DNA from: Pseudomonadota bacterium
GTDB taxonomy: Bacteria; Pseudomonadota; Alphaproteobacteria; SP197
Reading direction: 5' to 3'
NCBI GenBank assembly: GCA_039028155.1
Contig: JBCCIS010000015.1
Span: 1 to 64,000, forward strand
DNA: 64,000 bases
Shown here: piece by piece, positions 1 to 64,000 of the stretch
Position numbering within the stretch: the stretch's first letter is position 1
How the letters are laid out: each line of letters begins with the position of its first letter
The notes under the pieces: generated by a model
Seen by the model: the letters and a program-made list of their open reading frames with translations, nothing else
Database searches by the model: none
Told to the model about the DNA's origin: nothing
Translations under genes and position numbers: made by a program

Positions 1-848
1 CCGTAGCGCGCCTGTTCCCAGCCAATTAGCGCCTGCTTGCGCGGCACACCCCAGGCGTAGCTGTGGAACGGTCCGGTCTTGCGGATGACGCGGTGACAGG
101 GCACGACGAAGGCGATCGGGTTTTTGGCGACCGCGCCGGCCGCCGCGCGGGCCGCCGTCGGCTCGCCAATGCGCCGCGCGATGTCCTCATAGCTTATGAC
201 CGTGCCGGGTGGCACGCGCAGCAGCGCCTCCCATACACGGATCTGGAAGTTGGTGCCGCGCAGGTGAAGCTTGAGTGGCTCGTCGACGTCACCGTTTTCA
301 CACGCGCCGAAAATACGCGCGGCATAAGGCGCGGTCGCGGCCGTGTCCTCGATCAGCGTTGCGTTGGGCCAACGCCGCGCCAGATGATCTTGCGTCCAAT
401 CGTCGTCATCACCGTCGTCGGCCGGGCCGAAACTCAACCAACACAGGCCGCGCGCCGTGATGCCGATCAGGCATTCGCCGAAAGGCGAATCATGGACGCC
501 CCAGCGAATCTCCAGATCAGCGCCCTTGCGGCGGACATCGCCGGGCGTTACCGCCTCGGTCGCGACAAAGAGGTCGTGCAGACGCGAGGGGCCGGAGAGT
601 CCGGCCTCATAGGCCGTATCGAGCACCGGCATGGAACGCTCCAGAAGACCGCGTGCATAGTCGACCGTAAGGAACTGCAAGAAACGCTTGGGGCTGATAC
701 CCGCCCAACGCTGGAACACGCGCTGGAAGTGATAGGGGCTCAAGCCCGCGACCTCCGCCAGTTCGTTCAGTCCCGGCTGTTCCTGGAAGTGGTCATCCAG
801 ATAGCGGATCGCCGATTCGATGCGGGCGTAATCCTGTGACTGTTCCAT
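1..848 (-). CDS. AraC-HTH / methylated-DNA--protein-cysteine methyltransferase (Ada-like), 3' end cut by window
   Basis: Repairs O6-alkylguanine by irreversible transfer of the alkyl group to its own cysteine. Reading back from ATG at 848, the frame stays open for 282 codons to the window edge. Residues 1-100 form an AraC-type helix-turn-helix (LNELAEVAGLSPYHFQRVF). The rest is an MGMT domain ending in the active-site motif VPCHRVIRKTG. There is no N-terminal Cys-rich Ada zinc domain, so it resembles the shorter Ada-type proteins that keep only one AraC domain plus MGMT. The C-terminus, probably only a few residues, lies outside the window. A dyad lies just upstream (874-910). The domain assignment is secure. 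Whether the HTH still regulates transcription cannot be told from sequence. Confidence 0.93.
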   Translation of the reverse strand, partial: MEQSQDYARIESAIRYLDDHFQEQPGLNELAEVAGLSPYHFQRVFQRWAGISPKRFLQFLTVDYARGLLERSMPVLDTAYEAGLSGPSRLHDLFVATEAVTPGDVRRKGADLEIRWGVHDSPFGECLIGITARGLCWLSFGPADDGDDDDWTQDHLARRWPNATLIEDTAATAPYAARIFGACENGDVDEPLKLHLRGTNFQIRVWEALLRVPPGTVISYEDIARRIGEPTAARAAAGAVAKNPIAFVVPCHRVIRKTGPFHSYAWGVPRKQALIGWEQARY

Positions 849-873
849 GGGGACAATGGCTCCTTGGGCCCGG

Positions 874-910
874 TGATGCTGTCTCCCTTAGGTAGGTAGA
901 CACAGCATCA
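874..910. promoter_or_regulatory. Inverted repeat upstream of the ada-like gene
   Basis: Nine-base perfect arms, TGATGCTGT (874-882) and ACAGCATCA (902-910), sit 26-62 bases before the ATG of the minus-strand AraC/MGMT gene. This is a plausible operator or 5' UTR hairpin for that gene. The symmetry is seen; the role is inferred. Confidence 0.4.
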
Positions 911-960
911 TTCGCGACCCGGTTCTTGCGGTGGCTAGATATCCGCAAATGCGGGGCCAT

Positions 961-1032
961 GGCCAGCCCGCTCTCCCTCCCGGCCACCTCGAGGATGCTG
1001 CCATGGGTGGCAGCGAGCGGGAGCGGGCTGGC
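961..1032. terminator. Two-tier stem-loop between the DUF1127 gene and the ada-like gene
   Basis: An outer 12-bp perfect stem (962-973 with 1021-1032, GCCAGCCCGCTC) encloses an inner 7-bp stem with a 4-base loop (GCTGCCA 997-1003, TGGCAGC 1008-1014). It lies 29 bases past the stop of the DUF1127 gene on the minus strand, where a terminator would sit. It has no T-run, so a transcript 3'-end stabiliser or a protein-binding cruciform is equally possible. Confidence 0.45.
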
Positions 1033-1060
1033 GCAGAACCTCATCAGATACAATCCCCGC

Positions 1061-1294
1061 CTATTCCTTCCAAAACGGCTTGGATCCCTCGCGCAGTGCA
1101 TCATAGCGCGAGATGCCCATGTCCTTCAGCAGGCGTTCGTCCATCGACATCAGGTGATGGCGCTGTCTGGCGCGCGCCTGCCAGCTATAGATGTGATCGG
1201 GAAGGCGGACGATCGCGGTGAGAAGACGCACGGTTACACCGGCCATGGCCGAGAGACCGTGGTGAAGCGGGGTGGGTGTCAGCGTCGTTTTCAT
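1061..1294 (-). CDS. DUF1127 (YjiS-like) small protein
   Basis: A 77-residue protein whose C-terminal half carries the DUF1127 signature: WQARARQRHHLMSMDERLLKDMGI, then SRYDAL and a Trp-rich tail. Such Arg-rich small proteins are common in alphaproteobacteria. Some family members bind RNA or are linked to phosphate and stress responses, but the role here is unknown. The N-terminal 40 residues contain a short hydrophobic stretch (AMAGVTVRLLTAIVRL). It stands alone, divergent from the MocR gene at 1500, and is followed by a large stem-loop. Family assignment is firm. Confidence 0.88.
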   Translation of the reverse strand: MKTTLTPTPLHHGLSAMAGVTVRLLTAIVRLPDHIYSWQARARQRHHLMSMDERLLKDMGISRYDALREGSKPFWKE

Positions 1295-1431
1295 CGCCCT
1301 TCTCCTTCGTCAGGGTCGGCCCGGTCCCATGACCGGGCCTGGTTAAAAGGGTGGGAAGCCAAGCCCCGCGAACCCACCCGATTGTTGCGATCCCTTCGCT
1401 CGCGAAATTGTATCGATTTAATCGGTTCTTC

Positions 1432-1496
1432 TTGACCGATGCAGAACAATTGCTAACATTGTCTGCATAACTGATAGGTTCAATTGAAACATTGTC
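1432..1496 (+). promoter_or_regulatory. Promoter and direct repeats upstream of the first MocR gene
   Basis: TTGACC (1432-1437) and TAACAT (1454-1459), 16 bases apart, form a plausible sigma-70 promoter giving a leader of about 34 bases. The direct repeat AACATTGTC occurs at 1455-1463, overlapping the -10, and at 1488-1496, a 33-base spacing. MocR-type regulators commonly bind directly repeated sites, so autoregulation is likely. The decamer ACAATTGCTA (1446-1455) recurs in the promoter of the second MocR gene at 6413-6422. A perfect palindrome TTCAATTGAA lies at 1479-1488. Confidence 0.5.
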
Positions 1497-1499
1497 ACC

Positions 1500-2912
1500 A
1501 TGACAAAATCTTCCTGGCAGCCCGACCTCAACGTCTTCAAAGGCCCCCGCTACCTGGCGCTCGCCAGCGCTGTCGAAAGCGATATCACCGCCGGACGCCT
1601 GAAACCGGGCGAGCGTTTGCCAACCCATCGCGACCTCGCCTGGCACCTGGGCGTCACGGTCGGCACGGTCAGCCGGGGTTATGCGGAGGCACTTCGCCGG
1701 GGCCTTCTGACCGGCGAGGTCGGCCGCGGCACCTTCGTGCGCGGCGATGTGGTGCCAAGCTTCAACTCGGTGACGCTGAACCCGCTGCCGATCCGCGGCG
1801 GCAACGAAGCCGGCTTGATCAACATGGGCGCCAACGTGCCGCCGATCACCGAACAGACCCGCCTGTTCCGCGACATGCTGCGTGAGCTGGCCGATGACGA
1901 GGACCTTGATCGCCAGTTGATCTATCCACCCTATGTCGGGTCTGGGCCCGCGCGGCTGGCCGCCGCGCAGTGGTTGGGCGAGACCGCCTTTCCCGTATCG
2001 CCGGAAGAAGTCTTCATCACCAGCGGCTGTCAGCACGCGCTGATGGTGGCGTTTCATCTGATGGCGCGGCCGGGCGACACGGTGCTGGTCGAACGCCTCA
2101 CCTATCCCGGCATTAAATCCTTGGCTCACATGATGCAGGTGCGCCTGGTCGGCGTTGACATGGACGACGATGGCATTTTGCCTGATGCGTTGGATGCCGC
2201 ATGCCGCGGTCACGCGCCGAAGCTGCTGTGCATCGTCCCGACCATGCAGAACCCCCGCAACATCGTGATGTCCGACGAACGCCGCCGCGCGATCGCCAAG
2301 GTCGCCGACCGCCACGAGTTGCCGATCCTGGAAGACGGCATCTATAACTTCCTGGAAGAACACAAACCGACGCCGATCCAGGCCTACGCCACCACCCCGG
2401 GCTTTTTTGTCACGAGTTTCTCGAAGAACGTCGCGGCGGCACTGCGCACCGGCCTGCTGGTCGCCGACAGCGGCCACAAGGAAACGATCATCCGCCTGAT
2501 GGGCGCAAGCTGTCTGCACGCCCCCAACCTGATGGTCGACGCGTGCCGGCGCTGGATTGAAAGCGGGCACATCGCGTTGTCGGAAGCGGCAGTGCGCAAC
2601 GATATCGCCGAGCGCCAGACGATCGCCGCCAAGTATCTCTCGGACCTCGACGTGGAAACCCATGCCAACGGCTATCACGTCTGGGCCCACCTGCCGGAGC
2701 CCTGGCGCCCGCTGGAGTTTGTCCGCGCGGCGGAAGAACGCGGCGTTGCTATCGCACCGGCCGAGACTTTCACCATCGGCCGCGAGACCGCGCCCTTTGC
2801 CGTGCGCCTGTCACTGACCGCGCCGCGCGACCACGGCGAGTTACGCCAAGGACTGGGCATCGTGCGCGGCCTGCTCGACGCCGGCCACGTCCGCGCCGTC
2901 GCGGTGGTTTAA
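1500..2912 (+). CDS. MocR-type transcriptional regulator (GntR wHTH + PLP aminotransferase-fold), EnuR-like
   Basis: 470 residues. Residues 1-80 are a GntR-type winged helix (RLPTHRDLAWHLGVTVGTVSR, GEVGRGTFV). Residues 100-470 have the class I aminotransferase fold with an Asn-Pro at 251-252 and the PLP-lysine at 309 in TSFSKN. MocR regulators use PLP to sense an amine effector and rarely catalyse. The N-terminal region closely resembles the regulator at 6446, so both may be EnuR-like sensors of ectoine-derived compounds. That inference rests on similarity and on its position flanking doeAB. It converges on the dehydrogenase gene with a 4-base overlap (2909-2912). The ATG start fits the promoter upstream. 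Confidence 0.88.
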   Translation: MTKSSWQPDLNVFKGPRYLALASAVESDITAGRLKPGERLPTHRDLAWHLGVTVGTVSRGYAEALRRGLLTGEVGRGTFVRGDVVPSFNSVTLNPLPIRGGNEAGLINMGANVPPITEQTRLFRDMLRELADDEDLDRQLIYPPYVGSGPARLAAAQWLGETAFPVSPEEVFITSGCQHALMVAFHLMARPGDTVLVERLTYPGIKSLAHMMQVRLVGVDMDDDGILPDALDAACRGHAPKLLCIVPTMQNPRNIVMSDERRRAIAKVADRHELPILEDGIYNFLEEHKPTPIQAYATTPGFFVTSFSKNVAAALRTGLLVADSGHKETIIRLMGASCLHAPNLMVDACRRWIESGHIALSEAAVRNDIAERQTIAAKYLSDLDVETHANGYHVWAHLPEPWRPLEFVRAAEERGVAIAPAETFTIGRETAPFAVRLSLTAPRDHGELRQGLGIVRGLLDAGHVRAVAVV

Positions 2913-4021
2913 AGCGGCGGCGGCACCAGGACGAAGTTGCCGACGAAGTCCTTCTTCATGAATTCCTTCTGGGCGTCGGCGATCTGATCGAGCGGGAAGG
3001 TCTTGGCGACAAGAGGTCTGATCTCACCCGCTTCGATGTAGCGAACGAGGTTCGCGAAGACCGGCTCATCCCAGGCGGTGCAGCCGATCAGGCTGATGTC
3101 CTTCAAGTACATGTCGCGCATGTCGAGCGACACGACAGGCCCGGCGATCGCGCCGGAGGAGACGTAGCGGCCACCGCGCTTCAGCACCTTCAGCATCTGC
3201 GGGAACGCGGGCCCGGCAACATTGTCGACGACAACGTCGACACTGTCGGCGCCGAGCAGCGCGATCAGATTGGCATTGCGGTCGACGACATCATCGGCGC
3301 CGATGGCGCGCACCTGGTCAATCTTCGATTGGCTGGCGATCGCGGTAACACGCGCGCCCCGGCGCTTGGCCAACTGCACCGTGGCCGAACCGACGCCTCC
3401 CGAGGCGCCGGCGACGAGAACATGATCACCGCTCTTGACGCCCGCGCGGTGCAGCATGTTTTCCGACGTCGCGTAGGCGCAAGGGATCGTCGCCAGTTCT
3501 TCATCGGTCCAGTCGCAATGGACGGGAAAGACCTCCGACGCCGGCACCTTGACGAACTGCGCGAAGGCGCCATCGAAATCGGACGCCATCCAGACATTGT
3601 CCATGGTGTCGTAACCGTTGGGCCGCATGCAGGCCCGCACCAGGACCCGCTCGCCGATCATGGCATCGTCGACGCGATCGCCGACCTCGACCACGCGGCC
3701 GCAACAATCGGTGCCCTGGATGAACGGAAACGGCGTCGCCTCGTTCCAGCCGCCGTCGGCCTTTTGCTCGGCCGCCTCTTCCTGCACGTCCGCCGTCGAG
3801 TCCGTGCTGTCGGTCACCGACGACGAATACCAGCCGAGCCGCGTGTTGATCTCGGTGTTGTTGACGCCAGCTGCCAGGACCTGCAGCAGAACCTCACCCG
3901 GCCCCGGCACGGGCACCGGTACCTTCCGGTAGTCCAGCATCTCATAACCACCGTTGCCGGTGGTCACCACCGCCATCATGGTGCGGTCGCGTCCGGTGAT
4001 ATCGAAACGGTCTGCGTCCAT
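2909..4021 (-). CDS. Medium-chain alcohol dehydrogenase/quinone reductase-family oxidoreductase
   Basis: 370 residues of the MDR superfamily: an N-terminal GroES-like domain with the GVNNTEINTRLGWY segment, then a Rossmann domain with the glycine motif AGASGGVGSATVQLAK that binds NAD(P)H. The first domain has an acidic insertion near residues 66-90 (SSVTDSTDSTADVQEE). A Cys pair (FIQGTDCCGRVVEVGDRV) follows. It lies downstream of doeA-doeB on the same strand, 132 bases after doeB, so it may be co-transcribed and act on a small aldehyde or enone. The substrate is unknown. The upstream AGGGTGG supports the ATG at 4021, and an internal Met pair at residues 15-16 is an alternative. Confidence 0.82.
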   Translation of the reverse strand: MDADRFDITGRDRTMMAVVTTGNGGYEMLDYRKVPVPVPGPGEVLLQVLAAGVNNTEINTRLGWYSSSVTDSTDSTADVQEEAAEQKADGGWNEATPFPFIQGTDCCGRVVEVGDRVDDAMIGERVLVRACMRPNGYDTMDNVWMASDFDGAFAQFVKVPASEVFPVHCDWTDEELATIPCAYATSENMLHRAGVKSGDHVLVAGASGGVGSATVQLAKRRGARVTAIASQSKIDQVRAIGADDVVDRNANLIALLGADSVDVVVDNVAGPAFPQMLKVLKRGGRYVSSGAIAGPVVSLDMRDMYLKDISLIGCTAWDEPVFANLVRYIEAGEIRPLVAKTFPLDQIADAQKEFMKKDFVGNFVLVPPPL

Positions 4022-4153
4022 GCCACCCTATCCCATCCAGAGAAACTGATGCCCCTCAAGCCGAGCGCGCGTGACGCGGCATTGGGACGGTTGGGCGTTG
4101 CGTTTAGCAGTTCCGGCAATTCGCTGTCGAGCGCGGAGCCGATGCTGGCAGAC

Positions 4154-5176
4154 TCAGAATCCAGGATCCAGCGGTACGCCGACGACGAAGAGATAGTCGC
4201 CATGGGTTGTCAGCCCCGTGGTACGCCGGATGACGACGACACCGCCATCCTTGATCCTATGGTCTATCGGCGGTCGGTCGGGTCGATGGATCGAATGCAT
4301 GCGCCCGACAACCTGGCCGGATTCGACGACGTCACCCAGATCGACGAACGGTTCGAAGATGCCGTGATCGTCGGCCATGACGAACCCCTGGGCCGGGACG
4401 CCAAGTATCTCGGTCTCGGCATCGCCGCTCTCGATCGAAGCCGCGGTGACGCCGGTGTGAGCCAGGACGTTTCGGATGCCGCGTGTGGTGATCGCAATCG
4501 ATCGGGGCGAGACAGCGCCGGAGCCACCAAGCTCGAGCGCGATGAAGGGTTTGTCGAGGTCCTCTACCGCCGTATCCAGCATGCCGTCACGGTCGGGCTC
4601 GGTATCGAACACGACACCGTAGGGCACGGCGAAGGCTTTCATCAGTTCAAGCGCCGCGCGCGAGGTCGCCGGATTGGGGTAGCGGTGCATCATGGCGTAA
4701 CACAGGCACGAGAGGTTCGTGCCGCCGGCGTGCAGGTCGACGACGATGTCCGCGCGCTGGACCAGTTCGTCATGGACATAGGACGCGATCTTCTCGGTGA
4801 TCGTGCCGCGCCTGTCGCCCGGAAAAATCCGGTTCATGTTCTTGTCGTCGATCGGCGAGCAACGGCTGTTGTTCAGAACCGCCGGCAGGTTCAACGCCGG
4901 AACGATGATGACATGGCCCTTGATGCCATCGGCATCCAGGTCATGCGCGACGTTCCGCAAGGCGATCTGACCTTCGAACTCGTCGCCGTGATTGCCGGCG
5001 AGGAACAGAACGCAAGGCCCGTCGCCGTTCTTGATCGACACAAGCGGGACCATCAGATCACCCAGCCCCGCTTCGTCGCGCGAATGGGGGATGCGGATAT
5101 GCCCGAAGTGCTTCCCGGGCGCGTCGAGATCAAGGGTCACGGAAAAGAACGAGGGGTTTGGATGTGCTTGCGCCAT
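4154..5176 (-). CDS. doeB: N-alpha-acetyl-L-2,4-diaminobutyrate deacetylase (ectoine degradation)
   Basis: 340-residue member of the succinylglutamate desuccinylase/aspartoacylase zinc family. The metal site is visible as AGNHGDEFEGQ (His, Glu), and DLHAGG supplies the second His. NNSRCSPIDDKNMNRIFPGD is the substrate-binding stretch typical of DoeB. DoeB removes the acetyl group from N-alpha-acetyl-diaminobutyrate, the product of ectoine ring opening by DoeA. It begins 11 bases after the doeA stop, so the two are one operon. The doeC and doeD genes that complete the pathway are not in this window. Assignment relies on the family signature plus the doeA neighbour. Confidence 0.9.
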   Translation of the reverse strand: MAQAHPNPSFFSVTLDLDAPGKHFGHIRIPHSRDEAGLGDLMVPLVSIKNGDGPCVLFLAGNHGDEFEGQIALRNVAHDLDADGIKGHVIIVPALNLPAVLNNSRCSPIDDKNMNRIFPGDRRGTITEKIASYVHDELVQRADIVVDLHAGGTNLSCLCYAMMHRYPNPATSRAALELMKAFAVPYGVVFDTEPDRDGMLDTAVEDLDKPFIALELGGSGAVSPRSIAITTRGIRNVLAHTGVTAASIESGDAETEILGVPAQGFVMADDHGIFEPFVDLGDVVESGQVVGRMHSIHRPDRPPIDHRIKDGGVVVIRRTTGLTTHGDYLFVVGVPLDPGF

Positions 5177-5187
5177 GGCGACCTACC

Positions 5188-6357
5188 TCACGTCTTGACC
5201 AACAGATCACGCGGGACATCCGCGAAACGCACGCCACCCGTCTTCGCGATACGAATGGGTTCGCTGATATTGAGACCCCAGTCGTCCTTCCAAATGCCGC
5301 AGACCACATGGAAGGTCATGTTCTCTTCCAGAACAGTCTCGTCACCCGACCGCAACGATGCCGTGTGCTCGCCCCAGTCGGGCGGGTAGCCGATGCCGAT
5401 CGAATAGCCGATGCGTGACTTCTTGGTGACGCCGTGGCGGGTGATCGTTCGGCGCCAAGCGGCCTCGACATCTTCACAGCGACCTCCGGGCCGCGCCGCC
5501 GCGATCGCTTCGTCGATGCCCTCGACCACGGCCTTACAGGTGTCGAGCAGGCGTTGCGGTGGCGCGCCCAGATGCAGTGTCCGCACCATCGGCACATGGT
5601 AACGGTGACGCACACCGGCGGTCTCGAGAAACGCCGCCTCGTCTTTCACAAAGCGCCGGTCGCTCCATGTCAGATGCGCGGCCGATGTGCCCGTCCCGGT
5701 CGGCATCATCGGTGCGACGCAGCAGTAATCGCCACCGAACTGCGCCGTGCCGCCGGCCTGGGCGCCGTACACCTTGGCGATCACATCACATTCCCTGACA
5801 CCCGGTTCGACCGCATCGAAGTAGGCGGCCATGATGCCTTCGGTCACGCGCGCGGCCTGCGCCATGACCTCGATCTCCGCATCCGACTTCACCAGCCGCA
5901 CCCAATTCACCAACCGGTCGGTGTCGACAAACGTTGCGTTCGGCAGTGCGGCCATCAAGGCGTCACGGCATCGGGGCGTGAAGTAGTAGCAATCCCGCTC
6001 GATGCCGATGGCCGCGTTGCCGTGGCCGCGTTCAGCCAGGACCGCGCCGATGAAATCCATCGGGTGCTCGTCGGGATTGTCGACCAAGTGGTCCGGCCAC
6101 TCGATGATGCTGCCGTCCGACAGGTAGGTCGTCAGCCGGGCACCACCGATGTCGACGCCGCGTCCGATCCACAAGGGTTCGTCGTCATCAAGCGTCACGA
6201 TGACGGCTTGCGGGACATAGAAGCTCCAGCCGTCGTAGCCGGTCAGATAGTTCATGTTGGCGGGATCGGAGTCGACCAAGACATCGATGCCACGCTTGGC
6301 CATGGCGTCGCGGCACCTGGTGAGCCGCCGTACGAACTCGTTTCTGTCGAACACCAT
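5188..6357 (-). CDS. doeA: Ectoine hydrolase, M24 peptidase family
   Basis: 389-residue M24 (Xaa-Pro dipeptidase-like) protein that hydrolyses the ectoine ring to N-acetyl-diaminobutyrate. It carries an N-terminal creatinase-like domain (NMNYLTGYDGWSFYVPQ) and a C-terminal pita-bread domain. The stretch SRIGYSIGIGYPPDWGEHT is characteristic of DoeA. I chose the ATG at 6357 (MVFDRNEF). The frame runs back to 6402, but the extra 15 residues (MIAKAVGRREIGERE) look like leader sequence. The gene is divergent from the MocR/EnuR-like gene at 6446, the arrangement expected for effector-controlled ectoine catabolism. No ehu or ueh ectoine uptake genes are in this window. Confidence 0.92.
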   Translation of the reverse strand: MVFDRNEFVRRLTRCRDAMAKRGIDVLVDSDPANMNYLTGYDGWSFYVPQAVIVTLDDDEPLWIGRGVDIGGARLTTYLSDGSIIEWPDHLVDNPDEHPMDFIGAVLAERGHGNAAIGIERDCYYFTPRCRDALMAALPNATFVDTDRLVNWVRLVKSDAEIEVMAQAARVTEGIMAAYFDAVEPGVRECDVIAKVYGAQAGGTAQFGGDYCCVAPMMPTGTGTSAAHLTWSDRRFVKDEAAFLETAGVRHRYHVPMVRTLHLGAPPQRLLDTCKAVVEGIDEAIAAARPGGRCEDVEAAWRRTITRHGVTKKSRIGYSIGIGYPPDWGEHTASLRSGDETVLEENMTFHVVCGIWKDDWGLNISEPIRIAKTGGVRFADVPRDLLVKT

Positions 6358-6409
6358 CTCTCGTTCCCCGATCTCTCGCCGTCCGACGGCTTTCGCGATC
6401 ACATTAATC

Positions 6410-6437
6410 TCGACAATTGCTATGACTCAAATACAAT
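6410..6437 (+). promoter_or_regulatory. Putative promoter of the enuR-like gene
   Basis: TCGACA (6410-6415) and TACAAT (6432-6437), 16 bases apart, each match the sigma-70 consensus at five of six bases. Transcription would begin about 6443-6446, so the ATG at 6446 would be at or near the 5' end of a leaderless message. The decamer ACAATTGCTA (6413-6422) within the spacer is shared with the promoter of the other MocR gene. Confidence 0.5.
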
Positions 6438-6445
6438 ATTAGATC

Positions 6446-7840
6446 ATGACAATTTGGCACCCGAATCTCAGCGATTTCGCCGGACCGCGTTACAAGGCGA
6501 TCGTCGAAGCCTTGGAAAAGTCTATTCGCTCGCGGCAACTGCAACCAGGTCAGCGACTGCCGACGCAACGCGATCTCGCCGACAGGCTTGGTATCAGCGT
6601 CCAGACGGTGTCACGCGCCTATGCGGAAGCCGAGCGGCGGGGTCTGACATCGGGCGAAGTCGGGCGCGGCACCTTCGTGCAGTTTCTAACCACCGACCCC
6701 AGCGGCAACTTCATCGCTGATCGCCGGGAGGCCAGCCAGCTCGACTTCTCGAACATCATGCCGATCGTCTCGGACATTCATGTCGATGCGCTCAAACAGG
6801 CGATGATCGAATGCGCATCAGAAAAATCAATCGCGCGGATCCTTGAGTACCGGCCGACCGAAGGGACCACACCCCATCGCGAGGCTGGCAGCGCATGGCT
6901 TGAACGCGCCGGCATCGTGGTCGACCCAGGCGACGTCATCGTCACCAATGGCGCCGCTCACGGCATCTGGACGGCGATGGCGAGCCTGGCCGAACCCGGC
7001 GACGTCGTGTGCAGCGAGGAATTGGTCGACACATCGATCATCACCAACGCGGCGATCCTAAAAACCCGCCTGCGTGGTTTAGCGCTCGACGAGGAAGGCA
7101 TCATTCCCGAGGCGTTCGAGGAGGCATGCAAACGCGAGCCGGTCAAACTGCTTTGCGTGACACCATGCCTGAACGACCCCACCGTTTCGCTGATGAGCGA
7201 ACCACGCCGCGCGGCGATCGCAGCGTTGGCGCACCGCTTTGATGTCGCCATCATCGAAGACGATGTCTTCGGGCCTTTGCTGGCAGATCGGCCGAAACCA
7301 ATATGGTGTTTCGCGCCGGAGAGAACGTACTACGTGACGAGCTTCTCGAAAGCGGTGACCGCATCGCTGCGTACCGGCTATCTCACCGGGCCAGCGCCAA
7401 TGTTGCCGCGCCTGATCTCGCGGCTGCGCACGACGGGTTGGATGGCCAACACCTGGCCGGCCGAGGTCGCCGCGCGCTGGTCATCGGACGGCACCACCGA
7501 CAGGCTCATAACATGGCAACGCAAGACACTGGGTCAGCGCCACGCCGTGCTCGAAAACGCTCTCGAGGGTCACGACGTTGCCACCCATCCGAATGCCCTT
7601 CATGCATGGCTGACCCTGCCGCAACCATGGCGGTCGCAACACTTTGTCGAGCAGGCGCGTTCACGCGGCATTCTGCTGACACCACCCGACCCCTTCATCG
7701 TGGGGCGGGCAAGGGAACCGCACGCGGTAAGGCTGGCGCTTGGTGACACCAACCGCGACGATGCGGACTTCGCCCGCGGTCTGCATGAAGTCGCGGCATT
7801 GTTGAGGGAAGACCCGGAACCGATTGTCGGTCATTTCTGA
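6446..7840 (+). CDS. enuR: MocR-type regulator of ectoine utilisation (EnuR-like)
   Basis: 464 residues: GntR winged helix at 1-80 (QRLPTQRDLADRLGISVQTV, GEVGRGTFV), then an aminotransferase-fold effector domain. The PLP lysine in TSFSKAV is residue 302, the same position reported for EnuR of Ruegeria pomeroyi, which senses diaminobutyrate derivatives through PLP. The Asn-Pro of the cofactor pocket appears as CLNDPT with an extra Asp. It is divergent from doeA with under 100 bases between starts, the classic arrangement for a catabolic repressor or activator. It has no visible ribosome-binding site, consistent with the leaderless promoter proposed at 6410. The enuR name rests on context and family, not on a full alignment. 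Confidence 0.78.
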   Translation: MTIWHPNLSDFAGPRYKAIVEALEKSIRSRQLQPGQRLPTQRDLADRLGISVQTVSRAYAEAERRGLTSGEVGRGTFVQFLTTDPSGNFIADRREASQLDFSNIMPIVSDIHVDALKQAMIECASEKSIARILEYRPTEGTTPHREAGSAWLERAGIVVDPGDVIVTNGAAHGIWTAMASLAEPGDVVCSEELVDTSIITNAAILKTRLRGLALDEEGIIPEAFEEACKREPVKLLCVTPCLNDPTVSLMSEPRRAAIAALAHRFDVAIIEDDVFGPLLADRPKPIWCFAPERTYYVTSFSKAVTASLRTGYLTGPAPMLPRLISRLRTTGWMANTWPAEVAARWSSDGTTDRLITWQRKTLGQRHAVLENALEGHDVATHPNALHAWLTLPQPWRSQHFVEQARSRGILLTPPDPFIVGRAREPHAVRLALGDTNRDDADFARGLHEVAALLREDPEPIVGHF

Positions 7841-7853
7841 CCGCAAGAATGGC

Positions 7854-9200
7854 TTACGCCGCGCCGGCGATGACCTCGGCCAGGTGATCGACGACTTCGC
7901 CGACGACGGCCTTGTCGTCGTGTTCGGCCATGATGCGGATCAGGGGTTCGGTGCCGGACTTGCGCACCAGCAGGCGGCCCTCGCCTGCCAGGCGCGCTTC
8001 GACGTCGCTGATAGCGGCCTGGACACCGTCGTCCTCGAGTGGCTGACCGCCGCTGAAACGGACGTTCTTCAGGACCTGAGGCACACGGTCGAACTGGTGG
8101 CCCAGTTCGCTCATCGGTTTCCCGGTCGCCGCGCGCACGGCGAGTACCTGGAGCGCGGCGATCAAGCCGTCGCCGGTGGTCGCGTGATCGGCCAAAACAA
8201 TATGACCGGACTGTTCGCCGCCCATGTTGTAACCGTGCTTGCGCATGTGCTCGACCACATAGCGGTCGCCGACCTGGGTGCGGACGAGGTCAAGGCCACG
8301 CGCCTTCAAATGGCGTTCGAGGCCCAGGTTGGACATCACGGTCGCGACGACGCCACCGCCCTTCAGCTCAGCGGCATCGGCGAGCCGGCCGGCGATCAGC
8401 GCCATGATCTGGTCGCCGTCGATGACCTTGCCGGTCTCGTCGGCAATGATCAGGCGGTCGGCGTCACCGTCGAGCGCGATGCCCATGTCGGCGCCGTGGG
8501 TCACGACCGCCTGGCACATGGCGTCGGGCGATGTCGAACCGCAGTTCTTGTTGATGTTGAAACCGTTGGGGTCAACGCCCACCGGCACGACTTCGGCGCC
8601 CAGTTCCCACAGCGCCTCGGGCGCGACGCGATAGGCAGCACCATTGGCGGCATCGATGACGACCTTCTGGCCGTGCAGGGTCAAGTCGCGCGGGAACGTG
8701 TTCTTGCAGTATTCGGTGTAGCGCCCGCCGAGAGCGTCATCCAGGCGCCAGGCGCGGCCCAGCCTTTCGGGCACGGCAAGCTCGTCGGTCATGCCGATCT
8801 CCATGCGCGCTTCGATCTCGGCCTCGGTCTCGTCGCTCAGCTTGTAACCATCGGGACCGAAGAGCTTGATGCCGTTGTCCTGGAACAGGTTGTGGGAAGC
8901 GGAGATCATGACGCCGAGATCGGCGCGCAGCGACTTGGTCAGCATGGCGACCGCCGGCGTCGGCATCGGTCCCAGCAGCACGACTTCCATGCCGACGGCC
9001 AGGAAGCCGGACGCCAGCGCGTTCTCCAGCATGTAACAGGACCGGCGGGTGTCCTTACCCAGGACGACCCGGTGCACGCCGCCACCACGGGTGAACTGCA
9101 GGCCAGCGGCCATGCCGACCTGCAGCGCCGTCGCCGCCGTCATCGGCTCGATATTGGCCTGACCGCGTATACCGTCGGTGCCAAACAGCTTTCGTGTCAT
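7854..9200 (-). CDS. glmM: Phosphoglucosamine mutase
   Basis: 448 residues, full length for GlmM. It converts glucosamine-6-phosphate to glucosamine-1-phosphate for UDP-GlcNAc, the precursor of peptidoglycan and LPS. The start [13 protein letters not shown], the phosphoserine loop VMISASHN, the metal loop ALDGDADR and the C-terminal phosphate-binding loop [13 protein letters not shown] are all present. Its ATG overlaps the folP stop by 4 bases (9197-9200), so it is the last gene of the tilS/ftsH-folP-glmM string. It converges on the enuR-like gene with a 13-base gap. Confidence 0.97.
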
Positions 9201-10326
9201 CCGATCCCACCCCTGCCCGCGACCGCCTGCCAGACCTCGACCGCCTGGCGGGTCTGAGGCACGTCATGGACCCTTAGTATTTGCACGCCGGCGCGCAACC
9301 CGGCAAGGGCGAGCGCAAGACTGCCCGCCAATCGATCCTTGGGCGCGGCTTTCCCGGCAATGCGTTCGATCAGGCTCTTGCGCGAGGCACCCAGCAGGAT
9401 CGGACAGCCGAGCCCGTGGAACAGCGGGAGGTCGCGCATTAGCGTCAGGTTATGGTCGAGTGTCTTGCCGAAGCCAATGCCCGGGTCGACGCAGATATTG
9501 CTGCGGGCGATGCCATGCTCCAGGCAAACGCCGATGCGCGCCTCCAGATAGTCAAAGACGTCCAGGCTGACGTGGTCATAGGCCGGCGCCGTCTGCATGG
9601 TGCGCGGGTCGCCTTGAGCATGCATCAGAACGACGGGTACGCCGCGCTGGGCGACCAGCTCGATCGATGCGGGGTCATAGGTCAGCGCACTGACGTCGTT
9701 GACGATGCCCGCGCCGGCATCGAGCGCGGCGGCCATGACGTCGGCCTTGCGGCTGTCGATGGAGAGCAGCGCGTTTTCTCCGGCCAGCGCCTGCACGACG
9801 GGCTCAATGCGGCGGATCTCGTCGGCGGTCGATACCGGATCGGAACCCGGACGGGTCGACTCACCACCGATGTCCAGGATCGCCGCGCCGGCCTCCGCCT
9901 GCGCCCTGCCCTGTGCCGCCGCGTCATCGGGTGCCAGAGCGTCGCCGCCGTCGGAGAAACTGTCGGGCGTCACGTTGATGATGCCCATGATGTGCGGACG
10001 ATCGAGGCTCAAGCCGACGAACGAATCCGGTTGGTTGGTCGACCGGCCGAGCTGGCGAAACATCGCCGCGGCATGCGTGTCGTCAATCTCAGAGCGCCAC
10101 TGACTGACGCCATCGAGGGTGGCGACCACCTGCTCGATACGATCGGCATAGCGAATCAATACCTCGGCGCGGTTCGCAGTCGGTCCGGAACCAGCCAGAC
10201 GGCAAGCGCCAGGAAGCACCGCGCCATCACTGGCGGGTGCTTCCGGCAAAGCCTTTACGTAGATCTTGGCGTCGGCAGGCAGTGCCTGGGGCAGCGCGTC
10301 ACACGCCACCACGGGCAGACGCGTGG

Positions 10327-10330
<4 letters not shown>
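9197..10330 (-). CDS. folP: Dihydropteroate synthase with N-terminal extension
   Basis: 377 residues. It condenses 6-hydroxymethyl-dihydropterin pyrophosphate with p-aminobenzoate in folate synthesis. The TIM-barrel motifs begin at residue 114: [38 protein letters not shown] and GASRKSLI. The first 112 residues are an extension not found in the roughly 280-residue enterobacterial enzyme. They contain [21 protein letters not shown] and look like a small alpha/beta domain of unknown role. It overlaps ftsH and glmM by 4 bases each, indicating translational coupling. Confidence 0.95.
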
Positions 10331-12264
<1,934 letters not shown>

Positions 12265-12377
12265 CCGGGCCTCGTAAGCTAGCTGTGGCACGGCTTTCCG
12301 GCCGACCGAACAGCGTTAGTTTATCACGGCACCGCCTTGGCGCCATGGTTCAATACGCGCCCGGTCCGGGCGGTGGA

Positions 12378-13670
12378 TCATGCCGCCGATGGCAGAAAAC
12401 CAGCCGGTGCCAAGGGATGTTGCGGCGCAAACGTGGCCTTATCACGACCGGACCCAACACCCCCACGCGTCCAGTGAAGGTAGGGTACCGCCGCCAAGCC
12501 TTCAAGGTCTGAGAACGCAGGAAGAACAACCGCGATTTCCCTGGGCACACCCTGTATGACACGGGTATCGGCGAGCTGCCGGTATCCATCGGCGCCGAGT
12601 GGGCCGACGGAAACCCCACTGGCCAGCGTCGAAACCACGTATCGGCCATCCCATCGTTCGGTCACCCCCGGGCCCAGTGGGCGCGACTCAGGCAGCCCCC
12701 GATTTTCCCGACAAATCAAGAGCTTACCTCCCTTGCGCCGCCACAGACACCGGCCCAGGGTAGTGCGCGAGAAGGCACCGTCATCGTCAAGCCGCTCGCA
12801 GAAACTCAAAAGCGCGGCGCGACGCGGTGCAAAGGCGAGCCCGCCCACCGTCATCGCGGTGTGCGCCACCACTTCCTGGCGCCGTCTGTCATCAAACTTT
12901 CGCCAGACGCCGAGATCCAGAAGAGCGTTGCCCACGGGCATGATGGCCACGGCCGCCGCCAAATCCGCGGCCGTTTGGGTCTCGTTGGCCTGACGTTGCC
13001 GCTGGCGATCGGCCACCACGCCGGCGTCCGGCAAGGCGGCCCGGGAGCGGCGCAGCCGCCCACGGGCAAACGCGACGTTCAGGTTGCTGGGGTCCTCTAT
13101 CCACCGAAGGCCGCGTGCCGTCGCCGTTGCCAGCAGCCTGGCCTTCGAAACCGGCAAAAGGGGTCGCAGCAGGCGAAGATCGCGCCATTCCAGAAGCGCG
13201 CTCATGCCGGCAAGCCCGGTCAACATGCTGTCGCGTTCGACACGCAGCGCGACGGTCTCCGCCTGATCGTCGGCATGATGGGCAACCAGGAGATGCAGAA
13301 TGCCGGCGTTGCGGCACGCTTCCGTCAGGAGGCGGTAGCGGGCATGTCGCGCCGCCGCTTGAATGCCGCGATCGGGCTTGTCGCCGGTCCAGACCAGGAT
13401 CGTGCTCTTCAGGTCGAGAGCCTGGCAGCGGTCCGCGACCGTCGCCGCCTCCTCGGCCGCCTCGGGCCGCAATCCATGGTCGACGATAACGGCGCAAGCG
13501 CTGCCGCCGCGGCGGTCGGCCCAGGTCTTGGCCAGGGCGGCGAGCGCCATGCTGTCGCCGCCGCCGGAGACCGCGACGGCAATCGCGGGCCGCGCCTCGA
13601 ACGGCGCGAACCGCGTCATCAGGTCATCAAACGCGTCGTCGGTAAGTGGCGCGGCTTTCTCTAGCCGCAC
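12378..13670 (-). CDS. tilS: tRNA(Ile)-lysidine synthase
   Basis: 430 residues. It modifies C34 of the CAU-anticodon tRNA-Ile to lysidine, so the tRNA reads AUA codons and is charged with isoleucine. The N-terminal PP-loop ATPase motif is VAVSGGGDSMALAAL near residue 35, followed by VDHGLRPEAAEE, HHADDQAETVALR and the tRNA-contacting EDPSNLN. The C-terminal half is divergent, as usual for alphaproteobacterial TilS. Its start overlaps the end of cpoB by 10 bases (13661-13670). Only 113 bases separate its stop from ftsH. tilS-ftsH adjacency is widely conserved. Confidence 0.94.
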   Translation of the reverse strand: MRLEKAAPLTDDAFDDLMTRFAPFEARPAIAVAVSGGGDSMALAALAKTWADRRGGSACAVIVDHGLRPEAAEEAATVADRCQALDLKSTILVWTGDKPDRGIQAAARHARYRLLTEACRNAGILHLLVAHHADDQAETVALRVERDSMLTGLAGMSALLEWRDLRLLRPLLPVSKARLLATATARGLRWIEDPSNLNVAFARGRLRRSRAALPDAGVVADRQRQRQANETQTAADLAAAVAIMPVGNALLDLGVWRKFDDRRRQEVVAHTAMTVGGLAFAPRRAALLSFCERLDDDGAFSRTTLGRCLWRRKGGKLLICRENRGLPESRPLGPGVTERWDGRYVVSTLASGVSVGPLGADGYRQLADTRVIQGVPREIAVVLPAFSDLEGLAAVPYLHWTRGGVGSGRDKATFAPQHPLAPAGFLPSAA

Positions 13671-14608
13671 CCGGCTCCCGCGGCTTCCTGGGCGGCCTTG
13701 TCGCGCATGTTCTGGGGCGCATCCGGGAACTTGCGGCTGAGTTCGGCGAACGTCGCGCAGGCCTCCGCCGTCTTACCCAGGCGGCTCAACGTGACCCCCA
13801 GTTTCAGCAGGTTGTCGGGTGCCTTCGTGCTCTCGGGGAACTGCTGGTAGCCCTTCAGGAAGTTGATCGCGGCCTGCTGGAAGTTGTTACGGACATAATA
13901 GGTCTCGCCCAGCCAGTAGTACGCGTTGCCGGAGAGATCACCGTTTGGGTGCATGGTGAGGAACTCCTGGAACGCCGCCTCCGCTGCGTCGTAATCCGCC
14001 TGGCGCAGCAGCGAGAACGCGTAGTTGTACTGATCCATCTCGCTGCCCGGCGGCAGGGTCGCGCCGACCGAGGCGGTTTCCGTCGTGACGACGGCACCGT
14101 CATCGATGACGGTCGTGGTTTCACCGATAACGACGTCTTCCGTTGTACCGGTTGTCCCAGTCGTGCCGGTTGTCGCCGCGACGCCGCCGGTCGCGGCACC
14201 GGCGGCACCACCTTCAAGCGCGGCCAAGCGCAGATCGACATCGGCGATCAGTTGATCGATACGCTGCGCCTGCTGGCGCTGCGCGAACTGAAGTTCCTCG
14301 ATCTGGCCGGTCAATGTGCGCAAGCGCTCCTCAAGCTGCGACAGGCGGACCTGCGCGCTGGCGCCTTCCTGACCGGTGAAGTCGCTGGTCGTGTCCAAGG
14401 GCTGGACTGTGATCCCGGATGCCTCCAGCGCTTCGGCGGAGATCCCGCCAGATCCGACCTGGCTCTGCAGCGCGACGATGTCGGCGCGCAGGCTGTCGAT
14501 CTCCTGCTGCATGGTTTGGAGGTCATAGATCTGCGCCTGGGCGACGGGCGCGGCCAGCATCAGGCCACACGCGCCAATCAAGGCAAGAAAGCGAATTCGG
14601 GTCGTCAT
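13661..14608 (-). CDS. cpoB: Tol-Pal system coordinator CpoB (YbgF)
   Basis: 315 residues from the ATG at 14608. An open frame continues to 14656, but MTTRIRFLALIGACG starts a proper signal peptide ending at AQAQ. It has an N-terminal coiled coil (MQQEIDSLRADIVALQSQ and LSQLEERLRTLTGQIEELQ), a Thr/Gly-rich linker (TGTTGTTGTTEDV) and a C-terminal TPR domain (YNYAFSLLRQADYDAAEAAF, NAYYWLGETYYVRNNFQQA). CpoB links Tol-Pal to peptidoglycan synthesis at the septum. It lies downstream of pal after a 287-base gap that holds a nested hairpin, so it may be transcribed separately or by readthrough. Confidence 0.94.
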   Translation of the reverse strand: MTTRIRFLALIGACGLMLAAPVAQAQIYDLQTMQQEIDSLRADIVALQSQVGSGGISAEALEASGITVQPLDTTSDFTGQEGASAQVRLSQLEERLRTLTGQIEELQFAQRQQAQRIDQLIADVDLRLAALEGGAAGAATGGVAATTGTTGTTGTTEDVVIGETTTVIDDGAVVTTETASVGATLPPGSEMDQYNYAFSLLRQADYDAAEAAFQEFLTMHPNGDLSGNAYYWLGETYYVRNNFQQAAINFLKGYQQFPESTKAPDNLLKLGVTLSRLGKTAEACATFAELSRKFPDAPQNMRDKAAQEAAGAGCG

Positions 14609-14820
14609 GGGGCTCCCCGGCTGCTGCATGAGCGGGTCACAACGTGATGATACCATGGGCGTGGTTTCATTGGTTTCTTGTCAGGCCGCTCGACATCATT
14701 GCTTCAGAACACACCGACCCGCGGCGCCAAGCAACGCCGGCGTCCCGGGATCGGCTCTGAAAGGGCCTTTAAGCGTCAAGCGCGGCAAAAATGCGGCATC
14801 GTGGCCACGCCTGGATGCGG

Positions 14821-14868
14821 CAAGGCCGCACGCCCGCCCGGTCGAAACCGGGGGAACGCACGGCCTTG
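14821..14868. terminator. Nested stem-loop downstream of pal
   Basis: Outer arms CAAGGCCG (14821-14828) and CGGCCTTG (14861-14868) enclose a 6-bp hairpin CCCGGT-CGAA-ACCGGG (14837-14852). It begins 27 bases past the pal stop on the minus strand. It lacks an immediate T-run, though ATTTTTG follows some 30 bases later. It may attenuate transcription between pal and cpoB. The 14609-14895 gap has no convincing gene. Confidence 0.45.
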
Positions 14869-14895
14869 TCACGAGAACTGCGTCGATAAACTTGC

Positions 14896-15393
14896 TCAGT
14901 TGACCTTCAGGTCGTCACGCCGGTTCTGGGCCCAAGCCGCTTCGGTGTGGCCCTCAACCTTGGGGCGCTCCTTGCCGTAGCTGATCGTCGAGATACGGCT
15001 GGGATCGATACCCAGAGCAATCAGGTAGTTCTTGGCAGCCTGGGCGCGGCGTTCGCCGAGCGCCAGGTTGTATTCGCGGGTGCCACGCTCGTCGGCATTG
15101 CCTTCGATGGTCACGGAAACCTGCGGATAGGCCTGCATCCACTCGGCCCAACGCTGGATCGTGCGCTCGGCATCGGCATTGATGACGGAGCTGTCGAAGT
15201 CGAAGTAAACGGAACCGCCCAACTCAAGATCCACGAACTCCTGGCTCAACGGATCGATGGCTTCAACCATGACCTCTTCATCAACGATCAAGGTTTCACC
15301 TTGGCCGGACGTGTCGTCGGCGGTCTCCGGCGTCGATTCGCACGCGGCGACGAGCAGCAAGGCAGCAAACAAACTCAGAAATTTAACGCGCAT
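14896..15393 (-). CDS. pal: Peptidoglycan-associated lipoprotein Pal
   Basis: 165-residue outer-membrane lipoprotein. The signal peptide ends in the lipobox LLVAAC with Cys18 as the lipidated residue. The C-terminal OmpA-like domain binds diaminopimelate of peptidoglycan: YFDFDSSVINADAE, then GNADERGTREYNLALGERRA and SYGKERP. Pal tethers the outer membrane to the wall during constriction, partnered with TolB. The 158-base gap from tolB (15394-15551) is AT-richer than its surroundings and probably holds a separate pal promoter, although I cannot fix the hexamers. Confidence 0.97.
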   Translation of the reverse strand: MRVKFLSLFAALLLVAACESTPETADDTSGQGETLIVDEEVMVEAIDPLSQEFVDLELGGSVYFDFDSSVINADAERTIQRWAEWMQAYPQVSVTIEGNADERGTREYNLALGERRAQAAKNYLIALGIDPSRISTISYGKERPKVEGHTEAAWAQNRRDDLKVN

Positions 15394-15551
15394 GCGAGAT
15401 ATCCCCTCTCTCTGGTGACTTAGACAAGTAATCGACGCGCTCTGAATAGACCAGGAAGGCTAAAAACGCCCCCTTCATGGAGTTTCAGACAATCTCCGCC
15501 CATCCATTTCCAGGACAAGCAAAAATCTAGCGCGACTATAAATTCGCTCCC

Positions 15552-16886
15552 CTATGGAATCAAGGGCGACCAGGCCGGATCGGAGCCGTCCAAAGGCGTC
15601 TCAACCAGGCGATCGTTACGGCCGGTCAGATCGATCGAAAACAGCTGCACTTTGTTCTGATCACCGACCGGTGTATCGCGAAAATACATGAGGACGCGAC
15701 CGTTCGGCGCCCATGTCGGTCCCTCGACCAGGAAGCCGTTGGCGATCAGGCGTTCACCGGATCCATCGGGCCGCATGACGCCGATGTTGAACTGCCCCTT
15801 GTAGCTCTTGGTGAACGCGATCAAGTCACCACGTGGCGACCAGACGGGCGTCGAGTAACGACCCTGCTCGAACGAGATCCGCTGCACGTTCGAACCATCG
15901 GCGTTCATCACATAGATTTGTGGTGTACCGCCGCGATCCGAGTTGAACGTGATGAACTGACCGTCGGGCGAGAAGGACGGCGAGGTATCGATCGCCGCGT
16001 CGTTGGTCAGCCGCTGAAGCTGTCGCGTCGGCAGGTCCATGACGTAGATGTCGGAGTTGCCATCGATCGCCAGCGACATGATGACCTTTCGTCCATCCGG
16101 CGAGAACCGTGGCGCGAAGGTCATACCCGGGAAATCCCCCAACACCTCCCGCCTGCCGGTATCGATATCAAGGATGTAAACGCGCGGCGTGTTGTTGACG
16201 TAGGACATGTAGGTGATTTCCTGCGCCGTCGGCGAGAAGCGCGGGGTCAACACCAGGTAACTGCCATCGGTGATAAAGCGATGGTTGGCGCCGTCCTGAT
16301 CCATGATGGCAAGCTGCTTCTTGCGATTGCTGGCCGTGCCGCTCTCGGCGATATAGACGATGCGGGTGTCGAAGTAACCGCTCTCGCCGGTAAGGCGCTG
16401 ATAGATGGCATCGGCGATCTTGTGCGCGATGCGACGCCAGATCTGCGTGTTGCCGCGATAGACAAACCCGTCAAGCTGCTGTTCGGCGAACGTATCCCAC
16501 AGCCTGAAGCTGACCGCAATACGCCCGTCGGCTTCGCGGTCGACGCGGCCCGCGACGAGCGCCTGGGCATTGATCGTGCGCCAGTCGCCAAAGCGCGGAT
16601 TGACATCGATATCGGCGGAGCTCTGGATGAACGCCTGCGAACTGATCGGGTCGAACAAACCGGAGCGTTCGAGATCGGCCGCGATCACCTGGGCGATGTC
16701 TTGCCCGAGCGCCGCGTCCTCGCCCTGGCCGACAAAGTCGGTGACAGCAATCGGCAGCGGATCGGCCACGCCTTCGTTGATGTCGATGACCAATTGAGCC
16801 CGCGCCGGCGCGGCCAGGGCAACGTAGAAGACGACCACGGCAAGCAGTGCCGCCGGGACCAGTCGGAAGTCAGATTTGCTTTTCAT
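15552..16886 (-). CDS. tolB: Tol-Pal system beta-propeller protein TolB
   Basis: 444 residues, periplasmic. It has a signal peptide ([18 protein letters not shown]), an N-terminal D1 domain (IPIAVTDF-like [10 protein letters not shown]) and a six-bladed propeller with repeated blades such as [42 protein letters not shown] and [11 protein letters not shown]. TolB shuttles between Pal and the TolA complex. Its ATG shares a base with the tolA stop (16886), indicating tight coupling. Confidence 0.97.
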
Positions 16887-17890
16887 TACAGCACCTTGCT
16901 CGGGTCAAACTTCAGTTCCATGAAGCGCCATTCGTCGTAGGCGTCGGTCGGCAGCCCCTCGAGCGGCCGGTCCTTGAAATGGAGAACGGCGCGCAGCGCA
17001 CTTTCCGCCGCCGCCCGGTAGAATTGTCCGCCCGCTGCCGCATCGGCGCCGCTGTTGACGATCTCCGCCGTCATCACGCGACCGTCCGGCGCCAGGCGAA
17101 TCTGAATGGTGACGCGTAGGTTCTCTGCATCGCGCGCGCCGACGGGAATACGCCACTGGCGTTCGATCTGACGTCGGATCGCATCGATCACCGTCGCCGT
17201 CACCTGGCTGGACTGGTTCGGCGCGATATTGGTGCTGTCGAGCGAAGCCATGACGTCTTCGAAGTTCATCGGCGGCGTCTCTTCGACAACCGGCTGCGGC
17301 TCCTCGTCCTCCAACGACTTATCGATCAACAGGCTTTCCATCACGTTCTCAAAACTCTCTTCCGGTTCCGGTTCCGGCTCGACCTCTGGCGGCGGCGTCG
17401 GCTTGTCGGTCGGTGTCGGGGCCACCGCCACCTGCGGCTCCGGCACTTCTTCGGGCTCCGGTTCCGGCGCCGGCTCGGGCTCGACCACCTCGGGCTCGGG
17501 CTCGGGCAGCGGTTCCGGCTCCGGTGCGACCTCCGGCAACGGTTCCGGTTCCGGAAGCGGCTCCGGTTCCGGCAAGGCCGCCAACTCCGGCAGCGCCTCC
17601 GGCTCGGGCAATTCGATCGGCTCCGGTTCCGGCAGCGGCTCCGGCGGCGTCTCCTCGACCGCCGCGACAACCTCTTCCGGCTGGGGCGGAACCGGTTCGG
17701 GTTCCTCCGGCTCGACCACCGGTTCGGGCGGCGGCGCGGCGCTTTCCTCCGCGATGGTGATGATCTCCACACGCACCGCCGCCTCGGCTAAACGATTGTC
17801 GTCCCACCAATGAGGCAGACCGAGCACCGCCATCAAGATAACGATGACGTGAAGCCCGGCCGACATCACCATGCCGAGACGCGGTATCAT
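16886..17890 (-). CDS. tolA: Tol-Pal inner-membrane protein TolA, Pro/Glu-rich linker type
   Basis: 334 residues. The N-terminal TM helix ([20 protein letters not shown]) anchors it. Residues about 50-180 are a Pro-Glu repeat linker replacing the Ala/Lys helical domain of enterobacterial TolA. The C-terminal globular domain carries [20 protein letters not shown] and [20 protein letters not shown], typical of TolA/TonB C-termini. It transmits the TolQR proton-motive force across the periplasm to Pal-TolB. It lies one base after the tolR stop. The repeat codes for long spurious open frames in other phases. Confidence 0.94.
17347..17740. repeat. Low-complexity Pro-Glu coding repeat in tolA
   Basis: Degenerate repetition of the units CCGGAACCGGAGCC and GGCTCCGGTTCCGG encodes runs such as [12 protein letters not shown]. 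The short units are imperfect and in frame. Length variation between relatives is expected because slipped-strand changes would keep the frame when multiples of six bases are gained or lost. Confidence 0.85.
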
Positions 17891-17891
17891 G

Positions 17892-18347
17892 TTACGGCTC
17901 GCCCACCGTCGGCAGTCGCGTGATCAAGGCCACGTTGTTGAAGCCTGCCTGGTTCAAGGCGCCCATCACCGCCATCACGTTTCCGTATTCGATCGCTTCG
18001 TCACCTCGCACGAAGATTCTGACGTCCGGATTGTTCTGGCTAATTGCGACAAGACGAGGGCCGAGTTCCTCAAGAGCCAGTTCGGTGTCCTGCAGGAATA
18101 TACGGCCTTCCGCGTCGACCGAGACGGCAAGCGGTTCGTCGCTGCCTTCGACCTCCGGCACGTCGGCCTCCGGCAAATCGACCTCGACACCGACGGTCAG
18201 CAAAGGTGCCGCGATCATGAAGACGATGAGCAGCACCAGCATGACGTCGACGAACGGCGTCACGTTGATCTCGCTCATCGGTGGACGCCGCCGGCGCGCC
18301 CGGGCGCTGCGTTCACGCCCACCGGCGTGGGTGAATTGGACCGCCAT
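17892..18347 (-). CDS. tolR: Tol-Pal proton channel subunit TolR
   Basis: 151-residue ExbD/TolR protein. A basic cytoplasmic tail ([21 protein letters not shown]) precedes the single TM helix [17 protein letters not shown], whose Asp (FVD) is the proton-carrying residue. The periplasmic part follows ([21 protein letters not shown]). It forms the stator with TolQ in the inner membrane. Its start overlaps the tolQ stop by one base. Confidence 0.97.
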
Positions 18348-19087
18348 CAGCCGCCCTTCTCGTCAAGCTGGCGCGATAGCAGCGAATGGAACTCGGCCGC
18401 GAAATTCTCAAGCCGGCTGGCGTAACGGTCGAGGTCGGCGGAGAGCTTGTTATAGGCGACCACGGCCGGGATCGCCGCCAAGAGACCGAGTGCCGTGGCG
18501 AACAGCGCCTCGGCGATGCCCGGCGCCACGACCGCAAGCGACGTGTTCTTCGAAATCGCGATCGCGGTGAACGCGTTCATGATGCCCCAGACGGTGCCAA
18601 ACAGGCCGACAAAGGGCGCTGTTGATCCGACCGTCGCCAGGAAACCCATGTAGCGTTCCAGCCGGTCCATTTCGCGGTCGACAGTCACGTTCATCGCCTG
18701 GTTGATGCGCTGTTGCAGGCCAGCGCGTAACCGGTCGTCTGACAAGACGTGCTGTTTCTGGATGCCGCGCTTCAGTTCCTGCATGGCGGCGGCGAAGACG
18801 GAGGCCAGCGGATGACCGGGCCGCCGGCCAACACGGTCGTAGAGGTCTTCCAGCGAACCGCCGGACCAGAAGGATTCCTCGAACGTCTCGGCTTGGCTGC
18901 TCAGCCGCCGGATCCGCACGATCTTGTCGAAGATGATCGCCCAGCACCAAAACGACGAGAACAGCAGGATCAGCATCACCGCCTTGACGATCAGGTCCGC
19001 ACGCCAGAACAGGCCCATAACGGACATGTCGACGTCGCCGACCGATCCGGCCAATGCCGCAGATTCGAGGTCTTCGGTTTCCATCAA
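18347..19087 (-). CDS. tolQ: Tol-Pal proton channel subunit TolQ
   Basis: 246-residue MotA/TolQ/ExbB protein with three TM segments: AVMLILLFSSFWCWAIIF near 35-53, FVGLFGTVWGIMNAF near 163-178, and IAEALFATALGLLAAIPAVVAYN near 196-218. The TVGSTAPFVGLFGTVWGI block is the family signature. It pairs with TolR to use the proton-motive force. It starts 22 bases after ybgC and heads tolQRAB. Confidence 0.97.
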   Translation of the reverse strand: MMETEDLESAALAGSVGDVDMSVMGLFWRADLIVKAVMLILLFSSFWCWAIIFDKIVRIRRLSSQAETFEESFWSGGSLEDLYDRVGRRPGHPLASVFAAAMQELKRGIQKQHVLSDDRLRAGLQQRINQAMNVTVDREMDRLERYMGFLATVGSTAPFVGLFGTVWGIMNAFTAIAISKNTSLAVVAPGIAEALFATALGLLAAIPAVVAYNKLSADLDRYASRLENFAAEFHSLLSRQLDEKGG

Positions 19088-19109
19088 GTCTTTCCCTGGA
19101 TTGAGAACA

Positions 19110-19526
19110 TCATGGGTTCGCGCCGCCCGAGAGGACCTGGCGCAGGTGATCGGGCATGCGGTAGGGGCGGCCGTCGGATCCGACGAACGCGATCTTCAGT
19201 TTCATGCGGACCAGCGGTTCGTCGTCGCGCAGCACGTCCTGTTCCAGGCTCGCACTGGCACCGCCGGTCTTCAGGATACGTGTCTCGACCTCCAAAAAGT
19301 CATCCAGCAGCGCGGGTTTGCGATAGTCGATCTCGCACCGGGCGACCGTGAAACCGGCGCCATAGGTGTCGCGCAAGGTCGTGTGGTCGTAGCCCAGATC
19401 GCGCATCCACTCCGTTCGGCCGCGCTCGGCAAAACGCAGGTAGGCGCTGTGATAGACGATGCCGCCGGCGTCGGTGTCCTCGTAGTAGACCCGCACCGGA
19501 AACCGATGTGACGGCGTCTCAGCCAT
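19110..19526 (-). CDS. ybgC: Tol-Pal-associated acyl-CoA thioesterase YbgC
   Basis: 138-residue hotdog-fold thioesterase from the ATG at 19526 ([19 protein letters not shown]). The frame is open to 19622, but that extension would lie within ruvB and is not hotdog-like. The catalytic Asp is in [24 protein letters not shown]. It usually hydrolyses short acyl-CoA and associates with acyl carrier protein at the inner membrane. It overlaps the ruvB end by 8 bases. Confidence 0.93.
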
Positions 19527-20601
19527 CGCCCCCGCTATTGCCCCCCTGGCCGTTGCCGGAACCGCCGGCCTGATCGCCGGTAAAAATGTCGAGCTGGTCA
19601 CGCAAGGCGCGCGGCATGGCAAGTCCCAGATGGTCGAAACTTGCCTGGGTCAAAAGCCGGCCGCGCGGTGTGCGTTGCAGGAACCCCTGCTGAATCAGAA
19701 ACGGTTCGATCACGTCTTCCAAAGCATCCCGATGTTCGGAAAGCGCGGCCGCCACGGTCTCTACCCCCACCGGCCCACCGCCATAGTTCTCCGCAATGCA
19801 GGCCAAATAACGGCGATCCATGGCATCCAGGCCACATTTGTCCACATCGAGACGCTGCAGCGCCGCATCGGCGGCGGTGGCGTCGATGGTGTCGTGGCCG
19901 CCGACGGCGGCAAAATCGCGGACCCGGCGCAAGAGCCGGACCGCGACCCGGGGCGTCCCGCGCGCGCGCGTCGCGATCTCGCGTGCGCCGTCAGCACTCA
20001 GCGTCACGCCCAGCACCCGCGCGCCGCGCGACACCACGGTGGTCAGGTCGTCGGGGCCATAGAAGTTGAGGCGTAGCGGAATGCCGAAACGTTCGCGAAG
20101 CGGTGTGGTCAGAAGGCCTGAGCGGGTCGTCGCGCCGACCAGGGTGAACCGGGGCAGATCGATGCGCACGGAGCGCGCCGCCGGTCCCTCGCCGATAATG
20201 AGGTCGAGCTGATAGTCCTCCATGGCCGGATAGAGGACCTCTTCGACCGCCGGGTTCAGGCGGTGGATCTCGTCGATAAAGAGCACGTCGCGCTCTTCCA
20301 GATTGGTCAGAAGCGCGGCGAGATCGCCGGCGCGCGCGACCACCGGGCCGGACGTGGCGCGGAAGCCAACACCCATCTCGCGCGCGACAATTTGCGCCAG
20401 CGTCGTCTTGCCGAGGCCCGGCGGTCCGTGCAGCAGGACGTGATCGAGCGCCTCGCTCCGGCTGGCGGCGGCCTTTACGAAGACCCTCAGGTTGTCGCAG
20501 ACGTCGCGCTGGCCGATGAAGTCGGCGAGCGTCAGGGGGCGCAGCGAGCCGTCGAGATCGTCCTCGACCGCTTCGCCGTCGATGACACGTACGTCACTCA
20601 C
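19519..20601 (-). CDS. ruvB: Holliday junction branch-migration motor RuvB
   Basis: 360 residues. The AAA+ core has Walker [13 protein letters not shown], Walker [16 protein letters not shown], sensor 1 [18 protein letters not shown], and a C-terminal winged helix ([20 protein letters not shown]). It drives branch migration with RuvA. A low-complexity Gly/Asn tail ([16 protein letters not shown]) ends the protein. It overlaps ruvA by 4 bases. Confidence 0.98.
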
Positions 20602-21203
20602 CGCGCCAGTTCCTTCAGCCCGTCACGGATCAGGGTCTCTACGGCAGCCTTGTCGCCCAGTGTTTTGCGCGCGGCCGCGACGGCGCCGAAGGCCTCCGAC
20701 CGGCCGTAGCCCAGGTTGATCAGGGCCGAGACCGCGTCCGCGTCAGGGCCGGTCTCACCGGCCGGCACAGGTGCCAGGGCCGCGCCCGGCCCCATGCCGA
20801 TCTCGCCGACCTTATCCTTGAGCTCCGCCACGACGCGCTGCGCGAGTTTCGGCCCGACGCCCTGGGCGCGCGCCACCGCCGTCTTGTCCTGGGCAAGGAT
20901 CGCCTGGGTCAGTTCGTCAGCCGTGAGCGCGCTCAAAATCGCCAGCGCGACGCGGGCGCCAACGCCCTGGACGTTGAGCAGTGTTCGGAACCAGTCGCGC
21001 TCGCCGGTCTCGGCGAAGCCGTAGAGCTGCATCCGGTCGTCGCGAATGAAGGTCTCGACATAGGCACTGGCCGGTTCGCCCACCGATCCCAGGGCGCGCA
21101 GTGTCGAGGCCGAACAGGCGAGCTGATAGCCGACACCGCCGACGTCGATCAGCGCCCAATCATCGCCCAGGCTATCAATCACACCGGTCAGCTTGGCAAT
21201 CAC
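20598..21203 (-). CDS. ruvA: Holliday junction DNA-binding protein RuvA
   Basis: 201 residues, standard length. It has an N-terminal OB domain ([28 protein letters not shown]), the acidic-pin region and tandem HhH motifs ([38 protein letters not shown]). The C-terminal domain III ([19 protein letters not shown]) contacts RuvB. It overlaps ruvC and ruvB by 4 bases each. Confidence 0.97.
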
Positions 21204-21700
21204 GCGTGGACCTCCCGGCGTTGCGCCACGGCGGTCGCCGCGTGATGGGCGTGGCAGATGGCGACGGCGAGCGCGTCGGCGGCGTCTTCGCCGGCAATCG
21301 CCGCGCCGGGCAACAGGACCGAGATCATCATGCCGACCTGGCCCTTGTCAGCCTTGCCAGTGCCGACCACCGACTTCTTGACCAGCCGGGTCGCGTATTC
21401 GTGGACCGGCAGACCGGCCAGCGCCGGGGCCAGCAGCGCCGCGCCGCGCGCCAGGCCCAGCTTCAGCGTGGTGTCCGGATTCTTGTTGACGAAGGTCTCC
21501 TCGACGGCGGCTTCGCGGGGGCCGTGGGTGGCGAGGACCTCGTTAAGGCCTTCGAAGATGAAGCGCAGACGAACGGCCATGCTGCCGTCGCGCGGCGGAT
21601 CGATGGTGCCGTTGGCGACGTGGCTGAGCCGGTTGCCGTCGACGTCGATGACGCCCCAGCCGGTGTGGAGAAGACCTGGATCGATGCCCAGGAGGCGCAT
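21200..21700 (-). CDS. ruvC: Crossover junction endodeoxyribonuclease RuvC
   Basis: 166 residues from the ATG at 21700 ([19 protein letters not shown]). A GTG at 21715 overlapping the yebC stop (GTGA) would add five residues and is a real alternative. RNase-H-fold resolvase: catalytic acids are Asp7 (GIDPGL), Glu in [12 protein letters not shown], and the [15 protein letters not shown] cluster. It cleaves Holliday junctions delivered by RuvAB. Confidence 0.96.
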
Positions 21701-21711
21701 CGATCCCGGGC

Positions 21712-22461
21712 TCACGCGACCAGGCGCTCCATGACGTCGTCCGCGATCTCGAAGTTCGCGGAGACGGACTGGACGTCGTCGTTGTCTTCCAGCGTGTCGA
21801 TCAGCTTCAAGAGACTGCCGGCCTTGTCCTCATCGACCTCGACCGTGTTCTGGGGCCGCCAGATGAGGCCGGCTTCCTGAGGTTCGCCGAACTGGTCGAC
21901 CAGCGCGTCGCTGACCTGGCCGAAATCGCCGGTGTCGCAGATGATCTCGTGGGTCTCGTCGTCAGACACGACATCGGTCGCGCCGGCCTCGAGCGCCGCC
22001 TCGAACACGGTATCGGCATCGGCGACGCCCGCTGAGAACACGACATGGCCGATGCGGTCGAACATAAAGGCGACGCTGTTCGTCTCGCCCAGCGAGCCGT
22101 TGTGCTTGTTGAAGGCGGCGCGGACCTCCGGCGCGGTGCGGTTGCGGTTATCGGTCAGCGCCTCGACGATCAGCGCGACACCGCCCGGACCATACCCTTC
22201 GTAGCGGATTTCCTCATAATTGGCGTTGTCGTCGCCGCCGACCGCGCGTTTGATCGCGCGCTCAATCGCGTCCTTGCCCATGTTGACGGCGCGCGCGGCG
22301 GCAATCGCTGAACGCAGGCGCGGGTTGTGCTCGGGATCGGGCATGCCGGTTTTGGCGGCAACCGCGATCTCGCGCCCGACCTTGGTGAACTGTTTGGCCC
22401 GCTTGGCGTCCTGCGCGCCCTTACGGTGCTGGATGTTCTTCCATTTGGAATGGCCGGCCAT
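21712..22461 (-). CDS. yebC: YebC/PmpR-family protein
   Basis: 249 residues from the ATG at 22461 ([20 protein letters not shown]), the canonical family start. The 29 extra upstream codons are not conserved in kind. Markers are [10 protein letters not shown]-like [37 protein letters not shown] and [19 protein letters not shown]. The family was described as DNA-binding regulators. More recent work places YebC proteins at the ribosome, easing translation of difficult motifs. It heads the ruvCAB string, with a perfect dyad 58 bases upstream. Confidence 0.95.
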
Positions 22462-22518
22462 GGCGTCCTCAAACCCTCTCGTAGCTTCACCAGATATCGC
22501 GGCCCGCTGCAAAGCACA

Positions 22519-22535
22519 ATACCACATCGTGGTAT
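22519..22535. promoter_or_regulatory. Perfect dyad upstream of yebC
   Basis: ATACCAC-ATC-GTGGTAT, 7-bp arms around a 3-base centre, lies 58 bases before the yebC ATG in an otherwise empty gap. It is a likely operator or part of the promoter region for the yebC-ruvCAB genes. The binding protein is unknown. Confidence 0.45.
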
Positions 22536-22562
22536 GACACGGGGCCATTTGCGCCGATTTGC

Positions 22563-22594
22563 TGGGGATATCGCGCCTTCGCGCGGTTCCCAGA
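22563..22594 (-). terminator. Stem-loop past the LysR gene stop
   Basis: Outer CTGGG/CCCAG and inner CGCGC/GCGCG arms around the 4-base loop CTTC (plus-strand reading) lie 15 bases beyond the LysR stop. No T-run follows on the minus strand, so this is a weak or Rho-assisted terminator at best. Confidence 0.4.
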
Positions 22595-22608
22595 GGAGCG
22601 GATCAGCC

Positions 22609-23508
22609 TCATGCCACCCGCCCGGTCTTCAGATAGTCGACAAACAGGCGGAACACCGTGAGCCGCGTGCTCTCCCTGGGGAAATATAGGAAGAAGCCCG
22701 GACGCTCAACGACATGCTCATCGAGCACGCTTTCCAAGGCGCCGGACGCCAGTTCGTCTGCGATGTTGTCTTCGAACAGCCAGCACAGGCCCAAGCCCTG
22801 TTTGGCGGCCTCGATCTGGGCGGTCGTCGAGTCGACGATCAGGCTGCTGGGAACGTCGACGGCGTAGATGCCGTCGGGACCCTGGAACTGCCATTCGGCG
22901 AACTGCTTTGATCCGATGTAGCGGTAGCGGATGCACTTGTGATGCAGTAGGTCGCGCGGCTCCTTCGGCCGGCCATGGCGGTCCAGATAGCCGGGCGAGG
23001 CGAAATAGATCTCCTTCTGCGGCGGCGTCAGGCGTACGGCGACCATGGTGTCGTGGATCAGATGCCCCATGCGCACGCCGGCGTGGAACCCCTCGCTGAC
23101 GATATCGACGAACCCTTCGTTGAACGAGAACTCCAGCTCGACATCGGGATAGGCCTCGCGGAAGGCCGCCAGCCGCTTGACCAGGGAAAGCTGGAAGGCG
23201 GCGAAGGCGACGGTGACGCGGATCGTGCCCTTGGTCGCCTTGCCGATACCGCGCGCCTCCTCCAGCGCCTCGCTGATCTCGGCCATGGCCGGCTGGGCGC
23301 GGCGCAGCAGCTGACGCCCGGCGTCGGTCAGCTTCACCGATCGCGTGGTGCGGGCAAAGACACTCACGCCAATCTGCTCCTCCAGCGCCTTGAGTTGGAG
23401 ACTGACAGCCGGTGGCTGGACGCCGAGCGCCGCAGCGGCCGCGCGCAGGGAACCGTGCTCGGCAACCGCCAGAAAGGTCTCCAGGCCGCGGATGGGCATC
23501 TCAGGCAT
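22609..23508 (-). CDS. LysR-family transcriptional regulator
   Basis: 299 residues from the ATG at 23508; the open frame begins with a TTG four codons earlier, and MPIRGLETF at 23499 is also possible. The winged helix is LETFLAVAEHGSLRAAAAALGVQPPAVSLQLKALEEQIGVSVFART (residues 8-53), followed by a substrate-binding-fold effector domain. It is divergent from the GFA-EamA pair, which it probably controls. Direct repeats TGAAGTT occur in the intergenic region. The ligand is unknown. Confidence 0.93.
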   Translation of the reverse strand: MPEMPIRGLETFLAVAEHGSLRAAAAALGVQPPAVSLQLKALEEQIGVSVFARTTRSVKLTDAGRQLLRRAQPAMAEISEALEEARGIGKATKGTIRVTVAFAAFQLSLVKRLAAFREAYPDVELEFSFNEGFVDIVSEGFHAGVRMGHLIHDTMVAVRLTPPQKEIYFASPGYLDRHGRPKEPRDLLHHKCIRYRYIGSKQFAEWQFQGPDGIYAVDVPSSLIVDSTTAQIEAAKQGLGLCWLFEDNIADELASGALESVLDEHVVERPGFFLYFPRESTRLTVFRLFVDYLKTGRVA

Positions 23509-23510
23509 TA

Positions 23511-23547
23511 TGAAGTTCAACTTACTTCTGAAGTTAGATTATGAAGA
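23511..23547. promoter_or_regulatory. Repeats between the divergent LysR and GFA genes
   Basis: TGAAGTT at 23511-23517 and 23529-23535, with TGAAG again near 23541, plus an AACTT/AAGTT dyad (23519-23535). LysR regulators bind imperfect T-N11-A dyads in such divergent spacers, so this is the probable operator. It overlaps the start region of the LysR gene, as is common for autoregulation. Confidence 0.45.
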
Positions 23548-23612
23548 CTACACGAATTAATCGGTCTGATCTATCTGGATTCTGGAGACCACGAGCGAAG
23601 GGGCCGACGACG

Positions 23613-24062
23613 ATGACGAGACGACACACGGGCGCCTGCCAGTGCGGCGCGGTGACCTATGAGGCCCTGGGCGATCCGATCATGATCTTCGCCTGCCACT
23701 GCACGATCTGCCAGCGCCAGTCGGGCGCGGCGTTCGGCATGGCGGTGGTCTTCGATGGCGGCGATTTCACGCTGGCGGGCAAGCCACCAGCCCATTTCGT
23801 CAGGCCCGGCCACGGCCGCGACTTCCGCTGCTACTTTTGCCCGGATTGCGGCACCCGGATCTATCACCAGTGGTTCACGGATGAAGGCGACTATCCGTTC
23901 CTGAGCGTCAAGCCGGGCACCCTGGATGATACGAGCTGGGTCGAGCCGGGCTGCCATGTCTGGACGCGGCACGCGCAGCCGTGGATGCGGTTCGGTGCGG
24001 ACGAGGTGGTGTTCGCCGATCAGCCGCCTCTCGATCAAATGCCGAAGTTCGCCGAGCGATGA
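23613..24062 (+). CDS. GFA-family zinc protein (CENP-V/GFA fold)
   Basis: 149 residues from the ATG at 23613. The frame starts at 23541, but the extra residues (NRSDLSGFWRPRAKGP) look non-conserved. Zinc-binding cysteines are visible in HTGACQCGAVTYEA, FACHCTICQRQSGA and FCPDCGTRIYH. The family is named for glutathione-dependent formaldehyde activation, though most members have no proven activity. Its stop overlaps the EamA start by 4 bases (24059-24062), so the two are co-translated. Confidence 0.9.
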   Translation: MTRRHTGACQCGAVTYEALGDPIMIFACHCTICQRQSGAAFGMAVVFDGGDFTLAGKPPAHFVRPGHGRDFRCYFCPDCGTRIYHQWFTDEGDYPFLSVKPGTLDDTSWVEPGCHVWTRHAQPWMRFGADEVVFADQPPLDQMPKFAER

Positions 24063-25006
24063 ACGCGGTGGATAACGCGCGCCCTGACCGGATCGCGCTG
24101 GGCGTCGTCACCATGACGGCGACGGCACTGGGCCTCGCCTTTTCCGACGCCATGGTGAAGTTGTTGAGTGCCGATTTTTCGGTCTGGCAGGTCTTTACCG
24201 CCCGCGCGTTCGTCGCGGTGCCGTTGCTGGCCGTGCTGGTCATGTGGGGCGGTGGCTGGCGCGCGCTCATACCGCGCGCGGCCGGATGGGTGGTTCTGCG
24301 CAGCCTCTGCCTGATGGCGATGTGGCTTTGTTTCTATACCGCCCTGCCCTTGCTGAACCTGGCGGTCGCGGCGGCCGGCTACTACACCGGCCCGCTCTTC
24401 ATCACGCTCTTCTCGGCGCTTCTGATCGGCGAGGCGGTCGGCATGAAACGCTGGGTCGCCATCGCCATCGGCTTCGCCGGCGTGCTCGTCATCCTGCGGC
24501 CCGGTACCGACGATTTCAGCGCGGTGGCGCTTTTGCCGGTGCTGGCCGCCGTCTTTTACGCGCTCGCCGCCGTCATCACGCGCGCGAAGTGCACCGAAGA
24601 CAGCCCGCTGGTCCTGGCGTTCGGCCTGAACGTCGCCTTTCTGGTGTTCGGGGTCGTCGGTTCGGTGGGCGTCCTGCTGTGGCAGCCCGTTGATGTCGAC
24701 GCCAACGCCTATCGCTTCATGCTGGCCGACTGGTCGCCGATGGGCCTAAGGGAATGGGCGATCATGGCCTTCCTGGCCGTGCTGATCGTCGCCGTCACCA
24801 CGGGCACGGCGACGGCCTATCAGTGCGCGCCCGGCGCCGTCATCGCCGCGTTCGACTACACCTACCTGGTCTTCGCCGCCCTGTTCAGCCTGGTGATCTT
24901 CTCAGCCCCGCTCGACCTCTTGACCGTCACCGGAATGGTCATGATCACCGGCGCCGGCCTGCTTGCCATCGCACCCGACAGGCTTTTGCGGCGCGTCAGG
25001 TCTTGA
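24059..25006 (+). CDS. EamA/DMT-superfamily transporter
   Basis: 315 residues with ten predicted TM helices in two EamA repeats, e.g. VFTARAFVAVPLLAVLVMWGG, PLFITLFSALLIGEAVGMKRWVAIAIGFAGVLVILRPG, and the second-half AFDYTYLVFAALFSLVIFS. These carriers export amino acids or metabolites, or import osmolytes. The ATG at 24059 overlaps the GFA stop. It ends 11 bases inside the convergent DUF1192 gene. The substrate is unknown. It is not close in sequence to the EamA protein at 33848 beyond the fold. Confidence 0.9.
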   Translation: MNAVDNARPDRIALGVVTMTATALGLAFSDAMVKLLSADFSVWQVFTARAFVAVPLLAVLVMWGGGWRALIPRAAGWVVLRSLCLMAMWLCFYTALPLLNLAVAAAGYYTGPLFITLFSALLIGEAVGMKRWVAIAIGFAGVLVILRPGTDDFSAVALLPVLAAVFYALAAVITRAKCTEDSPLVLAFGLNVAFLVFGVVGSVGVLLWQPVDVDANAYRFMLADWSPMGLREWAIMAFLAVLIVAVTTGTATAYQCAPGAVIAAFDYTYLVFAALFSLVIFSAPLDLLTVTGMVMITGAGLLAIAPDRLLRRVRS

Positions 25007-25178
25007 AGACGGAGTCCGCCGACGCGCGCGCCGACTGTTTGCTGGCGATCATCGCTTCAGCCCGTTTGATCTCGGCCTCCAGTTCGGCGACGTAATCGCC
25101 GAGCGCCTCGATCGACATGCCCTCCAGCTCCTTGACCGTGGGTTTGGGCCGGAGCGGTTCGAGATCGTCGGTGTCCAT
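24996..25178 (-). CDS. DUF1192 small protein
   Basis: 60-residue protein beginning MDTDDLEPLRPKP with a short coiled coil (LGDYVAELEAEIKRAEAMIASKQ). This is the DUF1192 signature restricted largely to alphaproteobacteria. Function is unknown. It is convergent with the EamA gene (11-base overlap) and divergent from the quinone oxidoreductase at 25265. Such positions beside oxidoreductase genes are common for this family. Confidence 0.9.
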   Translation of the reverse strand: MDTDDLEPLRPKPTVKELEGMSIEALGDYVAELEAEIKRAEAMIASKQSARASADSVFKT

Positions 25179-25264
25179 CGCAAAGAACTCCGTCGTGCAG
25201 CGTGGCTGTAGTATAGGAGGCCCTCGTCACGCCGCAACGCCACGACAACTGACAGGAGACCGCC

Positions 25265-26266
25265 ATGGCCAGCACCATCCCGAGCCAGATGACCGTGATC
25301 GAGTATGACGGCGCCGGCGGGCCCGAGGTCATCAAGACGGCGTCGCGGGATGTGCCGCAACCGGATGTCGGCGAGGTGCTGGTCAAGGTCCATGCCGCCG
25401 GCGTCAACCGGCCGGACGTGCTGCAGCGCCTGGGCGGTTATCCGCCGCCGCCGGGCGCCAGCGACATCCCGGGCCTGGAGGTCGCGGGCGAGGTCGTGGC
25501 GCTGGGTCCTGACGCCGACCGTTGGACGATCGGGGATCAGGTCATGGCGCTGGTCACCGGCGGCGGCTATGCCGAGTACTGCGCCGTGCCGCAACCCCAG
25601 GCGCTCCCCATACCCGTGAGTCTTTCCATGGCCGAGGCGGCAGGCGTGCCGGAGACCTTCTTCACCGTCTGGACGAATGTCTTTCAGCGCGGCCGGCTTC
25701 AGGCCGGCGAACGTTTCCTGGTGCATGGCGGGGCGAGCGGCATCGGCACGACAGCGATCCAGCTTGCCGAGGCGCGCGGCGCCCGCGTCTTCGCCACGGC
25801 CGGCGACGACGAACGCTGCCGCGCCTGCGAAGAACTCGGCGCCGAACGGGCCATCAACTATCGCGACGAAGATTTCGTCGAGGTCTTGAACGAAGTGACC
25901 GGCGGCCAGGGTATCGACGTCATCCTGGACATGGTCGGCGGCGACTACATCGCCAAGAACCTGAAGCTGCTCGCGATGGAAGGCCGCATCGTCTTCATCG
26001 CCTTCCTGGGCGGCTCGAAGGCCGAGATCAACTTCGCGCCCTTGATGATGAAACGCGGCACCATCACCGGCTCGACGCTGCGCGCCCAAAGCGTCGAGGC
26101 GAAAGGCCAAATCGCCGAGGAGTTGTCGCGCGAGGTCCTGCCCTTGCTCGAGACCGGCCGGGTCAAGCCGATCGTCCACGCCACCTACCCGCTGGCCGAA
26201 GCCGCAGACGCCCACCGCGCCATCGACGACGCCCATGTCGGCAAGATCGTGCTGACCATGGACTGA
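25265..26266 (+). CDS. NAD(P)H:quinone oxidoreductase, PIG3 type
   Basis: 333-residue zinc-free MDR enzyme. It has the N-terminal catalytic fold (VHAAGVNRPDVLQRLGGYPPP), then nucleotide binding by FLVHGGASGIGTTAIQLAEA and the PIG3-type SPLGGS-like IAFLGGSKAEINFAPLMMKR. Members reduce quinones or enones with NADPH. The start is supported by CAGGAG six bases before the ATG. It is convergent with the GNAT gene at 26269 with a 2-base gap. The substrate is unknown. Confidence 0.9.
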   Translation: MASTIPSQMTVIEYDGAGGPEVIKTASRDVPQPDVGEVLVKVHAAGVNRPDVLQRLGGYPPPPGASDIPGLEVAGEVVALGPDADRWTIGDQVMALVTGGGYAEYCAVPQPQALPIPVSLSMAEAAGVPETFFTVWTNVFQRGRLQAGERFLVHGGASGIGTTAIQLAEARGARVFATAGDDERCRACEELGAERAINYRDEDFVEVLNEVTGGQGIDVILDMVGGDYIAKNLKLLAMEGRIVFIAFLGGSKAEINFAPLMMKRGTITGSTLRAQSVEAKGQIAEELSREVLPLLETGRVKPIVHATYPLAEAADAHRAIDDAHVGKIVLTMD

Positions 26267-26268
26267 CG

Positions 26269-26739
26269 CTACCGCTCCAGATCCTTCGCCATGTAGACGC
26301 GGGGGAAACCGCGTTCGGTGCGGCGGTCGGTCTCGACATAGCCGCGGCGAGCGTAGATCTCGATGTTTTCGGTCATCATATGGTGGGTGTAGAGGTCGAG
26401 GCGGGCGTAGCCGCGCCGGGCGGCCTCGGCCTCGGCGAAATCCATCAGGCGGCGGCCCAGGCCCGAACCCTGGGCTTCCGGCGCGACGGCGATGTTGTCG
26501 AAGAGGATCGTGCCGTCCTGCTTTTCGATCAGGACGACGACCCCGCCGATTGTCCCGCCAGGCGCCCCACCGTCGCGGGCGACATGGACGATGTGATCGG
26601 CGATGACCGCCGCGTAGTCGTCCAGCATCGGCCCCGGTTTCGTGCCGATCCGCGCGATGTAGGGGGTGTAGGCGGCAGCCACCACGGCTGCGACGGCAGG
26701 TGCGTCTTCCAATAGGGCGGGCGTCAGGGTCCAGGACAT
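26269..26739 (-). CDS. GNAT-family N-acetyltransferase
   Basis: 156 residues from the ATG at 26739 (MSWTLTPALLEDAPAVAAVV); the frame extends to 26769. The acetyl-CoA loop is VAPEAQGSGLGRRLMDFAEAEA, and the C-terminal YTHHMMTENIEIYARRGYVET resembles single-domain GNATs acting on small molecules or antibiotics. The substrate is unknown. It is divergent from trcR. Confidence 0.9.
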   Translation of the reverse strand: MSWTLTPALLEDAPAVAAVVAAAYTPYIARIGTKPGPMLDDYAAVIADHIVHVARDGGAPGGTIGGVVVLIEKQDGTILFDNIAVAPEAQGSGLGRRLMDFAEAEAARRGYARLDLYTHHMMTENIEIYARRGYVETDRRTERGFPRVYMAKDLER

Positions 26740-26882
26740 GGCCCCAAGCCTATGCCGGAAGCGTGACATCGGCCATGGCCGCCATGGTTGTCACCGGCCC
26801 GCCTGTCGACTAAGTATCAGAGAGCATTCAGAGACTGCTGCTTTGTGGCCTGGCCAGCGGCGGCCTCACTTAAGGAGATATC

Positions 26883-27491
26883 ATGGTTCAACTGCTGATG
26901 CCCCAGGCGACCGCTGTCTGGTTGGTCGACAACACAACCCTGTCCTTCGGGCAGATCGCCGATTTCTGCGGCATGCACCCGCTGGAAATCCAGGCGATCG
27001 CCGATGGCGAGGTGGCCGTCAACATCGTCGGCCAGGACCCTGTGACCGGCGGCCAGTTGACGCCGGAAGAGGTCGAGCGCTGCGAAAAGGACCCCGACGC
27101 GCGCCTTGAGATGCGCCTGCGCGAGGATCTGCCCCAGCCCAAGCAGACCAAGAGCCGCTACACCCCGGTCTCCAAGCGCCAGGACAAGCCCGACGCGATC
27201 GAGTTCCTGGTGCGCCGGTTCCCACAGCTATCCGACGCCCAGATCATGCGCCTGGTCGGCACCACCAAGCAGACCATCAACGCGGTGCGCGAGCACACCC
27301 ACAAGAACAGCGCCAATATCGTGCCCAAGGATCCGGTGCTGCTGGGGCTTTGCACGCGCGACAAGCTGAACACGGAAATTGAGAAGGCGAACGCGAAGGT
27401 CCGGGCCAAGGAATCGGCCATGGAAAAGGCGCGCGCCGAACTGGCCGCCCGCGACGAGGCCGAGATCCAGGCCGGCGACGTTTCGTCCTAG
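26883..27491 (+). CDS. trcR: TrcR/DUF1013 cell-cycle transcriptional regulator
   Basis: 202 residues of the DUF1013 family, conserved in alphaproteobacteria. Markers are MVQLLMPQATAVWLVDNTTLSFGQIADFCGMHPLEIQAIADGE (an HTH-like N-terminus), PDAIEFLVRRFPQLSDAQIMRLVGTTKQTI and an AKESAMEKARAELAA coiled tail. In Sinorhizobium and Brucella this protein has been reported as an essential cell-cycle regulator acting with RNA polymerase. A strong AAGGAGAT lies 5 bases before the ATG. The first SABATH-like gene starts 13 bases after its stop, so they probably share a transcript. Confidence 0.9.
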   Translation: MVQLLMPQATAVWLVDNTTLSFGQIADFCGMHPLEIQAIADGEVAVNIVGQDPVTGGQLTPEEVERCEKDPDARLEMRLREDLPQPKQTKSRYTPVSKRQDKPDAIEFLVRRFPQLSDAQIMRLVGTTKQTINAVREHTHKNSANIVPKDPVLLGLCTRDKLNTEIEKANAKVRAKESAMEKARAELAARDEAEIQAGDVSS

Positions 27492-27504
27492 AGGCGCCGA
27501 CAGC

Positions 27505-28614
27505 ATGGCCGGCCCAGAAAAGGACGGCCAGGCCCCTGCCACCGACGGCATGGGCGGCAGGGGTTACTACGACAGCCATTCCGGTGCACAAAAGGATGGT
27601 ATCCGCAGCCAGGAGGCGCGGCTGCGTGATGCCGCGCGCGCGCTTGACCTGAGCGGCCCGGAGCTGCGCATCATCGACTACGGCTGCGGGCCCGGTCGCA
27701 ATTCCATGACCGCGTTTCACACAGTGCTGGACGAAGTGCGCCAACGCCGGCCCGATATCGCGGTCGTCGCCATGCACAACGATCAGATCGGCAACGACTG
27801 GAACGACCTCTTCGCCAACGTGCGCGGCCCCGACGGTTACCTCAACGACATCGAGAGCATTCGCGTCGAGGCGGCCGTTGGCAGTTTCTTTGGTCCCGTC
27901 GCCAGCGCGGGCGTCATCGACTTCGCCATGTCGTTCGCGGCGGCCCACTGGCTGGCGAGCGCGGTGCGCATGCCGTCGCCCGGCAGCTTGTTCTATTGCG
28001 ATCTGCCGGAACCGGCGAAAAGCGAGATCGCGGCCATGGCGGCGCGCGACTGGACGGCGTTTGTGACGCAGCGCGCCCGCGAAATGAAACCGGGCGCCAT
28101 GCTGGTCATGGATGTGTTGTCGGCCGTTCCCGATGCCGGCGACCCAAGCGGCGTGGCGGCGGCGGCTGCCGGACTCTATCGCGCCATAGGAGCGGTCGCC
28201 GAAGGCCTCGCCGATGACGGTCAGATCGCCAAAGACGTGCTCGATGACTTCATCTTCCCTGTCTACTTTCCCCTTTCCGACGAGATCGCTGCACCGCTGG
28301 AACGAGACGGCACACTGAAAGCCGCCTTCGAGGTCTTGGAACTTGCCAACGAGCTCTTGCCGATGCCGATAGAAGAGGCGTTGAAAAAGACAGGCGACGC
28401 GACGGCCTATGCCAAGGCTTATGTCGGGTTCGCCCGCGCGTTCTCTGAAGCGACGCTGACAGCGGGCCTGTTCACGCCGTCGACGTCGAATGAGGCGGAG
28501 GCGAAGGCACTGGCCGATGTCTTTTACGAGAGGCTCGAAACGCTGTTCGCGAATGAACCGGATAAACACGGCTTCGCCCACCGCGTCGCCACCTTGGTGA
28601 TGAGGCGACGATGA
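27505..28614 (+). CDS. SABATH-like SAM-dependent carboxyl methyltransferase, copy 1
   Basis: 369 residues from the ATG at 27505. It reads like the plant SABATH fold (salicylate/jasmonate/IAA methyltransferases, Pfam Methyltransf_7). M16-G-G-x-G20 and YYDSHSxxQ29 match MxGGxGxxSYAxNSxxQ. Motif I is IDYGCGPGRNSM (57-68). HNDQIGNDWNDLF (91-103) matches the NDLPxNDFNxLF block, GSFF (126-129) follows, and AHWL (147-150) matches the substrate-clamping SLHWLS. FIFPVYFP matches the C-terminal FNxPxYxPS. These enzymes methylate a carboxylate using S-adenosylmethionine. The substrate is unknown. It overlaps copy 2 by 4 bases. Confidence 0.85.
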   Translation: MAGPEKDGQAPATDGMGGRGYYDSHSGAQKDGIRSQEARLRDAARALDLSGPELRIIDYGCGPGRNSMTAFHTVLDEVRQRRPDIAVVAMHNDQIGNDWNDLFANVRGPDGYLNDIESIRVEAAVGSFFGPVASAGVIDFAMSFAAAHWLASAVRMPSPGSLFYCDLPEPAKSEIAAMAARDWTAFVTQRAREMKPGAMLVMDVLSAVPDAGDPSGVAAAAAGLYRAIGAVAEGLADDGQIAKDVLDDFIFPVYFPLSDEIAAPLERDGTLKAAFEVLELANELLPMPIEEALKKTGDATAYAKAYVGFARAFSEATLTAGLFTPSTSNEAEAKALADVFYERLETLFANEPDKHGFAHRVATLVMRRR

Positions 28615-29726
28615 CATCAAACGGCCCTGGGAACGATCGCGACGACCCGGCGACCGAAGGCATGGGCGGCAGCGGATACTACGACAACCATTCGCAGGTC
28701 CAGCGCAGCACCGTCGTCGGCCAAGCCGAGCGTCTGCGTAACGCGGTGCGCCACCTGGACCTGACCACCGATGAGCTGCGTGTCATCGACTATGGCTGCG
28801 GTCCCGGCCGGAATTCGATGGCCGCCTTCCACACCGTGTTCGAGGAAGTCGGCAAGCAACGGCCGGACATGCCGCTTGTCGCCGTGCACAACGATCAGTT
28901 CGGCAACGACTGGAACGATCTCTTCGCGAACATTCGCGGACCCGGCGGCTATCTGAGTGACTTTACCACGACCCGCGTCGAGGCGTCCGTCGAGAGCTTC
29001 TACGAACCCGTGGCATGCGCCGGCACCATTGACCTCGGCATGTCGTTCATGTCGGTGCACTGGCTTAACGGCGCCGTCCACATGCCCTCGCCCGGCACCT
29101 TGTTCTTTTGCGATCTCGACGAACCCGCACGCCACGAACTTGCCGTCCGCGCGGCGCAAGACTGGACGAGATTCTTTGCCGCACGCGCTGGCGAGTTGCG
29201 ATCCGGCGGATGGCTGGTTGTCGAGACGCTGTCATCGGTCCCGGATACCGATGATCCCAGCGGTGTGTTAGCGGCGGGACGTGGGAACTATCGCGCCTGC
29301 TTCCGGGTTGCCGAAGCGATGGCGAATGAGGGACTAATCAAGAAAGAGCTGCTCGATCACTATGTCTTTCCCGTTTACTTCCGTGATGAGCACGAAGCCC
29401 GCGGGCCGTTTGATCCAGGCGGCGCGCTTCAAGATGCGTTCGAGATCGTCGAGGTCGTGAATGAGCGCTATCCGACCCCGTTCGAAGAGACCTTCAAGCA
29501 GGACGGCGATGCGACGGCCTACGCGGCGGCTTATGTCGGCTACGTTCGCGCCTATTCGGAGTCGACCATGCGTAGCGGTCTGTTCGAGGGATCGGCGGGC
29601 AACGCCGAGGAGGTCAATGTTGTGACGGACACATTCTACGATCGTCTTGAACAGCTCTACCGCGACGAACCGTTGCGCCACCCGTCGGAAACCCAATCGA
29701 TGACCGTGGTGCTGAAGCGGCGATGA
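28611..29726 (+). CDS. SABATH-like SAM-dependent carboxyl methyltransferase, copy 2
   Basis: 371 residues, clearly paralogous to its neighbours over its whole length. Motifs are GMGGSGYYDNHSQVQ near residue 17-31, VIDYGCGPGRNSM near 58-70, VHNDQFGNDWNDLF, ESFYEPVA in place of the GSFF segment, and SVHWLNGAVHMP. FVFPVYF-type YVFPVYFRDEHEA supplies the late acidic residue. The difference at the GSFF segment (ESFY) and in the HWL flank suggests a different pocket. Start and stop overlap the flanking copies by ATGA. Confidence 0.85.
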   Translation: MTSNGPGNDRDDPATEGMGGSGYYDNHSQVQRSTVVGQAERLRNAVRHLDLTTDELRVIDYGCGPGRNSMAAFHTVFEEVGKQRPDMPLVAVHNDQFGNDWNDLFANIRGPGGYLSDFTTTRVEASVESFYEPVACAGTIDLGMSFMSVHWLNGAVHMPSPGTLFFCDLDEPARHELAVRAAQDWTRFFAARAGELRSGGWLVVETLSSVPDTDDPSGVLAAGRGNYRACFRVAEAMANEGLIKKELLDHYVFPVYFRDEHEARGPFDPGGALQDAFEIVEVVNERYPTPFEETFKQDGDATAYAAAYVGYVRAYSESTMRSGLFEGSAGNAEEVNVVTDTFYDRLEQLYRDEPLRHPSETQSMTVVLKRR

Positions 29727-30826
29727 CGGCAAACGACCCCGGCAGCAAGGCCACCGACGGCATGGGCGGTGAAGGCTATTACGACAGCCATTCCGCGATC
29801 CAGGGAAACGCCGTGGAGCAACAGGCCGCACGCCTGCGCCGCGCGGTTCAGGCGCTCGACAGGGGAAGGCAAGAGATCACCGTCATCGACTATGGCTGCG
29901 GCCCCGGACGCAACTCGATGGCGGCGTTTCGTGCCGTGCTCGACGAGGTGCGCAAGCACCATGGCGACCTCCCCATCGTCGCCGTCCACAACGATCAGAT
30001 CAGCAACGACTGGAACGACCTCGTCGCGAACATTCAGGGGCCGGACGGTTACCTGAACGACGTCGACGGCGTGCGTGTCGTCGTGTCGGCCGGCAGCTTC
30101 TTCGATACCGTCGCCAGCCCGGCAACCATCGATCTCGGCATGTCGTTCATGGCGTCCCACTGGCTCGACGGCGCAACCAGTATCATCTCGCCGGATACGC
30201 TGTTCTTCGCCGACATGACAGGACCGGCGCGCGACGAGATCGCCGCCATCGCCGACGATCACTGGACACGCTTCATGCGCAGGCGCGCCCGCGAAGTGCG
30301 GCCCGGCGGCTGGCTTGTGTTCGAAGCGATGTCGTCGATCAAGGATCCGGACGACCGCAGCGGGCTCGCCGCCGGCGGTCACCGTCTCTACCGCGCCTTC
30401 TGGCAAATCGCCGACGGCATGGTCGACGAGGGACTTGTCGAGCGCGCCCACCTCGACGCTTTCGTCTTCCCGGTCTATTTCCGCGAACTCCACGAGATCC
30501 GCGCGCCGCTGGAGCGCGAGGACGATCTGAAGGCCGCGTTCGAGATCGTCGAACTCGAAAACGAGCTGATCCCCAACCCTTATGTGGAGGCCTGGCGCCG
30601 CGACGGTGACGATACGGTCTACGCCAAAGCCTACGCCGCCTTCGCGCGCGGCTTTTCGGAGTCCGCTTTCCGCAACGGCCTGTTCAATCTGTCGGCCACC
30701 GAAGACAACGGTGCCGACGCGTTGACCGAGACATTCTACGCGCGCCTCGAAGACCTGTTCCGTACCGAACCCGACGACCACATCTTCGACAACCACTCGA
30801 TGACGCTGGTTGTCAGGCGCCGTTGA
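29723..30826 (+). CDS. SABATH-like SAM-dependent carboxyl methyltransferase, copy 3
   Basis: 367 residues, third paralog of the tandem set. Motifs are GMGGEGYYDSHSAIQ near 13-27, VIDYGCGPGRNSM near 54-66, VHNDQISNDWNDLV, AGSFFDTVA, ASHWLDGAT and FVFPVYFRELHEI. The asparagine-aspartate block ends in Val rather than Phe. It overlaps the convergent MBL-fold gene by 14 bases (30813-30826). All three share the same layout, so in-place duplication is the simplest origin; divergence seems substantial. Confidence 0.85.
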   Translation: MTANDPGSKATDGMGGEGYYDSHSAIQGNAVEQQAARLRRAVQALDRGRQEITVIDYGCGPGRNSMAAFRAVLDEVRKHHGDLPIVAVHNDQISNDWNDLVANIQGPDGYLNDVDGVRVVVSAGSFFDTVASPATIDLGMSFMASHWLDGATSIISPDTLFFADMTGPARDEIAAIADDHWTRFMRRRAREVRPGGWLVFEAMSSIKDPDDRSGLAAGGHRLYRAFWQIADGMVDEGLVERAHLDAFVFPVYFRELHEIRAPLEREDDLKAAFEIVELENELIPNPYVEAWRRDGDDTVYAKAYAAFARGFSESAFRNGLFNLSATEDNGADALTETFYARLEDLFRTEPDDHIFDNHSMTLVVRRR

Positions 30827-31676
30827 CGTAGTCGAAACCGAAAGCGTCCTTGTCCCGCACCACATGGCCGATCGACGGCAGCGGGAAGTGGATGGTCATG
30901 ATCCTCGTGTCGGTGTCGCAGTGCGTGTCGAGGAAACGCCGGCGCGTCGCGCGTGACTGCACGATGTCGTAGTCGAAATGCGGGCTCCAATCGGGTTGGA
31001 CGAGCTGCAGCGGCGAATGGATGAGATCGCCAGTAACGACCGCGTGGGCCGAGCCTGACTTCAGATGGACCGCGACATGGCCAGCGGTGTGGCCCAGCGT
31101 CGGCTCGAGCCAGACCTGGTCGTCGAGCGCGTAGTCGGTGTCGACCAGCACCGCCTGCTTGGCGTCGAGCACGGGCTGCACGTTCTCCTGGAAGTCGAGG
31201 TGACCAATCTCAGCGGCAGAGGCGACCTCGTCGCGCGCGAAGATGTACTTCGCGTTCGGGAAGGTCGGCACCCAGCGGCCATCGATCAGGCGCGTGTTCC
31301 AGCCCGCGTGGTCGAGGTGCAGGTGGGTACAAAAGACGAAATCGATCTGCTCCGGCGCGACACCGGCGGCGGCCAGATTGCGCAACCAGGTTTCGTCGCG
31401 CCGGTCCTGCCAGGCGGGAATGCCGTCATAGGACTTGCGGCAGCCGACGCAGGTATCGATCAGGATCGTGTGGTGGCGCGTGCGGACCAGATAGGACTGG
31501 ACGGTCAGCAGCATGTCACCGGTGACCGGATCGATCGCGTCGGGCTCCAGCCACGCGCGGTAGGGCGCGACCGCCTCGGGTGTGGCCTCGTGGAAAAACT
31601 CCGGCAGCACGAAAGGTGCCTTTTCCATTTCGATGACGCGGTCGATGGCGATGTCGCCCAATTGCAGCGTCGTCAC
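30813..31676 (-). CDS. MBL-fold metallohydrolase
   Basis: 287 residues. The metallo-beta-lactamase metal site is THLHLDHAGW near residue 117, with downstream TAGHVAVH and VTGDLIHSP and a late His in IHFPLPS. The layout resembles N-acyl-homoserine lactonase/quinolone-hydrolase-type single-domain members. It is convergent with the third SABATH-like gene. A hydrolase next to carboxyl methyltransferases could act on ester or lactone products, but that is only context. Confidence 0.87.
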   Translation of the reverse strand: MTTLQLGDIAIDRVIEMEKAPFVLPEFFHEATPEAVAPYRAWLEPDAIDPVTGDMLLTVQSYLVRTRHHTILIDTCVGCRKSYDGIPAWQDRRDETWLRNLAAAGVAPEQIDFVFCTHLHLDHAGWNTRLIDGRWVPTFPNAKYIFARDEVASAAEIGHLDFQENVQPVLDAKQAVLVDTDYALDDQVWLEPTLGHTAGHVAVHLKSGSAHAVVTGDLIHSPLQLVQPDWSPHFDYDIVQSRATRRRFLDTHCDTDTRIMTIHFPLPSIGHVVRDKDAFGFDYVNGA

Positions 31677-31698
31677 TGGACCCTCCCCGAACGAACCA

Positions 31699-32283
31699 TC
31701 AGTCGGCTTCGCCGCCCTCGGCGGTTTCCGGCAGCATGTGCTTCTTGATGAGTCCGATCTGGCACATGCCGAACGCCATGGTCAGCACGACGATGCCGAA
31801 GGTCTTGAAGGCGACCCAGATGTCAGTCGACTGGGTGCGCCACACCAGTTCGTTGATGCCGGCCATGACCAGAAAAAAGATCGCGAAGCGCAAGGACATT
31901 TTGCGCCAGCCCTCGTCGTCCAGATTGAGCGCCGCACCCAGCAGCGGCTTCAAAAGCGGCTTGCCGAGCAGAAGCCCGCCGAACAGGACGGCGGCGAACA
32001 ACGCCTGGATGATTGTCGGCTTGAGTTTGATGAAGGTCTCGTCGTTCAGCCACAGGGTCAGCCCGCCGAAGATGCCGACGATGATCGCGGTGACCAGCGG
32101 CAGCATCGGGATGTGGCGCGCGATCGAATAAGACAGCGCCAAGGCAATGACGGTCGCGATCATCAAGGCGGCGGTCGCCGTCATCAAATCGTCGAGCACA
32201 TAGGCGACGACAAAGACGATCAGCGGGCCGTATTCGGTGACCGGCTTCAGCCAGGCCGGTTGTTTCGGTTTTTCTTGCGTCAT
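31699..32283 (-). CDS. yciB: Inner-membrane septation protein YciB/IspZ
   Basis: 194 residues with five predicted TM helices. The family start is EYGPLIVFVVAYVL, and FGGLTLWLNDETFIKLKPTIIQALFA is the characteristic central block, followed by LDDEGWRKMSLRFAIFFLVMAGINELVWR. It is linked to septation and envelope integrity. It lies 22 bases upstream (in transcription order) of the MBL-fold gene, so the two may be co-transcribed. Confidence 0.94.
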   Translation of the reverse strand: MTQEKPKQPAWLKPVTEYGPLIVFVVAYVLDDLMTATAALMIATVIALALSYSIARHIPMLPLVTAIIVGIFGGLTLWLNDETFIKLKPTIIQALFAAVLFGGLLLGKPLLKPLLGAALNLDDEGWRKMSLRFAIFFLVMAGINELVWRTQSTDIWVAFKTFGIVVLTMAFGMCQIGLIKKHMLPETAEGGEAD

Positions 32284-32338
32284 GATCCCAACACTATTGG
32301 AGACTGGGGCGTCGCGGGCAAGGACGGAACGGCCACGA

Positions 32339-33265
32339 TTACGTCAGCGCCCTATGGGGCATGATCTCCTGGCACCACAGGGAAAGGTGGTCGGCGACAA
32401 AATAGGCCGGCGAACCGCCGTGTTCGTCCGCCCGGGTGCCGGCCCACCAGACGATGTCGGGTGTCTTGCCGGCAAGCGGCAGCACGGCGACCCGTCGGTC
32501 GCGCCGAAAGAGCTCTGCATCGCGCGCGCCGACCAAGCTAATGCCCAGACCCGCCGCGACATAGGCAAGCACGCCGTCGCCCGACGCTGCCTTCAGGACC
32601 TGCGCCGGTGCGGCTTCAGCATCCGTGAGGCAGGCCTGATAGGCGAAGCTGCGCTCAAAGACCGGCGCGGCGGTGATAAAGGTCTCGCTCCCGACCATGC
32701 CGGCGTTGAAGGCCGGTTCGCTCGCCAACGCATGATCGGCAGGCAGCACGGCGACCAGAGTGTCGCGGAACAGTTCGAAGTGCTGCCGGCCCGCCGGTTT
32801 CGCCGCGTCTTGGCTGATGACGACATCAGCGGCGCCACGCGCCAGCGCATCGGCCGGCGCGTGCAGCGCCGCGGGCACCAGGTCGATGGTGATCTCACCG
32901 TTGCGCTCGACCAGAAACTTGACGAAGGAGGGCAGCCACGTCGGACACAGCCGGTCGGCGACGCCGACCCGGACCACATAGCGAATACCGCCGGCGAACC
33001 GATGGACGTCGTGTTCGGCGCGCGCCAGTTCGTCCAGCACGCGCCGGGCCGACGGCAACAGGCGCTCGGCGGACGGCGTCATGCGCAGGCGCTTGCCCCG
33101 ACCTTTCACGAATAGCGGCGCGCCCAACCGCCGCTCGGCCTCGCGCAGACGGTAGGTCAGCGCCGGCTGCGTCACGCCAAGCTCCTGAGCGGCGTTGTTC
33201 AGGCTGCCGCCATCGGCCACCGCCACGAGCAGCTCCAGATGGGGGACGTCGAGGGCGCTGGGCAT
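32339..33265 (-). CDS. LysR-family transcriptional regulator, MetR-like
   Basis: 308 residues. The winged helix is LELLVAVADGGSLNNAAQELGVTQPALTYRLREAERRLGAPLFVKG (residues 10-55). The effector domain (VVRVGVADRLCPTWLPSFVKFL) resembles MetR-type regulators. It is divergent from the GNAT-EamA-cupin-hydrolase set, and a dyad lies 11 bases before its start, so it probably controls that set and itself. The ligand is unknown. Confidence 0.92.
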   Translation of the reverse strand: MPSALDVPHLELLVAVADGGSLNNAAQELGVTQPALTYRLREAERRLGAPLFVKGRGKRLRMTPSAERLLPSARRVLDELARAEHDVHRFAGGIRYVVRVGVADRLCPTWLPSFVKFLVERNGEITIDLVPAALHAPADALARGAADVVISQDAAKPAGRQHFELFRDTLVAVLPADHALASEPAFNAGMVGSETFITAAPVFERSFAYQACLTDAEAAPAQVLKAASGDGVLAYVAAGLGISLVGARDAELFRRDRRVAVLPLAGKTPDIVWWAGTRADEHGGSPAYFVADHLSLWCQEIMPHRALT

Positions 33266-33275
33266 AGATCCAACT

Positions 33276-33292
33276 TATCAGAATTGCTGATA
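33276..33292. promoter_or_regulatory. LysR-type operator dyad
   Basis: TATCAG-AATTG-CTGATA, perfect 6-bp arms around a 5-base centre, fits the T-N11-A rule (T at 33278, A at 33290) for LysR binding. It lies between the LysR gene and the divergent GNAT gene. Confidence 0.6.
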
Positions 33293-33379
33293 TTTTCGTA
33301 TTAAATTTCAATTGGAACGGCAAGACAGGCCGGCCCTAGCTTTTGCGCCAACAGCGCAACCGAACGCTCAGGAGTCAGC

Positions 33380-33844
33380 ATGCCGGCACCCCTTACAATC
33401 GACCAGGCGAACGCCAAGGACGCCGCCACCGTCGCCGACTTTGTCACCCGCCTTTTGGCCGAGCTGTTCGACAGCGCGCGCGATCCCGAGGAGATGGAGG
33501 CAACCGCGCGCGATCTGCTGGCGCGCCCGGATCTGTTCACCGCCTTCATTGCGCGGCGCGGCGCGCAGCCGGTTGGCGTGCTGACGCTGGCGACCTGCGT
33601 CTCGGTCTATGCCAGTGGGCGCTTTGGCGAGATCGCTGAGCTGTGCGTCGATCCCGACCAGCGATCGGCCGGTGTCGGCGAGGCCCTGATCGCCGCCGCG
33701 GCCGACTATGGCCGCCAACAGGGATGGTCGCGCCTGGAGGTGGGCGCGCCGCCGGCCGAGCGCTGGGCACGCACGGTGGCGTTCTATGAACGCAACGGCT
33801 TCACCGAGATCGGCCCGCGCCTGGGCCTGGCGCTCACTCCCTGA
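33380..33844 (+). CDS. GNAT-family N-acetyltransferase
   Basis: 154 residues. The acetyl-CoA loop is CVDPDQRSAGVGEALIAAAADY, and WSRLEVGAPPAERWARTVAFYERNGF is the C-terminal signature of the single-domain family. It leads a likely operon with the EamA gene (3-base gap). The substrate is unknown. Confidence 0.9.
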   Translation: MPAPLTIDQANAKDAATVADFVTRLLAELFDSARDPEEMEATARDLLARPDLFTAFIARRGAQPVGVLTLATCVSVYASGRFGEIAELCVDPDQRSAGVGEALIAAAADYGRQQGWSRLEVGAPPAERWARTVAFYERNGFTEIGPRLGLALTP

Positions 33845-33847
33845 ACG

Positions 33848-34744
33848 ATGACGTCTGAGAGCCAGGCGCCGGCGACCGAGGCCCATCACCTGCGCGGTAT
33901 CGGCTGGATCGTCGTGTCGACCCTGTGTTTCGCGACCGAGGACAGCATCGCCAAGTGGCTGGGCAGCGAGATCGATCCGATCCAGGTGTTGTTCGTCTAC
34001 GGCCTCGTGCTGCTCGCCTGGGCAGTGGCGGGCGCGGCGAGACGCGGTGGCGCCGCCGCGCTGGTACATTTGCGCGTGCGCAGACCCTGGCTCTTGATGC
34101 TGCGTTCCCTGGTACTGCTCGGCACGTTCCTGGCCTTCATCTATGGCGTCGTGCTGCTGCCCTTGGCCGATGCGGTCGCGATCAGCTTCACGACGCCACT
34201 GCTCGCCACCGTGCTCGCCGCGGTCGTGCTGAAGGAACAGGTCGCGCTGCGCCAATGGCTGGCGGTCGCGACGGGTCTCGTCGCCGTCGTCTGGATGGTG
34301 CAGCCGGGCGCCGGCGTCATGTCGGCGGGCGCGGCGTGGATGCTGTTGAGCGCGCTGCTTGCTGCCATCGACATCTTGCTCACACGCGTTCTGACACGCA
34401 GCGAAAGCAACACGACGATCGTGCTCGCGCTTGCCGTCACGTTCGTCGTGGTGCTGGGTGCCGCCGTGCCGTTCGTGTGGCAACCGCTGACCCTGATCGA
34501 CATCGGCCTGATCATCGCCATGGGCACGGCCGGCGTCGGCGCCCAGGCGAGCTTTGCCCAGGCCTACCGGCGCGCGCCGCCGCAGGTCCTCGCGCCGTTC
34601 GACTATCTGATGCTGGTCTGGGGTGTGCTGTTCGGCTTCGTCATCTGGCGCGAGTGGCCGACGCCGGACGTGATGGCCGGCGCCGTCGTGTTGATCCTCG
34701 TCGGCCTCTATCTGGCGCGCGCCGAGGCACGTGCCCAGGATTAA
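33848..34744 (+). CDS. EamA/DMT-superfamily transporter
   Basis: 298 residues with ten predicted TM helices in two EamA repeats, e.g. VLFVYGLVLLAWAVAGA, LLMLRSLVLLGTFLAFIYGVVLLPLADAVAISFTTPLLATVLAAVVL and the second-half APFDYLMLVWGVLFGFVIW. The ATG is two bases after the GNAT stop, so the two are co-transcribed. The substrate is unknown. Near the DMSP-lyase-like gene, an organic-osmolyte or acrylate-related carrier is conceivable but unsupported. Confidence 0.9.
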   Translation: MTSESQAPATEAHHLRGIGWIVVSTLCFATEDSIAKWLGSEIDPIQVLFVYGLVLLAWAVAGAARRGGAAALVHLRVRRPWLLMLRSLVLLGTFLAFIYGVVLLPLADAVAISFTTPLLATVLAAVVLKEQVALRQWLAVATGLVAVVWMVQPGAGVMSAGAAWMLLSALLAAIDILLTRVLTRSESNTTIVLALAVTFVVVLGAAVPFVWQPLTLIDIGLIIAMGTAGVGAQASFAQAYRRAPPQVLAPFDYLMLVWGVLFGFVIWREWPTPDVMAGAVVLILVGLYLARAEARAQD

Positions 34745-34887
34745 CGTCGGGTTTGACGTTTGGTGCGGATCGTTCGGGTTCGCGCTATAACCCGGCTTGC
34801 GGACACGGCAGGCTCCGCGTCGCTGGGAAGAAGATCATCGTCGGCTACAAAATCTCCGACACCTTCGGTCTGCGTTTTGCGGCCGTT

Positions 34888-35481
34888 GTGTCGATCATCG
34901 CGAGTTTCTACCGAACGGAGGCGCGTAAGGGCGGGCCGACGGCCGACATGCTGAACGATGTCGCGCACGAGCTTGAAAACCTGCCGGCGCCGGAACCGCC
35001 CGAACCATCCCGCCTGCCCGGCGCGACACACTTGGCGTCCGCCCTGCCGGAAGCGTTGAACGGTCCGATGGCCTCGGTCGTCCATGGCTTCATGGCGATC
35101 GAACCGGAAAGCCCGTGGATCCAGACGGAGCACTATCGCGCGTCCCTGGGCGACGACTATATGGACAACTACGGCTACGTCACCCTGGTCGGCGACCGCG
35201 CGATCCTGAAGCACGACCGCATTGCCTGCGGCTTCTTCGTCATCGGTCCGGGACGTCATTATCCCGAGCACCACCACGAGGCCGAGGAGATCTATCACCC
35301 GCTCTCCGGCGACACGCTGTGGAGTCAAAATGGGGACCCCGGCACGCCGCGCGCCATCGGCGAGGCCGTGCATAATCCGCCATGGCTGCGCCACGAGATG
35401 ACGACGCGCGAAACGCCACTGTTCGCGCTCTACTGCTGGCGCGGCCGCGTGGTGAACCAGGCGCAATTGACGAACCCCTGA
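34888..35481 (+). CDS. DMSP-lyase-family cupin (DddL/DddQ-like)
   Basis: 197 residues from GTG at 34888; an ATG at 34948 gives 177 residues, and the true start is uncertain. The cupin core is GRHYPEHHHEAEEIYHPLSG, with the Zn/Fe ligands expected as the His cluster (124-130), Glu, Tyr136 and a late His in NPPWLRHEM (169). The closing ETPLFALYCWRGR resembles the DMSP_lyase family, which cleaves dimethylsulfoniopropionate to DMS and acrylate. A quercetinase-like cupin is the alternative. It is downstream of GNAT-EamA and 22 bases before the hydrolase. A TATAAC at 34786-34791 may be its -10. Confidence 0.65.
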   Translation: MSIIASFYRTEARKGGPTADMLNDVAHELENLPAPEPPEPSRLPGATHLASALPEALNGPMASVVHGFMAIEPESPWIQTEHYRASLGDDYMDNYGYVTLVGDRAILKHDRIACGFFVIGPGRHYPEHHHEAEEIYHPLSGDTLWSQNGDPGTPRAIGEAVHNPPWLRHEMTTRETPLFALYCWRGRVVNQAQLTNP

Positions 35482-35503
35482 ACGCTAAGCGACGGAGGCG
35501 CCC

Positions 35504-36319
35504 ATGCAGACCGGAACCTTGAAGACGGACGTCGCCGACGTCTTCTATCTGCAGCAGGGCTCAGGCCCCGACATCGTCTGGATCCCCGGCGGCGATCAGA
35601 CCGGCGAGGAATGGGCCGAGCAGATGGCGGCCTTTCCCGACTACCGCAACACGAGCTTCGATCCGCGCGGTGCCGGCAAGACGGTCGTGCACGAGCCGAC
35701 GCCGTGGCCGATCGCGTCCTTTGCCACCGACTGCGCCGCGCTGATCCGTGAGGTCTGCACGCCACCGGTCAACCTGGTCGGGCTTTCCATGGGCGCGCTG
35801 ATCGTCCAGGAGATGGCGCTCAGCCATCCCGATCTCGTGCGCGTCGCCATCGCCATGGGCACATCCGGCAGCAAGGCCGGTTTCATCCATGAGTGGGAAG
35901 ACGCTGAGATCCGCTTCCGCGAATCCGGCGGCACCCTGCCGCCCGATTTCGCCATGGCCCACTACGCGCTCCTCATGTACCCGTCGGAGGTCCTGGGCGA
36001 CGACGCGTTGTGGGAAAAGGTGAAACCGATTGTCGCCGCGGCCTATCGCGAACGCGACGGCGACATGCTGGCCGCGCAATGGCAGGCATGCCTGGACTAT
36101 TCCGCCATGGACCGCCTGCCCCAATGCACGCGCCCGCTGCACGTCATCGGTTTCGGCCAGGACATGCAGACACCCCCTGCGCGCGGCAAACTGGTGGCGG
36201 AAGCGGCCAAGGACGGCCACTTCCATCTGTTGGAGGGCCTCGGCCACTGCTCACTCTTCGGCCACAAGCCGGAGGTCGTCAGCGCCAAGATCCGCGAGAT
36301 CATCGAGAGCACTCCCTGA
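35504..36319 (+). CDS. Alpha/beta-hydrolase fold protein
   Basis: 271 residues. The oxyanion strand is IVWIPGGDQTGEEW, followed by SFDPRGAGKT and the nucleophile elbow GLSMGALIVQEMAL with Ser as nucleophile. The late acid is in HVIGFGQDMQTP and the His in LLEGLGHCSLFGH. It starts 22 bases after the cupin gene and is in the same direction, so an operon is likely. It may hydrolyse an ester or thioester; the substrate is unknown. Confidence 0.9.
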   Translation: MQTGTLKTDVADVFYLQQGSGPDIVWIPGGDQTGEEWAEQMAAFPDYRNTSFDPRGAGKTVVHEPTPWPIASFATDCAALIREVCTPPVNLVGLSMGALIVQEMALSHPDLVRVAIAMGTSGSKAGFIHEWEDAEIRFRESGGTLPPDFAMAHYALLMYPSEVLGDDALWEKVKPIVAAAYRERDGDMLAAQWQACLDYSAMDRLPQCTRPLHVIGFGQDMQTPPARGKLVAEAAKDGHFHLLEGLGHCSLFGHKPEVVSAKIREIIESTP

Positions 36320-36323
36320 TCGT

Positions 36324-36350
36324 GCCGGCATGCCGGGCCTGAACCGGCAT
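36324..36350. repeat. Palindromic intergenic repeat
   Basis: GCCGGCATGCCGG (36324-36336) abuts ATGCCGG-GCCTGAA-CCGGCAT (36330-36350). It follows the hydrolase stop by 4 bases. It resembles short palindromic repeats (ATGCCGG...CCGGCATCC) found across many alphaproteobacterial genomes. It could also serve as a transcript end. The following gap to 36517 shows no gene. Confidence 0.45.
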
Positions 36351-36517
36351 CCATGAACACGGGGCCACGCGCGAGGCGCTATCGATTGCGGAGTTTGTTT
36401 CCGACGCAACAGTTTTTGATGGTGCCCTACATAAAGGTGGAAATGCCATGACCCGGCGATAACCTGAATCGATCTTCGGTTCCGTTCATGCTGTCTCGCT
36501 GACAGGGAGTGCGCCAA

Positions 36518-38080
36518 ATGACCCTCACCGGCCCAGCCCTTGATCGTTCGGTCGACCTATCACGGCTTCTGGAACGGGGTTTGGGACAAACGCCCGATGC
36601 CATCGCCGTTTCCTCTCTGAGCGAAGTTCTGACTTGGCGCGAGCTTGATGCACAGAGCCAAAACCTCGCCAGCCACTACTTGGATCTCGGTCTTAGGCGC
36701 GGCGACAGAATTGTGTCGCTCTTGCCTAATCGCCTGCAGGTTCTCGTGCACTACCTGGCGTGCCTGCGTACAGGTTTCGTGGCCGTGCCGCTGAACTATC
36801 GGTACCTGGCGCACGATATCGACCACGCCATCGGTTTGACCGAACCACGGCTGATGATCGCTCATGCCGAGCGCGCAGATGATGTCTCGCAATGCGCCGG
36901 CGTTGCCGGTTTGGAACTGGGCGGCCTTTCCGTCGAGGGCGGCTTGCCCGGGTTCGGCTTGTTCGAGCCTCTGACGGAACGCGCCGGCGTCGCCGCACCA
37001 TCCGACCGCCCCGGCCCGGATGATCCAGCTGTTGTCTTCTTCACATCCGGCAGCACAGGGCAACCCAAGGGTGTCACCCACACGCAACGCAGTCTCGGTC
37101 ACATCGTGGCATCCCTCCGCGCTGCTTATCGGATCACGGACAGCGATACGATCCTACCGGTATCGTCTTTCTCCCACATGCTGGCGCAAATCATGTCCTA
37201 TGCCGCGCTTTCCGTGGGTGGAAGCGCAGTTGTCGCCAAGGACATTAGCGTTGGTGCGGTGATGCCCTTGATGCGGCATCACCAGCCGACCGTGATCGCC
37301 ATGATGCCCTACGCTCTTACCGAAGTTGTCTACGCATCGGATGACGCCGATGCGGCGTTTGAGAAACTGCGAATGTGCGATTGCGGCGGCGACAAGGTGG
37401 CGACGGACCTGCAAAAGAAATTTCAGCAGGTTTCAGGTGTCGAACTTGCAGAGGGTTACGGGCTGACCGAAGTCGGTATCGTGACACACAACCCGCCCGA
37501 TGGTCCGATTGTTCACGGTTCCGTCGGACCGGCCATGGCCGGAAACGAGTTTTCTGTCCGGGACGCCAAGGGCAACGACCTTGGCGTGGGTGAAGAAGGT
37601 GTTCTGTGGGTCCGCTCACCCTCTGTCATGGCCGGGTACTTTGGCGATCCGGCCGCGACCGCCGAGGTGATCAACGATGGATGGCTCAACACCGGCGATC
37701 TCCTCCGCTTTGATGACCAAGGGTACTTCTGGTTCTGTGGACGAAAGAAGCAGATCATTGTTCACGACGGTTCGAACATCTCGCCGCAGGAAGTCGAAAA
37801 CGTCTTGCTTGAAAACGATACGATAGAAGCCGCCGCGGTCGTCGGCGTTCCCGATACGCTGCATGGCCAGAATGTGCGCGCTTACGTCGTGCTGAAGCCT
37901 GGCGTAGAGCAGTTGCCGGCGGCGGAGATACTGGAAAGGGCGCGAGATCGCATTGGCTACAAGGCGCCGGAGGAGATCTTCGCGATCGAGAGACTCCCCG
38001 AAAACGCCGCGGGTAAGATCGACCGCGTGGCGCTTGCCAAAATGGCGTCAGAAGATGTCTCGCCAAGTCGCAGCCCCTGA
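36518..38080 (+). CDS. AMP-dependent acyl-CoA synthetase/ligase
   Basis: 520 residues. ATG at 36518 follows an AGGGAG at about 36504-36509; a GTG at 36509 would add three residues. The P-loop is FFTSGSTGQPKGVTHT, the adenylate site GYGLTEVGIVTH, the hinge GDLLRFDDQGYFWFCGRKKQ and the C-terminal catalytic lysine NAAGKIDRVAL. It activates a carboxylate as acyl-adenylate and transfers it to CoA. The substrate is unknown. Codon choice here looks less GC-rich than its neighbours, compatible with acquisition. Confidence 0.9.
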   Translation: MTLTGPALDRSVDLSRLLERGLGQTPDAIAVSSLSEVLTWRELDAQSQNLASHYLDLGLRRGDRIVSLLPNRLQVLVHYLACLRTGFVAVPLNYRYLAHDIDHAIGLTEPRLMIAHAERADDVSQCAGVAGLELGGLSVEGGLPGFGLFEPLTERAGVAAPSDRPGPDDPAVVFFTSGSTGQPKGVTHTQRSLGHIVASLRAAYRITDSDTILPVSSFSHMLAQIMSYAALSVGGSAVVAKDISVGAVMPLMRHHQPTVIAMMPYALTEVVYASDDADAAFEKLRMCDCGGDKVATDLQKKFQQVSGVELAEGYGLTEVGIVTHNPPDGPIVHGSVGPAMAGNEFSVRDAKGNDLGVGEEGVLWVRSPSVMAGYFGDPAATAEVINDGWLNTGDLLRFDDQGYFWFCGRKKQIIVHDGSNISPQEVENVLLENDTIEAAAVVGVPDTLHGQNVRAYVVLKPGVEQLPAAEILERARDRIGYKAPEEIFAIERLPENAAGKIDRVALAKMASEDVSPSRSP

Positions 38081-38151
38081 GTGCAGCCGCGTGCCGGTCC
38101 TCACCCGGCAACTGTGTTGATGGTGGAAAGTAGCTTCTCGGAGCTGAAACG

Positions 38152-38670
38152 TTGAACGTCGAACTGGTACGCGCGCGCGATGATGAGCGTGCCTTCGTGC
38201 AGGATCTCGGGCGTCTTTACGTCTATGAGATAGCGCGCGTGTTCGGTCCCGATCCCGAGTGGGCGATCGACAAAGACTGGCTCTATGACGCCGACGACTT
38301 CGGCACCTATTGGGACGACGGCAACCACCCCTTTGTGATTCACGCCAACGGTCAGGTTGCCGGGTTCTGCCTGATCGACCGGTACCGCATCGCAGACGGC
38401 ATCGATTGGAACATGGGGCAGTTTTTTGTGCTGGGGCCGCATGCCGGTCGTGGTGTCGGCCGGGCCGCCGCCGTAGCCGCCTTCAACCAGTTTCCCGGCC
38501 GCTGGCAGGTGACGCAGGTACCAAGCAACGATCCGGCTATCGCGTTCTGGCGGCGCGTCATCGGCGACTACACCGCCGGCGGCTTTGCCGAAGAGAGTAT
38601 GCCGGACCCGCGCCGCGATAACGAACCGCGCAACGTCATGACGTTCGAGAGCCCGCCGTCTGGAACTTGA
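38152..38670 (+). CDS. GNAT-family N-acetyltransferase
   Basis: 172 residues starting with TTG at 38152, preceded by GGAG about 10 bases upstream. No ATG in this frame occurs before the conserved core begins. Features are IHANGQVAGFCLIDRYRI and the acetyl-CoA loop FVLGPHAGRGVGRAAAVAAF, then NDPAIAFWRRVI. The substrate is unknown. It stands between the acyl-CoA ligase and the MFS gene. Confidence 0.82.
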   Translation: MNVELVRARDDERAFVQDLGRLYVYEIARVFGPDPEWAIDKDWLYDADDFGTYWDDGNHPFVIHANGQVAGFCLIDRYRIADGIDWNMGQFFVLGPHAGRGVGRAAAVAAFNQFPGRWQVTQVPSNDPAIAFWRRVIGDYTAGGFAEESMPDPRRDNEPRNVMTFESPPSGT

Positions 38671-38770
38671 CAGTTCGCCGAACAAGACAAAAGATCACCA
38701 CATACGACCAGGAAGTTAGTATCCGCCAACCTGCTCGCGTCCTGCGGGCGGTTCGTCTCTTCGCGATAAG

Positions 38771-39967
38771 GTGCCGTCGGTGAACTTGCGTTTATCACGC
38801 TTGCTGGATGTTGCCGATGTTCCGCACGCCTATCCCTTTGCGCTTGTGCAGGCGGCGGTGGCGGCGTCCTGGGTGCTGCCCAGCGCGGTGATCCCGATCC
38901 TGGCGCTGGACCGGTTGGGCGGTGCGCAGGAAGCCAGCGTCTTCTTTTTTGCCGTCAGCTTCGTGGGACTCTTTGGCGCCCTGGTGGTGCCATCCATGGT
39001 CGACAAGTTTGGCCGCCGCACAGTCTTCATTCTGGGCGCGCTGCTGATCGCGGCCGCTGGCGTCGTGTTCCCGATCGCCGGCGCGATCGGCCTTGCCGCC
39101 GGCATGGCCTGCTACATCTTCGGGTTCCTGTGTCTGGACATCACCTACAACGTCGCGATGATGGAGCGTATTCCGCGCAAGGCCTTCGCGCGGTTCGAGC
39201 CCGTGCGGATGATGTGTGTCGGCGCCGGTTTTGTCATTGCGCCGTGGCTTGGCGTGCGCCTGAGCCTGGATGTCGGAACCTGGGCGACCTTTGCGGTGAT
39301 GGCGGCGCTGACCGTGATTTCGGCGATCTTTACCTTCCGATACCGCCTGATCGAGGAGTCCGGTAACCAGACGACCGCGCGGCGGCCATCCAACCCGCTG
39401 CGTTTCGTACCGCGTTTCGCACGACAACCCCGGCTTCGCCTGGCATGGCTGTTGGCCTTCGTGCGGTCGTGCTGGTGGACGATGTTCTTCATTTACGCGC
39501 CGATCTACTGCGTCGAATACGGCCTGGGCGAGGACATGGCCGGCATCATTCTGTCGGTTGCCTCGGTCTTCATGTTGCTGGTGCCGCTTTGGGGCCGGCT
39601 TGGCCGGCGTATCGGCATGCGTGCCCTGCTCGCCATCGGATATCTGGGCACGGGCCTGTTGTCGGCGGCGGTGACGCCGCTCGCCGACTGGCCGGTCATG
39701 GGCGTCATGCTGCTGCTGGCCGCCGCCCTGGCCGGTTCGCTGATCGACGCTGTTGGCAACGCGCTGTTCCTGCGCGCCGTTCATCCCCATGAACGCGCGG
39801 AGATGGCGGCGGTCTTCACGACCTATCGCGAAACCGCCAAGATTGGCGCGCCAGGCGCTTTCGCGGTGCTGTTGAGCGTCTTTTCGTTGCCTGCCGTGTT
39901 TCTGGCCGGCGGTTTGTTCGCCGTCGCCGGCGCCTGGTACACGCGCTACGTTCCCAAGCGTTACTGA
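38771..39967 (+). CDS. Major facilitator superfamily transporter
   Basis: 398 residues with twelve predicted TM helices, e.g. FALVQAAVAASWVLPSAVIPILAL, SVFFFAVSFVGLFGALVVPSMV, followed by the MFS loop VDKFGRRTVF. The second half repeats the loop as WGRLGRRIGMRALLAI. It starts with GTG at 38771 (MPSVNL). This is a drug or metabolite efflux type by size. The substrate is unknown. A GC-rich hairpin 59 bases past its stop may end transcription. Confidence 0.9.
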   Translation: MPSVNLRLSRLLDVADVPHAYPFALVQAAVAASWVLPSAVIPILALDRLGGAQEASVFFFAVSFVGLFGALVVPSMVDKFGRRTVFILGALLIAAAGVVFPIAGAIGLAAGMACYIFGFLCLDITYNVAMMERIPRKAFARFEPVRMMCVGAGFVIAPWLGVRLSLDVGTWATFAVMAALTVISAIFTFRYRLIEESGNQTTARRPSNPLRFVPRFARQPRLRLAWLLAFVRSCWWTMFFIYAPIYCVEYGLGEDMAGIILSVASVFMLLVPLWGRLGRRIGMRALLAIGYLGTGLLSAAVTPLADWPVMGVMLLLAAALAGSLIDAVGNALFLRAVHPHERAEMAAVFTTYRETAKIGAPGAFAVLLSVFSLPAVFLAGGLFAVAGAWYTRYVPKRY

Positions 39968-40026
39968 ACGGCACGTGCGCACGGTCGTCACGGCAACGTG
40001 AAGCCGCAGAGCGGATCTGCTTTATC

Positions 40027-40047
40027 GCGGGCGTAGGGTCCGCCCGC
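40027..40047 (+). terminator. GC-rich hairpin after the MFS gene
   Basis: GCGGGCG (40027-40033) pairs with CGCCCGC (40041-40047) around a 7-base loop, followed by TTCCCCCC. It lies 59 bases past the MFS stop and before the glycine-zipper gene. The T-run is weak. Confidence 0.45.
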
Positions 40048-40130
40048 TTCCCCCCGTAAGACCGGTATGCCGCCATGGGCCGAGGCCCTGGCGTCCGCGT
40101 GTCGAGCGCTTCGAGGGGAGAGTAGCTTCG

Positions 40131-40730
40131 ATGTTCAAGACCTTAGCCGTAGCCGCGCTTTTGAGCCCGATGGGCTTGCCTTCCATCGACGACCACCCGC
40201 CGTCAGCCACCGCCTTATTGCCCGAGCCTGCCGTCATCGAGCAACTGGGCGGGCAGACCTATCACCCGACCTATGTGAACCAACCCTATCCGCAGCCCCA
40301 GGCCCAGTCGTTCTTTGGCCCGTGCAACCGCGACAACCTGATCGGCGCGCTTGCCGGCGGCGCGGCGGGCGGCCTTTTGGGCAGCCAGATCGGCAAGGGC
40401 AACGGCCAGCTCGTCGCGGTCGGCGCCGGCGTTCTGATCGGCGCGCTGTTGGGCCAAGAGATCGGCTCAAGCCTGAGCGCCGGCGATATCGCCTGTGCCG
40501 AACAAGCGGGCAATCAGGCGCATACCGTACCGGTCGGCCAACAGATCGCTTGGAACAACCCGCAGACCGGCAACGCCGGCTACGTCGTGCCGGTGCGCGA
40601 CGGCACCCACCAGGTTACCGGCCAGTACTGCCGGGAGTACCAGACCGTCGTCTACGTCGGCGGCCGCACGGAAAGCGGCTACGGCACCGCGTGCTACCGG
40701 CCGGACGGATCGTGGGAGATCATCAACTAG
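40131..40730 (+). CDS. Glycine-zipper 17-kDa surface-antigen-like protein
   Basis: 199 residues. An N-terminal hydrophobic segment (MFKTLAVAALLSPMGLPS) precedes a glycine-zipper 2TM motif, LIGALAGGAAGGLLGSQIGKGNG then GAGVLIGALLGQEIG. This is typical of rickettsial 17-kDa antigen-like outer-membrane proteins. The C-terminus has WNNPQTGNAGYVVPVRDGTH and TVVYVGGRTESGYGTACYRP. There is no clear lipobox Cys. It probably supports envelope structure. A strong hairpin follows the stop. Confidence 0.85.
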   Translation: MFKTLAVAALLSPMGLPSIDDHPPSATALLPEPAVIEQLGGQTYHPTYVNQPYPQPQAQSFFGPCNRDNLIGALAGGAAGGLLGSQIGKGNGQLVAVGAGVLIGALLGQEIGSSLSAGDIACAEQAGNQAHTVPVGQQIAWNNPQTGNAGYVVPVRDGTHQVTGQYCREYQTVVYVGGRTESGYGTACYRPDGSWEIIN

Positions 40731-40762
40731 GTCTTCGAGCAGACCTGACAGGCCTAAACATG

Positions 40763-40798
40763 ATGATGCGGAACCGCTCAACAACGGTTCCGCATCAT
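40763..40798. terminator. Strong hairpin between convergent genes
   Basis: ATGATGCGGAACCG (40763-40776) pairs perfectly with CGGTTCCGCATCAT (40785-40798) over an 8-base loop: 14 bp with no mismatch. It lies 33 bases past the glycine-zipper stop and 71 bases past the pseudo-receiver stop (40869), between convergent genes, and could end transcription from both sides, although no T-run follows. Confidence 0.65.
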
Positions 40799-40868
40799 GA
40801 CGTCCTGCTTTGAACGATTGGCGACGGCTCCGGAACAGCCAGCAATCGAACGGCGTTTGAGACCCCGC

Positions 40869-41234
40869 CTATTGGGTCGGCGGGCGGTAGGTCGTGTTGC
40901 GGCGACCGGCCGCGGCGCGACGCTCCAGAATGTCGTTCCAGGGATCCCAGGTCGCCAGCGGAACCGGCGAGGTTCTGGGACAGGTCACCAGGAACTCGGT
41001 CTCGGGAAACCGCTGCCGCAGCTTATCGAGGTCATCCTCGGTATCGTCCGGCAGATCGGTCATATCAATCAGCACAACATTGGGTTTGGGATCACCCTTG
41101 CCCAGCGACATCAACGACTTCAAGTTGACCGCCTGCAGGGTGACGCACATTCCCCGATAACCAAAGATATCTGCCAGTTTTTGACGAGAATCCTGGTCGC
41201 GCCCGACACAGTAAGCAAAGCTCGATGTTGCCAT
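40869..41234 (-). CDS. Degenerate receiver-like small protein, function unknown
   Basis: 121 residues from the ATG at 41234; GGGGGAT lies 8-12 bases upstream. A longer frame starts at 41282 without a good ribosome site. The pattern FAYCVGRDQDSRQKLADIFG, VVLIDMTDLPDDTEDDLDKL and FLVTCPRT resembles a response-regulator receiver: strand-acid-helix, central Asp, and TEFLVTC in place of the Thr/Ser strand. The acidic pocket is incomplete, so phosphorylation is doubtful. No known family matched. A structured AT-rich region upstream (41314-41385) may control it. Confidence 0.7.
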   Translation of the reverse strand: MATSSFAYCVGRDQDSRQKLADIFGYRGMCVTLQAVNLKSLMSLGKGDPKPNVVLIDMTDLPDDTEDDLDKLRQRFPETEFLVTCPRTSPVPLATWDPWNDILERRAAAGRRNTTYRPPTQ

Positions 41235-41313
41235 TGCGGCATCCCCCACCTGAGTGGCCAAACTTGCCTCGATTCCAGCCATATCGATTCACCATTTGGA
41301 ATCTGACTTCTAC

Positions 41314-41385
41314 GGCCGTTACCGAGACGTGAGATTATCTTCGTGTGATAACCTCTTGACTCAAAACGAAGATACCATAACGGCC
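41314..41385. promoter_or_regulatory. Nested 8-bp stems and promoter of the pseudo-receiver gene
   Basis: Outer arms GGCCGTTA (41314-41321) and TAACGGCC (41378-41385) enclose TATCTTCG (41336-41343) and CGAAGATA (41367-41374). On the minus strand, TTGAGT (41359-41364) and GATAAT (41334-41339), 19 bases apart, could be the promoter, so the inner arms flank or overlap it like an operator. Alternatively the whole forms an RNA hairpin. The symmetry is directly visible; the role is inferred. Confidence 0.5.
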
Positions 41386-41635
41386 AATTCGTATCCAAAA
41401 GGTTAACGGATTAGAGGGTGGCGTAAGTGCGCGGCGTCACACGTCAAGTGTGCGCGTCGTCACGATCCCGCGTTTTATGGTTCGACAGGATGGTTAATCG
41501 GCAGAACACCGCCGATTCCTGAAGATCATGGACGCGCGATCAATATCCCGCACGGGCGGCAAATCCCGTCGAAAGGGGTGTGATTCTGAGAACACAGTGC
41601 CTGCGAAAAAACACTGAGTCCGAGCAGGTTGGCGC

Positions 41636-41658
41636 CGAGTCCTGAGTCTCAGGACTCG
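41636..41658. terminator. Perfect 23-base palindrome past the DUF3303 gene
   Basis: CGAGTCCTGAG-T-CTCAGGACTCG: 11-bp arms about a single base. It lies 21 bases beyond the stop of the DUF3303 gene on the minus strand and could be its terminator or a dimeric protein site. No T-run follows on the minus strand. Confidence 0.5.
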
Positions 41659-41678
41659 AAAACGGCGTCAAACGTTAA

Positions 41679-41960
41679 CTAGGTGGGGTCGAGAATATCG
41701 GCGAGCGCCGCTGCGGTCGCCTTGCCGGTCTGGACCGGGATGATTTCGAAGGCGACGAGGTCCGACCACTGACCGACCCAGCGCTGTAGAAGGCCGACAT
41801 CGTCGCATTCCATGACCTGAAAGCAGCGGCTCATATCGGCCGCGATCCAGCTCTCGTGGAAGATCAGGCCATCGGGCACCATGCGGCCCTGGTCACGAAA
41901 CCGGCGGTAAACCGCACGGCCGTCCTGATTACGGAATGTCTCGATGACAAAGTAGAGCAT
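41679..41960 (-). CDS. DUF3303-domain protein
   Basis: 93 residues. MLYFVIETFRNQDGRAVYRRFRDQGRM, GLIFHESWIAADMSRCFQVMECDD and LLQRWVGQWSDLVAFEIIPV fit the DUF3303 family, a ferredoxin-like small protein of unknown function. It is 42 bases downstream of prs in transcription direction, so it may be co-transcribed with prs. Other members also occur as stand-alone small genes. Confidence 0.88.
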   Translation of the reverse strand: MLYFVIETFRNQDGRAVYRRFRDQGRMVPDGLIFHESWIAADMSRCFQVMECDDVGLLQRWVGQWSDLVAFEIIPVQTGKATAAALADILDPT

Positions 41961-42002
41961 GGCCTCCCCTCCCCTTTCGTTGGTGGATCAGTTTCATTGG
42001 CA

Positions 42003-42947
42003 TCACCGGAACAATGCGGATACGGACGATCCGTTGTGGATGGCGCCGATGGCATTGGCGAACAAGCCGGCGATGGACACGACCTCGACCTTGGCACTGC
42101 GGCGCTCGGCCGGGATCGGGATCGAGTTGGTGACGACGACGCGGCCAATCGGCGAGCCGTCCAGCTTGGCCTTGGCGTTGCCGGACATCACGGGATGCAT
42201 GGCGGCGGCCTCGATCCGCTTGGCGCCCTGACTTTGCAGATAATCGGCAGCCGCGATCAAGGTACCGCCGCTGGCTATTTCATCGTCGACAATCAGGGCG
42301 TCGCGCCCGTCGACATCGCCGATCAGACCGACGGCGACCGCCTGTTCACTGTCGTCGTGGCGCCGCTTGTCGATGATCGCCATGGGCAGGTTCAGCCGGT
42401 GAGCATAATGCTCGAGGTCCTTGGCCTCGCCGACATCGCCGGCGACCAGAACCGTGTTTTCAAGCGGCATCGCCTGGAGCAGGTGGTCGCAGACAAGCGG
42501 CGTGGCGTCGAGTTGGTCGACGGGAATGCGGAAGAATCCCTGCACCTGCGGCGAATGCAGGTTCATGGTCAAGACCCGGTCGGCGCCGGCCGTCTCCAGG
42601 AGGTCGGCGATCAGCCGCGCCGTGATCGAGATCCGCGGCCGGTCCTTCTTGTCGGAGCGGGCATAGGGAAAGTACGGCATGACGGCGGTGATGCGCCGGG
42701 CCGAGGCATGTTTGAGCGCGTCGATCATGATGAGCAGCTCGACGATGCCGTCGGAAACCGGCGGACAGGATGTCTGGATGACGAAGACATCACTCTCGCG
42801 GACGTTCTCGTTGCACTGAAAAAGGATGTTTTCGTTGCCGAACCGGACCGTCTCGGTCTGGGTCAGGGAAAGGCCGAGGCAATCGGCGATCTCCCGGGCA
42901 AGGTCGGGATGGGACGTGCCGGAGATGAGCTTGATGTCGTTTGCCAT
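42003..42947 (-). CDS. prs: Ribose-phosphate pyrophosphokinase
   Basis: 314 residues, standard length. It makes PRPP from ribose-5-phosphate and ATP for nucleotide, histidine and tryptophan synthesis. Motifs are SGTSHPDLAREIADCLG, FGNENILFQCNENVRESDVF, MPYFPYARSDKKDRPRI (ATP loop), ITMDLHSPQ-like LTMNLHSPQVQGFF and the PRPP loop DALIVDDEIASGGT. The metal-ligand segment is LNLHS rather than DLHA-type. The 134-base gap to the amidohydrolase shows no other gene. Confidence 0.97.
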   Translation of the reverse strand: MANDIKLISGTSHPDLAREIADCLGLSLTQTETVRFGNENILFQCNENVRESDVFVIQTSCPPVSDGIVELLIMIDALKHASARRITAVMPYFPYARSDKKDRPRISITARLIADLLETAGADRVLTMNLHSPQVQGFFRIPVDQLDATPLVCDHLLQAMPLENTVLVAGDVGEAKDLEHYAHRLNLPMAIIDKRRHDDSEQAVAVGLIGDVDGRDALIVDDEIASGGTLIAAADYLQSQGAKRIEAAAMHPVMSGNAKAKLDGSPIGRVVVTNSIPIPAERRSAKVEVVSIAGLFANAIGAIHNGSSVSALFR

Positions 42948-43081
42948 GGTCCCCCGCGCCTGATGGCCGAGGGTTTAAGCCAGCGCCGAGCACGAGGCCA
43001 GAGGAAAACGTCGGACACGCTCAGGATTAGACGGCTGAAGGCCGTGCCACTGGCAGAGCGGCGGGCGTGACCAGGATCAGA

Positions 43082-44203
43082 TCACTCGCCGGGCGTCAGA
43101 TCGATGATCGCCGGTTCCGTGTTCTCGTTCATCGGGATGCTGATGGGATCAGGACCCATCGCGCCAAAGTCGATACGCCCCAGGTCAACAGCGTGGACGG
43201 CGCGGTCGAACTGGGTGTGGTAGTAATAGACCATGTTCGTCATGTCGGCGGCCGTCGTCCATTGCGTCGCGCTATAGAGCAGGTCGCCAGCCTCGACATC
43301 GTTGTCCGCGCCTTCGGCGGCGCCCAGCGGAATGTTGAAGTTATCGAGTATCCGGAAGGCTTCGCGCACGGTGTCGTAGCCGCCTTGCGTCACGCGCGCG
43401 GACTGCGAAAACGCGACGGCGCGCACGAACCGCGACGGCGGCGTGAAGTCGCCGGGCAGACCGATCATGCCGCTGCCGGCGCCAAGCGGACTGAAGGTCA
43501 AGCCGCCGACTTCGCGTGACGGCACCGAGATGGCCGAGAGGTTGAGGTAGTTGTTGAGGTTGGTGATATGCCAATCGTAGGTCGGCGAGTTGGTGATGAC
43601 GCCTAGCGGCGCCTCGAAGATCGTCACCTCACCGTCGATGTATTCGACGACGATGCGTCCGCCGTGCCGGTCGGCGACCAGCATATGCAGGGGAAACGGA
43701 AAGCCGAGCTTGGGATCGTCAATGGCGACAACGCGAATGTCGTCGAGGCCCGCCCGTACCTCCTCGACCGTCTCGAACATGGAGAGCACGTAGCCCGCCA
43801 GGTGGATGCCGGCGATCGATTGATCGGCCAGCGCGGGATCGTAGGTCTGGTACTCCGTGAACCCCGGCAGATAGAAGAGACCCGCCGACAGTCCGGCTTC
43901 GTTGAGGCCGTCGCCCGGCGTCGGGTGGCCGAGCATGCTGGTGCCGACGACGCCGAACCGTCCGGTCCAGGTGGCGCCGGGCGCGCCGTCCGGCATGTCG
44001 CCGGCGTGATAGACATAGCCGCGCGGTACGATGTCGAGCGTCGGCTGCAAATCGAACGGGCCCCATTCGACAGTCCTGGCCCTGACCGTGGTACCGTCCG
44101 AGCCCACCAGCATGATGCCGGTGCAAGCGAGCGCGATTGACGACGAGGCAAGCAAGGCGATCGCGCCAACAAGCGCGCGCTTGGTAAAGGTGGTGATGTT
44201 CAT
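43082..44203 (-). CDS. Secreted linear-amide C-N hydrolase (choloylglycine hydrolase/penicillin V acylase family)
   Basis: 373 residues from the ATG at 44203. A signal peptide (LVGAIALLASSSIALA) is followed directly by Cys27, which becomes the N-terminal nucleophile of the mature Ntn hydrolase: CTGIMLVGSDGTTVRARTVEW has the expected Cys and Arg. The later DWHITNLNNYLNLSA carries the Asn. Family members hydrolyse bile salts, penicillin V or N-acyl-homoserine lactones. In a marine-type bacterium, AHL or N-acyl amide cleavage is most plausible, but the substrate is unproven. It acts in the periplasm or outside. Confidence 0.9.
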   Translation of the reverse strand: MNITTFTKRALVGAIALLASSSIALACTGIMLVGSDGTTVRARTVEWGPFDLQPTLDIVPRGYVYHAGDMPDGAPGATWTGRFGVVGTSMLGHPTPGDGLNEAGLSAGLFYLPGFTEYQTYDPALADQSIAGIHLAGYVLSMFETVEEVRAGLDDIRVVAIDDPKLGFPFPLHMLVADRHGGRIVVEYIDGEVTIFEAPLGVITNSPTYDWHITNLNNYLNLSAISVPSREVGGLTFSPLGAGSGMIGLPGDFTPPSRFVRAVAFSQSARVTQGGYDTVREAFRILDNFNIPLGAAEGADNDVEAGDLLYSATQWTTAADMTNMVYYYHTQFDRAVHAVDLGRIDFGAMGPDPISIPMNENTEPAIIDLTPGE

Positions 44204-44356
44204 GGCCAATCTCCCCAAACCCCTGTTGCGCCGTGATTCTAGCCGGCGTCTGGCAATAGCATAACGCAAGAACGCGTACGTACCGCGACAGTCCCTCGCC
44301 TTTCCGCGTCCCGGCCGCGTGCAGCGGCAAGCTGGGATGTGATCGTGATCGCCGGA

Positions 44357-46255
44357 CTAACCCTTCGCGTAGCCCAGCGGTTTGAGCGCCTCGGTGATCT
44401 CGCCCAGGATCGCGGGGTCGTCGATCGTCGGCGGCACGGGGACGTCCTCGCCGTCGGCGATCTGGCGCATGGTCTTGCGCAGGATCTTGCCCGAGCGGGT
44501 CTTGGGCAGGCGCTCAACAACGGTGGCGGACTTGAAGCTGGCAACCGGACCGATGTCGTCGCGCACCATCTGGATGACTTCCTTGACGATCTCCGCATCC
44601 GGCCGGTTGACGCCTGCCTTCAAGACCATGAAGCCGACGGGTACGTGGCCCTTCAGCTTGTCGGCGACGCCGACCACGGCGCATTCGGCGACGTCCTGGT
44701 GTTTGGCCAACACCTCCTCCATACCGCCTGTCGAGAGGCGGTGACCGGCGACGTTAATCAGATCGTCGGTGCGGCTCATAATGTAGACGTAGCCGTCCTC
44801 GTCGATCATGCCGGCGTCGCCGGTTTTGTAGTAGCCGGGGAAGTCGGCCATATAGGCGTCGATCAGACCCTGGTCGTTGTTCCACAGCGTCGGCAGGCCC
44901 GATGGCGGCAGCGGCAGCTTGACGCAGATGGCGCCGATCTCGCCGGTCGGGGCCTTGTGGCCGCCGTCATCCAGGATGTCGATCGCGTAGCCCGGCACCG
45001 GTTTCGTCGGTGAGCCGTACTTGACCGGGAAGCGGCCAAGACCCAAGCAGTTGGCCGCCATCGCCCAGCCGGTCTCGGTCTGCCACCAGTGATCGATCAC
45101 CGGACGGTCCAGGATGCGTTCGGCCCACTGGATGGTGTCGGGGTCCGCGCGTTCACCGGCCAGGAACAAGGTGACGAACTTCGAGAGGTCGTACTGGCCG
45201 ACCAGCTTGCCGTCGGGATCGTCGCGCTTGATGGCGCGGAACGCGGTCGGCGCCGTAAAGAGCGCCTTGACGCCGTGTTGCGATATGACACGCCAGAAGA
45301 CGCCGGCATCCGGCGTGCCGACGGGCTTGCCCTCGAACAGGATGGTCGCACAGCCGTGCAGCAAGGGTGCGTAGACGATGTAGCTGTGGCCGACGACCCA
45401 GCCGATGTCGGAGGCCGCCCACCAGACGTCGCCGGGGTCGAGGTCATAAACCGCCTTCATCGACCACTTCAACGCGACCATGTGGCCGCCGTTATCGCGC
45501 ACCACGCCCTTCGGTTTGCCGGTGGTGCCGGAGGTATAGAGGATATAGAGCGGATCGGTCGCCTTGACCTGCACGCAATCGGCGGGCTCGGCCTTGGCCA
45601 GTTCCGTGTCCCAGTCGAGATCGCGGCCGGCGACGAGTGCCTCCGGCTGCTGTTCGCGCTGGAGCACGATGACTTTCTCGGGCTTGTGGCCGGCGAGCTC
45701 GAAGGCTTCGTTGAGGATGGGCATGTAGGCGACGATGCGCCCGGGCTCGATGCCGCAGGTCGCGGTCAGGACCAGCTTTGGCGTGGCATCGTCGAGGCGC
45801 TTGGCAACCTCGCTGGCAGCGAAGCCGCCGAAGACGACGGAATGGATGGCGCCGAGCCGCGCGCACGCCAGCATGGCGATGACGGCCTGGGGCACGGCGG
45901 GCATATAGATGAGGACGCGATCGCCCTTTTCGACGCCGTTGGCTTTCAAGACGCCCGCCATCAGCGCGACGGCGTCTTTAAGTTCGGAGAAGGTCCAGGT
46001 CTTGACGACGCCGGTGATCGGGCTGTCATAGATCAGCGCGCGCTGATCGCCACGTCCCGCGTTCACATGGCGGTCGACAGCATTGAAGCAGGTGTTGGTC
46101 TCCGCGCCGTCGAACCAGTGGTAGAAGGGCGGTTTATCGTCGTCGAGCACACGGTCCCAGGGTTTGGTCCAGTCGATATCGGCGGCCAATTCGCCCCAGA
46201 ATCCCTCCGGATCCTCCATCGAGCGGCGATAGGCTTCGTCATAGGCCCGCGTCAT
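44357..46255 (-). CDS. prpE: Propionyl-CoA synthetase (acyl-CoA synthetase, PrpE type)
   Basis: 632 residues, typical length for PrpE. The N-terminal ACS domain (DPEGFWGELAADIDWTKPWD) is present, with P-loop LYTSGTTGKPKGVV, the propionate-type signature WWAASDIGWVVGHSYIVYAPL, ERILDRPVIDHWWQTETGW and SRTDDLINVAGHRLSTGGMEE. The catalytic lysine is in PKTRSGKILRK. It activates propionate, and in some marine bacteria acrylate, to the CoA thioester. It stands alone between the amidohydrolase and the SBP gene. The name is by family; acetate or acrylate could also be substrates. Confidence 0.93.
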   Translation of the reverse strand: MTRAYDEAYRRSMEDPEGFWGELAADIDWTKPWDRVLDDDKPPFYHWFDGAETNTCFNAVDRHVNAGRGDQRALIYDSPITGVVKTWTFSELKDAVALMAGVLKANGVEKGDRVLIYMPAVPQAVIAMLACARLGAIHSVVFGGFAASEVAKRLDDATPKLVLTATCGIEPGRIVAYMPILNEAFELAGHKPEKVIVLQREQQPEALVAGRDLDWDTELAKAEPADCVQVKATDPLYILYTSGTTGKPKGVVRDNGGHMVALKWSMKAVYDLDPGDVWWAASDIGWVVGHSYIVYAPLLHGCATILFEGKPVGTPDAGVFWRVISQHGVKALFTAPTAFRAIKRDDPDGKLVGQYDLSKFVTLFLAGERADPDTIQWAERILDRPVIDHWWQTETGWAMAANCLGLGRFPVKYGSPTKPVPGYAIDILDDGGHKAPTGEIGAICVKLPLPPSGLPTLWNNDQGLIDAYMADFPGYYKTGDAGMIDEDGYVYIMSRTDDLINVAGHRLSTGGMEEVLAKHQDVAECAVVGVADKLKGHVPVGFMVLKAGVNRPDAEIVKEVIQMVRDDIGPVASFKSATVVERLPKTRSGKILRKTMRQIADGEDVPVPPTIDDPAILGEITEALKPLGYAKG

Positions 46256-46339
46256 GGTTGCCTCCCCGTTTGTCCTGAACCTCTTACCATCGGGTATGCC
46301 ACCTACCCTTGCGCCAGATCAACCGTGGCCGCTGACCGC

Positions 46340-47293
46340 TCAAGGGTCGAGAAAGTAGGCATCGGCTGACGGCAGGCTGCTGATGAGCTTGTGGTCGGAC
46401 AGGAAGCTGGCGAAGCTCTCGAAGCGAGCCCTGTCGACAAGGCCCGGGCGCAGCGCGAAGAACGGCGCCGTCGCGTGCCAGGATTTGTAGTTCAGGGTGT
46501 TGTCGAGCTTGCCGTCATACTTGATGAAATCGAGCCAGGCGGCTTCCGGGTCGTCGGCAATGGCGCGCGCGCCGCGTTCGACAGCGGTCAGAAACTTGGC
46601 GACGACATCGGCATCGGCGTTGTTTCTGTCAACGATGTAGAGAAGCTCGCTATAGGGCGGGATCGCCTGGTTCTCAATATCGAACACGCGCGGCGACTTG
46701 CCGGCCATGTCGACCTGGTAGGGCTCGAAGTTGCGGTAGACATCCGTCAACGCGTCGACCTTGCCGTCGAGCAACGCGGGCACCATCGTAAAGCCGACAT
46801 CGACCAGCGTGATGTCGTCCATGGTGATGCCATGTGCCGCGAGCGACAGTTCGAAGAGCGCGCGCTCGACCTTTTCGCTGTCGGCATAGCCGACTTTCTT
46901 GCCGGCGAGGTCGGCGATCGATTGAACGTCCCCGTCCTCCAGGACCAACACGACATTGAGCGGCACGGGGATCAGCGTGCCGACCACGGCCAAGGGGCTG
47001 CCGCCGGCGATCTCGATCTGGGTCCGCGGCTGATCGGACATGCCGATCACGGCGCGTCCGTCGAGCACCATGGTGACGTTGTCCATGGTGTCGGTCGGCG
47101 TCACGATGGTTACGTCCAGGCCGGCATCGGTGAAGTAACCGCGCTCCAGCGCCACGATGACGGGACCGTGGTCGGGATTGACGAACCAGTCGACGCCGAT
47201 GTTGACCTTCTTGAGCGCCTCGTCGGCCATGGACGATGTGGCAAACAGACACATCAAGGCGGTCGCGACGCCGCGAACGAACCACCGGGTCAT
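46340..47293 (-). CDS. ABC transporter substrate-binding protein, NMT1/ThiY type
   Basis: 317 residues with a signal peptide (MTRWFVRGVATALMCLFATSSMADE). The periplasmic fold NIGVDWFVNPDHGPVIVALERGYFTDAGLDVTIV is the NMT1/THI5-like block for thiamine-precursor, nitrate or sulfonate-type binding proteins. AGG AGG before the ATG supports the start. No permease or ATPase genes lie nearby, so it is an orphan that would use a transporter encoded elsewhere. No TPP-riboswitch-like sequence is evident upstream. Confidence 0.88.
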   Translation of the reverse strand: MTRWFVRGVATALMCLFATSSMADEALKKVNIGVDWFVNPDHGPVIVALERGYFTDAGLDVTIVTPTDTMDNVTMVLDGRAVIGMSDQPRTQIEIAGGSPLAVVGTLIPVPLNVVLVLEDGDVQSIADLAGKKVGYADSEKVERALFELSLAAHGITMDDITLVDVGFTMVPALLDGKVDALTDVYRNFEPYQVDMAGKSPRVFDIENQAIPPYSELLYIVDRNNADADVVAKFLTAVERGARAIADDPEAAWLDFIKYDGKLDNTLNYKSWHATAPFFALRPGLVDRARFESFASFLSDHKLISSLPSADAYFLDP

Positions 47294-47334
47294 CTGGAAC
47301 CTCCTGGTGTTTGAAAAGGGACGTCATCATATCA

Positions 47335-47371
47335 GCATTCCAACGCCGTTCCGCTGGCCGTTGCATTCCAA
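47335..47371. repeat. Direct repeat in the SBP/acyl-CoA ligase divergent spacer
   Basis: GCATTCCAA occurs at 47335-47343 and 47363-47371, a 28-base spacing, between the divergent SBP gene (start 47293) and ligase gene (start 47418). It may be a regulator site shared by both genes. Evidence is limited to the repeat. Confidence 0.3.
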
Positions 47372-47417
47372 TGGCGCGTCGGGCATCTAAGGATCGGGTT
47401 CGGCACGGGAGGCCGGC

Positions 47418-49079
47418 ATGGCCAAAACAAGCATCTATGATGACCATTTGGGGCGGAACGCGGCCAATCATGTGCCGTTGACGCCGCTCTCCATCTTGCC
47501 CCGGACGGCGGCGATCTATCCCGAGCGCACGGCCTATATCCACGGCCCCCTCAAGCGGACCTACCGCGAGTATCACGAGCGCTGCCGCAAGCTTGCCTCG
47601 GCGCTTGTCGCGCGCGGCATCGGCAAGGGCGATACGGTCGCGATCATGGCCGCCAACATCCCGGCCTTTCTGGAAGCGAGCTTCGGCGTGCCCGCCACCG
47701 GCGGCGTCTTGAACTCGCTCAACACCAGGCTCGACGCGGCGGCGATCGCGTTCATCCTGGATCATGGCGAGGCCAAGGTGCTGCTGACCGACACCGCCTT
47801 TTCCGGCATCATCAAGGACGCGCTAAGCCAGGCGAAGGTCGAGCCGCTGGTCGTCGACATCGATGACCCGGAGAACTCAGCCGGCGGCGAACGTTTGGGC
47901 GAGATCGAGTACGAAGACTTTATCGCCGCTGGCGATCCCGAAGGCCCGTGGCGCATGCCCGACGACGAGTGGGACGCGATCACGCTGAACTACACGTCCG
48001 GCACGACCGGCGACCCGAAAGGCGTCGTCTATCATCACCGCGGCGCCTATCTGCTGGCCATGGGCAACGTGCTGTCATGGGCGATGCAGCGCGAGCCGAA
48101 CTATCTGTGGACGCTACCGATGTTCCACTGCAACGGCTGGTGCTTCCCGTGGACCCTGCCGCTTGTGACCGGCACCAGTGTGTGTCTGCGTCAGGTCGCG
48201 GCCAAACCCATCTTCGACGCCATCGCCGATCACCATGTGACGCATTTCTGCGGCGCACCGATCGTCTTGAACATGCTGATCAACGCCAAGCCGGAGGAAC
48301 GGCGGACTTGGGACCATAAAGTCCAGGTCATGACGGCGGCGAGCGCGCCGCCTGCCTCGGTCCTGGCGCACATGGACGAGATGGGTTTCGACGTCGCCCA
48401 CGTCTACGGCCTGACGGAAACTTACGGCCCGGCGGCGGTCTGCGCCTGGCATGACGAGTGGGACGATTTGCCGATCGAGGAGAAGGCAGATCTCAAAGCG
48501 CGCCAGGGCGTCGCCTATCCCGTGCTGGAGGCGCTCACGGTCGGCGACGCGGAGACCTGCGAACCCGTGCCCGCCGATGGTGAATCCATGGGCGAGGTCC
48601 TGTTCCGCGGCAACGTCGTGATGAAGGGGTATCTGAAGAACCCCAAGTCGACGGATGCCGCCTTTGCTGGTGGCTGGTTCCATTCCGGCGATCTGGGCGT
48701 GATGCATTCCGACGGCTATATCCAGCTCAAAGACCGCGCCAAGGACATCATCATCTCAGGCGGCGAGAACATCTCGACGCTGGAGGTCGAAAGCGTGCTT
48801 TACCGGCATCCCCAGGTGCTGGAGGCCGCCGTCGTGGCGCGGCCCGATGAGAAGTGGGGCGAAACGCCGTGCGCCTTCGTCACGCTGAAAGACGGGGAAA
48901 AGGCGAGCGAGGAGGAGATTATCGCCTTCTGCCGCGATAACATGGCGCGCTTCAAGGCGCCCAAGACGGTCGTGTTCGGGGACCTGCCCAAGACCTCGAC
49001 CGGCAAGGTGCAGAAGTACGTGCTGCGCGATATGGCCAGCGCGATGAACCAACAGGGCGCGCAGAACCAACAGGATTGA
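47418..49079 (+). CDS. AMP-dependent acyl-CoA ligase, DmdB/AAE-like
   Basis: 553 residues. The P-loop is LNYTSGTTGDPKGVVYHHR, then PMFHCNGWCFPWTLPLVTGT, HVYGLTETYGPAAV and the hinge SGDLGVMHSDGYIQLKDRAKD. The C-terminal catalytic lysine is TSTGKVQKYVLRD. It belongs to the group of plant-AAE and alphaproteobacterial short/medium-chain ligases that includes 3-methylmercaptopropionyl-CoA ligase DmdB. The substrate cannot be fixed from sequence. It is 5 bases upstream of hldE, so the two may be co-transcribed. A DMSP link is only a thematic possibility. Confidence 0.85.
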   Translation: MAKTSIYDDHLGRNAANHVPLTPLSILPRTAAIYPERTAYIHGPLKRTYREYHERCRKLASALVARGIGKGDTVAIMAANIPAFLEASFGVPATGGVLNSLNTRLDAAAIAFILDHGEAKVLLTDTAFSGIIKDALSQAKVEPLVVDIDDPENSAGGERLGEIEYEDFIAAGDPEGPWRMPDDEWDAITLNYTSGTTGDPKGVVYHHRGAYLLAMGNVLSWAMQREPNYLWTLPMFHCNGWCFPWTLPLVTGTSVCLRQVAAKPIFDAIADHHVTHFCGAPIVLNMLINAKPEERRTWDHKVQVMTAASAPPASVLAHMDEMGFDVAHVYGLTETYGPAAVCAWHDEWDDLPIEEKADLKARQGVAYPVLEALTVGDAETCEPVPADGESMGEVLFRGNVVMKGYLKNPKSTDAAFAGGWFHSGDLGVMHSDGYIQLKDRAKDIIISGGENISTLEVESVLYRHPQVLEAAVVARPDEKWGETPCAFVTLKDGEKASEEEIIAFCRDNMARFKAPKTVVFGDLPKTSTGKVQKYVLRDMASAMNQQGAQNQQD

Positions 49080-49084
49080 GACCG

Positions 49085-50548
49085 ATGCCCGAGAAACAAG
49101 CGCTTCTTTCCGCCATCGGCGGCCTGGCCGGCGCGCAGGTCATGTGCATCGGCGATCTGATGCTGGACCGTTTCGTCTATGGCGAGGTCGACCGCGTCTC
49201 ACCGGAGGCGCCGATCCCGGTGTTTTTGGTCGGCAACGAGGAAAGCATGCTGGGTGGCGCCGGCAATGTGGTGCGCAACCTGGTCGCCCTCGGCCTTGAG
49301 GCCTGTCTGGTCGCGGTGGTCGGCGACGACGCCACCGGACATGACCTGGTCGAGATGGTGGGCGAGGAATCGCAGATCGAGCCCTATCTGCTGGTCGAGC
49401 GCGCCCGGCGCTCGACGACCAAGGTGCGCTATGTCGCGAGCGGCCAGCAGATGTTACGCGCCGACCGGGAGACCGAACGTCCGATCGAAGCGGCGACGCG
49501 CGCGCGCATCATCGACATTGTCGCGGCCGGGCTGGATGGCATCGGCGCGGTGATCCTGTCGGACTACGCGAAGGGTGTCCTGGCGGGTGACGTTCTGGAA
49601 ACCATCATCGCGCATGCGCGCGACGCCGGCGTTCCCGTCGTCGTCGACCCCAAGGGCGGCGATTTTTCGATCTATCGCGGCGCGACCGTGTTGACCCCGA
49701 ACCGCAAGGAGCTGACCCAAGCGACCCGCATGCTGGCGGAAACCGATGACGAGATCGTGGCCGCCGCGCGGCGCGCGATCGAAGAGTGTGGTGTCGAAGC
49801 GATCCTGGCGACCCGGGGCGCCGACGGACTGTCGCTCGTCACCGCCGACGGCGCGGTGGTGCACATGCCCGCCGAAGCGCGCGAGGTCTATGACGTGTCC
49901 GGCGCCGGCGACACGGTGGTGGCGACCATCGCCGCGGCGCTGGCGCGCCAGATGGATCTGCCATCGGCCGCCAGCCTGGCCAACATCGCCGGCGGTATCG
50001 TGGTCGGCAAGATTGGCACCGCGGTGGTGCATCGCGAAGAGCTTGAACGTGTCCTGCGCGCGGAATCCCTGCACGCCAACGAGGACAAGATCATCTCCGC
50101 GGCGGCGGCGCTGGACCTGGTCAAGCGGTGGCGCGCCCAGGGCCAGAAAATCGGTTTCACGAACGGCTGTTTCGACCTGCTGCACCCAGGCCACGTGTCG
50201 TTGATGCGCCAGTCGCGCGCGCGCTGTGACCGGCTGATCGTCGGCCTGAACAGCGATGCATCGGTGTCACGGCTGAAAGGCCCCGACCGCCCGGTCCAGG
50301 ACGAATCCGCCAGAGCCCAGGTGATAGCCTCGCTGGGCGACGTCGATGCCGTCGTCATCTACGAAGAGGACACGCCCCTGGAACTGCTGGAGCTGTTGCG
50401 CCCGGACGTCTTGATCAAGGGCGCCGATTACACCGAGGACCAGGTCGTCGGCGCCACCGAGGTCAGGTCCTGGGGCGGCGACGTCTATCTGGCCGAGCTG
50501 ATCGACGGCCAAAGCACGTCGACCACGATTTCGCGGCTGACGGCCTGA
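49085..50548 (+). CDS. hldE: Bifunctional heptose-7-phosphate kinase / heptose-1-phosphate adenylyltransferase
   Basis: 487 residues from the ATG at 49085; a TTG at 49076 would add three residues. The N-terminal PfkB-type kinase has GDLMLDRFVYGEVDRVSPEAP, RKVRYVASGQQML-like TTKVRYVASGQQML and the catalytic DVSGAGDTVVATIAAAL. The C-terminal nucleotidyltransferase has FTNGCFDLLHPGHVSLM and GLNSDASVSRLKG. It makes ADP-heptose precursor for LPS inner core in two of its steps. Fusion of both domains is the usual proteobacterial form. Confidence 0.95.
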   Translation: MPEKQALLSAIGGLAGAQVMCIGDLMLDRFVYGEVDRVSPEAPIPVFLVGNEESMLGGAGNVVRNLVALGLEACLVAVVGDDATGHDLVEMVGEESQIEPYLLVERARRSTTKVRYVASGQQMLRADRETERPIEAATRARIIDIVAAGLDGIGAVILSDYAKGVLAGDVLETIIAHARDAGVPVVVDPKGGDFSIYRGATVLTPNRKELTQATRMLAETDDEIVAAARRAIEECGVEAILATRGADGLSLVTADGAVVHMPAEAREVYDVSGAGDTVVATIAAALARQMDLPSAASLANIAGGIVVGKIGTAVVHREELERVLRAESLHANEDKIISAAAALDLVKRWRAQGQKIGFTNGCFDLLHPGHVSLMRQSRARCDRLIVGLNSDASVSRLKGPDRPVQDESARAQVIASLGDVDAVVIYEEDTPLELLELLRPDVLIKGADYTEDQVVGATEVRSWGGDVYLAELIDGQSTSTTISRLTA

Positions 50549-50621
50549 TCTCGATCGATCTGGTGATGCATGAAAGGGTTGCCTGACCGCGATCGGCGGC
50601 GTGCCAGGCTATGCTTCCGGG

Positions 50622-50648
50622 GTCGGGCCGCAGTGATGTCGGCCCGAC
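50622..50648 (+). terminator. Hairpin after hldE
   Basis: GTCGGGCC (50622-50629) pairs with GGCCCGAC (50641-50648) over an 11-base loop, 74 bases past the hldE stop. There is no T-run on the plus strand. It may be a Rho-assisted terminator. Confidence 0.4.
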
Positions 50649-50652
50649 CGGC

Positions 50653-50686
50653 AACAAAAAACCCGGAGCGCTTGTGCGATCCGGGT
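50653..50686 (-). terminator. Rho-independent terminator of the DUF465 gene
   Basis: Read on the minus strand, a 7-bp stem (ACCCGGA/TCCGGGT, 50680-50686 and 50661-50667) is followed directly by TTTTTTGTT (50652-50660). This is the clearest intrinsic terminator in the window. It begins 11 bases past the DUF465 stop. Confidence 0.85.
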
Positions 50687-50696
50687 GTGCGAGAGG

Positions 50697-50867
50697 CTAA
50701 GAGAAGCCTTCCCTCTTGGTCAATTCCTCCTTGACCTTCAGTTTCTCCCTCTTCAACTCGGTCAGGTGGACCTGATCCGGGAGAGGACGGCTGATTTCTT
50801 CGTCAATCTGACGCTCGAGATCAGCGTGAACGGTCTCCAGTTCCGCCATATCAACCATTTGGCCCAT
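50697..50867 (-). CDS. DUF465 (YdcH-like) small protein
   Basis: 56 residues from the ATG at 50867, chosen because GGAGG lies 6-10 bases upstream; a GTG at 50894 opens the frame earlier. It is a short helical coiled-coil protein: MVDMAELETVHADLERQIDEEI and HLTELKREKLKVKEELTKRE fit the DUF465/YdcH family. Function is unknown. Its transcript ends at the strong terminator just downstream. It is divergent from ubiX. Confidence 0.88.
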   Translation of the reverse strand: MGQMVDMAELETVHADLERQIDEEISRPLPDQVHLTELKREKLKVKEELTKREGFS

Positions 50868-50880
50868 CGGCACCTCCAGA

Positions 50881-50961
50881 TTAAGGTTGCTCACGCGTGG
50901 ACCACTCGGTGCGCATCACGGCCTCTTCCGATTCGGAGCCAAGCCGGATGCGCGCCGTCAT
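50881..50961 (-). CDS. Possible 26-codon leader ORF upstream of DUF465
   Basis: ATG at 50961 opens MTARIRLGSESEEAVMRTEW and stops at 50881, 14 bases before the DUF465 ATG. No family is recognised. It could be a translated leader or just chance. It lies in the spacer to ubiX, where an AT-rich stretch near 50975 (ATAGTATA) could hold a promoter. Confidence 0.25.
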   Translation of the reverse strand: MTARIRLGSESEEAVMRTEWSTREQP

Positions 50962-50997
50962 GGTCCTAACGAAATAGTATAGCTCGGGACGACGACC

Positions 50998-51582
50998 ATG
51001 GCGACTCCACAAAGGCTGATCGTTGGAATCAGCGGCGCTTCGGGCATTGTCTACGGCATCCGCCTGCTTCAGGCGCTGCGCGATCTGGCGATCGAAAGTC
51101 ATCTGGTCATGTCGAAAACCGCAGAATTGACGGCTTCCTACGAGTCGTCTCTGTCCGGGGCCAAAATCCGCGCCCTGGCTGATCATGTCCACAAGGACGG
51201 CGATCTCGGCGCGCTGCCCTCCAGCGGCTCGTTCAAGACACTAGGTATGGTAGTGGCGCCGTGCTCGATCCGCAGCATGTCGGAGATCGCCACGGGCACC
51301 ACGACCACGCTGCTGACCCGCGCCGCCGACGTGACCTTGAAGGAAAAGCGCCGCCTGGTCCTGATGGTGCGCGAGACGCCGCTGCATGCCGGCCACCTGC
51401 GCAACATGCTGGCGTTGGCTGAGATGGGCGCGGTCATCGCCCCACCGGTGCCGGCGTTCTACACCAAACCCCAGACCATCGACGACCTGGTCGACCACGC
51501 GGTCGGGCGGGTGCTGGACCTGTTCGACATCGACAATGACCTTGCGAAACGCTGGGACGCGATCCACCCCAAGGATGGCTAG
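50998..51582 (+). CDS. ubiX: Flavin prenyltransferase UbiX
   Basis: 194 residues, standard length. It makes prenylated FMN cofactor for the UbiD decarboxylase in ubiquinone synthesis. Motifs are RLIVGISGASGIVYGIRLLQAL, MVVAPCSIRSMSEIATG, TLLTRAADVTLKEKRRLVLMVRETPL and PPVPAFYTKPQTIDDLVDH. A matching UbiD is not in the window. It is convergent with the TIGR02444 gene (4-base overlap). Confidence 0.95.
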   Translation: MATPQRLIVGISGASGIVYGIRLLQALRDLAIESHLVMSKTAELTASYESSLSGAKIRALADHVHKDGDLGALPSSGSFKTLGMVVAPCSIRSMSEIATGTTTTLLTRAADVTLKEKRRLVLMVRETPLHAGHLRNMLALAEMGAVIAPPVPAFYTKPQTIDDLVDHAVGRVLDLFDIDNDLAKRWDAIHPKDG

Positions 51583-52130
51583 CCGCTGAGTGCCTTATCG
51601 AGCGCCGCTTCTGCGGCATCGGCACCGGCGTCGGGGCAGCCGGCTTTGAGCAGGGCGAGCAAGGCCGTACGGTCTTCGGCGGCGAGCGGCGCGGAGTTTA
51701 GACCGGCGACGGCGGCGAGACCCGCGGCGGCGGTGGCGAGATCGCCGGACTCCTTGACCTCGTGCGCTGCCGGCGCCGTGGTCGCTGAAATCAACATGAT
51801 CTGCTCGATCTGTTCGGCTTCCAGTTCGAGGCCCAGGAGCTTTTTGCGCAGTTCCTCGACCTCCTCGGCCGGCGCATCCTTGATGCCGCCTTTGAGGTCG
51901 CGGCGCAGCTGGCGGATCGGTTCGATGGCGGTGGCACGCACCGGCGCCATGGTCTGGGTCAAGGCGGCGGCACCGGCGGGATCAAGCGCCGTCCGGCCGG
52001 TGGCGGCGAGCCAGAGGACATAGATCAGCAGATTGACGTCGCTGCCGCGCGCGTCCTGCAGGTGGATGGCCGCGCCTTGAAACCCCTCGCGCGGGTAGAC
52101 CTTGAGTGAGAAATCCCAGAGTTCCGACAT
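51579..52130 (-). CDS. TIGR02444-family protein
   Basis: 183 residues from the ATG at 52130 (MSELWDFSLKVYPREGF); the frame extends to 52160. The block WDFSLKVYPREGFQGAAIHLQDARGSDVNLLIYVLWLAA is the TIGR02444 signature. Function is unknown. The protein is helix-rich with an Ala-rich C-terminus. It overlaps the ubiX stop by 4 bases and lies downstream of the diguanylate cyclase gene. Confidence 0.88.
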   Translation of the reverse strand: MSELWDFSLKVYPREGFQGAAIHLQDARGSDVNLLIYVLWLAATGRTALDPAGAAALTQTMAPVRATAIEPIRQLRRDLKGGIKDAPAEEVEELRKKLLGLELEAEQIEQIMLISATTAPAAHEVKESGDLATAAAGLAAVAGLNSAPLAAEDRTALLALLKAGCPDAGADAAEAALDKALSG

Positions 52131-52184
52131 CGCGCGTCCCCTTTGCTGACCCCATGGCAACGCAGGGCGGATGCCGACAATGGG

Positions 52185-52922
52185 TCAGCTCGCGCCGCGT
52201 TCCTCATGCTTGTGCGTGTACATGGCCTTGTCCGCCATGGCCAGCGCGGAGGCCGCGTCATCGCGCGATGTCAACGTGTGGACGCCGAAGGAGATGGTCA
52301 CATTGATGGGACCGCCGCCGACGATCAGCGGCTTGCCCTGGGCCATGACCGGCTGCTCGGCGATCAACTTGGCGATCTCGGAGACTTTCTTGATCGCCTG
52401 ATCGGTATCGGCATGGGGCAGAATCAGGCCAAACTCGTCGCCGCCGAGGCGCCCGACCAGATCCGAGCGGCGCAGGTTCTCGACCAGCATGTTGGCGACA
52501 TGAAGCAGCGCCAGATCGCCGGTGACATGGCCGTGCTGGTCGTTGATCTCCTTCATGCGGTTGAGGTCGACGTAGACCACGCTGGATGGGATCTTGTGGC
52601 GGTAGGCATAGGCGATCGTGCGGTCAAGCTCGCGCATGAAGGCCCGGCGGTTGGCGACCGGCGTCAGCGCGTCCTGATCGGTCAGGCGCTCCAGGTACTC
52701 AATGCGGGAACGGGTATTGAACAGCTCCCGGCGCAGGCGCTCGACGTCCTCCAGCAAGCGGATGATCGTCGACCGCACATGGGGGGTCATCTGCTCTTTC
52801 GGGATGCCGATCGCCTTGACCAGGTCGTCCGTCGCGTCCCCCGATGCGACAGCATCCCCGCCCTGTTTCGCCACGTTTGTTTCAGTGCGGGACACAGGTA
52901 TCCCGTCGTTTTTTTCGCTCAT
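52185..52922 (-). CDS. Diguanylate cyclase (GGDEF domain)
   Basis: 245 residues from the ATG at 52922, preceded by AAAGGA. An N-terminal helical region contains MTPHVRSTIIRLLEDVERLRRELFN, likely a dimerising coiled coil. The GGDEF domain follows: LTPVANRRAFMRELDRTI, DLNRMKEINDQHGHVTGD, the active site RLGGDEFGLIL and the I-site RRSD five residues upstream, so c-di-GMP product inhibition is expected. No sensor domain is recognisable. It would make cyclic-di-GMP controlling motility or biofilm. Confidence 0.94.
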   Translation of the reverse strand: MSEKNDGIPVSRTETNVAKQGGDAVASGDATDDLVKAIGIPKEQMTPHVRSTIIRLLEDVERLRRELFNTRSRIEYLERLTDQDALTPVANRRAFMRELDRTIAYAYRHKIPSSVVYVDLNRMKEINDQHGHVTGDLALLHVANMLVENLRRSDLVGRLGGDEFGLILPHADTDQAIKKVSEIAKLIAEQPVMAQGKPLIVGGGPINVTISFGVHTLTSRDDAASALAMADKAMYTHKHEERGAS

Positions 52923-53194
52923 GACATCCTTTCCCCCCTTTTGATCCATTTCTGGACCTTATCCAAGGCCCCGGATGCGTGGGCTCTGGCAAATGGTTGT
53001 TCACACGCTCGCAGTCTAATGTCACGGTCCGATCGTGGCTTCGGCCGCAACGTTGTTCACCTGAGTGATGCAGCAAACGTGCCAGTGCGGGGATCCCCCT
53101 CCGAAATTCCCGGCGGAGGCGATACAGAGCTTGAGGTTACCCCCCTAAGACACCAGAATGGCCGCCTTTTTTCACAAGCCGGGAAACGAGCGCC

Positions 53195-53692
53195 ATGGCG
53201 AGCGAGGCCCCTCGCGTCGGGATTATCATGGGCAGTCAGTCGGACTGGGAGACCATGCGCCACGCGGCCGAAACGCTGGAGGAGCTGGGTGTGGCCTGTG
53301 AATCCAAGATCATGTCAGCGCACCGGACGCCCGACCGCATGTTCGCCTACGCGGAGGCCGCCAAGGGGCGCGGGCTGCAGGTCATCATCGCCGGCGCCGG
53401 CGGCGCGGCGCATTTGCCGGGCATGACGGCGTCGAAGACACCGCTGCCGGTGCTTGGCGTCCCGGTCGAAAGCAAGGCGCTGAGCGGCATGGACAGTCTG
53501 CTCTCCATCGCCCAGATGCCCGGTGGCATCCCGGTCGGCACGCTCGCGATCGGCCGCGCCGGCGCGATCAACGCGGCGCTTCTGGCCGCCGCCATCGTCG
53601 CCCTGCAGGATGACAAGGTGGCCCAGGCGCTGGATGCCTGGCGGGCCAATCAAACCGCGAACGTGGCCGATGAACCGGTCGATCAGGCTTGA
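53195..53692 (+). CDS. purE: 5-(carboxyamino)imidazole ribonucleotide mutase
   Basis: 165 residues, class I PurE. It rearranges N5-CAIR to CAIR in purine synthesis. Motifs are [70 protein letters not shown] and [29 protein letters not shown]. The 245-base gap upstream (52950-53194) has only a weak CCTCCG/CGGAGG hairpin and no gene. Its stop overlaps the start of purK. Confidence 0.97.
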
Positions 53693-54795
53693 GCGGCGCG
53701 GGCGTGGCTGACGACGGACGGGTTATCGCGCCCGGCGGCACGATCGGTATTGTCGGTGGCGGCCAGCTGGGCCGCATGGCGGCCCTTGCCGCCGCGCCGC
53801 TCGGCTACCGCTGCCATGTCTTTTGTCCCGACGCGGATAGCCCGGCCGAACAGGTCGCCGACAAGGCGACGGTCGCGCCCTATGATGATGCAGAGGCGCT
53901 CGACCGGTTCGCCTCAGAGGTCGACGTCATCACCTATGAGTTCGAGAACCTGCCAACCGAAGCCTTCGCGCGCATGGGCCAGAAGGCACCGGTGCGCCCG
54001 CACTGGCGCTGCCTGGAGACGACCCAGCACCGGGTGACGGAAAAGGACTTCATCAACGCGCAAGGTATCGGCACCGCGCCCTACCAATTGGTGCGCGGGC
54101 CCGACGAGCTTGCCACGGCACTAGAAGCGATCGGCACGCCGGCGGTCCTGAAGACGACCCGGCTGGGCTATGACGGCAAAGGCCAAGTCGGGATCGGGGA
54201 CGGCGACGACCCAGCCGAGGCGTGGACCGCCATGAACGGCGACGAAGGCGTGCTGGAAGGTTTTGTCGGTTTCCGCTGCGAGGTCTCGGCGATCATCGCG
54301 CGCGGGCTGGACGGCAAGACCGCGGCCTTCGACGTGGTCGAGAACCGGCACGCCAACCACATACTGGCAACGACGACGGCGCCCGCCTCCATCTCTGACG
54401 ATCTGGCGCGCGAGGCCCAGGCGATGGCGGCGACGCTTGCTTCGGCCCTTGACCTGGTCGGCCTGCTGGCGGTCGAGATGTTCGTCACGTCCGACGACCG
54501 GCTGCTGGTCAACGAGCTGGCGGCGCGGCCGCACAATTCCGGCCACTGGTCGATCGACGCCTGCCATGCCAGCCAGTTCGAACAGTTCGTGCGCGCCGTC
54601 TGCGGCCTGCCCCTGGGCGATCCGACCCGCCACAGCGACGCCGTCATGACCAATCTGTTGGGCGACGACATCGACCAATGGCAGACGCTGGTCGCCGAAC
54701 CCAATGCGCATCTGCACCTCTACGGCAAGGCCGAAGCCCGACCGGGCCGCAAGATGGGACATGTGACGCGGGTCGGCGCGCTGACAGAGCGCTGA
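53689..54795 (+). CDS. purK: 5-(carboxyamino)imidazole ribonucleotide synthase
   Basis: 368 residues starting at TTG 53689 (TTGA overlap with the purE stop); a GTG at 53704 gives a shorter start closer to the conserved core. It carboxylates AIR with ATP and bicarbonate to N5-CAIR. The ATP-grasp fold has [47 protein letters not shown] and [18 protein letters not shown]. purE and purK form one operon, translationally coupled. Confidence 0.96.
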
Positions 54796-54815
54796 AGCCG
54801 GAAGCGCGTGGGCTG

Positions 54816-55424
54816 TTACGTCACGCGCGTCTGCTCCAACCCGGCGACAAAACGCGTCATCAGTGTCTCGGCCATCGCGTGGACGGTCTGGTCGGAGACG
54901 ATCTGGAGCTTGCCTGAACCGGACAGCGAGCAGATACCGTGCAGGCTGGCCCATAAGATCCTCGCCGCGTCTTTCAGATTGTCGCGGTCGAGATCGGGCA
55001 GACGGCGGGCAAGTGTCGTTTCGATCAGGCCGAGGACCTGGTCAATCTTCTGTAGATACCAATCCGGCAGCGCCGCATCGCCGGATAGCCGGTGTTCGAA
55101 CAAGACGCCCCAGAGATTCCGGTTGCCGTCGAGAAATGCGAGATAGCCCGCGAGCAGTGCCTTGAGATCGCGCGCCGGATCGTCGGTCTTGGCGACCTGC
55201 ATCAGGTCGTCATAGAGCGCATCCAGGGTGCGGCCGTTCATGTGAACGATCAGATCGTCGAGGTCGTCGAAGACGTTGTAGAGCGTCCCCGGCGAATAGC
55301 CGATCGCGTGAGCGACACGACGCGCGGTGAGCGCCGACAGGCCGTCCTCACGGATAATGTCGCGCGCCGCAGCCAGGGCGAGATCATAGAGTTCCTCGCG
55401 GCTGTGATCGGTTCTGCGCGGCAT
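54816..55424 (-). CDS. TetR-family regulator of the ynb-like phospholipid operon
   Basis: 202 residues from the ATG at 55424 (MPRRTDHSREELYDLALAAA); the frame extends to 55490 across the intergenic dyads, which argues against an earlier start. The N-terminal HTH is GLSALTARRVAHAIGYSPGTLYNVFDDLDDLI. The C-terminal domain is TetR_C-like with WYLQKIDQVLGLIETTLARR and ILWASLHGICSL, a ligand-binding type seen near lipid and fatty-acid genes. It is divergent from ynbA, and its predicted operators are the 13-base dyads at 55471 and 55500. The ligand is unknown; a lipid or acyl compound is plausible. Confidence 0.9.
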   Translation of the reverse strand: MPRRTDHSREELYDLALAAARDIIREDGLSALTARRVAHAIGYSPGTLYNVFDDLDDLIVHMNGRTLDALYDDLMQVAKTDDPARDLKALLAGYLAFLDGNRNLWGVLFEHRLSGDAALPDWYLQKIDQVLGLIETTLARRLPDLDRDNLKDAARILWASLHGICSLSGSGKLQIVSDQTVHAMAETLMTRFVAGLEQTRVT

Positions 55425-55470
55425 TTTCCCTGCTTTTTCCGTTAGTTCCGTTGATCTGAGAAAATTATAT

Positions 55471-55515
55471 TGAACGTCGTTCATAATCAACCCATATTTT
55501 GAACGTTGTTCAAAA
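55471..55515. promoter_or_regulatory. Twin TetR operators
   Basis: TGAACGTCGTTCA (55471-55483) and TTTTGAAC-GTT-GTTCAAAA (55497-55515, core TGAACGTTGTTCA at 55500-55512) are two near-identical dyads 29 bases apart, centred between the divergent TetR and ynbA genes. The spacing and symmetry fit two TetR dimers that could repress both promoters. No clear -10/-35 pair can be fixed in the same stretch. Confidence 0.75.
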
Positions 55516-55535
55516 CAGCCTTGTGAGAGAACCTG

Positions 55536-56186
55536 GTGTCGCTCTACAGCCTGAAGCCACGCTTCCAGTCCCTGTTACAGCCGCTGGCCAGCGCGCTGGC
55601 GCGCCGCCGGGTTTCGGCGAACCAGGTCACCCTGACGGCAGCATTGGGGTCGCTTGTTGTCGGCGCCATCGTGTTCGGCCTTGCCAGCACGCGCTGGATC
55701 TTTTTGCTGATCCCTATCTGGCTTTTCGCGCGCATGGCGCTCAACGCGCTGGACGGCATGATCGCCCGCGACTTCAACCAGATGAGCAAACTGGGCGCTT
55801 ATCTGAACGAGCTTTCGGACGTCGTCTCCGACACGGCGATCTACCTGCCTTTCGTCTTGATAGCCCCCTTCAACGGTTATTCCGTCGCTATCGTCATCTA
55901 TCTGTGCGTCCTGTCGGAGTTCGCCGGCGTCCTTGGCCCGACGGTGGGCGCGGAACGACGTTACGACGGCCCTATGGGCAAGAGCGACCGCGCGCTTGTC
56001 TTCGGCGTACTGGGCCTTGCCGTCGCATGCACGACGACCCTGCCGGCCTGGCTTGCCTGGTTGTTCCCGGTCATGGCCGTCGCTCTGCTTATCACGATCG
56101 TCAACCGCGTGCGCGGCGGACTGGCTGCATCACGCGCGACCTTGGCATCCCTGCCCCAATCCCAACGCCCCAGCTCCCAGGAGTGA
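55536..56186 (+). CDS. ynbA: CDP-alcohol phosphatidyltransferase, YnbA-like
   Basis: 216 residues from GTG at 55536, with several TM helices (VTLTAALGSLVVGAIVFGL, WIFLLIPIWLFARMAL). The CDP-alcohol motif is ARMALNALDGMIAR then GAYLNELSDVVSD: the canonical D(x2)DG(x2)AR(x8)G(x3)D(x3)D reads N70-D73-G74-A77-R78-G87-N91-D95, so two of four metal-binding Asp are Asn, with an extra Asp99. E. coli YnbA, recalled from memory, has the same Asn pattern and the GKSDRAL-type block. It would transfer a phosphatidyl group from CDP-diacylglycerol to an alcohol. The alcohol is unknown. Confidence 0.85.
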   Translation: MSLYSLKPRFQSLLQPLASALARRRVSANQVTLTAALGSLVVGAIVFGLASTRWIFLLIPIWLFARMALNALDGMIARDFNQMSKLGAYLNELSDVVSDTAIYLPFVLIAPFNGYSVAIVIYLCVLSEFAGVLGPTVGAERRYDGPMGKSDRALVFGVLGLAVACTTTLPAWLAWLFPVMAVALLITIVNRVRGGLAASRATLASLPQSQRPSSQE

Positions 56187-56193
56187 CCCCACC

Positions 56194-57951
56194 ATGAAAT
56201 CACGAACGGTCACCGAAACGACCTTTAGCGCCCATGACGGCGCCAACCTGTTCTATCGCCATTGGCCCGCCCTGACCGACAATCCGAGAGGCGCCATCGT
56301 CCTGCTGCATCGCGGGCACGAGCACTCCGGGCGCATCGCCCACGTTGTCAGTGAACTGAACCTGCCGGAGTATTCATTCTTTGCCTGGGACGCGCGCGGT
56401 CACGGCCTGTCTGCCGGTGAGCGCGGCTTCAGCCCGAGTGCCGCGACATCGGTGCGGGACGTCAAGAGCTTCGTCGACCACATCGTTTCCGCGCACAGCG
56501 TGCAGGCCTCCAACATCGTCGTGATCGGACAGAGCATCGGCGCGGTCCTGGCCACCGCTTGGGTACACGATTACGCTCCCGACATCCGCGCGCTAGTGCT
56601 GGCCGCGCCAGCCTTCAGCGTCAACTTGCGCATTCCTCTGGCGCGGTCCGCGTTGCGGCTGAAGCAAGCGGTTGGCGGCAACTTCTTCGTCAAAAGCTAT
56701 GTTACGGCGAAAAAGTTGACGCGCGATCCCGCGCGCATCGCCACTTACAACGACGACCCGCTGATCTCGCGTCCGATTGCATCGAACATGCTGCTGGACC
56801 TGCACGACCTGTCGGCACGCCTTGTCGAAGACGCTGCCGCGATCACCACCCCGACACAGGTACTGATCGCGGGCAAAGACCGTGTCGTCGACCCGGCGCC
56901 GCAGCACCGCTTCTATGAGCGGCTTGGCACACCAGTCAAAGAACGTCATGTCTTCCCCGGTCTTCTGCACGATGTGCTGGGTGAAAAGGACAGGCAACAG
57001 GTTATCAAGAGCGTGCGCGCGTTCGTCCTGGCGAATTTTGATAGACCAGCCGCTGCGCCATCGCTCTTGGACGCTGACAAACACGGTGCGACGCGACGCG
57101 AAGTCGACCGGTTGCGCACGCCGTTGCCCGCCTACTCGCCGAAGGCCCTCTACTGGGCCGGCCTGCGGTTGGCACTACGGCTTGGCGGCTGGTTCTCCAA
57201 AGGTCTGCGCATCGGCCGCCGCTACGGCTTCAACTCCGGAACTATGCTGGACTACGTCTATCAGAACAGGCCCAAGGGCTTGACGCCGTTGGGCCGCGCG
57301 CTTGACCGCGCCTATCTGAATGCCATCGGCTGGAAGGGTATCCGTCAGCGCAAACCGCACCTTGAAGAACTGCTTCGATCTGCTATCGCGCGCGTGCGTG
57401 ACGCCGGTCAGCCCCTGCACATTCTTGATCTCGCTGCCGGGCGTGGCCGCTACGTTCTGGATGTGGTCGAAGCCGTCGATCCGCCGCCGCAGTCCGTCCT
57501 GTTGCGCGATATCAGCGATGTGAACGTTGAAGGCGGAACCGAATTGATCGCTTATCGAGGTTTGGACGACACCGTCACCTTTGCCAAAGGTGACGCGTTC
57601 GATACGGACGACATCGCCGCCATCGATCCCAGGCCGACGGTCGCCATCGTGTCCGGCCTCTATGAATTGGTCCCGGACAACGCGGCTGTTCGCGACTCAC
57701 TGGAAGGACTTGGGCAGGCCGTGCGCGACGGCGGCTATCTAATCTATACAGGTCAACCCTGGCACCCGCAGCTGGAGATGATCGCCCGTACGCTGACCGA
57801 CCATAAAGATGGCGAACCATGGATCATGCGGCGGCGTAGTCAGGTCGAACTGGACCAGCTTGTCGCCGCCGCCGGTTTCAAGAAGATCGACCAGCGGATC
57901 GATGAGTGGGGAATTTTCACGGTTTCCCTGGCGCAGAAGATAGCGTCATGA
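56194..57951 (+). CDS. ynbC: Alpha/beta-hydrolase fused to SAM-dependent methyltransferase, YnbC-like
   Basis: 585 residues from ATG 56194, matching the 585-residue E. coli YnbC as recalled. N-terminal hydrolase (about 20-285): LHRGHEHSGR, nucleophile IGQSIGAV with Ser114, acid Asp229/233 in AGKDRVVD, His259 in GLLHDVLGE. A linker with the hydrophobic ALYWAGLRLALRLGGWF (318-334) precedes a class I methyltransferase (about 385-585) with motif I LHILDLAAGRGRY (408-420) and VSGLYELVPDN. A hydrolase plus methyltransferase suggests a lipid head-group is trimmed or methylated. It follows ynbA by 7 bases and overlaps the acyltransferase start by 4. Confidence 0.88.
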   Translation: MKSRTVTETTFSAHDGANLFYRHWPALTDNPRGAIVLLHRGHEHSGRIAHVVSELNLPEYSFFAWDARGHGLSAGERGFSPSAATSVRDVKSFVDHIVSAHSVQASNIVVIGQSIGAVLATAWVHDYAPDIRALVLAAPAFSVNLRIPLARSALRLKQAVGGNFFVKSYVTAKKLTRDPARIATYNDDPLISRPIASNMLLDLHDLSARLVEDAAAITTPTQVLIAGKDRVVDPAPQHRFYERLGTPVKERHVFPGLLHDVLGEKDRQQVIKSVRAFVLANFDRPAAAPSLLDADKHGATRREVDRLRTPLPAYSPKALYWAGLRLALRLGGWFSKGLRIGRRYGFNSGTMLDYVYQNRPKGLTPLGRALDRAYLNAIGWKGIRQRKPHLEELLRSAIARVRDAGQPLHILDLAAGRGRYVLDVVEAVDPPPQSVLLRDISDVNVEGGTELIAYRGLDDTVTFAKGDAFDTDDIAAIDPRPTVAIVSGLYELVPDNAAVRDSLEGLGQAVRDGGYLIYTGQPWHPQLEMIARTLTDHKDGEPWIMRRRSQVELDQLVAAAGFKKIDQRIDEWGIFTVSLAQKIAS

Positions 57952-58658
57952 CCGCCATTATCGACCCCGCCTACGCCGACCAGACGTGGCATGGGCCGTC
58001 GGCTCTCAGGCGATGGCTAGCGGCTTTGTGCACGATCGCGTTGCTTCTGTTCGTACGGGTGATGACGGCGGCGACAGCCCATTGGGTGGAGTCCAAACCA
58101 CAACCCCGAAAGCGCATCTATTTCGCCAATCACACCAGCAATGGCGACTTCGTTCTCATCTGGTCGGCACTTCCCCGTTCCCTGCGCGAGATGACGAGGC
58201 CCGTGGCCGGCGCCGACTACTGGCTGAAGAACGCGCTTCAGCGTTTCGTAGCGAGGGATGTCTTTGGCTCGGTCTTGATCGACCGATGTCGTTCGGCTGC
58301 CGCCGACGAGGCGCTTCGGCGCATGGCCGACGCGCTAGACGAAGGCGCGTCGCTTATCCTGTTTCCCGAGGGCACACGCAACATGACTGACATGCCCTTG
58401 CTGCCGTTTAAAAGCGGCCTCTACCACCTGGCCAAGCAGTGTCCCGATGTCGAGGTCGTGCCGGTCTGGTTGTCAAACACCGGCCGCGTTTTGCCTAAAG
58501 GCGAGATCATTCCTGTACCGCTGCGCTGCGGCGTAACCTTTGGTGCGCCGCTGAGATTGAGCCCGGGCGAAGCGAAAACTGCGTTTCTTGATCGCGCTTC
58601 GAGCGCGCTTTTGGCTCTTGCGCCTCCAACACATCTCAAGCCGGCGGATGTGTCATGA
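57948..58658 (+). CDS. 1-acyl-sn-glycerol-3-phosphate acyltransferase-like (PlsC family)
   Basis: 236 residues from ATG 57948 (overlapping the ynbC stop). An N-terminal TM segment (LAALCTIALLLFVRVMTA) precedes the acyltransferase motifs: HX4D as FANHTSNGD, then LFPEGTRN and LPFKSGLYHLA. PlsC enzymes acylate lysophosphatidate to phosphatidate, the substrate of the following CdsA-like enzyme. It has an ATG stop-start overlap (58655-58658) with that gene. E. coli ynb genes do not carry this acyltransferase as far as I recall. Confidence 0.92.
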   Translation: MTAIIDPAYADQTWHGPSALRRWLAALCTIALLLFVRVMTAATAHWVESKPQPRKRIYFANHTSNGDFVLIWSALPRSLREMTRPVAGADYWLKNALQRFVARDVFGSVLIDRCRSAAADEALRRMADALDEGASLILFPEGTRNMTDMPLLPFKSGLYHLAKQCPDVEVVPVWLSNTGRVLPKGEIIPVPLRCGVTFGAPLRLSPGEAKTAFLDRASSALLALAPPTHLKPADVS

Positions 58659-59599
58659 CATCCACGCTTCACCTGCTGTCGCTTCTGGGCGGGCTCGTCG
58701 CGGTACTGACGCTGGCGACCGTCGCAGGCCGCACGCTGGCCAATGCGGGTCGAGCCACCATTCCAGCAGACGTCGTGGTCGACGTGAATCGGCGGATCAA
58801 TTCATGGTGGGTCATGGTGGGTTTATTGGGCCTGGGTTTTCTGCTCGGCGAAACCGGCGTCACGCTCCTTTTCGCCCTTTTGTCTTTTGCCGCTTTGCGC
58901 GAGTTCTTGTCGCTGACTGACACTAGACGCAGAGATCACTGGGTCCTGCTCAGCGCGTTTTTTGTCGTGCTCCCGGTCCAGTACTTTTTGGTTTGGCAGG
59001 GCTGGCTGGTCTTTGCCGCTCTTTTCATCCCCATCGCCGTGTTCCTCGCGCTCCCCATCGTCAGCGCCTTGCAGGGCGATACCACAGGCTACCTCGGGCG
59101 CATCGCAACGACGCAGTGGGCAGTGACGCTGTGCATCTATTGCCTGTCCTACGTCCCCATGCTGATGAACCTCGACCTGCAGGGTTACGATCAGCGTCAC
59201 CTGCTGCTCGTTGCTTTCTTTCTTGTCGTCGTTCAGGCCAGTGATGTCTTTCAATTCGTCTGGGGCAAGCTCGTTGGCCGCCACAAGATCGCACCCGCGC
59301 TGTCACCGTCAAAGACGGTCGAGGGTTTGGCGGGCGGCGTTCTCAGCGCAGCTGCACTGGGCGCAGCTCTTTGGTGGGTCACGCCGTTCGACCCGGTAGA
59401 GGCGGCGGCAATGGCACTCGTCATTGCCATCATGGGTTTCCTTGGCGGGCTCGTGATGTCGGCGATCAAACGGGACCGCGGGGTCAAAGACTGGGGCAAC
59501 ATGATCGCCGGCCACGGCGGTGTTCTCGACCGGCTTGATTCCGTCGTCTTTTCCGCGCCCGCCTTTTTCCTGATCCTGCAGTACGGCTGGACACTCTGA
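58655..59599 (+). CDS. ynbB: Phosphatidate cytidylyltransferase, CdsA/YnbB-like
   Basis: 314 residues with about eight TM helices (e.g. SWWVMVGLLGLGFLLGETGVTLLFALLSFAAL). The CdsA signature is SAIKRDRGVKDWGNMIAGHGG then VLDRLDS, near residues 268-290. It makes CDP-diacylglycerol, the donor for YnbA, so this operon would form its own route from lysophosphatidate to a phosphatidyl-alcohol. A separate housekeeping cdsA is expected elsewhere. It is the last gene of the operon; a 94-base gap follows. Confidence 0.92.
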   Translation: MTSTLHLLSLLGGLVAVLTLATVAGRTLANAGRATIPADVVVDVNRRINSWWVMVGLLGLGFLLGETGVTLLFALLSFAALREFLSLTDTRRRDHWVLLSAFFVVLPVQYFLVWQGWLVFAALFIPIAVFLALPIVSALQGDTTGYLGRIATTQWAVTLCIYCLSYVPMLMNLDLQGYDQRHLLLVAFFLVVVQASDVFQFVWGKLVGRHKIAPALSPSKTVEGLAGGVLSAAALGAALWWVTPFDPVEAAAMALVIAIMGFLGGLVMSAIKRDRGVKDWGNMIAGHGGVLDRLDSVVFSAPAFFLILQYGWTL

Positions 59600-59693
59600 T
59601 AAGGTAAAGCCATCCGCACGGCAGCGAACAAGGCGCGTCCATCGCGTCATCAGGCGATTTGCGGTACCGTTCACGGGCAACCAGGAGAGCGGC

Positions 59694-60269
59694 ATGTTGC
59701 ATTGGGCCATGCTCGCCATTGCGGCGTTTCTCTGGATCGGCCCGGTCGGGGCCGACTTCGCAGCAGGAGAAGATGCCTTTGAGCGCGGTGACTACAAGAC
59801 CGCACTCGCGGAACTTTTGCCGCTCGCCGAGTCCGGCGACGCGCTTTCCCAGTTCGCCGTCGGTGTAATCCACAGCGGCGGATACGGTATGCCGGTCGAC
59901 TCCGCCACGGCCGCCAAGTGGTTTCGTCTGGCCGCCGACCAAGGACACGGCGAGGCGCAGTACGCGCTCGGCTCGCTCTACGAGTGGGGTTCGGGCGTGC
60001 CGCAGGACGTCGCCAAGGCCGCCTCCTTGTATCAAGAAGCCGCCGATCAGGATGTCGCCGGGGCGCAGTACAGACTTGCGCTGCTCTATCTCGAGGGCGA
60101 AGGCGTCACCCAGGACTACGTCGACGCCTATATGTGGATGCGCCTGGCCGATGATGCCGGTGACGCGGATGCGGCCGAGGCGCGCGAACTCATGAGCGGG
60201 CTGATGACACCGGCGGAGATCGACGCGGCCGAGCGCATGGCAGACGGTTGGCAGTACACCAATCCATGA
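59694..60269 (+). CDS. Sel1-repeat (SLR) exported protein
   Basis: 191 residues with a signal peptide (MLHWAMLAIAAFLWIGPVGAD). Sel1 TPR-like repeats follow, e.g. AAKWFRLAADQGHGEAQYALGSLYEWGSGVPQ and AASLYQEAADQDVAGAQYRLALLYLEGEGVTQ. A C-terminal stretch (PAEIDAAERMADGWQ) closes it. AGGAGA lies 7 bases before the ATG. Such proteins are periplasmic interaction platforms. It may be co-transcribed with the unknown exported gene 19 bases downstream. Confidence 0.9.
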   Translation: MLHWAMLAIAAFLWIGPVGADFAAGEDAFERGDYKTALAELLPLAESGDALSQFAVGVIHSGGYGMPVDSATAAKWFRLAADQGHGEAQYALGSLYEWGSGVPQDVAKAASLYQEAADQDVAGAQYRLALLYLEGEGVTQDYVDAYMWMRLADDAGDADAAEARELMSGLMTPAEIDAAERMADGWQYTNP

Positions 60270-60288
60270 CCGGCACTGGCACAACCCG

Positions 60289-60834
60289 ATGACCCGTGAC
60301 CTGCAAGCAGCGGCAACCGCCGTTGTGCTAGTTCTTGCCGCCAGCTCTGTCCTGGCGGACGATGCCGATGCTGTTCGCGCCGAGTTGCTGGCGATGGACG
60401 CCCTAAACGGCGACTTCGAAGATGACGAGGCTCATGCCCGCGTCGCGTCCGGCTTCGACCCCGACGATCCTTGTGTTCTGGTATCGACAACGACGTTTCT
60501 GAGGCAACCCGAGCGGCCGGAGGACGCCGTCATCCTCATCATGGTGTGGGACGTTCTGGAGGTCACCTTCGACTTTTCCGCAGCGACATTGCTGAATGTC
60601 GCAGTCCACAACGCATGCTCAGACGCGGTCGCCCAGTGCGAGGCGACAGCCATGCTGAACTTTGACGGTCCGGCTGCTCACTACCGGGTCGGCGGCGGAG
60701 ACTATGCGCCTTTGAAGAACAAGAAGCCTGAACCATCGGAGTTCTTTGCCCTCAACTTCCAGAACGCCGAGGAGGCCGCGCGCGCCCGCGACCTGTTCCT
60801 GGAACTGGCGGCCGCATGCGGGCCACAGCCGTGA
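60289..60834 (+). CDS. Exported protein of unknown function
   Basis: 181 residues beginning MTRDLQAAATAVVLVLAASSVLAD, a signal peptide. The rest has no known motif: acidic N-terminus (DADAVRAELLAMDALNGDFED), a beta-rich middle (CVLVSTTTFLRQPERPEDAVILIMVWDVLEVTFDFS), an isolated pair of Cys and a C-terminal helix (EEAARARDLFLELAA). Context is 19 bases after the Sel1 gene and overlapping the P-loop gene. I do not recognise the family. Confidence 0.75.
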   Translation: MTRDLQAAATAVVLVLAASSVLADDADAVRAELLAMDALNGDFEDDEAHARVASGFDPDDPCVLVSTTTFLRQPERPEDAVILIMVWDVLEVTFDFSAATLLNVAVHNACSDAVAQCEATAMLNFDGPAAHYRVGGGDYAPLKNKKPEPSEFFALNFQNAEEAARARDLFLELAAACGPQP

Positions 60835-61346
60835 GCGGCGACGGCGTGCTTGTCACCGGCGTCTATGGCACCGGTAAGACATCGGTCGTCGAGGAGATGG
60901 CGGGCATCATGGAAGCGGCCGGTCTGAACTATGGCGCGATCGACCTGGATTGGCTCAGGTGGTTCGATGCCGATATCGACGAGGCGCGGTATCAGACGAT
61001 CTTCCTGGCCAACGTCACGTCCATCACCACGGCTTATCTGGATGCCGGCGTCGAGCGGTTCGCGCTGGCCGGCGCGATCGCCGATCAGGCGGCTCTGGCG
61101 GCGCTTCGCGAGGCCCTGCCCTTCCCCGTGCGTGTGGTGCGGCTGACACTGCCGTTGGAAGAGATTGCCGCGCGGCTAGGCAGCGCGGTCACGGCCGAAC
61201 GCGCCGATGATCTGCGCGTCGCCGCCGAGTGGCTCGCCAAGGGCATCGGCCGCGATATCGAGGACATTGCCGTCACCAACGACAAGCCGGTCCGTGAGAC
61301 GGCCCTGGAGGTGCTTGGTTGGCTGGACTGGATGCCGTCGCCCTGA
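60816..61346 (+). CDS. P-loop nucleotide-binding protein (kinase-like)
   Basis: 176 residues from ATG 60816; a GTG at 60831 that overlaps the previous stop is an alternative. The Walker A is VTGVYGTGKTSV (G15-K21-T22). ALIDLDWLRW-type AIDLDWLRWF supplies the Walker B-like acid, and RLTLPLEEIAARLGSAVTAER fits the LID-type region of gluconate-kinase or AAA_33-like small kinases. The substrate is unknown. It sits in a short set with the two exported proteins upstream; a shared function is unclear. Confidence 0.8.
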   Translation: MRATAVSGDGVLVTGVYGTGKTSVVEEMAGIMEAAGLNYGAIDLDWLRWFDADIDEARYQTIFLANVTSITTAYLDAGVERFALAGAIADQAALAALREALPFPVRVVRLTLPLEEIAARLGSAVTAERADDLRVAAEWLAKGIGRDIEDIAVTNDKPVRETALEVLGWLDWMPSP

Positions 61347-61370
61347 CGCGTGCCGGACCGCACGTCAGGC

Positions 61371-62207
61371 TTACGCGATCGGCACGCCCTCGATCGTGAC
61401 GCGATGCATGACGCGGCGTTCGCCGGGATAGTCGTTTATCGCCTTGTGCCAGGTCGCGCGATTGTCCCAGATGCCGAGCGTGCCGGGCGTCCAGCGCACG
61501 CGGCAGGTGAACTCCGGCTGGGCGCAGTGCTCGTAGAGCTGGTTCAGGAGCGGCGCCGACTCATCAGCCGTCCAACCGTCGATATGGGTGGTGAACGTGC
61601 GGTTGACGTAAATGCCGCGCCGCCCTGATAGCGGATGGGTGATGACGACGGAATGCAGCGCATCCTGGGTCGCGTCCCCAGCATTCTGATACTTGCCCGG
61701 CTCTTCGCCGTCCTGCTGCCTGCCGCGCTCGCTGTCGACGCCGAAGACGTGGCGCGAGGAATGCCACGCCTTCAGGCCGTCGAGCATGTCCCGGAACCCG
61801 TCCGACAATGCCATGTAGGCCGCGTGCATGGAGGCGAATGCCGTATCACCACCGGTTTGCGGCGTCTCGCGTGCATAAAGCAGCGAACCCATGGCCGGCA
61901 CCTGGTCATAGGAATGATCGGTGTGCCACTCCTCACCCGTCGCCCGGGTCTCGTGCGGTTCCTTGATCACGGTGGCGATTTCGGGATGGCCCTCGAGCGG
62001 CTGGAAGAACCGGTTGACGTTGATCTCGCCCCAACGGCGCGCGAACGCCAAATGATCATCGGGTGTCAGGTCGAGATCGCGGATCGCAACCACCGAATGG
62101 TCGACGAACGCCTGATGGATCGCCTCGAAGTGGTCCTCGCGCGCGAGATCCGCGCCAAAGATCTCAGCGCCGATAGCTGGCGTCAGCGGTTTAACATCAG
62201 GGCTCAT
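61371..62207 (-). CDS. TauD/TfdA-family Fe(II)/2-oxoglutarate dioxygenase
   Basis: 278 residues. The metal triad is H95-T-D97 in EEWHTDHSYDQVP and His254 in DNRATWHKA. The 2-oxoglutarate arginine lies in GERRVMHRVTIEG. The fold resembles taurine and alkyl-sulfate dioxygenases; substrate remains unknown. It is convergent with the P-loop gene (24-base gap) and lies 53 bases from the cyclase gene on the same strand. Confidence 0.92.
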   Translation of the reverse strand: MSPDVKPLTPAIGAEIFGADLAREDHFEAIHQAFVDHSVVAIRDLDLTPDDHLAFARRWGEINVNRFFQPLEGHPEIATVIKEPHETRATGEEWHTDHSYDQVPAMGSLLYARETPQTGGDTAFASMHAAYMALSDGFRDMLDGLKAWHSSRHVFGVDSERGRQQDGEEPGKYQNAGDATQDALHSVVITHPLSGRRGIYVNRTFTTHIDGWTADESAPLLNQLYEHCAQPEFTCRVRWTPGTLGIWDNRATWHKAINDYPGERRVMHRVTIEGVPIA

Positions 62208-62260
62208 GTCGCTGCCTCACGCGGCCGTTGGTCGGCGGGCAGCATAGACCAAGCAACACC

Positions 62261-64000
62261 CTACGCTCCAGCGCCGCGCACACCGACCAAGCGGAATAGC
62301 ACGGTCGGCTGGTTGCGGCCGCGCAGGGTGGTCGGACCGAGCGGTTCGGTCACGAAATCATCAGCGGTCGCGGCGAGGGTCTCTTCGGTCACCAGGATCG
62401 TCACGTCACCTTGCATGTGCTGGCGCCCGGCGGCCTCGACACGGCTTGCAACGTTTACCGCATCGCCGATGGCCGTATAGTTGATGCGGCTTTCGGCGCC
62501 GATGTCACCGACGATCGCATCGCCCGTGTGGATACCGATGCGCACCTGGATCGCCGGTTCGCCACGTTCTCCGCATGTCCGGTTATAGCTCGACAGCGCC
62601 TGCTGGATGGCCAAGGCTGCCCGGCACGCCCGGTCGGCATGATCGACCTGTTCCTCAGGCGCGCTCCAAAAAGCGAGCAGGCCGTCGCCGATATACTTGT
62701 CGATGGTGCCGCCTTCGTCATCGATGCACGCGCCGATGCGCGCGAAGTGATCGTTCAAGAGTGCCGCCGTCGCCTGGGGCGTCATGGCCTCGGCCATCCG
62801 CGAGAAACCGACGATGTCGATGAAGAGGATCGTCAGTTGCCGCTGGTCGGCATCGATTGATTCGCGTCCCTCGCGCACGATCATCTCGACAAGGCGCTTG
62901 GGCACGTAACGTTCGAAGACGCGCAAGCCGGCGAACATGCCATCGAACGCCTTGGCAGCGCGATCCAGTTCGACGATGCGGCTGTCAGTGAGTGGTTTGT
63001 AGGCGTCGAGGTCGAGATGCTGGATCGCGGTCGCGTTGTCGGTCAACTGACGGAACGGACGCGCCATGCGCCGGCCGAGCAAGCCGCCGATGCCGATAAA
63101 CAGAAACAGCATGCCAACAGCAATGCCGAGCACCCACCAGAACTGCCGGACCTCCGTGCCTTCGGTCGACGAGTCATAATGAAAACCGATGAGCCAGGGC
63201 GTGTCGCCATAGTCCGATGTCTCGACATAGACGAAGACTTGCCACTCGCCGGCCTCATAGAAGTAATGGCCTTGTCCGATGTTCATGCTGGCCTGCGAGA
63301 TCACCGGACTTATGTCGGGCCGCCAAATCTGGCGAAAGCGGTCGTCGCCGATGCTGTCAATTGTCGCCATGGGCTGTTCGAGGGACGGCGCAAACGTGCC
63401 TTCCGTCAGCTTGGGATGCGCGATGATATCCTCGCGTCCGTGCAACACGAAAACGGTCTGGCCCAGACTGGCGGAGAGTTCCTTGGCGTAACCTGAGAGC
63501 GCGAAGAGATCGACGCCCGCGAAGAGAATGCCGAGGAAGCGATCACCCTGCCAGACGGCCTCGCGGCGCACGATGATGGTGCGTCCGACATTGGGACTGT
63601 ACAACGGCTCGCTCCAGCCCAAGGCCTCGCCGTCCGGGCCTCGCGCCTCCGCCTCGCGCATCGCCGCGACGACCTCCGGACGTTCTGAGAGGTCGTTGAT
63701 GAAGACGGCGCCATCGGACCGGTCGACCCGGACCGAACTGGCGTCGGGCCGCATGAAGGCAATGGACGTAACCTGCTCTGTCGCTGCCAAGGCGGCCTCA
63801 AGAGCAAAGGCGAGTTGCACATCGTCACCAGCCTGGACATCGCCGTCGGCGATGTGGTCACGCACATAGACCAGCTGGCCGTCAACAATCGAAAGATGGT
63901 CGTCGACGCGCGCCATGATCGCGCCCAGCGCCAGATCTGATTCGTCCGCGAGACCCTCGATCAGATCCAGGCGCGCGCTCACCTGCGTCAGGGCGAGCAC
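62261..64000 (-). CDS. Membrane adenylate/guanylate cyclase (class III) with extracellular sensor, 5' end cut by window
   Basis: The frame enters from beyond 64000, so the start is outside. The first 300 visible residues are a periplasmic dCACHE-like sensor (VRVDRSDGAVFINDLSERPEVVAAM, SLYSPNVGRTIIVRREA-type GRTIIVRREAVWQG). A TM helix (VLGIAVGMLFLFIGIGGLLG) and a HAMP-like linker (RMARPFRQLTDNATAIQHLD) precede the catalytic domain: FIDIVGFSRMAE, TIDKYIGDGLLAFW and NYTAIGDAVNVASRVE. The Lys and Thr pattern favours ATP over GTP. It converts an extracellular signal to cAMP. Confidence 0.92.
   Translation of the reverse strand: MLALTQVSARLDLIEGLADESDLALGAIMARVDDHLSIVDGQLVYVRDHIADGDVQAGDDVQLAFALEAALAATEQVTSIAFMRPDASSVRVDRSDGAVFINDLSERPEVVAAMREAEARGPDGEALGWSEPLYSPNVGRTIIVRREAVWQGDRFLGILFAGVDLFALSGYAKELSASLGQTVFVLHGREDIIAHPKLTEGTFAPSLEQPMATIDSIGDDRFRQIWRPDISPVISQASMNIGQGHYFYEAGEWQVFVYVETSDYGDTPWLIGFHYDSSTEGTEVRQFWWVLGIAVGMLFLFIGIGGLLGRRMARPFRQLTDNATAIQHLDLDAYKPLTDSRIVELDRAAKAFDGMFAGLRVFERYVPKRLVEMIVREGRESIDADQRQLTILFIDIVGFSRMAEAMTPQATAALLNDHFARIGACIDDEGGTIDKYIGDGLLAFWSAPEEQVDHADRACRAALAIQQALSSYNRTCGERGEPAIQVRIGIHTGDAIVGDIGAESRINYTAIGDAVNVASRVEAAGRQHMQGDVTILVTEETLAATADDFVTEPLGPTTLRGRNQPTVLFRLVGVRGAGA

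Follow-up and report, generated by a model that had tools for sequence, protein, structure and literature searches.

Downstream of trcR, in the 64,000-nucleotide stretch of alphaproteobacterial DNA analysed here (the window), lie three tandem paralogous genes that raise the question of what they methylate and whether they do so on one substrate or on several. The preliminary description assigned them to the SABATH family, which is best known from plants and whose members convert small acids to methyl esters. The run consists of the following genes:

26883..27491, + strand: trcR, 13 bases upstream of copy 1 (PF06242, E 4.4e-57)
27505..28614, + strand: SABATH paralog 1, 369 aa (PF03492, E 2.5e-24, 86.5 bits)
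28611..29726, + strand: SABATH paralog 2, 371 aa (PF03492, E 8.2e-25, 88.1 bits)
29723..30826, + strand: SABATH paralog 3, 367 aa (PF03492, E 1e-25, 91.0 bits)

The coordinates, the protein lengths, both ATGA overlaps and the distance of 13 bases from the trcR stop had all been given exactly, the identity of trcR is upheld by its match to the Pfam TrcR model, and all three SABATH frames are intact. The motifs IDYGCGPGRNSM, NDWNDL, G/ESF(F/Y), HWL and FPVYF are found as listed, but the first motif, misdescribed as M-x-G-G, reads M-G-G-x-G-Y-Y-D-x-H-S-x-x-Q in the proteins. The catalytic motifs are common to all copies; copy 1 shares 56% identity with copy 2 and 54% with copy 3, and copies 1 and 2 are each about 54% identical to copy 3. 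With family matches at E about 1e-24 or better, and with the three genes standing in the same order in another species, the triad is no chance pattern. Taking as established the family, the fold of copy 3, the anchor residues, the three conserved and separate lineages and the divergence of the pockets, each set out below, we consider it likely that the locus encodes three anciently diverged SABATH carboxyl methyltransferases in a tight run, acting on related but different acids.

The family assignment is solid. Whole-protein matches to PF03492 (Methyltransf_7, the SABATH model) lie above its curated cut-off of 29.8 bits in all three copies, and the predicted fold of copy 3 includes the cap, so that both tests named in the preliminary description speak for membership; NCBIfam holds no model for the three proteins. 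An AlphaFold2 model was obtained for copy 3 alone, built from ten relatives, with a mean pLDDT of 65.9 and a pTM of 0.65, and with pLDDT below 50 at the N-terminus, in the Trp-bearing stretch and in parts of the active site. In this predicted model of moderate confidence, residues 9-367 align with SABATH structures over a Rossmann methyltransferase fold and a helical cap. The best Foldseek match is FAMT of Mycobacterium marinum (E 2.7e-18), the top matches all being SABATH entries, and VIA-align gives FAMT a Z of 29.2 (339 residues, rmsd 3.2) and SAMT of Clarkia breweri a Z of 25.6; the structure comparison places 13 SABATH entries on top (Z 23.9-29.2), and the best structure from outside the family is histamine methyltransferase (Z 16.4). 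By sequence the best PDB match is again FAMT (5f2k; E 4.6e-24 for copy 2 and 1.3e-16 for copy 3), followed by geniposidic acid, salicylic acid and tea purine methyltransferases. The statement that such enzymes are known mainly from plants is true of what has been published, but it is a bacterium that supplies the closest solved relative; the proteins are assigned here to the SABATH family at large and not to its plant carboxyl group. A recent transfer from plants was considered and rejected, since the proteins share about 20% identity with plant enzymes and are no closer to these than they are to FAMT.

The prominence of FAMT raises the possibility that all three proteins are FAMT-like enzymes on medium-chain or 3-hydroxy fatty acids that differ only in chain length, FAMT being the best solved relative by both sequence and fold and accepting C8-C12 acids and 3-hydroxyacids (PMC9744835). 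Like the triad, MmFAMT (5f2k/5f2n/5f2o) is a bacterial protein of the same family and fold with Gln and Trp at the anchor positions, but it shares only about 20% identity with the triad, and its Gln154, which precedes the Trp, is replaced by His in the triad. Moreover, MmFAMT is closer to a different alphaproteobacterial clade, clearly separate from the triad in the tree, of which L037 matches the mycobacterial enzyme better (E 1.8e-32) than the triad does. We therefore regard a uniformly FAMT-like function as rather unlikely. This third alphaproteobacterial SABATH clade (L020-L024, L037, L043 and L048) has Ala for the Gln anchor and Trp or Tyr at the other anchor position, and carries a TxGAKDVIDG-like sequence instead.

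The triad is present in both species of the genus that were examined and in none of 14 other species of the order, five of which have one distant SABATH member. In the congener the same three genes stand in the same order beside trcR, and the same fourth SABATH gene is present; in the genome of the window this distant gene lies on another contig. Its positions are:

L019:2578-3702 (G000 contig C34): fourth SABATH gene of the genus, of a separate clade
L018:7029-8126: fourth SABATH gene of the genus, of the same separate clade

The fourth-copy clade keeps the Gln anchor and has Phe or Tyr for the Trp (alignment A2). Any match to PF03492 is found in only 13 of 385 alphaproteobacterial genomes sampled, one in each except for the window's own genome, which has four. 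Relatives of the triad elsewhere (L029 to L032, and the contig-end fragment L033) are not in tandem, and a Kiloniellaceae genome and some Rhizobiaceae carry members of a sister group of about 40% identity. The tree joins each of the window copies to its congener ortholog with full support and places the L030-L032 genes with copy 3 (100/99), the position of L029 being less sure (81/87). From this grouping and the ortholog pairing it follows that the duplications predate the genus, and the phylogeny thus indicates that the three copies are anciently diverged and older than the two congener species. Plasmid carriage was considered and set aside, there being only three distant records of at most 29% identity; one distant SABATH-like frame, without an annotated feature, lies at L081:5689-7056 on the Sinorhizobium chiapasense plasmid pSchITTGS70d.

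The way in which the block is inherited bears on a different proposal, namely that the three proteins form one hetero-oligomer or carry out consecutive steps on one poly-acid, rather than serving three separate substrates. In plants, SABATH enzymes such as SAMT form dimers, and the gene order is kept as a block, with ATGA overlaps between the genes in the window. The copy-3 type, however, occurs patchily as a single copy in at least three other alphaproteobacterial genomes, and the congener does not keep the overlap of copies 2 and 3, the two genes there lying about 30 bp apart; joint action of this kind seems doubtful. A transcript shared with trcR likewise lacks support as a conserved feature, about 200 bp lying between trcR and copy 1 in the congener. 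Given the two gaps, neither the link to trcR nor the second overlap is needed, and the adjacency of trcR is probably incidental and trcR itself probably no part of the system. The congener spacer (L028:1215-1413) contains an inverted repeat, G+C-rich and perfect over 8 bp, GCCCCGGC-CGACGA-GCCGGGGC, which no T run accompanies; promoter and terminator scans in both species gave nothing above chance.

For the reading as three separate carboxyl methyltransferases, the relevant residues are those that hold the acceptor. In SAMT, Lys10, Gln25 and Trp151 hydrogen-bond the substrate carboxylate, and Lys10 is reported to be conserved in plant members (PMC13376665). Each of the three copies has equivalents of Gln25 and Trp151, and so has every one of the 12 clade members (alignment A2). 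In the numbering of copy 2 these residues are Gln31 and Trp151, in that of copy 3 Gln27 and Trp147. No Lys is found at or beside the Lys10 position in any of the three copies; with the first motif read as M-G-G-x-G, the Lys that follows Met in the plant enzymes has no counterpart here. Compared with SAMT (1m6e), to which they are 18-21% identical, the three proteins also have equivalents of Asn65 and of the SAM-site residues Ser22, Asp57, Asp98, Ser129 and Phe130, but Leu99 is replaced by Gln in all three, and the pocket residues Tyr147, Met150, Ile225, Trp226, Met308 and Val311 differ. The position of Trp226 is occupied by Tyr; an Arg beside the pocket, taken at one point as a hint of a dicarboxylate substrate, was dropped because it aligns with Gln227, not with Trp226.

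The family name by itself leaves the acceptor atom unfixed, and the enzymes might methylate nitrogen or another non-carboxyl atom, as the caffeine-pathway members do; the N-methyltransferases of tea and yerba mate come almost as close in sequence and in fold. The tea theacrine and theobromine enzymes CkTcS (6lyh) and CkTbS (6lyi) have the SABATH fold, SAM site and HWL motif of the triad, but they act on a purine nitrogen and have Thr in place of the anchoring Gln, a residue that SAMT, FAMT and geniposidic acid O-methyltransferase share with every copy here. According to a review, N-methylation is likely a recent change within the family (PMC9822479). Such an activity is therefore improbable. 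Since the tea enzymes lack the Gln, a carboxyl group as the methyl acceptor is the best reading, which the residues support and do not prove. It is proposed that each protein binds SAM in its Rossmann domain and holds a small acid under the helical cap, with the carboxylate fixed by the Gln and Trp equivalent to SAMT Gln25 and Trp151; the methyl group would then pass to a carboxylate oxygen by proximity to yield a methyl ester and SAH, and the acids accepted by the copies would most likely be related and yet different. Translation of the three genes in the window would be coupled through the ATGA overlaps.

The different pocket segments noted in the preliminary description are borne out by the comparison with the congener. 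Differences fixed between the three paralog lineages, in a test with two sequences each for copies 1 and 2 and a pocket list compiled in the course of the analysis from PMC13376665, affect 40 of 366 columns overall and five of 11 mapped pocket columns (P 0.003). These pocket columns correspond to SAMT positions 24, 147, 225, 311 and probably 347, the mapping of the last being uncertain. The pocket of copy 2 is the most distinct, with ESFY, Asn at SAMT Ile225 and Tyr at SAMT Val311. When three such sites were mutated in a plant study, the substrate was not switched (PMC13376665), so the substrate cannot be read off the pocket residues. Congener orthologs are 78-84% identical (copy 1: 80% by blastp and 78% globally), and dN/dS between the congeners is 0.19, 0.19 and 0.16 for copies 1, 2 and 3, compared with 0.04 in trcR and 0.06-0.08 in five neighbouring genes; each copy is under purifying selection, yet its dN/dS is two to three times that of the surroundings. 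Gene conversion between the copies was rejected, no block being found in which paralogs are consistently more alike than orthologs. That the copies are redundant and serve dosage of a single function, as their common family, adjacency and shared catalytic motifs might suggest, is hard to credit given only 54-56% paralog identity, an age beyond that of the two species, no sign of gene conversion and the fixed pocket differences.

The substrates may be guessed, from the relatives, to be medium-chain fatty acids or else hydrophobic or aromatic acids. No neighbour explains the substrate, as had been stated from the start, and no conserved neighbour that could serve as a clue is common to the window and its congener on the one hand and L029-L033 or the sister clade L076-L080 on the other. 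The downstream genes, most of which the congener has kept, encode a metallo-hydrolase (read from the opposite strand), IspA, a regulator that by its sequence is LysR-like, GNAT and EamA proteins, and further on a DMSP-lyase-like cupin, an alpha/beta hydrolase and an AMP-binding enzyme. The cupin is located as follows:

34861-35478, + strand: DMSP-lyase-like cupin (PF16867, E 1.8e-29; best PDB match DMSP lyase 5cu1, E 1.8e-17)

DMSP itself is a carboxylate; the cupin is 4 kb away and outside the same operon-like run.

Bacterial SABATH enzymes are already known; the unusual feature here is that three diverged genes are conserved in tandem and that the active site partly resembles that of plant enzymes. 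As far as the literature and solved structures searched show, little is known of the bacterial members apart from one fatty acid enzyme of mycobacteria, and a search of the literature for studies of bacterial SABATH enzymes other than FAMT turned up nothing relevant. The triad offers three natural variants of one scaffold, in which it can be asked how substrate choice evolves and whether an anchor free of Lys10 works. The bacterium is probably coral-associated, judging from a label, the congener's sample code, that matches a study of the Porites lutea skeleton (PMC9868349). If the substrates were hormone-like acids, this would point to bacterial handling of host signals. A long shot along these lines is a methyl-ester toolkit of three specialised carboxyl methyltransferases that mask or make different signalling acids of algae or corals (auxin-, jasmonate- or salicylate-like ones, or fatty acids), with which a bacterium living among endolithic algae could alter host signals through an active site that is partly plant-like without Lys10. 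Two minor observations concern the downstream region: the cupin, the adjoining alpha/beta hydrolase and the AMP-binding enzyme are 93%, 97% and 93% identical to their congener counterparts, and the congener carries between copy 3 and the metallo-hydrolase a DUF6161 gene (L028:5053-6264) that is absent from the window.

What the first reader, a model, noticed from the sequence alone, without database searches (positions are those of the whole stretch)
54816..59599. TetR-controlled ynb-type phospholipid operon with its own acyltransferase
TetR faces YnbA-like CDP-alcohol phosphotransferase, YnbC-like hydrolase-methyltransferase fusion, PlsC-like acyltransferase and CdsA-like synthase, all with tight or overlapping starts. 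Read together they form a self-contained branch: lysophosphatidate to phosphatidate to CDP-diacylglycerol to a phosphatidyl-alcohol, then a hydrolase/methyltransferase step. The E. coli ynb set recalled from memory has ynbA, ynbB and ynbC but not the PlsC step. The final lipid is not known to me, so this may be an undescribed membrane lipid or lipid-remodelling system.
Basis: partly seen in the sequence, partly recalled or inferred. Interest (0 to 1): 0.82.

Follow-up and report, generated by a model that had tools for sequence, protein, structure and literature searches.

The report
TetR-controlled Arc1/Ynb-type phospholipid operon
This is a compact, TetR-switched version of a widespread bacterial lipid-making gene set, known in Pseudomonas as a defence against membrane-destroying toxins, and its key enzyme carries an altered active site whose product is not known.

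Summary
The five genes are real, tightly packed and in the stated order. The comparison with E. coli ynb is right as homology, but E. coli is the odd case: in 100 of 110 collected loci the set includes both the PlsC-type acyltransferase and the CdsA-type synthase, so PlsC is the usual state. The same set is arc1A-F (PA2541-PA2536) of Pseudomonas aeruginosa, a published antagonism-resistance cluster needed against lipase toxins. It is therefore not an undescribed system, although its lipid is still unknown.

New here: (1) the window lineage lacks the YnbD/Arc1C phosphatase and small Arc1D gene, and no YnbD is found elsewhere in its genome; (2) a divergent TetR and two TGAACNNNGTTCA palindromes 29 bp apart control it, a pair that also precedes a second biosynthetic operon; (3) the CDP-alcohol phosphotransferase-like protein has Asn instead of Asp at the first and third metal-ligand positions in 108 of 108 sequences, although papers call these residues absolutely conserved; (4) this protein with PlsC and CdsA is the core, while hydrolase-methyltransferase and YnbD are a co-varying accessory pair. 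Best reading: an inducible membrane-repair branch making a phosphatidylglycerol-like or related lipid.

The parts
54816..55424 (-). TetR-family repressor (TetR_N + TetR_C_33); probable start ATG at 55424 (ORF opens at TTG 55490)
   Evidence: Pfam; ORF; start choice read from the sequence
55470..55484 (.). candidate operator 1, TTGAACGTCGTTCAT
55499..55513 (.). candidate operator 2, TTGAACGTTGTTCAA, 29 bp from operator 1
55536..56186 (+). YnbA/Arc1A-type CDP-alcohol phosphotransferase-like membrane protein with the signature N70xxD73G..AR..GxxxN91ExxD95
   Evidence: Pfam; alignment; motif census; model pLDDT 91.2; fold search
56194..57951 (+). YnbC/Arc1B-type monoacylglycerol-lipase-like hydrolase (residues about 5-270) fused to a class I SAM methyltransferase (Methyltransf_20, 274-582)
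   Evidence: Pfam; PDB sequence hits; MT domain model and fold search
57948..58658 (+). PlsC/Arc1E-type acyltransferase; HxxxxD and FPEGTR motifs present
   Evidence: Pfam; NCBIfam TIGR00530 53.6 bits, below its 102.95 cut-off; 52% to the Pseudomonas Arc1E homologue
58655..59599 (+). YnbB/Arc1F-type CDP-diacylglycerol synthase (CdsA paralogue)
   Evidence: Pfam; PDB hit to a phosphatidate cytidylyltransferase (4q2g); a second CTP_transf_1 gene at G000:C42

Best explanation
The operon is a TetR-repressed, four-enzyme version of the Arc1/Ynb lipid pathway. When a signal (ligand unknown) releases TetR from the two palindromes, the operon is transcribed as one unit. The acyltransferase remakes phosphatidate from a lysolipid, the CdsA paralogue turns it into CDP-diacylglycerol, and the YnbA/Arc1A-like protein transfers the phosphatidyl group to an acceptor that probably carries a phosphate, most simply glycerol-3-phosphate, giving a phosphatidylglycerol-phosphate-like lipid. 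The lipase-like half of the fusion protein removes acyl chains from a damaged or by-product lipid, and its methyltransferase half caps a product of that step. The physiological role is inducible repair or remodelling of a membrane damaged by lipases, as shown for arc1A in P. aeruginosa. Shown here: gene set, homology to arc1 and ynb, paired sites, core/accessory structure, Asn/Asn active site. Shown in papers: arc1A mutants are sensitive to T6SS attack and to lipase effectors; E. coli YnbB makes CDP-DAG in vitro. Inferred: substrates, order of steps, acceptor, TetR acting as a repressor at these sites, and the role in this organism.
For: Orthology: genome G460, of the same genus as three of the Pseudomonas-family loci, carries two published PAO1 PA2541 deletion-primer sequences exactly at the start and end of its CDPAP gene, followed by HydMT, YnbD-like, small gene, PlsC and CdsA in arc1A-F order; identities to the window proteins are 58/57/52/54%. 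Role: arc1 is one of three clusters protecting P. aeruginosa against T6SS attack, and five of its six genes are phospholipid-related; arc1A is needed against lipase effectors of V. cholerae and A. baylyi. Core: of 42 genomes with a CDPAP hit among 398, 36 have PlsC and CdsA beside it. Specialised copies: the genome has a separate cdsA-type gene and other CDP-APs. Acceptor: both phosphate-binding Arg of PIP synthase (R155, R195 of the M. tuberculosis enzyme) align with R152 and R191, which are invariant in 17 of 17; best folds are PIP synthases, TM by query length up to 0.72; inositol-phosphate synthase is absent in 26 of 29 cluster genomes, this one included. Control: perfect TGAACNNNGTTCA sites lie upstream of CDPAP in 3 of 107 loci (0.01 expected), exactly the three with an adjacent TetR gene.
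Against: No experiment in this organism. The defence role was shown in a gammaproteobacterium under Gac/Rsm, not TetR. Two canonical metal-ligand Asp are Asn in the key enzyme, so a classical CDP-AP reaction is not assured. The dedicated phosphatase expected for a phosphatidyl-X-phosphate product is missing from this genome. Arc3A (PF10101), another defence factor of P. aeruginosa, is absent in 14 of 29 cluster genomes, this one among them. The PlsC-like protein scores below the LPA acyltransferase cut-off, so its substrate may be another lysolipid. E. coli YnbB cannot replace CdsA for bulk phospholipid synthesis.
Confidence: 0.55

Rival explanations
1. A branch that makes the MPIase-type glycolipid precursor: the CdsA paralogue makes CDP-DAG and then GlcNAc-PP-DAG, as reported for E. 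coli YnbB, and the operon is a back-up for membrane protein integration.
For: YnbB overproduction raises MPIase and YnbB cannot replace CdsA for phospholipids (PMC6362211; PMC7018664). The window CdsA is a homologue, 37% identical to YnbB.
Against: ynbB deletion did not change the MPIase level significantly. It gives no role for the CDPAP, PlsC, hydrolase or methyltransferase that travel with it. arc1A has a lipase-resistance phenotype.
Confidence: 0.1
2. An undescribed lipid made by non-classical chemistry: the CDPAP-like protein with Asn at D1 and D3 and an adjacent invariant Glu uses another metal arrangement or acceptor, and the methyltransferase modifies the head group.
For: Asn/Asn in 108 of 108 sequences, window included, and in 4 of the 5 more distant relatives, while two complete canonical CDP-APs of the same genome keep Asp; Glu92 invariant in 17 of 17; a conserved methyltransferase of unknown substrate.
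Against: Fold, DG..AR, the D4 base and both phosphate-binding Arg are kept. 12 of the 15 CDPAP genomes without PF12147 keep CDPAP, PlsC and CdsA together, so the core does not need this methyltransferase.
Confidence: 0.25
3. Lysolipid and fatty-acid detoxification first: the fusion enzyme hydrolyses lysophospholipid or monoacylglycerol and methylates the released product, while PlsC re-acylates lysolipids; the CDP steps only recycle phosphatidate.
For: The hydrolase half resembles monoacylglycerol lipases (6eic) and weakly lysophospholipase L2. Protection in P. aeruginosa is against lipases.
Against: The core without HydMT is common (8 of 10 strong CDPAP genomes without PF12147 keep PlsC and CdsA), so the CDP branch, not the hydrolase, is the constant part. 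Methyltransferase substrate unknown.
Confidence: 0.1

Closest known systems
arc1A-F (PA2541-PA2536), Pseudomonas aeruginosa antagonism resistance cluster 1
   Same: CDPAP, hydrolase-methyltransferase, PlsC and CdsA in the same order; 52-58% identity to the Pseudomonas homologues
   Different: Window lacks Arc1C (PAP2-DSP phosphatase) and Arc1D (small gene); TetR with paired sites instead of Gac/Rsm; no Arc3A in the genome
E. coli ynbABCD
   Same: YnbA, YnbB and YnbC homologues (47, 37, 53% identity); same Asn/Asn motif in YnbA
   Different: Order ynbA-ynbB-ynbC-ynbD; E. coli has YnbD but no PlsC gene in the cluster; no TetR
Operon of Alphaproteobacteria MAG MO_074.B3 (L101)
   Same: TetR, two palindromes 29 bp apart, CDPAP, HydMT, PlsC, CdsA, no YnbD; HydMT 66% identical
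   Different: Its genome has an inositol-phosphate synthase and PF10101
Bacterial phosphatidylinositol-phosphate synthases (RsPIPS, MtPgsA1)
   Same: Nearest solved fold (TM 0.65-0.72 by query length) and conserved phosphate-binding Arg pair
   Different: D1 and D3 of the signature are Asn; about 20% identity; no inositol-phosphate synthase in the genome

Membership tests
Arc1 cluster | arc1A, B, E, F homologues in arc1 order | tested here: met
   58/57/52/54% identity, same order
Arc1 cluster | arc1C (PAP2-DSP) and arc1D present | tested here: not met
   Neither is in the operon; no YnbD-like hit anywhere in G000. arc1D was sought only in the locus. So: Arc1-like, not a full arc1A-F cluster
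Arc1 cluster | Protection against lipase or T6SS attack | not testable with these tools
   Shown only for P. aeruginosa arc1
E. coli ynb operon | ynbA-ynbB-ynbC-ynbD gene set | tested here: not met
   A, B and C homologues present, D absent, PlsC added, order differs
CDP-alcohol phosphotransferases (canonical) | D1xxD2G1xxAR...G2xxxD3xxxD4, eight residues described as absolutely conserved (PMC4634129) | tested here: not met
   D1 and D3 are Asn: N70, D73, N91, D95
CDP-alcohol phosphotransferase fold superfamily | PF01066 above cut-off and matching fold | tested here: met
   32.9 bits vs 22; Foldseek E 3e-05 to RsPIPS
CdsA family | PF01148 above cut-off and C-terminal SxxKRxxxxKDxxxxxxxHGGxxDRxD signature (signature recalled) | tested here: met
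   216 bits; SAIKRDRGVKDWGNMIAGHGGVLDRLD read
PlsC LPA acyltransferases | HxxxxD and EGTR motifs (recalled); equivalent-level family score | tested here: inconclusive
   Motifs present; TIGR00530 53.6 bits, cut-off 102.95
TetR local repressor | Divergent gene with palindromic sites between | tested here: met
   binding itself not tested

The most novel reading that the evidence does not exclude
YnbA/Arc1A proteins are a separate class of CDP-alcohol phosphotransferase in which both metal-ligand aspartates D1 and D3 have become asparagine (with an invariant Glu beside the second), usually run by their own PlsC and CdsA, and make a still undescribed protective membrane lipid in many Proteobacteria. 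In this lineage it is induced through a TetR whose site also stands before a second lipid- or acyl-metabolite operon.
Probability: 0.25. Interest if true: 0.75.

Novelty: new variant of a known kind. Interest (0 to 1): 0.5.

Why it matters
Arc1 is a recognised defence against lipase toxins with no known biochemistry in the papers seen, and E. coli ynb is an operon studied there only through YnbB. Showing that they are one gene family, with a three-gene core and an altered active site, turns both into one testable enzymology question. The TetR-controlled version gives a simple handle: the TetR ligand may reveal the damage signal. If the Asn/Asn enzyme makes a new lipid, a fairly common membrane lipid has been missed.

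Tried and rejected
Inositol-phosphate as a general acceptor: PF01658 found in only 3 of 29 cluster genomes, not in G000. It is not excluded for those three.

PlsC as the novelty of this operon: rejected, 100 of 110 loci have PlsC and CdsA.

A YnbD phosphatase elsewhere in the genome: none in G000 or in G473, the genome of L101; G204 has one about 42 kb from its cluster.

Arc3A beside Arc1 as support for a defence role: absent in G000, present in 15 of 29, so it does not help.

Function from the methyltransferase fold: the nearest chain is 3ocj, titled a possible exported protein (Z 22.5, 254 aligned, rmsd 3.5); the next rows lie at Z 16.6-18.1. A PDB profile search gave only weak hits (best E 0.015). 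No substrate could be assigned.

Tree: window and L101 form one group (SH-aLRT 100, quick method) in an open group with alphaproteobacterial loci that keep YnbD, which suggests loss; the window row has a long branch and its place is unsure. 11 loci were dropped by name before the tree, and only rows over 500 bits were taken; 97 rows used.

Literature: ynbA with ynbB and ynbC gave one paper; any of six ynb terms gave 222, of which 40 were listed, mostly YNB medium or unrelated; a cluster-description search gave none; two searches for Arc1 follow-ups gave three and two papers. No paper seen equates arc1 with ynb; the arc paper has no 'ynb'. The library holds open-licence papers only.

Biases: loci were found through the hydrolase-methyltransferase, so its presence there is by construction; one search returned the best 80 of 507 and is rich in Pseudomonas; some loci are near-copies (L040 and L145 are identical in the tree). 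The HydMT-independent count is. L226 (G110) is probably decayed (stop inside); L060 and L061 are contig-end fragments of one genome.

Full report
OBSERVATION. The window lies in a 5.3-Mb, 118-contig genome (G000, 97.4% complete, 4.2% contaminated). The class is inferred to be Alphaproteobacteria, because its same-class loci group with named Rhizobiaceae. Pfam confirms all five genes above cut-off. Two ATGA overlaps and a 7-bp gap make the four enzymes one translational unit. The neighbours are purE/purK-like genes (53195-54795, read, not family-tested) upstream and a Sel1-repeat gene downstream.

WHAT IT IS. A scan of 398 genomes of the phylum found the Methyltransf_20 family in 27; among 61 genomes chosen as relatives only G000 and G403 had it, so the operon is patchy near home. 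Larger stretches of these genomes, 80 named loci, the window and E. coli K-12 were read together, 110 loci in all. 82 of 110 show exactly CDPAP, HydMT, YnbD-like, small gene, PlsC, CdsA. 100 of 110 have both PlsC and CdsA, and 104 of 110 have the YnbD-like gene. The window and L101 share TetR-CDPAP-HydMT-PlsC-CdsA without YnbD. E. coli has CDPAP-CdsA-HydMT-YnbD and no PlsC.

THE PSEUDOMONAS NAME. A paper search for the P. aeruginosa locus tags, recalled from memory, led to PMC8926400 (outline, passages and sections 5 and 6 read). It names PA2541-36 arc1A-F, states that five of six genes are related to phospholipid synthesis or metabolism, and shows that deletion lowers survival under T6SS attack. 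I tied the names to sequence by two published primers that fall exactly on the ends of the CDPAP gene in one of 25 genomes of that genus; a third primer was not found in the stretch. Its six genes match arc1A-F in number and order. PMC12663445 (passages) shows that arc1A is needed against the lipase effectors TseL and Tle1. PMC6362211 and PMC7018664 (passages) report that E. coli YnbB is a CdsA paralogue that makes CDP-DAG in vitro, raises MPIase when overproduced and cannot replace CdsA. The arc paper does not mention ynb, so the two lines of work seem not to have been joined in the papers I could see.

CORE AND ACCESSORIES. Searching with the CDPAP alignment instead of the methyltransferase removes the selection bias. 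42 of 398 genomes hit: 27 with PF12147, 10 strong hits without it, 5 weak hits. PlsC and CdsA both lie within 8 kb of CDPAP in 24 of 27, 8 of 10 and 4 of 5, i.e. 36 of 42. YnbD lies near in 24 of 27, 0 of 10 and 0 of 5. So PlsC-CdsA-CDPAP is the constant part, and HydMT and YnbD are a co-varying accessory pair. The window is one of three HydMT-positive genomes without YnbD beside it (window, L058, L059). Whole-genome searches find no YnbD in G000, G473 or G296, while G204 has one elsewhere.

THE ODD ACTIVE SITE. PMC4634129 and PMC6506517 (passages) describe the CDP-AP signature: eight absolutely conserved residues, four Asp serving a two-metal site, D4 the likely base. The window protein aligns with MtPgsA1 D68, D71, D89 and D93 as N70, D73, N91 and D95. 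All 108 sequences tested, including E. coli YnbA and the Pseudomonas Arc1A, have the same N, D, A, R, N, D. Two complete canonical CDP-APs of the window genome have D, D, D, D; for a third hit, at a contig end, no canonical motif could be read. Four of the five weak hits carry NLLDG...NEFPD, so the Asn pair reaches beyond this subfamily; the fifth (L233) did not fit the pattern. L227, a divergent hit with no PlsC or CdsA beside it, has A at D1 and N at D3. The model (pLDDT 91.2) matches PIP synthases best, and the two phosphate-binding Arg are kept. This argues for a phosphorylated acceptor. Since inositol-phosphate synthase is missing in 26 of 29 cluster genomes, glycerol-3-phosphate is my simplest guess; that is inference.

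CONTROL. TGAACGTCGTTCA and TGAACGTTGTTCA lie 29 bp apart between tetR and CDPAP. In 107 loci with CDPAP, perfect TGAACNNNGTTCA sites occur within 250 bp upstream in three, against 0.01 expected from base shuffles, and these are exactly the three loci with an adjacent TetR gene: window (2 sites), L101 (2, also 29 bp apart) and L138 (3). A whole-genome search for the pair in five genomes found it at these operons, at G000:C26 and at a similar site in the same-genus genome G398, none in G403, and none with the reversed-pattern control. At C26 it precedes a different operon with its own TetR_C_33 paralogue. So this TetR group and its site are well supported; which TetR binds which site is not known.

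VERDICT. The system is Arc1/Ynb-type, widespread and partly characterised. What deserves follow-up is the Asn/Asn CDP-AP class with its own PlsC and CdsA, the unknown lipid, and the TetR-switched version without the phosphatase.

Noticed in passing
G000:C26:45953-52015 (L087:7954-14015): The same 29-bp-spaced operator pair precedes an operon with a PEMT/ICMT-like methyltransferase, KASIII-like synthase, AurF-like di-iron oxygenase, a carrier-protein-like ORF, class II synthetase-like protein, NAD_binding_4 reductase and a TetR_C_33 paralogue; looks like a specialised acyl-metabolite cluster.
   Followed up: partly
G398:C215:1178-1219 (L236): A similar operator pair in the same-genus genome that has no PF12147 match, so the C26-type operon may exist there without the Arc1-type operon.
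   Followed up: no
L229:3008-5195, L230:1591-3732, L232:1500-3660: A second, distant CDP-AP subfamily (NLLDGMVA.EGG...NEFPD, the Arg of DGxxAR lost) also sits beside its own PlsC and CdsA.
   Followed up: partly
L052, L053, L129, L135: Rhizobium-type loci have CDPAP divergent from HydMT-YnbD-small gene and no PlsC or CdsA nearby.
   Followed up: no
L034:9533-9988: Arc1D-type small gene (151 aa) has no Pfam family at E 0.001; hydrophobic stretches by eye.
   Followed up: no
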